The notes below the pieces were generated by a model, which was given only the letters and a program-made list of their open reading frames with translations, was not told the DNA's origin and searched no databases. Both the position numbers and the translations under genes were made by a program. A DNA stretch of 41,304 bases from Candidatus Omnitrophota bacterium (GTDB lineage Bacteria > Omnitrophota > Gorgyraeia > 2-02-FULL-51-18): the NCBI GenBank assembly GCA_023247915.1, contig JAHFFN010000011.1, forward strand, positions 1 through 41,304, given 5' to 3'. Shown piece by piece: positions 1-41,304 of the stretch. Position 1 is the first letter of the stretch; the number at the start of each line of letters is the position of its first letter.

Positions 1-626
1 GTGGCGTCTTTTAAGCGAGCTAGGCTGAGGGCGACATTCCAGCGAACATCGACAACCGGATCATTCAAATGATTTTTTAAAAGCGTGACGGTTCCCTCAT
101 CGCCGAGCACGCCCAACACATACGCGCTCATTTGCCGGAGTTCCGGAGAATCAGAATTTAAAAGTTCGCTGATTTTTGTTTTAGCGGAATAGGCTTTTAA
201 ATAGCCCAATGACCAAATGGAGTATAATTTGATTTCTTCATCGGGATCGGACAAAACATTTTCAAGAGCCGCGATGGATTCGTTGTCCTTGAAATGACTG
301 AGCGCGATCGCCATGTAGGAGCGTGTCTTTGCATCGTAGCGTTCGGAATCTTCCAGGATGTGGACGATTTCATTTAAGACCGCTTTGTTGCGTATCCCCT
401 CTTTACGGCTGTTGAGTTCATTGGAAAGTTCGAACGCTTTTTGCCAGCGCTTGCCCGGCGCGCCGGATTTGATGGAAGCGATCAACGTTTCAGGGGTTTC
501 GTCTTCGTGGGTTAGAAAAACGACGCTACAAAGAATCAGCGCCATGCCGATGGTGATGACTAGCGGGAAAATAAAAAGGCCAAAAAAAAGTTTACGGCCA
601 CTATTGGGTTTTGGGGCGTCTGACAT
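1..626 (-). CDS. Membrane-anchored HEAT-repeat protein, 3' end outside the window
   Basis: An open frame runs without a stop from an ATG at 626 to the window edge, giving 208 codons. I translated it by hand. The N-terminus is short and basic, followed by one hydrophobic segment at about residues 13-38, which would anchor the protein in the inner membrane. From about residue 55 onward there are paired helices with the Ala/Leu pattern of HEAT-like repeats, for example SYMAIALSHFKDNESIAALE, then YSIWSLGYLKA, then MSAYVLGVLGDEGTVTLLK, then VRWNVALSLARLKD. Such repeats act as protein-binding scaffolds; the partner is unknown. The gene starts 39 bp after the stop of the large secreted protein upstream and could be the last gene of that operon. 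No strong Shine-Dalgarno sequence is visible. The repeat class is fairly secure, the function unknown. Confidence 0.75.
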   Translation of the reverse strand, partial: MSDAPKPNSGRKLFFGLFIFPLVITIGMALILCSVVFLTHEDETPETLIASIKSGAPGKRWQKAFELSNELNSRKEGIRNKAVLNEIVHILEDSERYDAKTRSYMAIALSHFKDNESIAALENVLSDPDEEIKLYSIWSLGYLKAYSAKTKISELLNSDSPELRQMSAYVLGVLGDEGTVTLLKNHLNDPVVDVRWNVALSLARLKDA

Positions 627-665
627 CCGAGAATTATCGCAGATTCAGTTGCCGGCTGTCAACGG

Positions 666-3600
666 CTAGGCGAGATCAAATTTTTTCAAAGCCTTTACTT
701 GTCCACCGATTCGAACGCGAACATTGGAGGCGTGAGGATCTGTGTCAGGATCAACGAGTATGATGCCGCGCGAAACCCCGTTTCGGGAGATGCGCAGTTT
801 GGAAGTGCTTGTGATAGAAAGCGGTTCCACGCAAATACCCACCGTATCATTGGCTTCTCGGACGCGCAGTCCGATATCCTGGCAATAATGGCAGATGTTG
901 GATGCCGCGGCTGACGAAGTTCCCAGGATATCTTCATCTTCTTTGAGTTGATAGAAATACACACCTTCCGGCATTAAGTCGCCGTCATTGATTGTCACTT
1001 CCGTTCCTGACGGAGTGATGGGGCTTCCCGGAATTTCAACAAAATTGCTGGAGGATATGTCATGACGCAACACTTTGTAGCTTCTTGAACCAGTTTCTTT
1101 GGGGAAATTATGCCAAGTTAGCTGAATGGCTCCGCAAGTATCTGCGGCGGGTGTTGCCGCAAATTCCACGCTTTCAGTGACTGAGCAAGGAGCGGACATC
1201 GCGCTCAATCCGGCGGAAGTGACAGTCACTTGAGCGGTTTTGGCAGAAAGATCCCCGTATTGCATGAGTGGGTCTTTGATGGTTTGACCATCTGCATCCC
1301 CGCTCCAACTATACGTGTAAGAAGAATCTCCGCCAGAGGCTTGTGCTGTCCATTGAATGGTTGAAGAGTTGCCCGTCGCGCGCGTTCCCGAACAGTTAAC
1401 AGTTAAATTTTCTATGACTTCCAATGAGCAAGTGTCAGAGGTAATGGTTTGTCCGTCTTCCGAGGTGACGGTCACCTTCGCGGTTTTTGTGCCGGCGGCA
1501 ATATACGTTTGATCAGAAGTTTTGCCTGTCTCACCATCAAGCTTACTACCGCTTCCCCCCACATCTTCCCAAGTATACGTGTAAGGCGCACTTCCACCGG
1601 CAGGCGCGGCTGTCCACGTCACGGTGTTGTTCACGACGACTTGATTGGGAGATACGGAGCACGAAGCCGTAAGCGGCAAGGCGCTGACAACGAGATTAAA
1701 ATTGACGGTTTTTTCAAGCGAGGTATCTCGCGAAACACCTTTTAAGGTAATGGGATAAATTCCGGCCGGCGTCGCGCTGGTGGTTGTGACCGTGAGCACC
1801 ACTTCGCAGGAGTCTTCAGGATCACTTGGTTTGCAAGAATTGCCATCAGCAAAAGCAATGCCTGCTCCATCGGGTAAAATAGTTGCCGTGTCGATGCTCA
1901 AATCCACAAACTCGGTCGCGCGAGTCAATTTTTTCACGGTGGCTGTGGCTGTTCCTGAACTACCCGGAAGCACGGAAACAGCATTTGGAGTCGGATCATC
2001 GAGAGTGTAATTAAACGCGACGGCACCGACATTAATCGTGATCGTAGCCGTGTCACTCATGGGTGGGCCGCCGTTATCGGATACAGAGACGCCCAGGGAA
2101 TAGCTCGGAACCGTTTCATAATTCAGGGCTCCGGCAAGCGTGATGGCTCCGGTAGCGCTATTGATCGCAAACATATTGCCGGTGTTGCCGCTTGTGATCG
2201 AATAGGTCAAGGTGTCTCCGGTGTTTACATCGGAGGCGGCAACGGTTCCTACCAACGTCGCGACAGCGCTATCTTCGGACACGGAAAAAGTCTGGTCATT
2301 GACGACCGGCGCATGATTGATGGCTTCGACCGTGATGGTGATGGTTTCAGTATCAGAAAGATTGGGCGTGCCATTATCCTCCACTTTAAAATTAACTTGA
2401 TGGTCTCCGACATCGCTGATGCCGGGCGTCCAAGTAAATGTTTTTGTTTGAGCATTAAAACTTGCACCTGCGGGAAGCGAACTATCCACCGAATACGTCA
2501 AGCTGTCATTATCCACATCGGTGGCTGAAAGAGAAAAAGTCAGGCTGGCTGCTTCCTTGACCGTTTGATTTCCAATCGCGTCTAAAACAGGCGCGTCGTT
2601 GACAGAGTTTACCGTGATCGCCACTGTTTTGGAAACGGGTGCGTCAATGCCATCATCAGTTTGAACAATGAAACTATCGGCGCCATTATAATTTGCGCTA
2701 GGCGCATAAGTATAATTTGGCATTTGTCCGGTGAGAACGCCATGCTGTACTTGCGAAGTGATGCTGGTGCTCAGTGAATCCCCATCCGCATCCGCGGCGG
2801 TAATTTGAATGCCAACGCTGTCATCTTCATTCACCGATACTGATGTCGGATTAATGCTGATGGTAGGCAAATTATTGGGTGGCGCTGGAGTGACTTGAAT
2901 ACTAACAAGTCCTGCGGCGGAATCTAAGGCGCCGTCATTCGCGATAAAACGGAAGCTATCCGTGCCGACATAACCGTTCGCGGATTTGTAAACAAGATTG
3001 GGGGCGGTTCCGGTAAGTGTTCCGTGCTGGGGTTGGGTGCTGACGCGGAAAGTAAAAATACTGCTATCCACGTCTGTTGCCGCTAAAGTCACTGAAAGAT
3101 TTCGATAAGAAGCCACTGAGAGAGATTGGGGCGTGGCGACAGGCGCGTCGTTGACCGGTGTAATGGTGATTGAAATAGTTGCTGGCGCTGAGTCGGCACT
3201 TCCGTCATTGGCTTTAAAGGTAAAGCTATCCGCGCCTGTGGCATTCAACGTGGGCGTGTAAGTTAGATTAGGAGCGCTTCCGCTCAAAACACCTTTTGCG
3301 GGAGCGGCAACGGTTGAATAAGTCAAAGGACTATTTTCCATGTCGGAGCCGGCAAGCGTGATGCTGAGCGCCGAATCTTCATTGGTGGTGAGAGTTTGAG
3401 CGCTCGCCGTGGGAATGTCATTGACGGCGGTCACAACAATCTTGAAGGTTTGCGTGGTGATGCTGTTACTCTCCCCTGTCTGATCATCCAGCGTTAGGGT
3501 GATCGTTGACTCTCCTGATTGATTAGAAGCCGGCGTGAATTTTAAAACAGCCGTTGAGTTTTGAGTGGCATGGGTTTGGGGTGTGATCACAAGGGCGTCC

Positions 3601-5324
3601 GGAATTAACGTCATGTTGCTGGAAGTGGCTGTAATTTTTGTTGTTTGGTTTTCTCCGTTTCCGGTTGCCGTATTTTCTCCATACCTAATTCCGCTCAGAG
3701 TCACCTGCTGTAATGGCGCGTCTTCATTAATGGTGACTTGTTGCGGGGATGTCATGGACGGAGAAGTGTTGGTTGCGTCCACTGTGACGCTGTCGGTAAC
3801 GGTGGTATTGGAAGCGGTGCGCTGACAAGTCAAAGTGTAGGTGCCTTGCTTTTTGAAAGCGGTTTCCGTAAAAGTTCCGCTGGTCGGTTGACTGCCGGTA
3901 AAAGCGGATCCGGCAACGGTGCTGGAAGCGGTGCAAGAGTCCGCGTTGAGTGTGCTCCATGAAAACACGGCATTTTGCCCGTAAGAAAGGCGAACCGGTC
4001 CGTCGCTGGATTGCCCGGAAGCGTCTTTGGCTTTTAAGTCGACCGAAACAGTGTCTAAATACGCGGTCACGGTTTGATCATGATCCATGGTGTAGGCACT
4101 GCTCAGCGTTGTTTCATTGCTTCCCCAACGCACTAAAAAGGATTTACTTGAATTGGATGCGCTATCGGGTGTCATCGTCAAGGTCACTACCGGCGGTGTC
4201 CGGCTTCCAAACAACGCTGTGCAATCAACGCCGCAATTAATGCCCGACGGGCTACTCACAACAGTTCCTTGGGCGCTATTTTTTAGATCTTTCGTGACAG
4301 CGAGAGAATATTTTCTATAAAAACGAGCCGTGATATTCAGCGTTCGATCTGTTTTTAGCGGACCGCAATCCGGGTTTGTCGAATTGGTGCAACCGGCATC
4401 CCATTGATAAAAGTATGAGTCGCTCGCGGGGACGGCTTTAAACTTGGCATTATTGACGGTACTGCTGGGGTAAACCACGGTTTTAGCGGTACAACCCACG
4501 CCGCATTCTTCTATTTTTTGAAAAGCGCCCCCAATTAAATCGTAGGCCTCGATGGTTCCGGTGGCTGTGGAGCTGGCGGCTTTCGCTAAATTCACATTTT
4601 GCGGAGCGGCGTAATAAGCGCTAACTGTTTTATCTCGATCCATGAGAACGGGACCGCAAGACGGGTTTCTATAGGAAGAAGAGCAGGAGTTATTCCAATT
4701 CTTAAACACATTAGGCGCTGTGGGTTGTTCGCTAAATGTGATATTCGCTACTGAGAAATCCCCGGTGTATAGATAATTGCCAGTACAGGAGGCGGTACTG
4801 CATGTCATGGTCGAAGGGTTGTATCCTCCCGGAAGATTAGCTCCGCGAAGGTCATCCAAAGTGGCGGTGATGGTGCCGGTTTGAGCCGCACTGACAAACA
4901 TCGTCAGTGTGACCGGGCCATAAAATGTGACACTACAATTTCTGTCACGATCCATAAAAACACCGTTCCCAATTTCAGTGGGATTGATCAGGGTCACACC
5001 GGGAGCGTCTACGCCGCTCCAACTATGAACCACACTGCCATTGGCGCCGGAGGCAATGAAATCGACGTGTGTCTGATCCGCGACGGAGTAGGTGCAAGTG
5101 CCGGTTGAGCAAATTTCAGTGCTAATGCTTCCTCCGCCATGATCATAAATGACTTGCACGGCTCCACCGCCGGGGTAGGTGGCTGATGTTAGGACGGTGA
5201 AATTTAATTGGCGATTGGCGGCTTGGGCGTTGGAAAGAGAGATGCCTAGCGATGCCAGCACAAAAATGAAAATCACCGCTGTTTGTCTGAGCCGACCGTT
5301 AAGATTTCTCATAGGCTGTGTCAT
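666..5324 (-). CDS. Large secreted multi-Ig/cadherin repeat protein (1552 aa), putative adhesin
   Basis: Residues 1-35 form a signal peptide ending in AQA. Residues about 37-430 hold four units resembling divergent InlB B-repeats, each ending in a phrase such as MDRDKTVSAYY or MDHDQTVTAYL. From about 530 to 1100 there are tandem bacterial Ig/cadherin (tandem-95 or Big_9-like) domains, marked by recurrent NEDS, VNDAPV and ADSFTFKANDG phrases, followed by a cadherin-like unit near 1012-1100. Two PKD-like domains lie at about 1219-1385 and a fibronectin-III-like domain near 1390-1480. Paired cysteines in several domains suggest extracellular disulfides. I see no LPXTG, PEP-CTERM or C-terminal membrane anchor, so surface attachment is unexplained. 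The start overlaps the upstream small secreted gene by 4 bp (ATGA), so translation is probably coupled. A role in adhesion is inferred from the domain architecture. Confidence 0.9.
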   Translation of the reverse strand: MTQPMRNLNGRLRQTAVIFIFVLASLGISLSNAQAANRQLNFTVLTSATYPGGGAVQVIYDHGGGSISTEICSTGTCTYSVADQTHVDFIASGANGSVVHSWSGVDAPGVTLINPTEIGNGVFMDRDRNCSVTFYGPVTLTMFVSAAQTGTITATLDDLRGANLPGGYNPSTMTCSTASCTGNYLYTGDFSVANITFSEQPTAPNVFKNWNNSCSSSYRNPSCGPVLMDRDKTVSAYYAAPQNVNLAKAASSTATGTIEAYDLIGGAFQKIEECGVGCTAKTVVYPSSTVNNAKFKAVPASDSYFYQWDAGCTNSTNPDCGPLKTDRTLNITARFYRKYSLAVTKDLKNSAQGTVVSSPSGINCGVDCTALFGSRTPPVVTLTMTPDSASNSSKSFLVRWGSNETTLSSAYTMDHDQTVTAYLDTVSVDLKAKDASGQSSDGPVRLSYGQNAVFSWSTLNADSCTASSTVAGSAFTGSQPTSGTFTETAFKKQGTYTLTCQRTASNTTVTDSVTVDATNTSPSMTSPQQVTINEDAPLQQVTLSGIRYGENTATGNGENQTTKITATSSNMTLIPDALVITPQTHATQNSTAVLKFTPASNQSGESTITLTLDDQTGESNSITTQTFKIVVTAVNDIPTASAQTLTTNEDSALSITLAGSDMENSPLTYSTVAAPAKGVLSGSAPNLTYTPTLNATGADSFTFKANDGSADSAPATISITITPVNDAPVATPQSLSVASYRNLSVTLAATDVDSSIFTFRVSTQPQHGTLTGTAPNLVYKSANGYVGTDSFRFIANDGALDSAAGLVSIQVTPAPPNNLPTISINPTSVSVNEDDSVGIQITAADADGDSLSTSITSQVQHGVLTGQMPNYTYAPSANYNGADSFIVQTDDGIDAPVSKTVAITVNSVNDAPVLDAIGNQTVKEAASLTFSLSATDVDNDSLTYSVDSSLPAGASFNAQTKTFTWTPGISDVGDHQVNFKVEDNGTPNLSDTETITITVEAINHAPVVNDQTFSVSEDSAVATLVGTVAASDVNTGDTLTYSITSGNTGNMFAINSATGAITLAGALNYETVPSYSLGVSVSDNGGPPMSDTATITINVGAVAFNYTLDDPTPNAVSVLPGSSGTATATVKKLTRATEFVDLSIDTATILPDGAGIAFADGNSCKPSDPEDSCEVVLTVTTTSATPAGIYPITLKGVSRDTSLEKTVNFNLVVSALPLTASCSVSPNQVVVNNTVTWTAAPAGGSAPYTYTWEDVGGSGSKLDGETGKTSDQTYIAAGTKTAKVTVTSEDGQTITSDTCSLEVIENLTVNCSGTRATGNSSTIQWTAQASGGDSSYTYSWSGDADGQTIKDPLMQYGDLSAKTAQVTVTSAGLSAMSAPCSVTESVEFAATPAADTCGAIQLTWHNFPKETGSRSYKVLRHDISSSNFVEIPGSPITPSGTEVTINDGDLMPEGVYFYQLKEDEDILGTSSAAASNICHYCQDIGLRVREANDTVGICVEPLSITSTSKLRISRNGVSRGIILVDPDTDPHASNVRVRIGGQVKALKKFDLA

Positions 5325-5668
5325 GATTCAATCCACACGAGTCCATCGGGTGTCGAGGAGGAAGGGCTAAAGGAATTTTTTGCTAACTGCAATCCCTCGC
5401 CTACCGTTAGATCTCCGTCCAAAATGATGTCACCACTCACATCGAGCTTTAAATTAGAAGGCGATGAAGAGCTCCCCTCGCTCCCAATGACCACTTTCGC
5501 ATCCGCGTCTTTGGCCAAAACGGCGGAGCGATTGACTGTGAGTTCCATGTACTCTGTGTCCGGCGACGCGTAGTAGGTGACGACCTTGACCTGTTGAGCA
5601 GCCCACAGTGGCGCAGCGCTTATGAGTAAGAGAGAAATCGTTAAGAAGAATAAAGCTTTAGTCTTCAT
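5321..5668 (-). CDS. Small secreted protein, YYxSP family (paralogue 3)
   Basis: The protein has 115 residues, with a signal peptide ending near PLWAA (about residue 24). The mature part starts with KVVTYYASPDTEYMELTV and continues with LAKDADAKVVIG, VSGDIILDGDL and a C-terminal DGLVWIES. It aligns with the protein at 6023-6400 (YTSPSGDYRTL, VVVG, VNGDM, SLWVKS) and more weakly with the one at 5658-6038, so three paralogues sit in a row. It overlaps the upstream gene by 11 bp and the downstream giant gene by 4 bp. I recognise no enzymatic domain. A role as a cell-surface or pilus-associated accessory factor is only a guess from the signal peptide and operon. Confidence 0.8.
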   Translation of the reverse strand: MKTKALFFLTISLLLISAAPLWAAQQVKVVTYYASPDTEYMELTVNRSAVLAKDADAKVVIGSEGSSSSPSNLKLDVSGDIILDGDLTVGEGLQLAKNSFSPSSSTPDGLVWIES

Positions 5669-6038
5669 CGATTGTCTTCTCCGTGAAAGTTTTCAAGAGC
5701 CAAATTTTCCCCGGTTCGGTCTGCACACAATCAATCCCCGGTTTCTGCTCCTCACAATTAAAAAGTTGAATTTGGATCGGGCTTTCCATTTTCAGAGTCC
5801 CGCTGACCGCGGTGCCTCCCACTACTTCCACGGCCGCGCTGTTGGCTGTGGCCGGCGTCCCCATTCCCACCGAACCCTCTTCCGTCGCCAGCCCTGTATC
5901 CCCCGTTGTTTCAACCGCGTCATACGTGCCACTCTTAATGGGGAAATAACCGGTTGTCTTGACCTCGCCGGCAACGCCATTCGAAGCGCTGGCCAATATT
6001 AAAATTAAAAACAAGAATAAGCTCAGCTTTTTACCCAT
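5658..6038 (-). CDS. Small secreted protein, YYxSP family (paralogue 2, divergent)
   Basis: The protein has 126 residues, with a hydrophobic signal peptide (LFLFLILILASASNGVAG) and predicted cleavage near residue 24. The mature part begins EVKTTGYFPIKSGTYDAVET, which matches the position of the YxSPxGxY segment of its neighbours. It has a GLATEEGSVGMG stretch, a VVGGTAVSGTLKM stretch and a C-terminal KIWLLK, the counterparts of the neighbours' motifs. It has two cysteines (NCEEQ and DCVQ) absent from paralogue 3. It overlaps the genes on both sides by 11-16 bp. Family membership is inferred from aligned motifs rather than high identity, and the function is unknown. Confidence 0.75.
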   Translation of the reverse strand: MGKKLSLFLFLILILASASNGVAGEVKTTGYFPIKSGTYDAVETTGDTGLATEEGSVGMGTPATANSAAVEVVGGTAVSGTLKMESPIQIQLFNCEEQKPGIDCVQTEPGKIWLLKTFTEKTIDED

Positions 6039-6400
6039 AGAGACCCTTCATCAGCTGAATCGCTGGTCAGTACCGGTAGTTGGAGCGCCGTTGTGCCATT
6101 GCTTTGATTCAAAAGGATTTGACCTTGCGCCCGCATATCGCCGTTCACGCATAGTTTCACGGCGCAATTGGTGGAGTTATTGAGTCCGACGCCGACAACC
6201 ACAGAAGTTTCTTGCTGCTGGGCTAAGGATGTATTTTTGGTGGTTCGGAGAGTGCGATAATCCCCTGACGGCGATGTGTACTGTGTTTCCATGGTCAGAG
6301 ACTCTTGAATTGCCCAGAGCGGTGAGGCTTGGAGCAATCCTAAAAAAACAAGCGTTAAACGAATAAAACGATTAGGCGAAAAAGAGTGTTTCATTTTCAA
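6023..6400 (-). CDS. Small secreted protein, YYxSP family (paralogue 1), first gene of operon
   Basis: The protein has 125 residues. The N-terminus is longer and basic (MKMKHSFSPNRFIRL), followed by a hydrophobic stretch and cleavage near PLWA. The mature part shows TQYTSPSGDYRTLRTTKNTS, then VVVGVGLNNSTNCAVKLCVN with two cysteines, then GDMRAQGQILL, and ends SLWVKS. It is clearly related to the protein at 5321-5668. It is the first gene after the strong promoter at 6453-6481, with a GAGG Shine-Dalgarno upstream of the ATG. Nothing indicates a catalytic role; it is most likely exported together with the 1552-residue surface protein encoded downstream. Confidence 0.8.
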   Translation of the reverse strand: MKMKHSFSPNRFIRLTLVFLGLLQASPLWAIQESLTMETQYTSPSGDYRTLRTTKNTSLAQQQETSVVVGVGLNNSTNCAVKLCVNGDMRAQGQILLNQSNGTTALQLPVLTSDSADEGSLWVKS

Positions 6401-6452
6401 CCTCTATCCATAACTTACTAAATTTAACTACTCTTAATATCTAACTACAGGA

Positions 6453-6481
6453 AGTATACATTGCTAATTAAGAATTATCAA
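6453..6481 (-). promoter_or_regulatory. Sigma-70 type promoter for the secreted-protein operon
   Basis: On the minus strand the -35 box TTGATA (6476-6481) and the -10 box TATACT (6453-6458) are separated by exactly 17 bp, close to consensus. It lies 53 bp upstream of the ATG at 6400 and directly after the MFS gene stop. Confidence 0.75.
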
Positions 6482-6494
6482 ATATTTCTTAATT
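6466..6494. repeat. Inverted repeat framing the -35 box
   Basis: Perfect 9-bp arms, aattaagaa at 6466-6474 and ttcttaatt at 6486-6494, enclose 11 bp that contain most of the -35 box of the promoter at 6453-6481. The right arm directly follows the MFS stop codon. It could be an operator or a weak terminator hairpin; no T-run follows it on the minus strand. Confidence 0.45.
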
Positions 6495-7670
6495 TTAGGC
6501 GGGATTTTGAATGAGCTCTAACCCTATGAAAATAGTAGAGATAAGGACTATCGAGGTGAGGAGAAATGGGGCAAAATAAGAAACTCCAAGCAAAAAACCT
6601 CCCCAGGTGGGTCCTACCACGCGACCCAGCGCGGAGGCGCCCTGCGCACTACCCATGGTTTGACCTATCTGATTTTGCGAGGAATTTTTTGAAATAAGAC
6701 TTGTGAGTGTGGGTCCGTTGAGGCTGGCGCCGACGCTCATGATGCCCAAAAAAAGCATCAATGATTTTTCAGAAGATGCCCAAGGAATCAAAGCCATCCC
6801 CAAAATCATCAGAGCCGAGCCTGTCAAAAAAAGAGATTTTTCTGAGAATTTTTTGAGAAGCACGCGAATCAAACCCCCTTGAATGAAAATGGCGATGAGA
6901 CCCATCGCCACAAATTGCATCGCTACTTTTTGCGGAGATAATCCAAGTCTGGATTTGCAAAATAACGGAAAAGCGCTGTAAAGACTGGACTGACCCAGGG
7001 CTAACAAAAAAGCACCGGCAAAAAGATGTGGCAAGAGGCTTTTAGAATCGCCCTCACCTTTCAACGACTTCCAAAACTGGATAGAAAAAATACTGCTTCG
7101 GACAACGCGCGCGTCATCGGAGGCTTGAGCCGCCTGACGTGTTTCCGGGAGCGCAAAGCACACCATGAGAAAACTGGTAAATGAAAGGCCTGCCGCGATA
7201 AAGGCCACAGAATGCACAAAAAAAGTCGCGATGGCGGGACCCACGACAAATCCAATGCCAAAAGCCGCTCCGATAAGCCCCATTCCCTTCGCCCGATCTT
7301 CCGGCGAGGTGATGTCCGCGACGCAGGCTTGCGCCGCTGAAATATTACCTCCCATGGATCCGGCTAAGAGTCGCGAAAGAAAAAGAACAACAAAGGAGCT
7401 TGAAAAGCCAAAGAGAATGTAGGACGCGGTCGAACCCAGTGTGCTGATAATCATGATCGGTTTTCGTCCAAATCGATCAGACAGAGAGCCCCAAATCGGT
7501 GAAAAAATAAGTTGTGCCAGCGAATACACGGTGTAGAGAAGGCCGATCGCCACCGCGGACACGCCAAATTTTTCGGCATAAAACGGAAGAAGCGGCAGAA
7601 CGATGCCAAAACCCATCAAATCGATCAGCACGACAAAAAAAACCGTCGTCAACGCAAAACGCTTATTCAA
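6495..7670 (-). CDS. MFS drug-efflux type transporter (TetA/DHA1-like)
   Basis: This is a twelve-helix major facilitator protein of about 390 residues in the inner membrane. The first helix reads VVLIDLMGFGIVLPLLPFY, typical of the TetA-like DHA1 branch, and the loop between helices 2 and 3 carries motif A, GSLSDRFGRKP. The helix-5 region has the GAAFGIGFVVGPAI signature of drug:H+ antiporters. I chose the TTG at 7670 because GAGGAG lies about 10 nt upstream and the TTGAATAA overlap with the uvrD stop suggests coupled translation. ATG codons at 7715-7718 would add 16 basic residues but lack a ribosome site. The substrate cannot be predicted from sequence. Confidence 0.85.
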   Translation of the reverse strand: MNKRFALTTVFFVVLIDLMGFGIVLPLLPFYAEKFGVSAVAIGLLYTVYSLAQLIFSPIWGSLSDRFGRKPIMIISTLGSTASYILFGFSSSFVVLFLSRLLAGSMGGNISAAQACVADITSPEDRAKGMGLIGAAFGIGFVVGPAIATFFVHSVAFIAAGLSFTSFLMVCFALPETRQAAQASDDARVVRSSIFSIQFWKSLKGEGDSKSLLPHLFAGAFLLALGQSSLYSAFPLFCKSRLGLSPQKVAMQFVAMGLIAIFIQGGLIRVLLKKFSEKSLFLTGSALMILGMALIPWASSEKSLMLFLGIMSVGASLNGPTLTSLISKNSSQNQIGQTMGSAQGASALGRVVGPTWGGFLLGVSYFAPFLLTSIVLISTIFIGLELIQNPA

Positions 7671-9693
7671 GATAAATAGTCTCCTCTTCTTCGCTTTCTT
7701 CAATCTCAATTTCATCATAACACGCGGCTGGCAATTCTAAAATAAATGGGGATGTTCGGCTAATCACTGTCCCCGCGTTAAAATCATAACGAGTCATGGG
7801 ATGCGTAAAAACGAGTTCTTCTTTGGCGCGTGTGGAAGCAACATAGAAAAGGCGCCGCTCTTCTTCGAGACTTTCTTCCCGTTCCAAAGCCCGAGCGTGA
7901 GGAAATTGTCCTTCCGATAGACTGATGACAAAAACGGCTCGCCATTCAAGACCCTTGGCCTGATGAATCGTTGAAAGAACTAGTTGGTCAGGAGTGCCCG
8001 GTGTGTCCCCGGCTCCCACCGCAAAGCTCTCCCCTTTAAATCCTTCGCGCAAGGTGACATCCGCCAAAAAGCTTTTCAGGTCTTTGTAGGTGTGCGCGAA
8101 ATTGACCAATTGACGCAAATCCTCCAGGCGATCTTGCGCGTTTTCAAAATTCATCAAAACATGCTTGTTGTAGCCCTGCTCCAAAATTTCTTCGACTAAA
8201 AGATCCGGATGATCGTGAATTTCCGGGCGAAGCAGATTTTTCAAAGTCTTTTTATATTGAAATAATCCGTCACGCACTTTCGGAGGAAAATTAGCGCCAA
8301 AGGAGGCGCTGATCACTTTTTGAAGATCCCCCGCTTCTTTTTCAACGGCTAAAAAAATCTTGGAAGCGTAGCCGGGGCCGATGCCCGCGTGAAGCGTTAA
8401 GGCTCTGACCCATGAAATTTCATCCAACGGATTGGATAAGACTTTGAGATAGGCCAAAACATCTTTGATATGCGCTTGTTCAAAAAAACGCACCCCACCG
8501 CGAACCACATAAGGCACTCCCCGCTTGGTTAATTCCAATTCCAGCTGAGCCGCCTGATAATGCGCCCGGAAAAGAATCGCGATTTCGGAAAGCTCTAGTC
8601 CGGATTCTTTAAGCTCGAGGACGCGCTGCGCCACAAAGCCCGCTTCCTGACGGGGATCGCGGAGTCTTACAAATTGAGGCAATGTCCCCGCTTCCTGGAC
8701 ACTGCGCAGTGTTTTTTGAAATTGGTGAACATTGTGTCCGATGCTACGATTGGCCAGATCCAAAATGGGCTTGGTCGAACGATAATTGGTTTCCAGTTTG
8801 AATATCTTGGTTTCCGGATAATTTTCCGGAAAATCGAGGATATTTTGAATGTCCGCCGCGCGAAACGAATAAATAGACTGCGCGTCATCGCCGACCACCA
8901 GAACATTTTTGTGATGCCCGGCTAAAAGACGGATCACCTCGTGTTGCAAACGGTTGGTGTCTTGGTATTCATCGACCAGGATATAGGAAAATTGACGGCT
9001 TAATTTTTCACGAATCTCCTGAGAATTCTCCAGCAGTAAAAGCCATCGAAGAAGCAAGTCATCATAATCCAAATTATTTGTTTTTATTTTTTTTTGATCG
9101 TAGAGGGTTTTGATTTTCTCAAAGTCCCGAATCCATTGAGAGAAGTAAGGATAAGAGGTCTCCACTACCTCGGCGATACTTTTACGCGCGTTGACTGAAA
9201 AGCTTAGGATGGATTGGACAACGCCAGGTTTTGGAAATTTAGCATCTATGGATTTGAGGTTTAGGGCTTGGATGCAGGATTTGACTAAATCCCGGCTGTC
9301 TTCATCGTCTAAAATTCCAAAATCATCCCCGAGACCCGCGTGGCGTCCGTACATGCGCAAAAGCCGGTTGCCGATGTGATGGAAGGTGCCACACCACAGT
9401 CCTTTGGCCTTCGATTCTAATAGAGTTTCCACGCGGCTTCGCATTTCTTGAGCCGCTTTGTTGGTAAAGGTGACTAGGAGAACATGTTCGGGCTGAACGC
9501 CTTTTTCTAGAAGATAAGAGACGCGATAAATCAGCGTGCGTGTTTTGCCGCTGCCGGCTCCGGCAAGCACCAGACAAGCTCCCTCCGCTTGTGTGACAAC
9601 CTCCAACTGTGAAGGATTAAGCTCCTTGGCGTAATCAATTTTAAACGAAGGAATCGTGGAGGAGCCGACTTTGAGAGTGAATTTTTTATTCAA
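7663..9693 (-). CDS. UvrD/PcrA/Rep-type superfamily 1 DNA helicase
   Basis: This is a 676-residue ATP-dependent 3'-5' DNA helicase, cytoplasmic, for repair or replication restart. In order it shows the Q-motif LNPSQLEVV, Walker A AGAGSGKT (Lys50), VTFTNKAAQEM, the DEYQDT Walker B near residue 240, GDDAQSIYSFRAA, NYRST, and in the C-terminal half STIHQAKGLEWRAVFV and EERRLFYVASTRAK, the full SF1A set. The length is slightly below that of classical UvrD (about 720). The start is a TTG at 9693, 3 bp after the stop of the coiled-coil gene. Whether it is UvrD, PcrA or Rep cannot be decided by motifs alone, so no symbol is given. Its stop overlaps the start of the MFS gene. Confidence 0.93.
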   Translation of the reverse strand: MNKKFTLKVGSSTIPSFKIDYAKELNPSQLEVVTQAEGACLVLAGAGSGKTRTLIYRVSYLLEKGVQPEHVLLVTFTNKAAQEMRSRVETLLESKAKGLWCGTFHHIGNRLLRMYGRHAGLGDDFGILDDEDSRDLVKSCIQALNLKSIDAKFPKPGVVQSILSFSVNARKSIAEVVETSYPYFSQWIRDFEKIKTLYDQKKIKTNNLDYDDLLLRWLLLLENSQEIREKLSRQFSYILVDEYQDTNRLQHEVIRLLAGHHKNVLVVGDDAQSIYSFRAADIQNILDFPENYPETKIFKLETNYRSTKPILDLANRSIGHNVHQFQKTLRSVQEAGTLPQFVRLRDPRQEAGFVAQRVLELKESGLELSEIAILFRAHYQAAQLELELTKRGVPYVVRGGVRFFEQAHIKDVLAYLKVLSNPLDEISWVRALTLHAGIGPGYASKIFLAVEKEAGDLQKVISASFGANFPPKVRDGLFQYKKTLKNLLRPEIHDHPDLLVEEILEQGYNKHVLMNFENAQDRLEDLRQLVNFAHTYKDLKSFLADVTLREGFKGESFAVGAGDTPGTPDQLVLSTIHQAKGLEWRAVFVISLSEGQFPHARALEREESLEEERRLFYVASTRAKEELVFTHPMTRYDFNAGTVISRTSPFILELPAACYDEIEIEESEEEETIYLE

Positions 9694-9696
9694 GGT

Positions 9697-10458
9697 TTAT
9701 AACGTGCTGACTTGATCGCCGACCCGAACTTCCTTTTTGAGACTCCCGGGCAGTAGCACGGCTGCGGATAAGTGGGTGCGAACTTGTTGGACGACGGCCT
9801 GAGCCACTATTTTTTGGCCGCGGAAAATATTAACGACGGAATCTTTTTTAAGGCCTTCGCTGGAGCCGGCGTTCATCACGACAAAGCCATAGACCTTATT
9901 GACATTCTGAATGGTCGCTTGAACCCCAGATTTTTGAACGACGATACTGCCCAGTTTGACGGGATCGGACTCGGAAGGCAGGATATCCTCCGTTGCCTCT
10001 GCCGCGGCATCCGTTTCCTCCGAAGAGACAGGTCTTTGCAGTTTTTGAATCTCCAGATAAAGCGCTTCTTTTTCTTTTTCAAGAGCGCGCACCTTTGATT
10101 TCAGGCCTTCGAGCGCTGAGGCGAGTTTTTCTTTCTCGCTTTTGAGCGTGGCATTTTCATCGGTCAAAGAGTCGATTTTATCCGCCCGCACTTTCATGGT
10201 GTCGCTGTATTCCTTCACCAGCGCGTTCAAATTTTCAATTTTAACGTTTAAGGACTCCTCAAGTTCTTTTTTCTGGTCGGTCAACGAGTTGATTTCGATT
10301 TGAATTTTAGCCAGTTCCGCGGTTTTGACGGCAAGCTCTTGCTCTTTTTGGACACGCAACTGATGCTCTACTTCGCGAAAGGAGTAGAGAAAATAGGAGC
10401 CGCCCAAAGCGATCAGGACGACCAAGATTAAAAGCATCCAAACTCGTTGGATAGTCAT
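9697..10458 (-). CDS. Membrane-anchored coiled-coil protein with C-terminal beta domain
   Basis: The protein has 253 residues. Residues about 7-27 form a single transmembrane helix (LLILVVLIALGGSYFLYSF). Residues about 32-140 form a long heptad coiled coil rich in Glu, Lys and Leu. An acidic linker follows (about 145-165), then a beta-rich C-terminal domain of about 85 residues containing VYGFVVMNAGSSEGLKKDS, FRGQKIVAQAVVQQV and VRVGDQVSTL. That pattern resembles the small beta domain at the C-terminus of flagellar FlgT-like and MreC-like proteins, a fold-level similarity only. The N-terminus is probably cytoplasmic and the beta domain periplasmic. It is the first gene of the string that includes the helicase and the MFS transporter. 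Function unknown. Confidence 0.8.
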   Translation of the reverse strand: MTIQRVWMLLILVVLIALGGSYFLYSFREVEHQLRVQKEQELAVKTAELAKIQIEINSLTDQKKELEESLNVKIENLNALVKEYSDTMKVRADKIDSLTDENATLKSEKEKLASALEGLKSKVRALEKEKEALYLEIQKLQRPVSSEETDAAAEATEDILPSESDPVKLGSIVVQKSGVQATIQNVNKVYGFVVMNAGSSEGLKKDSVVNIFRGQKIVAQAVVQQVRTHLSAAVLLPGSLKKEVRVGDQVSTL

Positions 10459-10470
10459 AGGTTAGCTAGT

Positions 10471-10499
10471 ACTCTACCTGAATCAAAAAGAGTTTTCAA
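10471..10499 (-). promoter_or_regulatory. Candidate promoter for the coiled-coil/helicase/MFS operon
   Basis: On the minus strand TTGAAA (10494-10499) and TAGAGT (10471-10476) are spaced 17 bp apart, just upstream of the ATG at 10458 and close to the stop of the VKOR-DsbA gene. The -10 box matches consensus at four of six positions. Confidence 0.5.
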
Positions 10500-10502
10500 T
10501 GC

Positions 10503-11768
10503 TCAAGAGCCGGCCGGCGCTTTTTTGGGAGAGTTTTTATTTTGCAGATACTTTTCGCGGACAGCTTCGAACCCAGGAAGAAGATTATTGAAGCCGAAAG
10601 GACTTAACAGGCCATTCACATTCACGCCGTTCACAAAATAAGACGGAGTACTGGTGACGCCTACGCGCACCCCCTCTTGCACACTCTGCTTCACCGCTTC
10701 CAGAGAACGAGGATCCTCCATACAAGCCTCGGCTTGATTCATTTGAACACCGAGCGCCGCCAGATCTCCGCGAATATTTTCAGGCCGGTACTCAGGACCC
10801 TTCTCAAATACCTTGTCATGAAATTCCCAAAACTTCCCCTGTTCGCCAGCACAAACAGCCGCGCGTGCCACTTGGCAAGCCCCGGGATGCGTTGTTTGCT
10901 TGATAAAAGGATTGCAGTTCATATCCCAAGGGTAATATTTGAAAGTAATGGACACCTTGTCATGATGCGCCGCCAAAATAATATCGTTGTAGCGTGAGGC
11001 TTTTTGGCAGGCCGGACAAAGAAAGTCCGAAAATTCGATAATTTCAACAGGAGCGTCGCTCATGCCTTTGGTGGGTGCTCCGGCTATTTGAACTACCATC
11101 AGTTCTTCAGGCTTCGCGTTTCGCGCCATCTCCATCACTTGGGTTTGGGGCATTCCCTGCGTCAGAAAAGAGACAGAGGCGTGAAAAGCGATAATTCCAA
11201 GTATTGCTAGAGTCAAAACAACCCATAAAAACACGGAAGCCGCTCCGGCGCCATAGAAGCTGTGAAAAGCGCTTTTAAAAAAAGTCTCCGGCGCGCCCAC
11301 GATTTTACGTTCGGCCACCCAAAGAAAAACGACAAGCGCGGCATTTATTCCATAGGTCGCTAGGCACAAGGGGCAGCCTTTTTGAATTTTAACCAGCATG
11401 ACATACAAAAGACCCGCATCCGCTAAAATAAAAACGAAAGCTAAGAGCAATGCTGTTTTTAAAAATGTTTTTCGCGTATTTGCAAAAGAAATAGCGGCGA
11501 TCACGAGGCCAAAAATGACAAGATAGCCCCAAAGTCCAATCAGCGCTAGTGGAAAACCATGAAAACGGGACCAGGGGCTGGAAGTGACGGCGTAACAATT
11601 AAAAAAAGAAGAAATGGCGGAGCAGGCGCTGTGACCAATCAGATCTCCGCGCGTGAGCGCCAGATCCATCCATTCAATCACGCCAATAATAGAAATACCG
11701 GCAAGCGTCGCGCCTAGCGCCAGCCACGAAAAAAGCAAAGAAGGTTTTGTTTTATCCGTTTGTGTCAT
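10503..11768 (-). CDS. VKOR-DsbA fusion: membrane disulfide-bond forming enzyme
   Basis: The protein has 421 residues. The N-terminal half is a VKOR (vitamin K epoxide reductase family) membrane domain with about four or five helices. It has the paired cysteines Cys49 and Cys58 and the quinone-linked CPLC pair at Cys132-Cys135. After a further helix near residue 185 comes a periplasmic DsbA-like thioredoxin domain with active site CPAC (Cys251-Cys254) and the cis-proline loop TSTPSYFVNG. Known VKOR-Trx fusions oxidise thiols of exported proteins and pass electrons to quinone, replacing the DsbA/DsbB pair. It is the last gene of the pilin operon, and its start overlaps the PilX-like gene by 17 bp. 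Several pilins encoded upstream carry cysteine pairs, so they are likely clients; that link is inferred. Confidence 0.93.
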   Translation of the reverse strand: MTQTDKTKPSLLFSWLALGATLAGISIIGVIEWMDLALTRGDLIGHSACSAISSFFNCYAVTSSPWSRFHGFPLALIGLWGYLVIFGLVIAAISFANTRKTFLKTALLLAFVFILADAGLLYVMLVKIQKGCPLCLATYGINAALVVFLWVAERKIVGAPETFFKSAFHSFYGAGAASVFLWVVLTLAILGIIAFHASVSFLTQGMPQTQVMEMARNAKPEELMVVQIAGAPTKGMSDAPVEIIEFSDFLCPACQKASRYNDIILAAHHDKVSITFKYYPWDMNCNPFIKQTTHPGACQVARAAVCAGEQGKFWEFHDKVFEKGPEYRPENIRGDLAALGVQMNQAEACMEDPRSLEAVKQSVQEGVRVGVTSTPSYFVNGVNVNGLLSPFGFNNLLPGFEAVREKYLQNKNSPKKAPAGS

Positions 11769-12201
11769 ACCCTACGCAGTCAATCGCTCGTGTTCCGGAA
11801 ACTTTTTTCCCAATATCCACTTCCACGTCGTCAATGTTAGCACGCCGTTCCAGACTTGTCGTATTATTATCTAAATTAATATAGTATTTGTCCGGATCCC
11901 AATCATCATTGGTAAAATCTTCGGCGGTTGACGAGGCGCCGGCGCTGATCACGCCGGTGAGCGGCCCACCCACATCTAGCGTTAGCGAATTGGCCTTGAT
12001 TCGCCATTGAGCGTCGACCAGACCCGCCTGAGACCGGTAATAGGCGACCATGCGTTTGCCGGAAATTTGATCCGCCAGTTGTTTTTGATTGGCTCCGAGG
12101 GATAAAACAAGAATGGCCGCTGCTGTTAAAATTAAGATGACGGTAATGGTAAGAGCCAAAATAAATCCACTTTCATCTGATTTTTTATAAGAAAGTTTCA
12201 T
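11752..12201 (-). CDS. PilX-like minor pilin
   Basis: The protein has 149 residues. After a short basic leader comes the prepilin-like segment ESGFILALTITVILILTAA, with Gly-Phe as the probable cleavage site and Glu just before it rather than at +5. SQAGLVDAQWRI follows, which resembles the post-helix region (YR.A.GG...A) of PilX/GspK-type pilins. The C-terminal part is short, with one cysteine. It lies 2 bp after the PilW-like gene and overlaps the VKOR-DsbA gene. Such minor pilins sit at the pilus tip and prime assembly. Assignment as PilX-like rests on the N-terminus and gene order. Confidence 0.75.
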   Translation of the reverse strand: MKLSYKKSDESGFILALTITVILILTAAAILVLSLGANQKQLADQISGKRMVAYYRSQAGLVDAQWRIKANSLTLDVGGPLTGVISAGASSTAEDFTNDDWDPDKYYINLDNNTTSLERRANIDDVEVDIGKKVSGTRAIDCVGYDTNG

Positions 12202-12203
12202 GG

Positions 12204-12707
12204 CTAACTCGAGGACATCGCGCGTGCCGCGACCGAGGTTTCGAGGGTTCGATCTGTCGGAGGCATCCCCTGACTGACCACAAATTTTATTTTAACCGTC
12301 GTTGGGTTTACTAAAGAGAAAAAAGAATATTGATTTGTATTGGAGTACTTGAAGAGTAGTCCCGGCTCAACTTCTCCGATATCCCCACCCCCTTTGATCG
12401 TGTGAAGCTCGTAAGAGCCACCACTGATACTCTGAAATTGATATTGGATTGTCTCTTGACCGACAGTCAAAGTCAACGTGTCGCCGCTCGAGGAAACAGA
12501 AAGTCCGCTAGCCTTTGTCACGGTGCGTGTCACCTCTTCCATGGCAACCAGAGGCGCCACCTGGCTTTTTTCAATCGAGAGTGCTTGGAAAAAATGAAGC
12601 GCTGCTAGATAGACGGCCGTGATCGCCAACATCGCCAGCGAGGAAAGCGCCAACGTGATCACAATCTCAATGAGGGTGAGGCCTCTTTGCTTATTGAGAG
12701 ACAACAA
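12204..12707 (-). CDS. PilW-like minor pilin (type IV prepilin)
   Basis: The class III signal sequence reads NKQRGLTLIEIVITLALSSL, with cleavage after Gly and Glu at position +5 of the mature protein, then one long hydrophobic helix. I placed the start at a TTG (12707; a second TTG is at 12704). A longer frame to an ATG at 12848 would run 140 bp into the preceding PilV-like gene and add an unrelated leader. The mature part is about 155 residues, beta-rich and without a cysteine pair. It sits in the order PilV, PilW, PilX typical of type IV pilus minor pilin clusters. It overlaps the PilV-like gene by 17 bp. Confidence 0.78.
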   Translation of the reverse strand: MLSLNKQRGLTLIEIVITLALSSLAMLAITAVYLAALHFFQALSIEKSQVAPLVAMEEVTRTVTKASGLSVSSSGDTLTLTVGQETIQYQFQSISGGSYELHTIKGGGDIGEVEPGLLFKYSNTNQYSFFSLVNPTTVKIKFVVSQGMPPTDRTLETSVAARAMSSS

Positions 12708-13053
12708 TTTCGGCTTTTCGGTATTTTTCGGTAAGTCCGCTAGAGTCGGTTGAGACACTGCTGACTTCGGTGGTGCGGTTATAAGGAGGATTATTATCGA
12801 GACTGATGGTCTCCGTGGGAGTTTTTCCGGTGTCCAAGCCACCGCCACCCCCTTGCGACCAGGTGGATTGATTGACTTCGGTGTATAACGATTCCGCGGT
12901 TTGTCTGGCCAAATTATAACCTACATTCGTTTCAGGTTTGAGCCAACGATTTGCGGAGACAAATGCGGAAAAAATCCCAGCGGCTACTGTCGCTAAAAGC
13001 AAGACAGAGATAAGCACTTCGATCAAGGTAAAGCCTTTTACCGTCCATTTCAT
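12691..13053 (-). CDS. PilV-like minor pilin (type IV prepilin)
   Basis: The protein has 120 residues. The leader MKWTVKG is followed by the canonical prepilin segment FTLIEVLISVLLLATVAAGI, with cleavage before Phe and Glu at +5. The region after the helix (NLARQTAESLYTEV) matches the usual PilV helix continuation. The mature protein is short, with a Gly-rich loop (SQGGGGGLDTGK). It is cotranscribed with other pilins: 15 bp separate it from the upstream pseudopilin and it overlaps the PilW-like gene. It is expected to be a low-abundance pilus subunit processed by a prepilin peptidase encoded elsewhere. Confidence 0.8.
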   Translation of the reverse strand: MKWTVKGFTLIEVLISVLLLATVAAGIFSAFVSANRWLKPETNVGYNLARQTAESLYTEVNQSTWSQGGGGGLDTGKTPTETISLDNNPPYNRTTEVSSVSTDSSGLTEKYRKAEIVVSQ

Positions 13054-13068
13054 CGAAGACTCGGGTGA

Positions 13069-13482
13069 TTACGAACAAAATACTTCTTTAATTTCTCCAT
13101 CCGTACTGATCGAAAAAACTTTGCTTCCGTCAATCTGTGGAGCCTCTGCACAAAAAGAAGCGCCGCCCGCTGCTCCAATGATGCCCAGCTGATAATACTG
13201 CGGAGTCTCAATGTCGATGTTCAGGGCTTCATTGATTTCCGGCAGTGATGACGGCGAATCTTCGGTGCTCTTAGCGACTCCATCAGGCCAGTACGCCCCC
13301 TGATCCAGTCGCCGGATCTTCTCGGCCATGTAAACAATTTTTAAATTCGTTTTGGCTTCGGTGGTGCGCCCATCTTCCATCATATTGTTGTAAAGCGGAA
13401 CACCGACCGCCGCTAAAATCCCTAAAAGAACGATAACCGCAACCAGTTCAATTAAGGTAACGCCTCTCTGACTGCTAGGCAT
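13069..13482 (-). CDS. Type IV prepilin / GspG- or GspH-like pseudopilin
   Basis: The prepilin segment is SQRGVTLIELVAVIVLLGIL, with Glu at +5 of the mature chain, followed by VPLYNNMMEDGRTTEAKTNL. The chosen ATG at 13482 gives a 7-residue leader and an 8-bp overlap (ATGCCTAG) with the upstream pilin stop; an earlier start at 13521 would lengthen the leader to 20 residues. The mature domain has KIRRLDQGAYWPD, resembling the GspG/PilA loop, and two cysteines (FCAE and the C-terminal VFCS) positioned like the pilin D-region disulfide. It is the second gene of the pilin operon. Confidence 0.82.
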   Translation of the reverse strand: MPSSQRGVTLIELVAVIVLLGILAAVGVPLYNNMMEDGRTTEAKTNLKIVYMAEKIRRLDQGAYWPDGVAKSTEDSPSSLPEINEALNIDIETPQYYQLGIIGAAGGASFCAEAPQIDGSKVFSISTDGEIKEVFCS

Positions 13483-13906
13483 TCGCCGCAGCACAACCAG
13501 TCGCCTGTGCGGCAGGAGCATTCACATACACGCGGCCATTGGAAGCGTCATAGCCCCAAGCGCTCGCTGTTGTAGCGCAATCAGCGGCGGCTCCGGCAAC
13601 CACAGTGCGAAGCACAGCGGCATCGGCAAGAGGATTTTGGGGAACCTGCTGATCAGCCCACATCGTTCCATCTTGAACTTCTGCTAAAGTCGGGTACAAA
13701 ACGGCCGCGCCTCTGGCGGCGTTTTCGGCATAACGGATAGCCACGGCAGAACGAAAGGCCGCGAGGCTTCCACGTGCCGCGCTGATTCTGGCCTGGTCTT
13801 GTAGGTTGGTATAAGCAGGCACACCAATGGCGGCTAAAATCCCAATGATAACGATTACTACCACGAGTTCTATCATGGTAAAACCAGCGCGGGTTCTCAC
13901 TCTCAT
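13475..13906 (-). CDS. Type IV prepilin, probable major pilin (PilA/GspG-like)
   Basis: The protein has 143 residues. The leader MRVRTRAG is followed by FTMIELVVVIVIIGILAAIG, a textbook class III prepilin sequence with cleavage before Phe and Glu at +5, then VPAYTNLQDQARISAARGSL. The mature domain contains a PTLAEV stretch and DCATTASAWGYDASNGRVYV, with two cysteines (about residues 110 and 138) that could pair at the C-terminal D-region. It is the first gene of the operon, preceded by AGGAGACG about 8 nt before the ATG, which suits the most abundant subunit. Major versus minor role is inferred from gene position and length. Confidence 0.85.
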   Translation of the reverse strand: MRVRTRAGFTMIELVVVIVIIGILAAIGVPAYTNLQDQARISAARGSLAAFRSAVAIRYAENAARGAAVLYPTLAEVQDGTMWADQQVPQNPLADAAVLRTVVAGAAADCATTASAWGYDASNGRVYVNAPAAQATGCAAANA

Positions 13907-13949
13907 TTTTTAAACGTCTCCTGTTGAACGGTTTTTCACACAATAAAAT

Positions 13950-13978
13950 AGTATAAAATCACTAACTAGTAATAAGAA
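13950..13978 (-). promoter_or_regulatory. Possible promoter of the pilin operon (weak)
   Basis: The gap between pilC and the first pilin (13907-14020) is AT-rich. On the minus strand TATACT (13950-13955) is a good -10 box, but the sequence 17 bp upstream (TTCTTA) is a poor -35. No clear sigma-54 GG-N10-GC pair was found. Confidence 0.3.
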
Positions 13979-14020
13979 TAACATATGCCGTGGAAAATTC
14001 AAGGAGAATAGACGGATGAA

Positions 14021-15235
14021 CTAATGTTTGACGAGATTGGCGATATTAAAAAGAGGTAAATACATCGCGACAACGAGAGGACCCACGATTAGCGCCGCAA
14101 AGACAATGCTGACCGGCTCGATCAAGGTGCTGAGCCGGGTAATCGTGGTATCAATTTGCCCTTCATAATGCACGGCAATTTTTTCAAACATATCAGGGAG
14201 CCGCCCACTCTCCTCTCCAATCATGACTAGCTGAATCATCATCGTCGAAAAAATCGGATTTTCGGCCAGCGCGACATTAAGCGCCTTCCCCTTTTGCACT
14301 TCGACGGATGCCGTGTTGAGACCTTCTCGAAATAGAGTATTTCCGGAAGTATGAGCGGCAATTTCCAAACATCGCAGGAGATTGAGTCCACTGCGCGTCA
14401 ATGTTGCCAAAATGATATTGGTGCGTGCATGAATGACATCGGAGACAGCCGCTCCCAAAATTGGCGTTGAAAGCAGCGTTTGATCCAGGATACGTCGCCC
14501 TCCCGGCGTTGAGAAATATTGACGCAGTGCCACGACCACAGCCGCGATGAGAGCCGCGATCCATAAAAAATAATTTCTTAAAAAATCACTGATGGAGATG
14601 ACAAATAGCGTAAATGCCGGCAGCTTCGCGTTGAAGCTTTGAAAAAGTTTGGCGAATGTCGGGATCACCTTAAACATAAAAATAACGCCAGCGCCAAGCG
14701 TTACCAGGAGAACCAGCGCTGGATAAGCGGTCGCCGAAACCACCTTGCTTTTGATTTTAATGTTAATTTCAAGATTTTTGCCTAAATGCATCAAGCCTTT
14801 GGACAGCGTGCCACTGGCTTCAGAAGCCTCAATCACGAAGCTCCAGAACGAAGGAAAATAGCGAGGGTGTTTCAACATTGCTTCTTTTAAGGTGTTGCCC
14901 GCATTGATATCATTTTTAATGTCGAGAACGATCTGACTCAAGCGTTGGCTGGCGACCTGCTCGGAGATAATTTCAAGCGCACGGATAATGGGAATACCCG
15001 CGTCCAAAAGTACTGCGAGATTATTTAGAAAAAAAAGAAGATCCTTTTGTTTAACGCGTTTATGACGTGTCGTGACTCGCTTGGATTTGACCGCACTCAC
15101 ATTTAAACTGATTTTGGTTAAAAGAAGCCCGCGCTCTTGAAGAATCGCGATAGCCTTTGCTTCGCTCTCCTCTTCGATAACGCCGTGAAGAGCGACCCCT
15201 TTGTCATTTCGTGCATCGTAACGATAAGTGGGCAT
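14021..15235 (-). CDS. pilC: Type IV pilus / type II secretion inner-membrane platform protein PilC/GspF
   Basis: The protein has 404 residues, the normal family length. The N-terminus (MPTYRYDARNDKGVALHGVI) is the typical PilC/GspF opening. Two GspF cytoplasmic domains follow: the first with NNLAVLLDAGIPIIRALEII and a transmembrane helix near 170-190, the second with TLTRSGLNLLRCLEIA and a C-terminal IEPVSIVFAALIVGPLVVAMYLP membrane region cut by a proline. The protein forms the inner-membrane base that transmits ATPase motion to pilin subunits. It starts 7 bp after pilB and is the last gene of the core pilus string, followed by the pilin operon. Confidence 0.93.
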   Translation of the reverse strand: MPTYRYDARNDKGVALHGVIEEESEAKAIAILQERGLLLTKISLNVSAVKSKRVTTRHKRVKQKDLLFFLNNLAVLLDAGIPIIRALEIISEQVASQRLSQIVLDIKNDINAGNTLKEAMLKHPRYFPSFWSFVIEASEASGTLSKGLMHLGKNLEINIKIKSKVVSATAYPALVLLVTLGAGVIFMFKVIPTFAKLFQSFNAKLPAFTLFVISISDFLRNYFLWIAALIAAVVVALRQYFSTPGGRRILDQTLLSTPILGAAVSDVIHARTNIILATLTRSGLNLLRCLEIAAHTSGNTLFREGLNTASVEVQKGKALNVALAENPIFSTMMIQLVMIGEESGRLPDMFEKIAVHYEGQIDTTITRLSTLIEPVSIVFAALIVGPLVVAMYLPLFNIANLVKH

Positions 15236-15242
15236 GGAGTGA

Positions 15243-16952
15243 TTAATCGACCGGCATGGTCACGCGGATAATTTCTTCAAGAGAGGTAAAGCCCGCAGCG
15301 ACCTTGCGGTAGCCGTTTTCCTCTAGCGACACCATCCCCGCTTTGCGCGCTTCCATGCGAATGAGCATCATTGAGGCTTTCTGAGAAATGAGCTCCTGGA
15401 TTCTTTCGTTAATGCGCATGATTTCAAAAATAGCGATACGACCGCGATAACCGGTTTTGGCGCATTGTTCGCAGCCTTTGGGGCGATAAATAACGCCCGT
15501 AGGCGCGTGAAAGTTCTTGGGAAGATTCCCGGCGGGTTTATACGCTTCTTTGCATTGATCGCACAGACGCCGCACAAGTCTTTGCGCGACAACCAAAAGA
15601 ATCGAGGACGAAACAAAGAAAGGTTCAACGCCGATGTCGATGAGGCGATTGATGGAAGACGGCGCGTCATTGGTGTGAAGTGTGGTAAACACCAAGTGCC
15701 CTGTCAGAGCCGCCCGCACGCAAATCTGAGCGGTTTCCACGTCGCGCGTTTCACCGACGAGGATCACGTCAGGATCTTGGCGCAGAAAAGAACGCAGTGC
15801 GCTCGCAAAATTGAGGCCGATGGTTTGCTTGACCTGCACCTGATTGATGCCTGGAATTTTGTATTCGACCGGATCTTCGATGGTGACAATGTTTTTATCG
15901 GTGCCGTTGAGCTCATTCAACGCGGCGTAGAGCGTTGTGGTTTTACCGCTGCCTGTCGGGCCGGTGATTAAAATAAGTCCATACGGCTTATGAATGGCTT
16001 CTCGGTAAAAGCCGAGCTCTTCTTTTTCAAAGCCGACTTTTCCCAGATCCAGATTCATCGCCGATTTATCGAGAATACGCAACACCATTTTCTCGCCATA
16101 AATGGTGGGAATCGTCGAAACACGAAAGTCGATGTTGTGCCCTCCGACCACCGCGTTAAAGCTTCCATCTTGTGGAAGACGTTTTTCGGCGATGTCCATG
16201 CGGGATAAAATTTTGAGGCGCGAAATAAGCGGCACCATTAAATTCCGGTTGGGCGGAGAAATCTCATGCAAAACGCCATCGATACGAAAGCGCAGGCTGA
16301 TTTTATCTGCAAACGGCTCAATGTGAATATCGCTGGCACGGTCTTTAGCGGCTTGTTGCAAAATCAAGTCTGTTAGCTGAATTACCGGCGTTTTTTCGGC
16401 CGTTTTGACCATATCGCCCAAAAGCACGTCCTCGCCTAATTTTTTATCGGCGGCGGGATCCACGTCTCGGTACGATTCGGCGATGGCGGATTTTAAAAGA
16501 CCACCTTCTCCGTAACATTTATCAATCGCGCGCTCCAAGCTTGCCGAAGTGGCGATGACGGCGCGAATGTTGTAACCGGTGACTTTGCGAAGATTATCCA
16601 AAAGCATCAAGTCCATCGGGTCGGTCACGGCCACTGTCAAATAATTCAAGTTGCGATGAAGTGGAAGCGTCTGATGTTTGCGCGCAAAAGCCTCAGGAAG
16701 GATTTTGATGAGCTCGGGGTCGTCCGCGGGCTTTAAAAGCCCAGATTCTTCTGAGGCGTAAGGAATATCCAGTTGTTTGCTGAGAATAGGTACTAAATCG
16801 TTCTCAGTGATGACGCCGCTTTTGACCAGGATTTGTCCGAGTGATTGGCCGGGGGATTTTTTTTGAAGTTCGATGGCCTTGTCGAGCTGGGCCTGGGTAA
16901 GTAGGCCTTCGTTGATTAGTAATTGGCCGAGCTTAAAATACGGCTTAGCCAC
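15243..16952 (-). CDS. pilB: Type IV pilus assembly ATPase PilB/GspE
   Basis: The protein has 569 residues. It has an N-terminal GspE_N domain (about 1-145, FKLGQLLINEGLLTQAQLDK), then the secretion ATPase domain. Visible motifs are Walker A GPTGSGKTTTLYAAL near residue 335, the Asp box VTIEDPVEYKIPG, Walker B with RQDPDVILVGETRD, and the His box TTLHTNDA. A tetracysteine zinc site (CDQC near 464, CEQC near 495) is characteristic of extension ATPases and absent from PilT. The start is a GTG at 16952 whose first base is the last base of the pilQ stop (TAGTG). The ATPase powers pilin polymerisation; no PilT homologue is in the window. Confidence 0.95.
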   Translation of the reverse strand: MAKPYFKLGQLLINEGLLTQAQLDKAIELQKKSPGQSLGQILVKSGVITENDLVPILSKQLDIPYASEESGLLKPADDPELIKILPEAFARKHQTLPLHRNLNYLTVAVTDPMDLMLLDNLRKVTGYNIRAVIATSASLERAIDKCYGEGGLLKSAIAESYRDVDPAADKKLGEDVLLGDMVKTAEKTPVIQLTDLILQQAAKDRASDIHIEPFADKISLRFRIDGVLHEISPPNRNLMVPLISRLKILSRMDIAEKRLPQDGSFNAVVGGHNIDFRVSTIPTIYGEKMVLRILDKSAMNLDLGKVGFEKEELGFYREAIHKPYGLILITGPTGSGKTTTLYAALNELNGTDKNIVTIEDPVEYKIPGINQVQVKQTIGLNFASALRSFLRQDPDVILVGETRDVETAQICVRAALTGHLVFTTLHTNDAPSSINRLIDIGVEPFFVSSSILLVVAQRLVRRLCDQCKEAYKPAGNLPKNFHAPTGVIYRPKGCEQCAKTGYRGRIAIFEIMRINERIQELISQKASMMLIRMEARKAGMVSLEENGYRKVAAGFTSLEEIIRVTMPVD

Positions 16953-18598
16953 TATCTTTTAACCGCATCCAACGTTCTGCTCATTTCTTTCTCGACCAAG
17001 GGACCGACTTTATGTTTTTTGGAAGTGACCTTGGCATTTTCTTGGGCAATTTCTTCCGCGTGTGCCAACTGCGCGTCTTCCTCGATAGGATCCATTGTTT
17101 GCAGAATCGCCTCATTGCGAAATGATTTCATCATCCGGTTCATCGAAAGCGCGTCGAGAGATCCTTTGAAACTCTTTGCCGGAGCATCCAGACGAATAAT
17201 GTGTGGTGTGATAAAAATTAAAAGCTCTCGATCGAGGTCGTCATTGTTTTTATATTTAAAAGCATTCCCGATCCCTGGAATATCCCCCAACAATGGAATT
17301 TTTTTAATCGACAAAGAACGATCGCTGTCAATCAAGCCGCCAATCACAAGCGTTTCATTGTCTTTTACTTGAGCCATGGTGCGGATGGAGCGTGTTGTGG
17401 GGTCTAAAAAACTGCTAGACACCGTAGAAGTCGCCACTGTGGTCACGGAAGGCTCAAGATAGAGACCAACCGTGCTGTTTTCTTCATTGATTTGCGGAGT
17501 CATTTTAAGGCTGATGCCGGTTTCTGTGCGCTCGGCCGTGGTAGAGCTGGGCGACGAAGCCGTTGCGATCGTCGTTGTTTGGCTGGATAGGGCGGTATTG
17601 GTAGTAAGTTTAATGCTGGCCGCTTCTTTGTTCATTGTCATGACGCGAGGCCGTGCCAAGATTTTGCTTTTAGTGTCGGTTGTGATTACGCGCAATGTAG
17701 CGGTAAAGCTGCTCGCGTCCAGAGTGCCGAGCGTCAAAGTGGAGGTGCCCTGCGTTGTCGCTTTGACGCCTTGAGATTGGTTAAAAATGTTTTCCGTAAA
17801 AGGAAATCCGCTGGTTCTTGTACCCGCGGTAAACTTCCCTATCGCGCCATTAGAGCCTCCCCAATCTACCCCGTGATCTTCAAAGAGACTTCGTCGCACT
17901 TCCATGAGATACACTTCGATCATAACCTGAAGCGGAGGAACATCAATTTGTTTTAGTACTTTTTCAATATCAGAAAGTCTTTCGCGAATATCGGTAACAA
18001 TGAGGCTGTTGGTGTCCAGGTTCACAATAATCTTTCCTTGTTTGGAAAGAAGACTTGCGATCACTTTATCGATTCCCTTTTCAGCGGTAAGGTTTGAACT
18101 GGTAGAAGAGCTTGTGTCGGAGCTTGAAGAAGAACTGGTTGAGGAAGTAGCCGCGCCCAAGGAAGTAATGGTAGAGCGTCCCCCAACATCCATTGGCGAA
18201 ATGGAGACGCGAGCGTATTTTAGTTGAAAAACACGCGTCTCGAGTCCCGCTTCAGCGTCACCGGCATACACAACAAAAACATTACTGCCCTCTTTGAGAC
18301 GGTAATGCAAATCATTCGCGCGCATGATGCTGTCGAGCGCGTCTTGAATATCAACGCCCTCAAGATAAACGGTCACTTTTTTTGTTTCCACTTCCTGACT
18401 GGAAACAAAATTAAAACCTGTTTGCTGAGAAAATATTTTAAGCACTTCAACCAGCGGCGCCGAATCAAAGCTCATTGAAATTTTTCCAGGCGCCAGGGTG
18501 GTCTCGCGCGCGATGCTTTCTTGCGCGAACGAAGCGTGGGCGCTGACTCCGTAAAGAACAATAAGAAGTGCGGCGATGGCACGATAACGATTTTTCAT
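16952..18598 (-). CDS. pilQ: Outer-membrane secretin PilQ/GspD-like
   Basis: The protein has 548 residues. A signal peptide (about 1-24, ending ASFA) is followed by a STN-type domain (about 38-90, ISMSFDSAPLVEVLKIFSQQ), then a short N1/secretin-N domain interrupted by a Ser/Thr-rich loop at about 148-168. The C-terminal secretin domain (about 330-465) contains IKLTTNTALSS, GLYLEPSVTTVA, VKDNETLVIGGLI and PLLGDIPGIGNAFKYK. Around 70 residues rich in Lys and Glu follow it, beyond the usual end. No N-terminal AMIN domains are present, unlike proteobacterial PilQ. The protein forms the multimeric outer-membrane channel through which the pilus or substrate exits. It overlaps the PilP-like gene by 4 bp. 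Confidence 0.92.
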   Translation of the reverse strand: MKNRYRAIAALLIVLYGVSAHASFAQESIARETTLAPGKISMSFDSAPLVEVLKIFSQQTGFNFVSSQEVETKKVTVYLEGVDIQDALDSIMRANDLHYRLKEGSNVFVVYAGDAEAGLETRVFQLKYARVSISPMDVGGRSTITSLGAATSSTSSSSSSDTSSSTSSNLTAEKGIDKVIASLLSKQGKIIVNLDTNSLIVTDIRERLSDIEKVLKQIDVPPLQVMIEVYLMEVRRSLFEDHGVDWGGSNGAIGKFTAGTRTSGFPFTENIFNQSQGVKATTQGTSTLTLGTLDASSFTATLRVITTDTKSKILARPRVMTMNKEAASIKLTTNTALSSQTTTIATASSPSSTTAERTETGISLKMTPQINEENSTVGLYLEPSVTTVATSTVSSSFLDPTTRSIRTMAQVKDNETLVIGGLIDSDRSLSIKKIPLLGDIPGIGNAFKYKNNDDLDRELLIFITPHIIRLDAPAKSFKGSLDALSMNRMMKSFRNEAILQTMDPIEEDAQLAHAEEIAQENAKVTSKKHKVGPLVEKEMSRTLDAVKR

Positions 18599-18951
18599 GA
18601 GGCTTGACCACTCTTTTGAGGTAAAATTTGTTCTTCCCCGTCTCTGCTCAAGCGAACGCCATCCTTTTTTATTTCTACAATCTCAAATCCAGACACTTGA
18701 TCCCCGGCTTTTACCATTTTCCCGTTAATGATGGCTCGGGGTTCGAAACCTCCCCAAACAATTCCGTCCAATTTCAGCGAAGCGATTGGCGGTGCTTTTA
18801 CGGCCGTGGCTCCGGCATTCGAAGTTTCCGTAGATCCGATGCCAAAAGGATCGCGCCCAGCGGAACCTGTGTATTCCACCGCCGCCATTGACCCAGATGT
18901 CAGCAAAAGACCAAGCCCGAGAAAAATAAAATTAAAAAAGAATCGCTTCAT
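18595..18951 (-). CDS. PilP/GspC-like pilus assembly protein
   Basis: The protein has 118 residues. It has a signal peptide or N-terminal anchor (about 1-23) without a lipobox cysteine, unlike proteobacterial PilP. The mature part contains GRDPFG, then SLKLDGIVWGGFEPRAIING, KMVKAGDQVSGFEIVEIKKD and GVRLSRDGEEQIL, which is the compact beta-sandwich pattern of PilP and of the GspC homology region. Such proteins connect the inner-membrane PilMNO complex to the secretin. Position between the PilO-like gene and pilQ, with overlaps of 4 bp on both sides, supports this. The name is a fold- and context-based assignment. Confidence 0.78.
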   Translation of the reverse strand: MKRFFFNFIFLGLGLLLTSGSMAAVEYTGSAGRDPFGIGSTETSNAGATAVKAPPIASLKLDGIVWGGFEPRAIINGKMVKAGDQVSGFEIVEIKKDGVRLSRDGEEQILPQKSGQAS

Positions 18952-19469
18952 TTGGCCACAAAGATCGCGATGACCATGGACGCCTTCAGCTCCGAGCCTG
19001 TTTTACTGCGCTTAAGGCTCAACCGACTTATTTTTAAAAATTTAGAGTAGCTTTCCAAGCGACTCACAAAGTCCCCTAACTCATGATACCCGCAGTCCGC
19101 CTCTATTTTCAATAGAAGTTTATCCAGGTAAACTCCGTTCTCGGGATCCATCGGGGACATGGACGTTACCGAAAGCCCGGCATTGTTTGCCATGGAGGTG
19201 ATGGCCTCTACCGCCCATGACACTTCAGTCGAAGGCGATAAGTAACTGTCATAAGTTTTAATTTTGTCTAGATGGGATTGAATCAGAGTCGTTTTTTGCT
19301 GTTTTTGAGGCTCAATGCTTTTTTTCTTTTCAAAAATAGCTAATTCCGCGAGATCTTTTTTGATCAGCAAATTCCATCCTAGGAGACTCCCTAGGAGCAC
19401 GATCGCCGCACACACCGCGGCGACTTTGACTTCAATCGTTACTGCGGCATTGCCTCTCATGACTGGCAC
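18948..19469 (-). CDS. PilO-like pilus assembly protein
   Basis: The protein has 173 residues. A transmembrane helix lies at about 14-33 (VAAVCAAIVLLGSLLGWNLL), then a coiled-coil segment (about 35-65), then a ferredoxin-like periplasmic domain with VEAITSMANNAGLSVTSMSP and the hallmark GGYHELGDFVSRLE-type phrase, here GYHELGDFVSRLESYSKFL. This matches PilO (and GspM), which dimerises with PilN in the periplasm. It overlaps the PilMN gene by 13 bp and the PilP-like gene by 4 bp. Confidence 0.85.
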   Translation of the reverse strand: MPVMRGNAAVTIEVKVAAVCAAIVLLGSLLGWNLLIKKDLAELAIFEKKKSIEPQKQQKTTLIQSHLDKIKTYDSYLSPSTEVSWAVEAITSMANNAGLSVTSMSPMDPENGVYLDKLLLKIEADCGYHELGDFVSRLESYSKFLKISRLSLKRSKTGSELKASMVIAIFVAK

Positions 19470-20929
19470 TCCACCTGAAAAACGCCCGCGCCCTTCGAGG
19501 TACGAATGGAATTAACCCGCAATTGCGCAAAACCCTTCATCCAATCACGATCCGCCCGCAGGAAGCCGGCGGTGCGATTGGAGACGAGTAGCGCTTCGCC
19601 AGGCTCTGCCCCCGGCACTTCCCACTCCATTTTTAATGTAATTTTGTCCGGACCGCCGTTCGAACCGCGTTCTTGATAATCAATAGAGTTGAGCGTGACT
19701 TCCGGGGGAAGCAGCTTCACCAACTGATTCATCTTGGTTGTAAAATAAATGCGGCCGCCGAATACCCGATCAAAAAGTTCCAATTTTTTGGCGAGATTCA
19801 CTTCCTGAGCCTGAAGCTCTTCAATCGAAACCGCTGTCAGGCCGGAGGATTTAACTCCATTGATTTTGGCGGTCAAAAAAAGATGCACCAAAAGAAGCGC
19901 TGCAAAAATACCGCAGCCGGTAATCAAAAGCCATTTTTGAAGCACTTTATTTTCTTCGGCGGGTGTTAGCGGCGTGCTCTGCTCCACATGCTTGGAGGTA
20001 TGTTCTGGAATTAAATTAAGCCGGGAGCGCTGATGTTCATCTAGATCCCGCATGCCGAGCCCTGCGGCGACCATCACGCCGGGGCCGATAGACCCCGCTT
20101 TGAGCGTGGTGGTGGTCGCTAGGTTTCCCGCGACCACTTCAAAATCAAATTGAGAGCGTAACACCTCGCCCCATCCGCGCGCCAAGAGTTCCGGTTCGGC
20201 GCACAAAATTAAACGAACCACTTTTTCCGTTTTAAAATTTTTATAAAAATAAAAATAATTGGTCGCGAGTCTCAATTCATTGACAAGCGCGCCGCATTCT
20301 AAGTCCACCGGCATGTCTGTCGAGACGGTGACATGGCAGTCCCGCAAAAGAAGCAGCATGTGATTTTTTAAAAATGAAATGTGCGTGCTTCCATCAAAAT
20401 CCACTTCCACAACAATGGTCACTTCGTTTTCATTTCGTGGCACTGGCGGCATTGCCGCGCGAGCCAGCGAAATAGCCGCCGGTTCAATCGTGGTGATCTT
20501 AATGCCCACATCCTTACTCATTTGAATTTTGGCGTCCACCACGGCTTTTTTGGCGGCCACAAAAACAACTTTCATTTTGTGTGCGGATTTGTCCACAAAC
20601 ACATCAAAATTGTAGTAAAGATCCTTGGTATCGAGCGAAATGTATTTTTGAGCCTCAAAGCCGATGGCGCCGTGCCTCTCGGCTTTGGGAAGAATAGGCA
20701 TCTCGAAGTAACGGGCAATAACGTCGCTGCCTGGGAGACCTAGCGCCGCTTCTCCGGTGGCATCAATGCCCGCTTTTTGGATGAGTTCTCTTAAAATTTC
20801 GGGGGTGGCGTCGGTGGTGGGAATATCGGCCGAACGAACGACATCAAACTGGTTAAAATGCCGTTTGAGCTGAACAATTGAAATACGATTGTGGCCTATG
20901 TAAAGGCCAATCCCGGATCTAGGTGTGAT
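19457..20929 (-). CDS. PilM-PilN fusion protein, non-canonical ATC start
   Basis: Counted from the ATC at 20929 the protein has 490 residues. Residues about 7-320 form an actin-like PilM domain. It opens with GIGLYIGHNRISIVQLKR (the phosphate-1 motif and strand), continues with ALGLPGSDVIARYFEMP, and has VVVEVDFDGSTHISFL in the second half. A transmembrane helix at about 333-352 and a periplasmic PilN-like domain follow, including LVKLLPPEVTLNSIDY. In most bacteria PilM and PilN are separate, the N-terminal tail of PilN docking onto PilM. The first ATG in frame (20701) would remove 76 conserved residues including the nucleotide-binding strand, and no ATG, GTG or TTG lies upstream. An AAGGA ribosome site 6 nt before ATC supports initiation there, or a G-to-C error or mutation of an ATG. 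Confidence 0.85.
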   Translation of the reverse strand: MTPRSGIGLYIGHNRISIVQLKRHFNQFDVVRSADIPTTDATPEILRELIQKAGIDATGEAALGLPGSDVIARYFEMPILPKAERHGAIGFEAQKYISLDTKDLYYNFDVFVDKSAHKMKVVFVAAKKAVVDAKIQMSKDVGIKITTIEPAAISLARAAMPPVPRNENEVTIVVEVDFDGSTHISFLKNHMLLLLRDCHVTVSTDMPVDLECGALVNELRLATNYFYFYKNFKTEKVVRLILCAEPELLARGWGEVLRSQFDFEVVAGNLATTTTLKAGSIGPGVMVAAGLGMRDLDEHQRSRLNLIPEHTSKHVEQSTPLTPAEENKVLQKWLLITGCGIFAALLLVHLFLTAKINGVKSSGLTAVSIEELQAQEVNLAKKLELFDRVFGGRIYFTTKMNQLVKLLPPEVTLNSIDYQERGSNGGPDKITLKMEWEVPGAEPGEALLVSNRTAGFLRADRDWMKGFAQLRVNSIRTSKGAGVFQVECQS

Positions 20930-20940
20930 TTTTTGTCCTT
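20927..20940 (-). promoter_or_regulatory. Shine-Dalgarno and ATC start of pilMN
   Basis: Minus-strand AAGGA (20936-20940) is followed by six bases and the codon ATC (20927-20929), which is in frame with the PilM domain. It lies 14 bp after the stop of the TIGR04073-type gene. This site decides the start of the gene. Confidence 0.6.
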
Positions 20941-20943
20941 GTT

Positions 20944-21321
20944 TTAGCGGCGGTCTTCGGTCACAAACTCCGGCTGAATCGGAGAATCAAAATTACCCGT
21001 CACAGGAACCGGGAATGTCACGATTTCATAGGCGCCTAGAACTGTTCTCTTAACCGCATTTCCAAGGCCAGAAAGCGGTCCCCAGGTCACCCCGGCAAAT
21101 ACATTGTGCTCATCCCCGACATCTTCAATGCCCTTGGGAATTTCAAGCCAACCAAAAGCAAGATTGGAAATACCGCGACCTAGTTTTTTTCCGGCACCGG
21201 TGGTATAACCCTGGTCACGACCATCAAATTCCGAGTTAATGTCTGAGCAGAAACCTTGAGGAGCCAATAGGCACAGCGCAAACACTAACATAAAAACTAT
21301 TTTCCAGGAATAACGGTTCAT
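20944..21321 (-). CDS. Exosortase system-associated protein, TIGR04073-like
   Basis: The protein has 125 residues from the chosen start. A signal peptide (about 1-25, ending GFCS) precedes KLGRGISNLAFGWLEIPKGI, WGPLSGLGNAVKRTVLGAYE, IVTFPVPV and a C-terminal PIQPEFVTED. These phrases match what I know of the TIGR04073 family of small secreted proteins, first noted in genomes with exosortase. The ATG at 21321 is preferred to the one at 21327 because AAGGAG then sits 6 nt upstream instead of directly against the start. It lies between the nuclease-like genes and pilMN in one operon, which suggests an envelope role, but the function of the family is not known to me. Confidence 0.75.
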   Translation of the reverse strand: MNRYSWKIVFMLVFALCLLAPQGFCSDINSEFDGRDQGYTTGAGKKLGRGISNLAFGWLEIPKGIEDVGDEHNVFAGVTWGPLSGLGNAVKRTVLGAYEIVTFPVPVTGNFDSPIQPEFVTEDRR

Positions 21322-21336
21322 CCACATCTCCTTAGT

Positions 21337-21912
21337 TTAGAGTTCTTCAGGGTCATCCTCATCCTCGCCTGGCTCGCCTTCCGCTTCGCTTCCCGGAAAA
21401 ATTTCCGGTTCCGGCGCGGGAGTCGCTTCGGTGAGATCCTTAAAAAATTGTTCCGGCGTCAACGTTTTTAGTTCTTCTTTAAATCTCTCGATCTCAGCGG
21501 CGGTGATCGCCCCGGAAATCAGCGGGCATTTCTTTAAAACTTTTTCGTCAATATAGATCGGGCATTTCACGCGCACCGCCAGCGCCAGCGAATCCGACGG
21601 CCGCGCGTCCACCTCGTATGTCGCATCACCCGATTTTATCACAATGATGGCGTAATAACTGTTTTCACGCAAATCACTGATGATTATCTTTTGAATCTCC
21701 GCTTTCAACACCTTTAAAAACCCGACCATCAGATCATGAGTCAGTGGCCGCGGAAATTTTTCCCCCTGCATCTCAAGAGCGATCGCGTTGCCTTCGCTGA
21801 TCCCGATCCAAATGGGTACGAGTCGAGTTTTATCAACATCTTCTAGCACCACCACATACTGCGGCGCCGGAAAAAGCGGAACCAGTGACGCAATCTTAGC
21901 TTCTTTGAGCAT
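21337..21912 (-). CDS. Bifunctional nuclease family protein (DUF151/BFN)
   Basis: The protein has 191 residues. The DUF151/BFN domain covers about residues 1-130, with YVVVLEDVDKTRLVPIWIGI, SEGNAIALEMQGEKFPRPLT, HDLMVGFLKVL and DARPSDSLALAVR, the strongly conserved family core. Plant BFN homologues have reported DNase and RNase activity; the bacterial role is uncertain. The C-terminal 45 residues are very acidic and Pro-rich (PAPEPEIFPGSEAEGEPGED), a tail longer than usual. It starts 23 bp after the thermonuclease gene and precedes the TIGR04073-type gene in the same string. Confidence 0.9.
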   Translation of the reverse strand: MLKEAKIASLVPLFPAPQYVVVLEDVDKTRLVPIWIGISEGNAIALEMQGEKFPRPLTHDLMVGFLKVLKAEIQKIIISDLRENSYYAIIVIKSGDATYEVDARPSDSLALAVRVKCPIYIDEKVLKKCPLISGAITAAEIERFKEELKTLTPEQFFKDLTEATPAPEPEIFPGSEAEGEPGEDEDDPEEL

Positions 21913-21935
21913 TTATTTTCCCTTAAAATTTAATT

Positions 21936-22454
21936 CTAAACCTTTTGAGCAAAATTATCAACGAGATCGCGTGATTTCTTATTTTTTAATTTTTCTTTCC
22001 AAAGTCCCCGCTCGGCATCACGGGCTTCTTTTTGCGCGGCTTTGAGTTTGGCGTAATATTTTCCGTTAGGCGCGTAGTAACGCGCTTGTGCGTAACCGCC
22101 GCGCACTAATTCTTCATTCACGAAAGTGCCATCCGACAGATACACGTAGGCCAGCGTGCGCCCATAGCGATCCTTAGTCTCCTGATCTCCCTCCAGAAGA
22201 ACTTTCTTTCCTTTTAGGCGGGAGCGCAGGTACTCGGCCGCCTCTTTTCCATAAGGCTCCACATAAGGTTTCCACAGCTCATATTCCGGCGCATTGATTC
22301 CCAAAAGACGCACATGCTCTTTGTTATCCAAAACAACCGTGTCTCCATCAATCACGCGCGATACAACGGCCGAAGCGCGCTCGGCTTGGGCATGAGCCGG
22401 CAGCGGCAGTGAAAGAAAAATAAAAAATACAGCAGCGAGCCATCGATGCTTCAT
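21936..22454 (-). CDS. Secreted thermonuclease (staphylococcal nuclease-like)
   Basis: The protein has 172 residues with a signal peptide (about 1-22, ending AHA). The SNase OB-fold domain covers about 27-155, with VSRVIDGDTVVLDN (Ca-binding Asp residues), HVRLLGINAPEYE (catalytic Arg), DRYGRTLAYVYLSDG (second Arg) and VNEELVRGGYAQ. Family members cleave DNA and RNA outside the cytoplasm with calcium. It overlaps the NUDIX gene stop by 4 bp (ATGA). In this operon it could provide nucleotides from DNA taken up or encountered at the surface; that is speculation. Confidence 0.92.
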   Translation of the reverse strand: MKHRWLAAVFFIFLSLPLPAHAQAERASAVVSRVIDGDTVVLDNKEHVRLLGINAPEYELWKPYVEPYGKEAAEYLRSRLKGKKVLLEGDQETKDRYGRTLAYVYLSDGTFVNEELVRGGYAQARYYAPNGKYYAKLKAAQKEARDAERGLWKEKLKNKKSRDLVDNFAQKV

Positions 22455-22996
22455 AATTTAAAATGAAGCGCCCATAAAACAGCGGCCATGGTCTTGGCGT
22501 CGCGGATGACACCTTTTTGAATCATTCGAGCCGCTTCCGACAAAGAAACGGTCTCATGCTCAATCCATTCATCGTGATCAAGATTTTTTCGGCCGGCTTT
22601 CAAATCCCACGCCGCGTACAAAAACATTTCCTCATCCGAAATGCCCGGAGCCGGGAAAAAACGGCTTAAGAATTTCCACCGCCGCGCTTTAAAACCCGTC
22701 TCTTCTTCCAGCTCGCGTTTGGCGCAGGTGAAAGGCTTTTCGTTTTTCTCGATGGTTCCCGCCGGAATTTCCCGCAAGTCCCCGCGCGCGGCATAGCGGA
22801 ATTGTTTTAAAAGCAGAATATGTTTTTTATCAACAAATGGCAGGATGACCACGGCGCCAGGGTGTTTCAGAAGCTCGCGCGTGACGATTTTTTTGGGAGC
22901 CGCGTCTAAAATAAAGCGATCCTTGACCAGCTCCACGATATGCCCGCGATATATTTGTTTGGATTCGATCAGATGATAAGGCGTTTTTTTAGGCAA
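22451..22996 (-). CDS. NUDIX hydrolase, ADP-ribose pyrophosphatase-like
   Basis: The protein has 181 residues, a cytoplasmic pyrophosphohydrolase. The Nudix box GX5EX7REXXEEXGX is intact: GTIEKNE, seven residues, then RELEEETGF. The N-terminal strand YRGHIVELVKDRFIL and KHPGAVVILPFVDKKHILLLKQFRYA, followed by the PAPGISDEEMFLYAAWDL segment, are typical of the ADP-ribose/NudF branch. It starts 18 bp after the ParA-CBM48 gene and overlaps the thermonuclease gene. The exact nucleoside diphosphate substrate is not determined by sequence. Confidence 0.92.
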   Translation of the reverse strand: MPKKTPYHLIESKQIYRGHIVELVKDRFILDAAPKKIVTRELLKHPGAVVILPFVDKKHILLLKQFRYAARGDLREIPAGTIEKNEKPFTCAKRELEEETGFKARRWKFLSRFFPAPGISDEEMFLYAAWDLKAGRKNLDHDEWIEHETVSLSEAARMIQKGVIRDAKTMAAVLWALHFKL

Positions 22997-23014
22997 GAGA
23001 GTTGTGCCCCGTCG

Positions 23015-24118
23015 TCAAATTTCGAGAACGGAGTCAAGACCGCCGTAAGGATTGGGTTCCAGATGATCGTTGTTGGGGTCTGTTTTCCAGTGGCCATCCA
23101 CTAAAAATTTATAGCGGTAACGCCCCGGCTCCAAGGACAGGCGTTTTTCCCAGACTCCCTCTTCTTTTTGCCACAAAAGAGACTCGGGAGTGACAGCCCA
23201 ATTATTAAAATCACCCACCAAATACACTTCCCGCGCCGAACCGGCCTTGATCACAAAATCTTTAAGTCGGTTGGAGGGCGCTGGATTGAAGCGAGTGTCG
23301 TCGGTCAGGGATAAACGCGGCTCAGTTTCTAAGTTTGAGGTCGTTTTTCCGATCATCTCCTGCGCCAATAGCAGATAATCCACTGCCCCTTTTGATTTGG
23401 GATCCATGTGAATCAGTGGAAGCCCTTTGGCCTGAGACTCTTTGACGGATACGGACTGCCGAATCACGGCGCTTAACACATGATCACCAAAGGAAGAGCG
23501 AATCTCCTGCGCCATGCGCTTGGAAAAGCGCGTCCGATTATCCACCATGGTTTCAAGAGCGTGCACCTTGGGTGTGTGTGAAAGTTTGACCCGGATCAAC
23601 TCAATCATGCTCAAAAGTTTATCGACGCCCATCAAAGCGAAGGAACCGAGATCAATGGGGACGATGACGGTGCCGGCGGCGCGCAGCGCGTTAAAAGTCA
23701 AAAAGCCAAGACTTGGCGGGCAGTCAATAATTACGTAGTCATAAGGAAAGGACAAAGAGTTTAAAATTTCATGCAAACGCGAGACGGACTCATCTTTATT
23801 GGTAAATTCCTGCTCGATGGTACTCAGCAAAATATGCGACGGCGCCAGATCCAGATTTTCACTCAAAGGAACTAAGATATCCTCAAGATAATTTTTTTTC
23901 TTTTCAGATTGTTCCGTCAGAACGTTGTAGATCGAGGTGGTGACGCGATCGCCGCGCAGGCCGACTCCAAACGTCGCGTGCGCTTGAGGATCCAGATCAA
24001 TCAAAAGTGTTTTTTTGCCGAGAGACGCCAGCGAAGCCGCGAGATTGATCGCGGTTGTGGTTTTACCGCAGCCGCCTTTTTGATTCGAGATCGCGATGAT
24101 TTGCATGGAAGACTTCAT
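23015..24118 (-). CDS. ParA/Soj-type ATPase fused to a CBM48/AMPK glycogen-binding domain
   Basis: The protein has 367 residues. Residues about 5-255 are a ParA/MinD-superfamily ATPase with the deviant Walker A KGGCGKTT (Lys14 and Lys19), LIDLDPQAHAT and VIIDCPPSLGFLTFNALRAA. A short Ser/Thr-rich linker follows. Residues about 285-365 are an Ig-like CBM48/AMPK-beta type domain: REVYLVGDFNNWAVT, the conserved Trp, EPGRYRYKFLVDG and WKTDPNND. The first part positions cargo by ATP-dependent dimerisation; the second binds alpha-glucan chains. The combination is unusual. There is no ParB or parS nearby, so chromosome segregation is less likely than polar positioning or an envelope role. The start overlaps the upstream gene by 4 bp (ATGA). 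Confidence 0.9.
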   Translation of the reverse strand: MKSSMQIIAISNQKGGCGKTTTAINLAASLASLGKKTLLIDLDPQAHATFGVGLRGDRVTTSIYNVLTEQSEKKKNYLEDILVPLSENLDLAPSHILLSTIEQEFTNKDESVSRLHEILNSLSFPYDYVIIDCPPSLGFLTFNALRAAGTVIVPIDLGSFALMGVDKLLSMIELIRVKLSHTPKVHALETMVDNRTRFSKRMAQEIRSSFGDHVLSAVIRQSVSVKESQAKGLPLIHMDPKSKGAVDYLLLAQEMIGKTTSNLETEPRLSLTDDTRFNPAPSNRLKDFVIKAGSAREVYLVGDFNNWAVTPESLLWQKEEGVWEKRLSLEPGRYRYKFLVDGHWKTDPNNDHLEPNPYGGLDSVLEI

Positions 24119-24972
24119 GAGCCGTTTCCGTTATTTTTTTGACGGACAATTTGAAGCTCTTTCACAAAAATGGTGTCGCCGGATTTATTTTCAGTGTCTT
24201 TAGATCCAAAATCCAAGCGCAAGCTCTTAACTTTGTGTTTATCAAAATTGGGCGCCGCGTCATTAAAAGAAATCTCGGCGCGTTGCCACTGAACCGTGAG
24301 CGGATCCTTGATCGGGAAAATTTTTCCTTTGCGGAACGCGAGAATATTTTCCTCATCTTTGACCGCCACCGCCAAGCGCTCCCCACCCACAGCGCCTTTG
24401 ACATAAAAAACGATTTTAGCGTTCGTTAGATCTGCCGGAACGTCAAAATAAAAACTCGCACGTGCAAAAGGCGCGACCGAAGAATTGACCAGCGTCAGCG
24501 TCTGCTTGTCTTTGGAACTCTTGAGCTTGGCCGCCCCCTCAAAAATAAAACTTTCGTGAGAAATTTTTTCCATCACGGTTTCATCGCCGGACAATTCCCG
24601 CTCCACTGCCCGCGGAGCCGGTAAATTTTGCGTGAATCGGGCTTCTTCAAATGTGGCGAGATATGGATTTTTCTCATCGATCATTTTGACGTCGATAAAA
24701 ACACGTTTGGTGGAAAAAAGGCTAAGGGCAGTGATCAAAAACGCAACAGACGCGATCACCCACGGAATCAGAGAGGAAAGTTTTTGTTTTTCAACCACCC
24801 GGATGATGATGGGCGCTGGAAGTTCGGGCTTCGCGCCTTTTTCTTTATTGGCGGAGGGAAAATAAATGCTCGCCAGTTGCTCTTGAGTCATTTCGTAGGT
24901 CGATTTTTCCGACGAAATGTCTTTTTCGCTGGCTCTTAGTGTCTCTAAAATTTTACTCACGGACAGACCCAT
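24115..24972 (-). CDS. Single-pass membrane protein, partner of the ParA-CBM48 protein
   Basis: The protein has 285 residues. It has a cytoplasmic N-terminus of about 68 residues (KILETLRASEKDISSEKSTY), then a transmembrane helix (about 70-90, SLIPWVIASVAFLITALSLF), then about 190 residues outside. The outer part, from about 135, has a beta-sandwich pattern (FIFEGAAKLKSS, ARASFYFDVPADLTNAKIVF, WQRAEISFND, VKSLRLDFGSK) like carbohydrate-binding or discoidin-type jelly rolls. I cannot name a family. The 4-bp overlap with the ParA-CBM48 gene argues for a joint function, possibly with the short cytoplasmic tail contacting the ATPase. It is the first gene of the long string that ends with pilC. 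Confidence 0.7.
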   Translation of the reverse strand: MGLSVSKILETLRASEKDISSEKSTYEMTQEQLASIYFPSANKEKGAKPELPAPIIIRVVEKQKLSSLIPWVIASVAFLITALSLFSTKRVFIDVKMIDEKNPYLATFEEARFTQNLPAPRAVERELSGDETVMEKISHESFIFEGAAKLKSSKDKQTLTLVNSSVAPFARASFYFDVPADLTNAKIVFYVKGAVGGERLAVAVKDEENILAFRKGKIFPIKDPLTVQWQRAEISFNDAAPNFDKHKVKSLRLDFGSKDTENKSGDTIFVKELQIVRQKNNGNGS

Positions 24973-24996
24973 GGCAAATGTTTCATTTTGATGTAA

Positions 24997-25025
24997 AGTA
25001 TATCAGCTAAAATGCTTACCTGCAA
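24997..25025 (-). promoter_or_regulatory. Sigma-70 type promoter of the ParA/NUDIX/pilus gene string
   Basis: On the minus strand TTGCAG (25020-25025) and TATACT (24997-25002) are exactly 17 bp apart, 25 bp upstream of the ATG at 24972. It lies directly after the rmuC stop. No gap larger than 23 bp follows until pilC, so it may serve twelve genes. Confidence 0.7.
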
Positions 25026-25026
25026 A

Positions 25027-26253
25027 TTAAACAGCTTTTTCAGGGAGTTGGCGAAGCGCCGGCTCGATGGCGGTGAGCTCTTCGGACTCCTTTAGCGACC
25101 CGCCCAAACCCTTCACTCTCTCGATTTGAGGTGAAACACGTTTTTCCCAAGATCCCACAGCCCCATTCCAAGAATCCGCGCATTTCTGGATGCCGTCCTG
25201 CAGGCTTTTCAAATGCCCCACAAAACTGTAAAGACGATCACCGAGTTGCTCCACGGCTACCCCCAGCTCTTTGGCGTTGGCGGCCATGCGATATTGTTTC
25301 CAGCTATTGGAAATCAGAAAAATAAGCGGAATAATCGTCATCGGGCTAGCCATGATGACTTTTTTGGCGGAAGCTTCTTCAAAAATTTCCGGATCCGTTG
25401 AGAAGGCGGCACGAATCGCCCCTTCACTAGGAATAAACATAATCACATAGGGCACATCGGAGTCCACCAACGCTTGATAATCTTTGCGACTCAGCCGCGT
25501 GAACTCGTTTCGAATATTTTGAACGAGTTTCAGATAATGTTCTTTTTGTTTGATGGGATCATCCGTGTCTTGAGCCAGCGTGTATTCGCCAATCACGGCT
25601 TTCGAATCCACAATCAGACGTTTGTTGCCCGGCAATTTAAGCACAAAGTCAGGACGAGCGTCACCGGTAAGCCCGCCGACCTCGGATGTAAACGTTTCCT
25701 GGGTTTCAAAATCAATGCCTTGCACAAATTGATTTTGCTCTAAGATTTCCAGAAGAATTCTTTCTCCCCACTGCCCGCGCACGCCAGTGGAAGAAGTCAG
25801 AACGCGTTTGAGTCCCGCTGTTTCCGAGCGCATCGCTTGTTCCGCATCCAAGACTTGGCGAAGCGTGCCCTGCAATTGCGTGTGCAAAGTTCCCCGCTCG
25901 TCTTCAAAGCGTCGCACACGCTCCTGGTATTCTTCAATTTTGGAACGGATTTCCTGGAAGGAGCCGGAGATTTCTTTGTTTTTGAGATCGAGACTCGCGT
26001 CCGCCTCTGTTTTGACTTGGCGCAAATCTTTGATGGCGCTATTTAAAAATTGTTGATTGGCTTTTTCCAGCGCCTCCGAAGCGGCGAACTTAAATTCATT
26101 TTGCATTTTGTCGCGCAGAGCGCGTTCAGAGGCTACAAGTGCGTCGAGCTGGGAGGCTCTTTCGGCGAGTGTGGAAATCTTAGAAGCTTGGAAAAAATAA
26201 GCGAGAATGGCGCCCACAAAAAATGAGGCAATTCCCACCCACAGAAATATCAT
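25027..26253 (-). CDS. rmuC: RmuC-family DNA recombination protein
   Basis: The protein has 408 residues. It has an N-terminal transmembrane helix (about 3-22), a coiled coil (about 28-150) and an RmuC domain (about 150-380) with GVRGQWGERILLEILEQNQF, DARPDFVLKLPGNKRLIVDS, YVIMFIPSEGAIRAAF and MTIIPLIFLISNSWKQYRMA. The domain resembles restriction-like endonucleases, and E. coli rmuC limits inversion of short inverted repeats. That is worth noting because palindromic repeats occur in this window. It overlaps the DUF1844 gene by 4 bp and belongs to the rpsU operon. Confidence 0.93.
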   Translation of the reverse strand: MIFLWVGIASFFVGAILAYFFQASKISTLAERASQLDALVASERALRDKMQNEFKFAASEALEKANQQFLNSAIKDLRQVKTEADASLDLKNKEISGSFQEIRSKIEEYQERVRRFEDERGTLHTQLQGTLRQVLDAEQAMRSETAGLKRVLTSSTGVRGQWGERILLEILEQNQFVQGIDFETQETFTSEVGGLTGDARPDFVLKLPGNKRLIVDSKAVIGEYTLAQDTDDPIKQKEHYLKLVQNIRNEFTRLSRKDYQALVDSDVPYVIMFIPSEGAIRAAFSTDPEIFEEASAKKVIMASPMTIIPLIFLISNSWKQYRMAANAKELGVAVEQLGDRLYSFVGHLKSLQDGIQKCADSWNGAVGSWEKRVSPQIERVKGLGGSLKESEELTAIEPALRQLPEKAV

Positions 26254-26657
26254 AGTTTTGGAGGCGGTGCGGCAAGCGCTTCAACTTTTTTAACAAATTT
26301 GAGCTGAAGCTCGTACAAAAGTTCTTTCATCATCTGGTCTTCCTCGGCGGAAAGATTGCCCTTGGTTTTATCAGCGATCATTTCGAGGATGCCGATGAAA
26401 TACTGAGCTTGAACCAGGTCTAGCTTTTTTTCACCGGCTGGGGACAGCGGAACTTCGCCAAGCGCCGCTAAGGTTTGCATCGCCATGGTGGATAGAAAAA
26501 AAGGGAAATTCGGCTCAGGATAGCCCGGCTCTGCGGCCGCGGACGGCTCCGGCTCTACTGGCACTTCCACCTTTTCTTTTTGGACAGAATCCTTCCAAGA
26601 CTCGTCCACTTTCTTTTTGATCGTGTAGCCTTGGGGGGAATCGTTTGCTTCACTCAC
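26250..26657 (-). CDS. DUF1844 family protein
   Basis: The protein has 135 residues. After a charged, Pro/Glu-rich N-terminus of about 48 residues comes the DUF1844 core, FPFFLSTMAMQTLAALGEVP, KKLDLVQAQYFIGILEMIAD, KTKGNLSAEEDQMMKELLYE. The family is small, helical and cytoplasmic, with no established function. The start is a GTG at 26657 with AAAGGA about 9 nt upstream. It follows rpsU by 23 bp and overlaps rmuC by 4 bp (ATGA), so these three genes are one operon. Confidence 0.85.
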   Translation of the reverse strand: MSEANDSPQGYTIKKKVDESWKDSVQKEKVEVPVEPEPSAAAEPGYPEPNFPFFLSTMAMQTLAALGEVPLSPAGEKKLDLVQAQYFIGILEMIADKTKGNLSAEEDQMMKELLYELQLKFVKKVEALAAPPPKL

Positions 26658-26680
26658 AGTCGTAAATCCTTTTTAGGGTT

Positions 26681-26847
26681 TTAGAGGGCGGTGCGGCTAC
26701 GGTTCTTACTGCTACGGGCTTTGCGGCGTTTGATTTCGCTGGGCTTTTCGTAGTGTTTCCGGGCTTTCAAAACCTTCAAAATGCCTTCGCGTTCAATTTT
26801 TTTCTTGAAGCGACGGAGCGCCTTCTCAAGCGGCTCATTTTGGACAT
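26681..26847 (-). CDS. rpsU: Ribosomal protein bS21, with an apparent one-base frameshift
   Basis: Hand translation of the minus strand gives NEPLEKALRRFKKKIEREGI, LKVLKARKHYEKPSEIKRRK and ARSSKNRSRTAL, a complete small-subunit protein bS21, ending at a TAA (26681-26683). The ATG at 26847 has a strong GGAAAGGAGG ribosome site (26857-26866) but is in another frame: it reads MSKMSRLRRRS and stops after 23 codons. Adding one A to the run of four A after ATGTCC gives MSKNEPLEKALRRF, the expected protein. No ATG, GTG or TTG exists in the bS21 frame, and a TAA lies four codons before Gln-Asn-Glu. It is either a homopolymer assembly error or a real frameshift, corrected in vivo or not. Confidence 0.85.
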
Positions 26848-26906
26848 GCGTTTATTCCTCCTTTCCTTTTTAATTCAATGATTTCAAACAGTTACAACGA
26901 GACAAA

Positions 26907-26935
26907 ATTATAAACTTATTTGGACGCAGTGTCAA
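26907..26935 (-). promoter_or_regulatory. Perfect consensus sigma-70 promoter for rpsU-DUF1844-rmuC
   Basis: On the minus strand TTGACA (26930-26935), a 17-bp spacer and TATAAT (26907-26912) match the consensus at every position. The -35 lies inside the last codons of tilS. The ATG of rpsU is 60 bp downstream. Confidence 0.85.
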
Positions 26936-27938
26936 TAAACTCGAGTGTTCCCTGCCCCTTCCGGACTCGCAGCCCCCCTGGGAGCGAAATTTCAAGCGCA
27001 TTTTCATCCGACCTCAAAATATCGATAATGGAGGCCACGTGATTAAACCCAAGACCGCTATTTCGACCCCGGCGACGATTCGCGGCGCATAGCAGCACTT
27101 CGCTCAAAGTCGCCTCGGGCAGCCCTGTGAGCGTCAAAACTCGCAACTTGGTGCTTGATGCCGGCGAGGAAAGAAGCGCTTTTTGAAAGCTTCGGGCAAC
27201 TTCTGTATCCAGATAGCGCCGATAACCATCCCCCAATTGACCGAGACTGGCCAGAGACTCTTTGAGTTTGGGGTTAAACGCTTTTTCAAGACTGGGGATA
27301 AAATTTTTTCTGAGTTTGTTGCGCGTGAAGTCAAGGCTCTCATTGCTGGCATCTTGGCAATAAGGCGTCTTCGCTTTTTTAAGAAATAACACGATTTCTT
27401 TTTTAGAAATGCCTAAAAGCGGCCGAATCACCGGAATCCCCGATTCTGTGTCACGCTTGGAAGGAATCCCCGTTAATCCGCGCAGACCGGTTCCGCGCAA
27501 AATGCGCATCAAAATAGTTTCTGCTTGGTCGTCCAAAGTATGCGCGGTGGCAATTTTATTCCAATGATGTTTTGCGGCGATTTCTTGAAAAAAAGCGTAG
27601 CGCGCGTCCCGACCCGCTTCTTCCAGGGATCGCTTGCCAACCCGCGCCATTTTTTTGACATTTGCTTTTTTGGAATAAAATTCAAGGCCAAGATTGCCAC
27701 AAAGTTTTTTGACAAATCGCTCATGCTGAGCCGCTTGCTTTGGAAAAAGCCCATGATTCAGATACGCAACGGCCAGACGAAGCCGGTATTTTTTTTGAAT
27801 TTTTGTCAGAAGAAGCGTTAATGCGGTAGAATCCGCTCCGCCCGAAACGCCAATAAGAATCGCGTCGCCGGATGAAATTAACCGGTGGCGACGGAGGGAC
27901 AATTCCATTTTTTCGAGCAGATTTTTTAATTCACGCAT
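26916..27938 (-). CDS. tilS: tRNA(Ile)-lysidine synthetase TilS
   Basis: The protein has 340 residues. It is a cytoplasmic N-type ATP pyrophosphatase that converts C34 of tRNA-Ile(CAU) to lysidine. The PP-loop GVSGGADSTAL is at about residues 29-39, followed by LAVAYLNHGLFPKQAAQHER, IATAHTLDDQAETILMRILR and GTGLRGLTGIP, and KTPYCQDASNESLDFTRNKL, all diagnostic of TilS. The protein is shorter than E. coli TilS (about 430) and lacks most of the second C-terminal domain, which is common. The start ATG has no strong ribosome site. The 3' end holds the rpsU promoter. Confidence 0.95.
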   Translation of the reverse strand: MRELKNLLEKMELSLRRHRLISSGDAILIGVSGGADSTALTLLLTKIQKKYRLRLAVAYLNHGLFPKQAAQHERFVKKLCGNLGLEFYSKKANVKKMARVGKRSLEEAGRDARYAFFQEIAAKHHWNKIATAHTLDDQAETILMRILRGTGLRGLTGIPSKRDTESGIPVIRPLLGISKKEIVLFLKKAKTPYCQDASNESLDFTRNKLRKNFIPSLEKAFNPKLKESLASLGQLGDGYRRYLDTEVARSFQKALLSSPASSTKLRVLTLTGLPEATLSEVLLCAANRRRGRNSGLGFNHVASIIDILRSDENALEISLPGGLRVRKGQGTLEFIDTASK

Positions 27939-27945
27939 CTTGATG

Positions 27946-28016
27946 TGTCATTGCCAGGAGCAAAGCGACGAAGCAATCCCCTTTAAGGGGATTGCTTCGC
28001 TTCGCTCGCAATGACA
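27946..28016. repeat. REP-like intergenic palindrome
   Basis: A 71-bp imperfect palindrome lies between tilS and the secreted-protein gene. The outer arms are tgtcattg and caatgaca. The centre is a perfect palindrome of 14-bp arms (27970-27983 and 27985-27998) around one base, with the core gaagcaatcccctt. This is the TCATTGCGAGC...GAAGCAATCCCC type repeat that I know to be dispersed in many genomes. It could form a hairpin that ends or stabilises the upstream transcript. Confidence 0.8.
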
Positions 28017-28037
28017 AAATATTGGGTAGGATAAAAC

Positions 28038-28544
28038 CTAGTAAACGAAAATATATGTCGCCTTGCTGGAGGTCGCGTCGTACTCCACATCCACTTCGGT
28101 GCCAGGAGTCAACGATTTGAGATCACGGTCTTTTTCACCGTCAGTCACATCGGTGTTTTCATCCAGAGTGACGGTCAGGATTTTATCCGTGGCGGCGTCT
28201 TCCGTGTCCCCGTAGAGTTTCACGGTCATCTTTTTGGCTGCTTCGTCAATCGAGGTCACCTCACCAGAAACAAACTCAAGATTTTCAGGAGCGGAGGTCG
28301 TTGGAGTTCCCGTCGTTACAGCGGTAGCCGTCACATCGGGCGCCGCTGTTTCAGCGGTCGCAGCCGGCGCTTCGGTCACTGCCGGTGCGGCTGGCTCGGA
28401 CATTGCCGGAGCGGATTCAGTCGTTACGGCGGCCGGTGCGGACTCAGGCGCAGCGGCATCCGTCGCGGGCGCCTTGTCTTCGGCAAGCAAAACTCCAGAG
28501 CTTAAAAGGATAGCGGCAAAACCCAAAAACAAAGACTTTTTCAT
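28038..28544 (-). CDS. Small secreted Ala/Pro-rich protein with C-terminal beta domain
   Basis: The protein has 168 residues. A signal peptide (about 1-21, ending LLAED) is followed by a low-complexity Ala/Pro/Thr/Glu linker (about 24-88, ESAPAAVTTESAPAMSEPAA) that would be extended and exposed. A compact beta domain follows (about 90-168): FVSGEVTSIDEAAKKMTVKL, KILTVTLDENTDVTDGE and GTEVDVEYDATSSKATYIFV. The last part resembles the DUF5666-type OB fold. It has its own promoter (28576-28603). I cannot assign a function; a periplasmic or surface protein is likely. Confidence 0.8.
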   Translation of the reverse strand: MKKSLFLGFAAILLSSGVLLAEDKAPATDAAAPESAPAAVTTESAPAMSEPAAPAVTEAPAATAETAAPDVTATAVTTGTPTTSAPENLEFVSGEVTSIDEAAKKMTVKLYGDTEDAATDKILTVTLDENTDVTDGEKDRDLKSLTPGTEVDVEYDATSSKATYIFVY

Positions 28545-28575
28545 GGCTGATTACACTCCGTTTAGTATTTTGAGT

Positions 28576-28603
28576 ATTATACCAACTGCGCCCTAAATGT
28601 CAA
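28576..28603 (-). promoter_or_regulatory. Near-perfect sigma-70 promoter for the small secreted protein
   Basis: On the minus strand TTGACA (28598-28603) and TATAAT (28576-28581) have a 16-bp spacer. It lies in the 71-bp gap after the stop of the giant gene and 31 bp before the ATG at 28544. Confidence 0.8.
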
Positions 28604-28615
28604 AAATAAGAACTT

Positions 28616-31600
28616 TTATGCGGCTCGGCTGAGCATTTGTCGAGCCATACGAGCAGCCTGAATCTTGGCCGAGATAGGCACTTTTAAAATCCTAGGAAGA
28701 AAAATATATTTTTGTAACGCCTGAGGGTTGCCCCGAAGCAGATCCAGCAGGATCGCAGCAGTGGCTTTTTCCGACGGCTCTTTGAGGCGCGCATTGAAAT
28801 AGTCCACTATTTTCAGGGGAATATCGGTTTGCTCGATCACGTCCCATTGAATTTTATACTCGGATGAAATCCGTTTTGTTTTTGTGCTGATCGCTGCCGC
28901 TGCATTAGTGCCAAACATAAAAATTTGTCCCCAGCTGAGCTGGGTACCATTTTCCGGCTGTTGGGTTGAAATATAGATTCGATTGGCTTGATAGTTGCTT
29001 GGCATGGCTGGATCTGTGATCGTGACCACGATTCCTTTTTGGCTAAAAGCATCCGCGGAGCCCAAAGTTAAATTTTTAATGCCAAATTTTTCAAGAAGTC
29101 TGCGCGTAATTTGCATTTTCCATTCTTTGTCTTCACCAAGCCTATGTTCACCGCTTAAATAAAATTCCACAACTCTTCCCTGTTTTTGATACTGATCTTG
29201 CGCTGTCTTAACGCCAAGGAGAGCTAGGGTGAGTGCTTGCTTGTACTCCTCTTTATTGTGGATCTTTTTTAAAAGGCGCAGTGACAAGTCGATTGCTATG
29301 GGTACTGCGGATGCGGTTGGGGGCGTCAACGAAAGCTCGGCGCTGATACTATCCGCTTTGAGAAGCGCCAAAAGCTCTTGACCGTTCATTGGCTCCAGGG
29401 CGCTGTCTTTACCCGCTTTCAAGGCATCACGCTCTGCCGCAAAGCCTTCGATTGTGATCAAGGCTTCGTCAGTGCTTTGAAGTTTGAGCTCAACCTTCCC
29501 CTCTGATTTCTCGATTCGGAGAGAAGAGGTTTGGCCTTCTCTGGAAGTCACCGCAAAAGCCTTGTTCAAATCATCCGCCGGAACCGACGCCACAATTTTT
29601 ATAACCGCCGCCCGCAAATCCGAAAGTTCTGTTGGAGTGAAATATTCTTTCAAATTTGCCAATCGTGCGGCAGCGCCGCCCTCCTCGCGCTTTACCTTGG
29701 CGCTGATAGCGATTAAATCTGTCAAAAGCTCTTTCAGGGTTCGCCCTTCTTGTTTTTCATCGAATTGGTTTGTATAAGAGAAGCGGTTGGTACGCGTATC
29801 CAATTGAATAATTGTTTTAAAGCCTTTTTGTGGATCCGGGTACACCCAAGTTTCTTCGCCGTGCGCATAAGGAGTCCAACCAAGTAAGTTTATTTCAGAA
29901 ATCGACAACAGGTAATTGGTAAGCGCTGTGGCCGAATCAAGGATGTGCAGCTCTCCGCCGTTATGCGCGGTGGCCACTAATTGACCGGAGATCTCGTCTA
30001 TCTCAATACTTTTTCCGTTGGGCAGTGTCAGCGTTTCCGGTGCTTTGGTGATGGAATTGCTGGGAGACGGTGAGTCCGCATCCAATTCAGTTATTTTTTT
30101 ATGTCTACCTACGAGTCTTTCGAGCGCCATAAATTTAGAAAAATAATACTCTGCGGCCATTAATTTTTTACCGTGACTTTTCTCTGAGACTTTAAAATAA
30201 GAGAGGCTTGCTTTGCCGTTAGCATCCCAATCAAGGCGCGCCAATAAAGCCCCACCACTCACTCTTTCGCCTTCCGGAAAAGGGTTTAGTCCATGCGAGG
30301 ATAGTACGGCGTCAATTTGTCCGTCGGTCGGCCGTTCAACAAATTCATAACCGGCTTCTATTAAAGGAGCGGCGAAGCGCTCTGCTTGCGAACCAAGGAA
30401 CAGATGCTCAACTTTTAAAGTAAAGTCGCCGTGCCCGGTGGGAATTGGCGATTCCTGCAATATGTATGTTGTTGGGTACCCCAATCCACGAATCCACGTG
30501 CCAGGTTTTAACTTGGCCACATTTTCCATGGTGAGCGACTTCCACTCCGGTGCCGCTAGCCGCGCACCCTCGAAATCAACCACCTCCATTTCAACCATAG
30601 TTCCGAGGACATTCAAAGTTCTGGAAACCAAAGCGTCCAGATGCGCGGGTTGATAGATTCCTCCAGAATTCTGTCGATCCAGCGCTATTAATTGTTTTTC
30701 AACGTTTTCTTTTAGCGTTTCAAAATTAATTTCATCGCCGGGCATTTCTGATAAACGATCAAGGACGGCATCAGCATAGGTTGAAATGTAATCTCTAAGC
30801 TGTTCGTCTGTTGAATAAAGCATATCCCATTGAGACGGTTCGACATTTTTGCCAAACAGGAGATTTGACACAGTCCTGCTGACATCTTCACTGGAGAAAC
30901 TATTTCGAAGATCAATGTCTTGTGGGCCCGGCTCGTGGCCTTCAAAATATTCATCCACAATCAGCGGAATAGGCTGAGCTCGTCTCAGATCAGGGATGCG
31001 GGTGATAACTTGTTGAGCCAGTATCCTGCTAATAAGAACCACCGGTTTATAAATGCCCTTAAAGCGAATAACAGTTTCGGATCCGTAAGAGTGTTCTTGG
31101 TATTCTTTAACGGCTAGTCGCGCGGCGGCGATTAATGAGATGGTGCGAGGGTTTCCCTGGTGTAGGATTTTGTTGGCATCTCTTGCGACAAAGTAATAGC
31201 CATTTTTTATAAACTCCTCCAAGGAGCCTTCTCTAACTCCTCCTAATTGTTTAGGGGAAGTTGCATGAGCAAGTCTTAGTTTTGGAGTGTTGCTAGTCAC
31301 TTCAAAATAATGAATATGCACATCACTCCCTTTTACTTCCACCGTTGCCAACAAATCGCCCGATATGGGTTCGAGTGAAGCCGTCAAGGGCGACAAGAGC
31401 TTTGTCCTTAAAAAGTCATTAAGCTCTTCTCTGGTGAGACCGGTGGGCTGTTTCGGAGTGACTGACGTTGCCTCGTCTGAAGGAAATGCTTGAAGAAGTG
31501 TTAGCAGTCTTTCGATATGCAGCCTGGCTGCTCGGTATGGTTGCGAATCTGTGGATAGGAATCTGGGGAGTTGCGGAGCGCCATTGCCCTTAAACTCCTC

Positions 31601-34600
31601 CGAATAGGCTACGCCCAATTGACGCATTTCATCGTTTATATCTGCAAGATGTTGTTGTAAATCGCCGTTCCACCGCGATGGCTCTTCTCGAAAATTCCGG
31701 AGAGTCCCAAAAGTAATGCCATTTAATCTGTCTCGGATATCCTGGATCCATTTGGGAAATTTGGTGCCCTGGATTCGAGCCGAAACGGATGGGGCGATGC
31801 CTTTCATAGCGCTTCGAAGCGCTTCGTATTCTGCGACAATCTCTCGAATTTCCGTAGTCAATCGCGCCCCTTGGGTGATAACTGTTAAACCTGGCGAGGC
31901 TCTGTCTGTCACAAATTCGCCAACTTGCTTGCCTGTTACTAAGGTCTTTCGGACGTCGAGCTCCCGCAGATTCGTCAATTCCTTTAGACGGGCAAGATCT
32001 TTGTCCGAAAATACGGTATTGGCGAGCTTGAGTATTTCTAGCTTCTCTAGCTTTGAAAGCACGGCAAAATCTTTGATTCGGGTATGGGAGAGATAAAGCT
32101 TTGTCAAATTACCAAGCTTGGCCAGCGGCCTGATATTGACAACACGCGTGCGAGAAAGATCAAGCGAGTGCAAGCTTGTTAATCTCGCAAGTGGGGCAAT
32201 GCTAGAAACAGTCGTATCTGAGAGATTAAGCCACAGTCTCTTCTCCGCTCGCTCAACAGTCAACCATCTTGCTTCGACCCTATTCTTCTTTAAAAATTTT
32301 TCCGCAACCTTCACTTGGCGATCAAATTCATCAGCCGACAATCGCGCTCCAGGACCAAAGCTTTTTAGTTGGGGATCTCTCTCTTTAGCCAGCCGGATAA
32401 TTTGATGGATAACGCCACGGACACTCTTTTTCCTGTAGGCGACAGACTCGAGAAGATTTTGAAGGTCTCGTTTAAAGAGTTTGAGCTTAGGGTTGTTCTT
32501 CAACGCCTTAAGTATTGTTTCGGCGATGAACGAATGAAGCATGTCGGAATGATTCGAGTGATTTAAGCGCATGATTAGGCGGTCGATGTCGTCTTTTGTG
32601 GGATTATTATTACCAATGGCACTAAGCGCTCTAAATTTAACACTGTCGTTTTCGCCGCCGTCCAGCACCGGAAAGTGTTCATTGTTATCGTTGACCGTTG
32701 AACTCAACGCCGCCGCCAGTCGCGCGGCGAGAAGCTCGTCAGGTATTACAGGTTCGTCGTCTCTTATGGTTAAGCGATAATTGTGGTCGGCGCTTAACAC
32801 TTCTAAACGAGGCCTTCTAAAGCGAATGATTTTTGAGGAATCGTGGTTTTCTTCTATCGCGGTATAGTAGCCCTGAAAAGCAAGAGCCGCTGTCGAAGGC
32901 TCAAAAAAACTCACATTGATAGCGTCTAAAACATAGGTGATGCCGCTATTGAGCTGGATTGACACAAAGACATCCGTCCATTTTTCAGAGGATTCTTTGC
33001 TTCTAAACCCTACAATGCCGATCTTGGTAATAGAAGAATCATACTCTCTTATTTTGTCCCTGAGCAATCGCTTCAATTCTCTATCGAGAGCAACATTATT
33101 TTGAATAGGCAATTCAGACCATTCCAAAGCCGCTTTTTTCTGCGAGCGTAATTTATTTCTGGGTGAAGCGACGACAAAATCAAGTGTCGTTGCTAGCCGC
33201 GCGGCTACAGCGGTTGATGTGGGAGCCAAAAGTTTTCTTTTGGGCGCGCCTGAAAGCTCGAGCGTTCCAGCAGGGTTTTTCGGTTGGGGATTGTAAGGAA
33301 TGGCGTTTGGCGGAAGCTCTTCACGGAGCACGAAAATATCCCTTGGTAACTCGGCAGGGATTTGCCAAGTCTCAACTCCTCTGCGCGCCCTAATTTTTTT
33401 AATGATTTCCGCATTATGCTCTCTAACTTTTGGAGGAATCACAAAATAGAGTTGGTGGCCATCCGGTGAGGAATACATTCCTGATACGATTTGATCATAC
33501 CCGAAATATGAATAATAACCTCGCTTCTTCCCCCGTTCCTCACTCGCTGGAAACCAGTGCAAGACGCGGCCTTCATCGGATAGTCTCAACATCCCATCCT
33601 TTATTGTTATGTTAATTCTTTTTTCCCCGTCATTGGCGATCAATGCCTCTACTTTTTGAACAGGCGCAGAGGCGGTATTTGCTAAACCGACAAAAGTTTG
33701 TACCGGCCCGATTGAAGGGGTTATTCTTTGAACGTTAAAATGCTCATTAAGAGCACTACTGAAATCGCCGTGAAATAAATTAAAAACAGTGTCTAGTTTT
33801 GGTTTGAGTCCATGCGGATCTTCAATGGGGAGTTGATCCCATCGCCCATCTTTTATTTGGCGTGAATCATCTTCGGTTCCAAATCGGTAGCTCCCTAAAA
33901 AAACATCTCCATCGTAAACATCGAGAAACACCACGCCACGAGCGCTTGAGGGAACCCTAAGATTAATAGTTCTTCCATCAATTTGTTTGCTCCATAGGAG
34001 CCCAATCGCATCGGCGGCGCTCCAACTACCCAGCACTGTCAATCGCGCAGCCTGCGGTTGAAATTCAAGTTTCTGCCTAAAAAAATCTTGAGCGGATGCG
34101 ATAAACTGATCGTAGATTTGTTTTGCGTTTAACTCTCTCGGAACGAGTGTGACTGTGTCTAGAACCGGGAAATCCATGTCCCCGGCGTAAATTGTGATCT
34201 GAGCGAGACCCTCCTCAAGGATTGTGACAAATAACCTTCCCGTGTGGTCGGTGATGCCCTCGCCCAAGCTACTCCAATCCATAGGGAAATTAGTCAATGC
34301 CTCTACAAATTTGTTTCCAATGTCATGGCCTGCCAACTCTGTAAATTTTTCGGCGCGATCAATGAGAGAGGTCACAACATTCACTTCAAAAGGATTAAGC
34401 TCAATTTTTAAAATAGTTCCCGCCCAACCAATTTTTACCGACGATTTGTTAGGGTCTTCATAAAAGTCTTCATAATTCAGAACCCATTCATACTGATATT
34501 GAGCGGGCATTATTTTTCTTAAAAGCTGAATAGAGCCAAATTCTTTTTGGCATAGCATCAGCTGGTAGCTGGTAAGTTGCTTAATTTCTTGGGAGAGCTG

Positions 34601-37600
34601 AGTTGAACCTTCCGACCGCTCTACCCTGTTTTTTATATCAAAAAACCCCAGTCTTTTCCCAATCCTATGAGCAACTCCTCTTAATTTGGAATCGGCTTCT
34701 TTTTGAGTGGAAGCGGATACAAGCGAGGTAGCGACAACAAAGCTGTGCTTAAAATCTGGAAATACCTTTGCCTTGGATGACGCCTGATTTGATTTCTGAA
34801 TTGTCACCGAAAGCAGGGTGGTTTGTCCGTCGCTTTGCCCCACTTCAAGTATCAGCGGTTGATGCGTGAAGAGTTCGGTGGTAGCCGGATTTGCAAGCAC
34901 ACCTTTGGTCGCTACAGGTTGCATCACAGCTTTTGATAGCCGCGCGCCGTGCGAAGCATCGAACAACTCCGTAGCCAATTGGTTGACGATTTCACGAGCT
35001 TCCTTCCGAGCCATTGCATCTTGATAATAGGGATACGGGAAAATGATCACTCCGGATTTTCCGGGAGCGTTCACGGTTCCGACGAAATAAGATTTGGATA
35101 GGTCTCGCTCGGGCTTCTTAATCATTTGGCCCATTTTTTTTATAGAACCGGCCCCAAGAACTACTATTTGTCCGGCATCTACCATTTGACGGGCAACATT
35201 CCCTCTATGTGCTGGAAATAAAAAATCCATTAATTGATTTAATCCTAAACCTAATACGTCGGACTCTGAGCCTCGAACCAGGCCTTTTTCTCCATCATAA
35301 CGATAAATAAATTTCTTATTGGGGGCTGTTTGAGCGGCAAAACCGACAAACCGAATATTATTTATTTCTGAGCGCATCGCTACGACTTCTGCCCAGTCGT
35401 TAATAAATCTGACAAGCGCAGGATAGTCGGGATCAAGATGAAAAGAAGCAATTTCATAGGTCAGTCGCGCGGCGGCGATGCCTTCCAAATCTTTCTCTCT
35501 TAGTCTTTGTGCAGTAGTCCAGACAGCCCGAGTGACTACTCCGGACATTTCTCCTGAAAGACGTTTTAATAGGCCATTAAATCTTTCTCGCTCCCCCGCT
35601 TGAAGGTTGGCGGCATCTGCCTTGAGAAAAGCGCGCGAGATCGCCATGATCAGGGACACGCGGGTGCCGGGCAAAGAATCGTCATTGCTCATGTGCGCTT
35701 CTAAAACATTCATCAGCGCTTCACGCGCGAATGGATTCCCAACGCCCTCATCCTGGAGCGCTTGAATAGCGACGCCAGTATCACGATCCTCGGTTTGGAT
35801 GGTCACTCTTTCGGTTAATATTTGAACCGCCTCCGGAATAAAAACAAGGCGATTGATCGCGCTCGCAATATCAGCGGTATTTGTGGAAACATTCTCTACC
35901 TTTCGGCCTTGGCTGGAGAAAGTCATAAAAGCGATGCCGGGTGGCACTGTCCCAGTCTCTACTTCTTCTGTGACAGTGAAGTCGTCCGGAAGGACTCCGG
36001 CATCTTTCCACAACTCAAGCTCTTGAGTTAAAAGAGCTCGATTGATTCTAAAGCCAGCGCTTTTGCCTGGTTTCACTGGAGACAAAGTCTGAATTTTTTT
36101 TGATTTCCAATCTGCAGGAACAAGATATTCTCCCTCAGAATTAATGATTGTTATGATCCTGCTGGACAGCCGCGCGGCGGCGAGCATTGTTCCGTCCTCC
36201 CCGTGCGAGGGACGGGCTTGAGCATTTTGGATAAGCTCATCTAATAATTTCATGACATCGCCACCATAGATGTCATCCGCGACCGGCTGATACTGAGCCA
36301 AGCGCTTTAAATCGGCGGCGGTTAAATAAGCTAATTGTCTTGCCTTGGCAAGAAGACCTTTTGCCTCCCCGCTTTTGTACAATTTCCCAATTTCTATTTC
36401 AAAGGGGGCAAAAAGCCCGGGAACAGCTGTAAGCTCATTCCCTTGGGTATCTCGATCTGAAAAACGGTTTGCTACGTATCTCGATTCAAGATCTCTCCAG
36501 ACTGGAAGACTGGCTTCGTGCGCTGGCTTGAAAATATCCAATGGGACGTAGTGTTCTAACACCATAAAAATCTTCCTAAGAGATTCAGAGATTCCGATTT
36601 GAGCCGCTTCCTCATTTGTTCTCTCCCAAGCCTCTCTTAAAACCAGAAATTTGTAATAAAACTGTTTTATAGACTCATAGTTAGAGCCCAGAGGCTCTTC
36701 CTTGGTGAGAGCTTCCAAATAGAATCGCACGGATTCAAGGAATCGACGCTCAAGAACATCTCTCATTTGTTCAAACGGAAAATCAACCTTCATTTGCTCA
36801 ATGTCTTCTCGCGTAAAAAGGTTTCTTTCGTGAGGCGGGATATCTTTCATATCTCCCTCAAGTCCAACAGTAATGCCAACAACGCCAAGCGACCCATAAT
36901 AATCTACAAAGTTAGGGCGTATTCTGAGATTGCCAAGACTAATTACAGGGCATTTTTTACCCGAACGTGCCCATGCTTTATCCGTTAGATAAAAAATGAC
37001 TGCAAAATTTTTAAGGAAATAAAGAAGATCTGCCTCATTTTCCGCCGTAAGAGTTGTGGGCTTCATATCGATTTGAAAGTTTTCTCCGGGTATTTCTCCC
37101 CAAAAATCCCACAACTCTCGCGGCGCTAAAATTTGGACTCGCGGAGCGAACAAATTGGCAAATGAATTCGCTCCGCCTACATGTTCAGTCCTATAGGCAT
37201 AGTTAAACTCCTCACCGGAGGGAAATATTGACACTTCAGTGACATGCATCATTGGATCGGCCATGTTAACGGGAGCAGCATTCAAAGCCTCAGCTTCTTG
37301 CGCAGAAATATCCCAATTCAAATCCATTGCGGCGGGTATCGAAGATTTCCCTGCGATAGATCGTAAATCCTCAAGCAATTTCTGAGCAAGCTGATCAGGA
37401 AGTTCTCGAATGGGGTACGTTAACCGAGCGGCGGCTTTTACAAAATCAGTTGTCAGTCGGCCGAGGGCGTCTACTTTAAAGATCGCTGCATATTCTCCAT
37501 TTGAAAATGGTACAAAGCCGTTAAGGGTGGGAGTGAATTGTTCTTTTATTTCACGAGAGGCTTCGGCTACTAATTCATTTACGGTTCTTTCGCCGCGCAG

Positions 37601-39913
37601 ATATTCTTCGTAATAACCAGGCACCTCGTCTTCCATCTGAGCTCTGTGTGCCGCGCCATCACCATAAGCATTGAAAATTCCGGCTAAGTAAGCATTCTTT
37701 TTAATGTCTTTATTTTTAGGCCTCGCCAAGCCTTCGGCTTGCAATCTCTCGCTCAATTTTTTATCTAGAAGGCTATTGAAAGAGGCTGTTACCTGTGCGT
37801 CAAGTCGTACCAGAAGCTCTCTTCGAAAAGAGATTCCTTGAGAGTAGGCCGTTAAAAAACTTGGGGTGAGTAGAGTGTCGGCACTCATACCAGGGAATTC
37901 TTTGGGATTTTCGCCAAATCGTAAATTGTACCCTGTGATAAATCCATAGCTTTCATCTGCGCCGGCTGTTTTGAAGCCCGATTTGGCCACGCCCGCGCTG
38001 ATGGCCGGGAAAAGCTCCGGCAATATTTTTTTAGTAAGCATCGCGGCTCTAGATTCATGAAGCATCCATCGGCCGGCCAGCGTCGCCGGTTGCTCAGGTT
38101 CCCAAGCTGTTGTCGATAGCCGCGCGGCGGCTGAGGGCTTTTGACGCATTGTTCTAATGGGTATTATCGGGAGATGTGAAATTTGATTGAGCGCGGGGGT
38201 TGACATGCTCCCGATTCTTAAAGTATGTCCGCTTAGGGGCACGGATGTTTGAGCTGAAAAATTAGAGAATTTTTGATTTAAGAGAAGTTTCTCATAGCGA
38301 GGAATATTGGTCTCCTGAAGAACTTGGGGTGTGATGGAGACGAAGGAAATATTTTTGTTTTTGAGGAGACTCTTTAGATTAGGCGTGTGAAAACCACCGG
38401 TAATGAGAACGGCCGATTGAAAGTTCTTCTCAAGCATCGCAGCGATAAAATGCTGATCACGCTGATACGTGAGTTCGTAAAAATCTTCGGCGCGGCGGAT
38501 CATGTCTTCATAGCCGGGCTCCAGGAAAGTGACGCGCTCGTAATAAGTTTGCAGATCGATGATTTTTTTATTGAGGAAGCCGGTGAGATTGGTGATGGAA
38601 AATTCACGACTTGCTTTGTAAGCGCTATATTCTTCCGGGGTCATGGTCAGCTTGAATAGCTTCTCAAGTAAATAGATAGTTTCTTGAGATTTGATCAGAG
38701 TTTTTTCATCTGGGGTGGTTGAAAGAGCCTGATAAAGAGCCCCTTCCAAAGCTTTGAGTTCGATTAGAATTTCTTTGGGATTGATTTGTTTGGAGTATTT
38801 GAGATAGTCAAAATATTTTGAAAGTTCGGGATATTTTAGCGTAGAGCGGATAGCGTTTAGCGAATAAGCAATGTTGTTTTTGTCTTTTGTAGCCGCTATA
38901 CGCTCTACGCTAGACGCTAAAAGCTTTTCCTCAAGCAGCGCATAGAAAGCTTTATTTTCTTGTTCCTCTCCTTTCAGTCTTAAAGGAGAATTATCTTTCG
39001 AGGCTTCCAGGAGCTCCGTCTGATCTTTAGCGTTCAAAGATTGAATAGCTTCTAGCTGCTCTTCATTGGCTTTTTTGAAATCAATCGCATTTTCTTTTTC
39101 TTTTAGCTTTTTTAAAGTGGCTAGATGCGGATAAAGCTCTAAAGAAATCCCTGACGTTGCAGCTTCGGCCTTTAAAATTTCAAAATAATCTGTTAACGGT
39201 AACCGCTCTTTCCTATATAAAGCCTGTTTTTGGTCAAACTCTAAAAGGCTGGAATTGTAAATTCTTGGCTTAAGGGTATCGACGGTGATTTGAATGCGTT
39301 GACGATAGCTTTCAAATTTCTCTCGTTCTTTGGCAACGTATTGATAATCGGCCAACGCTTTTTTATAAAGCTCTAAATTTTCAACGCCGTAAATCGTAAA
39401 ATTTTTGTTCGAAGTGAGATCCAGATATTCTTCACCATGAAGCATGCCGTCCCGCAAGAAAGGTTCGGCGATTTTACGTCTTTGCTCGGCGGTACCGTAT
39501 TTTCTGTAGGAGCTCAGCGAATTGTCACCAACTCCCGCTTCGACAAAGACGTATTTTAATTGCTTGTCTTTGTCTAGGAGAGCGTCGATGGTCTTAGAAA
39601 GGTTGAATTGCCCGGAGGGGTTGGTGTGGGCATCTTGAATAAGATAGATCAGCGTAGAGCGTTTAGCGGATAGCGGATAAGAGTTGTTGTTTTTGTCTTT
39701 TGCATCTGCTACACGCTCTACGCTATCCGCTAAAAATGCGTCTTCTATCGCGGCGACAGACGGCGGTAATTTCAGGTCAATCTTGGGTTTTTCAAACGGA
39801 TCGATCTTCTTGGGGGTCAGGAGCTCAGGATTGGCAAACGCCAATTGCTCAAAAAGGAAAGTGTAGACCAAAAAAGAAGAGATGACGCGCAAAACGCTAT
39901 ACTTTGATCTCAA
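28616..39913 (-). CDS. Giant secreted modular protein (3765 aa) with TIKI/TraB-like N-terminal domain
   Basis: The start is a TTG at 39913 with a GAGGAAGAGG purine run upstream. Residues 1-28 are a signal peptide ending AFA. Residues about 88-560 resemble the TIKI/TraB/EreA/ChaN superfamily: IQDAH (His96), VFVEAG (Glu125) and GGFHT (His509). Two copies of a palindromic repeat are translated within it (residues about 60-88 and 331-359). The remainder is a chain of modules of about 110-420 residues separated by the peptide [AG]ARL[STA] at Arg598, 830, 1248, 1483, 1658, 1957, 2239, 2398, 2524, 2684, 2932, 3118 and 3417. One module (2525-2683) holds leucine-rich repeats; the others I do not recognise. 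The C-terminus has no anchor. Reading is uninterrupted over 11.3 kb, so the frame is certainly under selection. Function unknown. Confidence 0.9.
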   Translation of the reverse strand: MRSKYSVLRVISSFLVYTFLFEQLAFANPELLTPKKIDPFEKPKIDLKLPPSVAAIEDAFLADSVERVADAKDKNNNSYPLSAKRSTLIYLIQDAHTNPSGQFNLSKTIDALLDKDKQLKYVFVEAGVGDNSLSSYRKYGTAEQRRKIAEPFLRDGMLHGEEYLDLTSNKNFTIYGVENLELYKKALADYQYVAKEREKFESYRQRIQITVDTLKPRIYNSSLLEFDQKQALYRKERLPLTDYFEILKAEAATSGISLELYPHLATLKKLKEKENAIDFKKANEEQLEAIQSLNAKDQTELLEASKDNSPLRLKGEEQENKAFYALLEEKLLASSVERIAATKDKNNIAYSLNAIRSTLKYPELSKYFDYLKYSKQINPKEILIELKALEGALYQALSTTPDEKTLIKSQETIYLLEKLFKLTMTPEEYSAYKASREFSITNLTGFLNKKIIDLQTYYERVTFLEPGYEDMIRRAEDFYELTYQRDQHFIAAMLEKNFQSAVLITGGFHTPNLKSLLKNKNISFVSITPQVLQETNIPRYEKLLLNQKFSNFSAQTSVPLSGHTLRIGSMSTPALNQISHLPIIPIRTMRQKPSAAARLSTTAWEPEQPATLAGRWMLHESRAAMLTKKILPELFPAISAGVAKSGFKTAGADESYGFITGYNLRFGENPKEFPGMSADTLLTPSFLTAYSQGISFRRELLVRLDAQVTASFNSLLDKKLSERLQAEGLARPKNKDIKKNAYLAGIFNAYGDGAAHRAQMEDEVPGYYEEYLRGERTVNELVAEASREIKEQFTPTLNGFVPFSNGEYAAIFKVDALGRLTTDFVKAAARLTYPIRELPDQLAQKLLEDLRSIAGKSSIPAAMDLNWDISAQEAEALNAAPVNMADPMMHVTEVSIFPSGEEFNYAYRTEHVGGANSFANLFAPRVQILAPRELWDFWGEIPGENFQIDMKPTTLTAENEADLLYFLKNFAVIFYLTDKAWARSGKKCPVISLGNLRIRPNFVDYYGSLGVVGITVGLEGDMKDIPPHERNLFTREDIEQMKVDFPFEQMRDVLERRFLESVRFYLEALTKEEPLGSNYESIKQFYYKFLVLREAWERTNEEAAQIGISESLRKIFMVLEHYVPLDIFKPAHEASLPVWRDLESRYVANRFSDRDTQGNELTAVPGLFAPFEIEIGKLYKSGEAKGLLAKARQLAYLTAADLKRLAQYQPVADDIYGGDVMKLLDELIQNAQARPSHGEDGTMLAAARLSSRIITIINSEGEYLVPADWKSKKIQTLSPVKPGKSAGFRINRALLTQELELWKDAGVLPDDFTVTEEVETGTVPPGIAFMTFSSQGRKVENVSTNTADIASAINRLVFIPEAVQILTERVTIQTEDRDTGVAIQALQDEGVGNPFAREALMNVLEAHMSNDDSLPGTRVSLIMAISRAFLKADAANLQAGERERFNGLLKRLSGEMSGVVTRAVWTTAQRLREKDLEGIAAARLTYEIASFHLDPDYPALVRFINDWAEVVAMRSEINNIRFVGFAAQTAPNKKFIYRYDGEKGLVRGSESDVLGLGLNQLMDFLFPAHRGNVARQMVDAGQIVVLGAGSIKKMGQMIKKPERDLSKSYFVGTVNAPGKSGVIIFPYPYYQDAMARKEAREIVNQLATELFDASHGARLSKAVMQPVATKGVLANPATTELFTHQPLILEVGQSDGQTTLLSVTIQKSNQASSKAKVFPDFKHSFVVATSLVSASTQKEADSKLRGVAHRIGKRLGFFDIKNRVERSEGSTQLSQEIKQLTSYQLMLCQKEFGSIQLLRKIMPAQYQYEWVLNYEDFYEDPNKSSVKIGWAGTILKIELNPFEVNVVTSLIDRAEKFTELAGHDIGNKFVEALTNFPMDWSSLGEGITDHTGRLFVTILEEGLAQITIYAGDMDFPVLDTVTLVPRELNAKQIYDQFIASAQDFFRQKLEFQPQAARLTVLGSWSAADAIGLLWSKQIDGRTINLRVPSSARGVVFLDVYDGDVFLGSYRFGTEDDSRQIKDGRWDQLPIEDPHGLKPKLDTVFNLFHGDFSSALNEHFNVQRITPSIGPVQTFVGLANTASAPVQKVEALIANDGEKRINITIKDGMLRLSDEGRVLHWFPASEERGKKRGYYSYFGYDQIVSGMYSSPDGHQLYFVIPPKVREHNAEIIKKIRARRGVETWQIPAELPRDIFVLREELPPNAIPYNPQPKNPAGTLELSGAPKRKLLAPTSTAVAARLATTLDFVVASPRNKLRSQKKAALEWSELPIQNNVALDRELKRLLRDKIREYDSSITKIGIVGFRSKESSEKWTDVFVSIQLNSGITYVLDAINVSFFEPSTAALAFQGYYTAIEENHDSSKIIRFRRPRLEVLSADHNYRLTIRDDEPVIPDELLAARLAAALSSTVNDNNEHFPVLDGGENDSVKFRALSAIGNNNPTKDDIDRLIMRLNHSNHSDMLHSFIAETILKALKNNPKLKLFKRDLQNLLESVAYRKKSVRGVIHQIIRLAKERDPQLKSFGPGARLSADEFDRQVKVAEKFLKKNRVEARWLTVERAEKRLWLNLSDTTVSSIAPLARLTSLHSLDLSRTRVVNIRPLAKLGNLTKLYLSHTRIKDFAVLSKLEKLEILKLANTVFSDKDLARLKELTNLRELDVRKTLVTGKQVGEFVTDRASPGLTVITQGARLTTEIREIVAEYEALRSAMKGIAPSVSARIQGTKFPKWIQDIRDRLNGITFGTLRNFREEPSRWNGDLQQHLADINDEMRQLGVAYSEEFKGNGAPQLPRFLSTDSQPYRAARLHIERLLTLLQAFPSDEATSVTPKQPTGLTREELNDFLRTKLLSPLTASLEPISGDLLATVEVKGSDVHIHYFEVTSNTPKLRLAHATSPKQLGGVREGSLEEFIKNGYYFVARDANKILHQGNPRTISLIAAARLAVKEYQEHSYGSETVIRFKGIYKPVVLISRILAQQVITRIPDLRRAQPIPLIVDEYFEGHEPGPQDIDLRNSFSSEDVSRTVSNLLFGKNVEPSQWDMLYSTDEQLRDYISTYADAVLDRLSEMPGDEINFETLKENVEKQLIALDRQNSGGIYQPAHLDALVSRTLNVLGTMVEMEVVDFEGARLAAPEWKSLTMENVAKLKPGTWIRGLGYPTTYILQESPIPTGHGDFTLKVEHLFLGSQAERFAAPLIEAGYEFVERPTDGQIDAVLSSHGLNPFPEGERVSGGALLARLDWDANGKASLSYFKVSEKSHGKKLMAAEYYFSKFMALERLVGRHKKITELDADSPSPSNSITKAPETLTLPNGKSIEIDEISGQLVATAHNGGELHILDSATALTNYLLSISEINLLGWTPYAHGEETWVYPDPQKGFKTIIQLDTRTNRFSYTNQFDEKQEGRTLKELLTDLIAISAKVKREEGGAAARLANLKEYFTPTELSDLRAAVIKIVASVPADDLNKAFAVTSREGQTSSLRIEKSEGKVELKLQSTDEALITIEGFAAERDALKAGKDSALEPMNGQELLALLKADSISAELSLTPPTASAVPIAIDLSLRLLKKIHNKEEYKQALTLALLGVKTAQDQYQKQGRVVEFYLSGEHRLGEDKEWKMQITRRLLEKFGIKNLTLGSADAFSQKGIVVTITDPAMPSNYQANRIYISTQQPENGTQLSWGQIFMFGTNAAAAISTKTKRISSEYKIQWDVIEQTDIPLKIVDYFNARLKEPSEKATAAILLDLLRGNPQALQKYIFLPRILKVPISAKIQAARMARQMLSRAA
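29665..38122 (-). repeat. Dispersed ARL junction motif series in the giant gene
   Basis: Thirteen sites encode [AG]ARL[STA], with the Arg codon starting (minus strand) at 38122, 37426, 36172, 35467, 34942, 34045, 33199, 32722, 32344, 31864, 31120, 30562 and 29665. A weaker RAARLH is at 31525. At DNA level most read GCGCGRYTR, often with GCCGCC before it. Average spacing is about 235 codons. The sequences between sites are not similar to one another as far as I can see. Confidence 0.8.
31867..32341 (-). other. Leucine-rich repeat module of the giant protein (residues about 2525-2683)
   Basis: Between the ARL motifs at Arg2524 and Arg2684 the translation shows consecutive internalin-like LRR units: LWLNLSDTTVSSIAPLARLT, SLHSLDLSRTRVVNIRPLAK, LGNLTKLYLSHTRIKDFAVL, KLEILKLANTVFSDKDLARL and NLRELDVRKTLV. 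This is the only module after the N-terminal domain for which I recognise the fold. Its limits coincide exactly with two ARL motifs. Confidence 0.8.
38838..38923 (-). repeat. In-frame palindromic heptamer element, copy 2
   Basis: The 86-bp sequence is about 83% identical to copy 1 (39651-39736). On the plus strand the left arm is four heptamers, gcgtaga, gcggata, gcgttta, gcgaata (38839-38866), then a 23-bp core (38867-38889). The right arm is four heptamers in the opposite orientation, read on the minus strand as gcgtcta, gcgtaga, gcgtata, gcggcta (38890-38917). It is translated within the giant protein as the peptide LASSVERIAATKDKNNIAYS and what follows. Confidence 0.88.
39651..39736 (-). 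repeat. In-frame palindromic heptamer element, copy 1
   Basis: The left arm on the plus strand is gcgtaga, gcgttta, gcggata, gcggata (39652-39679), followed by a 23-bp core (39680-39702). The right arm, read on the minus strand, is gcggata, gcgtaga, gcgtgta, gcagatg (39703-39730). It is translated in the same frame as copy 2, as LADSVERVADAKDKNNNSYP followed by LSAKRSTL, immediately before the first conserved strand (IQDAH) of the TIKI/TraB-like domain. Confidence 0.88.
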
Positions 39914-39991
39914 TGCCTCTTCCTCATCGTTGGGTTCTTAAGCCTTTTATTGAAACTAGATACACAAAATCCCTTGAGAAATATTGCGTAA

Positions 39992-40020
39992 AGTCTACAT
40001 TTCAGTCATTGAAATTACAA
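39992..40020 (-). promoter_or_regulatory. Candidate promoter of the giant gene
   Basis: On the minus strand TTGTAA (40015-40020) and TAGACT (39992-39997) are 17 bp apart, leaving a leader of about 70 bp before the TTG start. The -10 box matches four of six positions. The gap 39914-40223 holds only this site and the palindromic element next to the tRNA; I see no gene in it. Confidence 0.5.
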
Positions 40021-40096
40021 GGGTTAGGAGAAAATTTGCCCCTATAAAAGATTAACTAAAATTAATCAAAATTAGGCGGTAGATAACCAACAATTA

Positions 40097-40222
40097 ATTA
40101 TTTTTTAAATAAAATCCTAGATACAAGGCACGAAAGAGTGAGTGCGGAGACGCTATGGTAATAGCGTCGCACAAACGAACGATTGAGTAACGCAGTAGAT
40201 GGGATTTTATTTAAAAAATAAT
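40097..40222. mobile_element. MITE-like palindromic element with 21-bp perfect terminal inverted repeats
   Basis: The terminal repeats are at 40097-40117 and 40202-40222 and are perfect and very AT-rich. Inside is a second hairpin with 8-bp arms gacgctat and atagcgtc (40149-40156 and 40161-40168) around ggta. The interior (acaaggcacgaa..., ...aacgaacgattgagtaacgc) resembles a small repeat that I have seen dispersed in other bacterial genomes. There is no coding capacity. The right end is one base from the tRNA 3' end, so it may double as a terminator for mnmA-tRNA transcription. Confidence 0.75.
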
Positions 40223-40223
40223 A

Positions 40224-40298
40224 TGGCGGTGAGTGGATTTGAACCACTGACACGCAACTTATGAAGCTGCTGCTCTAACCAGGCTGAGCTACACCGCC
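40224..40298 (-). tRNA. tRNA-Met (CAT), elongator type
   Basis: The minus strand folds as a complete cloverleaf: acceptor GGCGGTG pairs with CACCGCC; the D-arm is GCTC-AGCCTGGTTA-GAGC; the anticodon arm is GCAGC-TTCATAA-GTTGC with anticodon CAT; the variable loop is GTGTC; the T-arm is AGTGG-TTCAAAT-CCACT; the discriminator base is A. The first base pair G-C and the absence of a three-GC anticodon stem argue against an initiator tRNA. tRNA-Ile2 (CAT, the TilS substrate) is the alternative. CCA is not encoded. It lies 5 bp after the mnmA stop. Confidence 0.9.
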
Positions 40299-40303
40299 GA
40301 AAC

Positions 40304-41304
40304 TTATTTGATCCATCCCCCGCCCAGCACTCGATCGCCATCATAAAAAACAGCGGCCTGTCCTGGGGTTACGGCTTTTTGAGGCAGGGCAAAACTTAAA
40401 ATAGCCTCATCACCGCGCACCTCGACAATGCGGGCTTGGGTTTTGGGGCTCTTAGAGCGGATTTTAACCGTCACGTCCCCTGTCCGCGGCTGGGAGATCC
40501 AGTTGATCCGCCGGACTGTCATCTGCTCTTTAAACAAATCGGATTCTTTTCCAATCGAAACACGATTGGTTTTTGCATCAATATGGGTCACATAATACGG
40601 CGTTTCATCGGTGATTTGAATGCGTTTCCGCTGTCCGATGGTAAACAAATGGCTACCCTCATGCGTGCCGACTACAACCCCTTTTTCATCAATAAATTCT
40701 CCGGCGCCAGGCAAGCGCTCAGGTGCGTAAGATTTTACAAACTCACCATAACTGGATTTGACGAAACAGATCTCTTGGCTGTCCGGTTTGTCAAAAACCC
40801 GGAGCCCCAGCTCTTCGGCAATGGCGCGCACTTCTGATTTTTCCATTTCGCCGATAGGTAGCAGCGTGGCTTTTAATTGCTCTTGGCTTAAACCAAACAA
40901 CACATAGGTCTGATCTTTATGATTATCAGCGCCTTCGTAAATAAAAAATCGATTCTCTTTTTCATCAAAGCCTTTACGCGCGTAATGACCGGTCGCGATA
41001 AAGGATGCCTCGAGCTCCCGAGCTTTTTCTAAAAGAATCCCAAATTTGATATGGCGATTGCATTCGATGCAAGGGTTTGGCGTGCGGCCTTCCAAATAAT
41101 CTTTCACAAAATAATCAATCACATTTTCTTTGAAATCAGGCGACAAATCCATGACGTAATAAGGAATGTCGATTTTTCGGGCAACGGCGCGGGCATCATC
41201 GATATCACGGATGGAGCAGCAGCCCTTAGATTTTTCATCGCGGCACTCGTCGTTCGACCAGGTTTTGATGGTCACACCGATCACGTCATAGCCCTGTTTT
41301 TTCA
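40304..41304 (-). CDS. mnmA: tRNA-specific 2-thiouridylase MnmA, N-terminus outside the window
   Basis: The frame is open to the window edge. The visible part begins KKQGYDVIGVTIKTW, so only the first 20-25 residues, including the PP-loop SGGVDSS, are missing. Present are the catalytic loop GRTPNPCIECNRHIKFG with the first catalytic cysteine, ATGHYARK, KDQTYVLFGLSQEQL, DSQEICFV with the second cysteine, and the C-terminal TIGQRKRI and PGQAAVFYDGDRVLGGGWI. The enzyme thiolates U34 of tRNA-Lys, -Glu and -Gln using sulfur passed along a persulfide relay. An apparent GTG start at 41284 is internal and not the real start. Confidence 0.95.
   Translation of the reverse strand, partial: KKQGYDVIGVTIKTWSNDECRDEKSKGCCSIRDIDDARAVARKIDIPYYVMDLSPDFKENVIDYFVKDYLEGRTPNPCIECNRHIKFGILLEKARELEASFIATGHYARKGFDEKENRFFIYEGADNHKDQTYVLFGLSQEQLKATLLPIGEMEKSEVRAIAEELGLRVFDKPDSQEICFVKSSYGEFVKSYAPERLPGAGEFIDEKGVVVGTHEGSHLFTIGQRKRIQITDETPYYVTHIDAKTNRVSIGKESDLFKEQMTVRRINWISQPRTGDVTVKIRSKSPKTQARIVEVRGDEAILSFALPQKAVTPGQAAVFYDGDRVLGGGWIK

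Follow-up and report, generated by a model that had tools for sequence, protein, structure and literature searches.

Introduction

ATPases of the ParA/MinD family act on a range of cargos that include DNA, carboxysomes, chemoreceptors, flagella and the divisome. Our full-text literature searches found no storage polysaccharide among the cargos of these ATPases, no polysaccharide is named as a positioned cargo in the A/D-ATPase papers covered, and we know of no explanation for how bacterial glycogen is distributed between daughter cells. Nor did we find, in that literature (outside which most subscription journals lie), a published description of a ParA domain joined to AMPK1_CBM or CBM48. Partners of A/D ATPases generally act via an N-terminal peptide (PMC10241942). 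The CBM of AMPK is an allosteric glycogen sensor, in which W100, K126, W133, L146 and T148 of the beta-1 subunit touch the sugar, and mutants bind glycogen markedly less (PMC2642990).

Here we analyse a gene that unites both types of domain, found in a window of 41,304 nucleotides (the whole stretch of DNA under study) from a Candidatus Omnitrophota bacterium. It resembles McdA/McdB and other A/D-ATPase cargo systems in that the gene beside the ATPase encodes a candidate partner whose N-terminus carries a conserved peptide, following the principle described for those systems (PMC10241942). Unlike McdA, to which its similarity is about 20%, it carries a putative cargo-binding domain on the ATPase itself, and its partner is often membrane-anchored. 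The conserved fusion and the dedicated partner gene that usually adjoins it suggest that stored sugar may be placed or sensed inside the cell by a mechanism not yet described.

A conserved ParA-CBM48 fusion

The gene and its parts are as follows.

23015..24118, minus strand: ParA-CBM48 fusion gene, 367 aa, ATG start at the 24118 side
23327..24106, minus strand: ParA domain, residues 5-264 (Pfam, AlphaFold model, Foldseek)
24059..24079, minus strand: deviant Walker A KGGCGKT (K14-T20), with C17 in 55/56 fusions as against V in 55/55 canonical ParA
23978..23992, minus strand: motif 2 DPQAH (D43-H47); H47 invariant, the position of a catalytic Asn in canonical ParA
23276..23326, minus strand: disordered linker, residues 265-281 (pLDDT below 50)
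23021..23266, minus strand: CBM48 / AMPK1_CBM domain, residues 285-366 (Pfam, PDB sequence match, model)
23198..23200, minus strand: W307, equivalent of AMPK beta-1 W100, invariant in 56/56
23087..23089, minus strand: W344, equivalent of AMPK beta-1 W133, invariant in 56/56

The initial annotation had proposed a ParA ATPase and a CBM48 domain in one frame, and this is confirmed. The plus-strand reading of 23015-24118 has many stops and the coding frame lies on the minus strand, in which all three of the motifs claimed (KGGCGKTT, VYLVGDFNNW and GRYRYKFLVDG) are found. Against Pfam, the protein matches AAA_31 (1.5e-54, residues 5-179) and CbiA (1.2e-22), followed by AMPK1_CBM (PF16561, 4e-13, 49.8 bits against a cut-off of 26.8) and CBM_48 (1.6e-5, exceeding its own cut-off). 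Among PDB sequences it matches the ParA structure 8ray at 2e-52, and its CBM part alone matches the AMPK beta-1 CBM at about 1e-9. An AlphaFold model built from an alignment of 56 relatives (pLDDT 91) places the two domains in separate folds, the ParA part being joined by the disordered linker to a beta-sandwich at residues 285-366. Within the source genome, the fusion is the only match to AMPK1_CBM.

The fusion is not restricted to this assembly, since full-length homologues occur in most Omnitrophota families as well as in Planctomycetota and Latescibacterota, which rules out an assembly artefact or a genome-specific fusion; full fusions are also present in a few MAGs labelled Pseudomonadota. 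In 285 sampled Omnitrophota genomes, most of the best matches listed span residue 5 or earlier to residue 364 or later in one open frame. Matches that surpass 1e-54 were seen in about 200 of these genomes; the count is approximate because it is based on this score threshold, which the source genome's own canonical ParA (7e-49) fails to reach. In Planctomycetota the fusion was seen in only about five of 149 genomes, and three deltaproteobacterial relatives have the ParA signature common to the fusions but lack the CBM. A 2635-aa "fusion" at locus L133 was excluded, since it proved to be an ORF that reads across a stretch of N.

Glucan-contact residues of the CBM48 domain

Neither of the two observations that would have spoken against the initial annotation, loss of the glucan-contact Trp and Lys in all homologues or a fusion confined to this assembly, was made. 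A phmmer alignment equates W307, K337 and W344 of the fusion with W100, K126 and W133 of AMPK beta-1, and both contact Trp positions are constant over three phyla. The lysine position is occupied by K in 31, R in 19 and Q in six of the 56 aligned fusions, 55 of which have D or N at position 362, the equivalent of AMPK N150. With a profile score above the cut-off and the W100, W133 and K126 equivalents in place, the domain belongs to CBM48 / AMPK1_CBM. It shares with AMPK beta the fusion of a glycogen-reading type of domain to another protein, and differs in being bacterial, in its attachment to a ParA ATPase and in the substitutions tolerated at the K126 and N150 equivalents. The best overall reading is a ParA-family module predicted to handle alpha-glucan together with a tethering or activating partner.

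The ParA domain and chromosomal ParA

In fold, the ParA part is close to Soj/ParA structures (8ray, 6iub, 2bek; Foldseek TM 0.87-0.93), and it has the deviant Walker A with signature lysines K14 and K19 in 56/56 fusions, which together with the overall sequence place it in the ParA/MinD family. Motif 2 retains D41 and D43, whereas the Asn that completes the catalytic D, D, N set of chromosomal Soj/ParA is replaced by His in 56/56; the Asn at this site is N64 of Myxococcus ParA, where it is listed as catalytic (PMC12462528). Compared with 55 canonical ParA proteins, the basic residue R195 is retained, R221 is gone and K/R226 has been acquired. The exchange of the catalytic Asn for H47 and the loss of R221 mean that hydrolysis and DNA binding may differ from those of Soj/ParA, from which the fusion is further set apart by C17, by its CBM48 tail and by having no ParB neighbour. 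One fusion from Planctomycetota retains KGGVGKT but combines it with DPQAH.

In a tree of 89 ParA domains, a branch supported at 100% sets canonical ParA apart, and the fusions do not group with it. Judged from these sequences, the ParA domain of the fusion is a lineage separate from chromosomal ParA. Elsewhere in the source genome there is an ordinary parA-parB pair, whose ParB has VLGRGLEALIP at its N-terminus.

It is highly improbable that the fusion is a second copy of a partition ParA, chromosomal or plasmid-borne, whose tail is inert: Soj is indeed its closest fold, but the lineage is separate, the genome has its own parAB, the CBM is conserved and none of the plasmid records reaches 80% coverage of the protein, which also led us to reject a plasmid origin.

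A candidate partner gene with a conserved N-terminal motif

It had also been noted that the fusion lacks a ParB partner. No ParB homologue is adjacent to it; however, a motif-bearing partner gene adjoins the fusion in most loci, and the claim that there is no partner is probably wrong. In the window, the candidate lies directly upstream.

24115..24972, minus strand: upstream partner gene, 285 aa, overlapping the first 4 bp of the fusion (ATGA)
24859..24885, minus strand: QEQLASIYF, the partner's conserved N-terminal motif; Y37 nearly invariant
24709..24780, minus strand: partner TM helix, residues 65-88
24133..24585, minus strand: partner periplasmic domain, residues 130-280, with a CBM30/CBM4/CBM11-like fold (Foldseek 1wzx, 1.7e-7)

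This protein is predicted to have a cytosolic N-terminus, a single TM helix and a periplasmic beta-sandwich, the likeness of which to CBM30 is one of fold only (18.3 bits against Pfam CBM30, under the cut-off of 27). The same arrangement, here called type A, of an upstream gene with [ED]xLAxxY[FL] near its N-terminus was seen in 32 of the examined loci, the protein being otherwise very divergent. In other Omnitrophota lineages, Planctomycetota and one deltaproteobacterial relative, it is the downstream gene that begins with a ParB-like peptide (LGKGLEDISHLFLS, RGIESISHLFLS, RGLENISNLFLS). The type B partner is such a downstream protein, an FlhG-like pseudo-ATPase with the ParB-like N-terminus LGKGLEDISHLF. 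Omnitrophota type B partners resemble the MinD-like FlhG/FleN by profile (1.7e-11); unlike functional ATPases of that kind, they have no Walker A (no GKT occurs in their alignment), and the ParB-like N-terminal motif is among the few invariant positions. Such pseudo-ATPases were observed downstream of the fusion at L126, L127 and L148-L150. The type B peptide LGKGLEDIS is similar to LGRGLEALIP of the genome's own ParB, and is extended by SHLFLS.

The two types share the core [IL][AS]xx[YF][FL], and they are connected by a Planctomycetota locus (L154) that has the type A motif on the downstream gene. In 37 of 62 loci, a same-strand gene next to the fusion has such a motif within its first 60 residues, compared with 2.7% of other genes; the corresponding 1e-30 is not a true probability, because the pattern was written after examples had been seen and the loci are related. 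It occurs on partner proteins that are unrelated to one another. An adjacent partner was not found in genomes of family f2, where PurQ lies upstream, nor in most Phycisphaerae loci.

In ParB, stimulation depends on the central basic residue to a greater degree than binding does (PMC12462528). The type A motif differs from the ParA-binding motif at the ParB N-terminus in having no central Arg/Lys, and by this analogy the type A partner may tether the ATPase instead of activating it.

A possible role in placing or sensing stored sugar

From architecture, conservation and context, we infer that the fusion binds glucan, docks its partner and has a role in positioning. The reading that we tentatively favour is that of an ATPase module of the ParA/MinD family devoted to alpha-glucan, which would place glycogen relative to the nucleoid or envelope with the help of a docked partner. 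The ParA domain would dimerize with ATP, on the nucleoid or held by the partner, and the C-terminal CBM48 would grip glycogen or glycogen-bound enzymes via the invariant W307 and W344. The partner would dock on the ParA dimer by a short N-terminal helix ([ED]xLAxxY[FL] in the membrane type, LGKGLEDISHLF in the soluble pseudo-ATPases) in the manner of ParB, the membrane type acting as a tether and the basic type stimulating hydrolysis. As a net effect, glycogen would be placed relative to the nucleoid or envelope and shared between daughter cells. The stronger proposal of a dedicated glycogen partition system, in which the ATPase itself would grip the storage polysaccharide and a docking tag would be common to CBM30-like, FlhG-like and DUF4912 partners, is possible, if on the doubtful side. 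Relatives in Planctomycetota are culturable, and a phylum-wide protein with both domains and a candidate partner makes the question of glycogen distribution directly testable, also in Planctomycetota.

A link to glycogen is plausible from three separate neighbourhoods. In nine loci from six families, a GH57 gene is found two genes upstream of the fusion. Eight loci, almost all belonging to family f2, have GlgC at a distance of four to six genes, encoded on the opposite strand. In the lineage of family f33, the fusion is followed at three loci by same-strand genes for a DUF4912 protein and a GH57 branching enzyme. This context is only suggestive because GH57 genes are common, and all neighbour counts come from loci that are phylogenetically non-independent. 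The DUF4912 proteins of the f33 lineage carry an LGKGLEDIS-type tag, as in type B partners; they include L035:4209-5891 (LGKGLKDIS) and L127:12978-14420 (LGKGLEDIS), both upstream of the GH57 branching enzyme. A prediction that DUF4912 proteins are generally tagged failed, the tag being present in only these three loci of one lineage. In the source genome, GlgA is present and GH57 is matched three times, one of these matches lying beside a DUF4912 gene.

GlgA is found in 264 of the 285 Omnitrophota genomes, including many without the fusion. AMPK1_CBM is absent from 13 of the 21 genomes without GlgA and from 30 of the 264 with it (Fisher 3e-7, or 0.004 once the smallest genomes are dropped; these statistics ignore relatedness, and the count takes in stand-alone proteins of about 100 aa, some of them beside glgA). 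Stand-alone AMPK1_CBM ORFs of about 100-145 aa directly beside glgA were observed in several Omnitrophota families (G058:C75, G099:C116, G026:C26, G072:C7).

Instead of positioning glycogen, the fusion could be a glucan sensor, in which glucan binding by the CBM would alter the ParA dimer and, through the membrane partner, an envelope carbohydrate system made up of an Alginate_exp porin, the periplasmic CBM30-like domain and a Tic20-like small membrane protein. The AMPK CBM offers a precedent as an allosteric glycogen sensor (PMC2642990), H47 is an atypical catalytic residue and the periplasmic domain of the partner is CBM30-like in fold. The gene order porin - (GH57) - partner - ParA-CBM - small membrane protein recurs in about 20 loci. 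The Alginate_exp outer-membrane porin, which is not a glycogen gene, is the most conserved distant neighbour (19 loci), and the small membrane protein, of about 105 aa and near the fusion in 14 loci, is Tic20-like by eye and matched no Pfam family. At L130-L146, the porin lies two to four genes upstream of the fusion and the 105-aa protein directly downstream. We nevertheless consider a sensor rather unlikely: in other lineages the partners are soluble and the porin is absent, and binding to a matrix followed by release is how ParA dimers usually work.

That the CBM48 domain binds protein or has a structural role, and that the ATPase positions an envelope protein cargo with no glucan involved, is quite unlikely in our view. 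E-set domains often make protein contacts, the contact lysine is variable (K/R/Q) and the nearest conserved neighbours of the fusion are envelope proteins; yet the Trp pair that forms the glucan platform of AMPK is invariant across three phyla, and glycogen enzymes adjoin the fusion in separate lineages.

The initial annotation had placed the fusion at the head of a gene string leading to a pilus core. In the window this is accurate, in that pilus genes begin five genes downstream with PilM and PilQ follows at eight, on the same strand, but among 64 loci PilM/PilQ are nearby only here and at L032, and even within the window's own family two further loci lack them, so that the association is rejected and a role in positioning type IV pili is very improbable.

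A giant repeat ORF in the window

At higher coordinates in the window, an ORF of 3765 aa (28616-39913, minus strand) has 14 spaced copies of [GA]ARL[STAH], encoded by a repeated GC-rich element of the GCCGCGCG type, and a leucine-rich stretch near 2560-2655. It looks like a chain of modules split by a fixed junction sequence. Also within this ORF are two 93-nt repeat copies of the AGCGTAGAGCG type, at 38830-38922 and 39643-39735, which are 82% identical.
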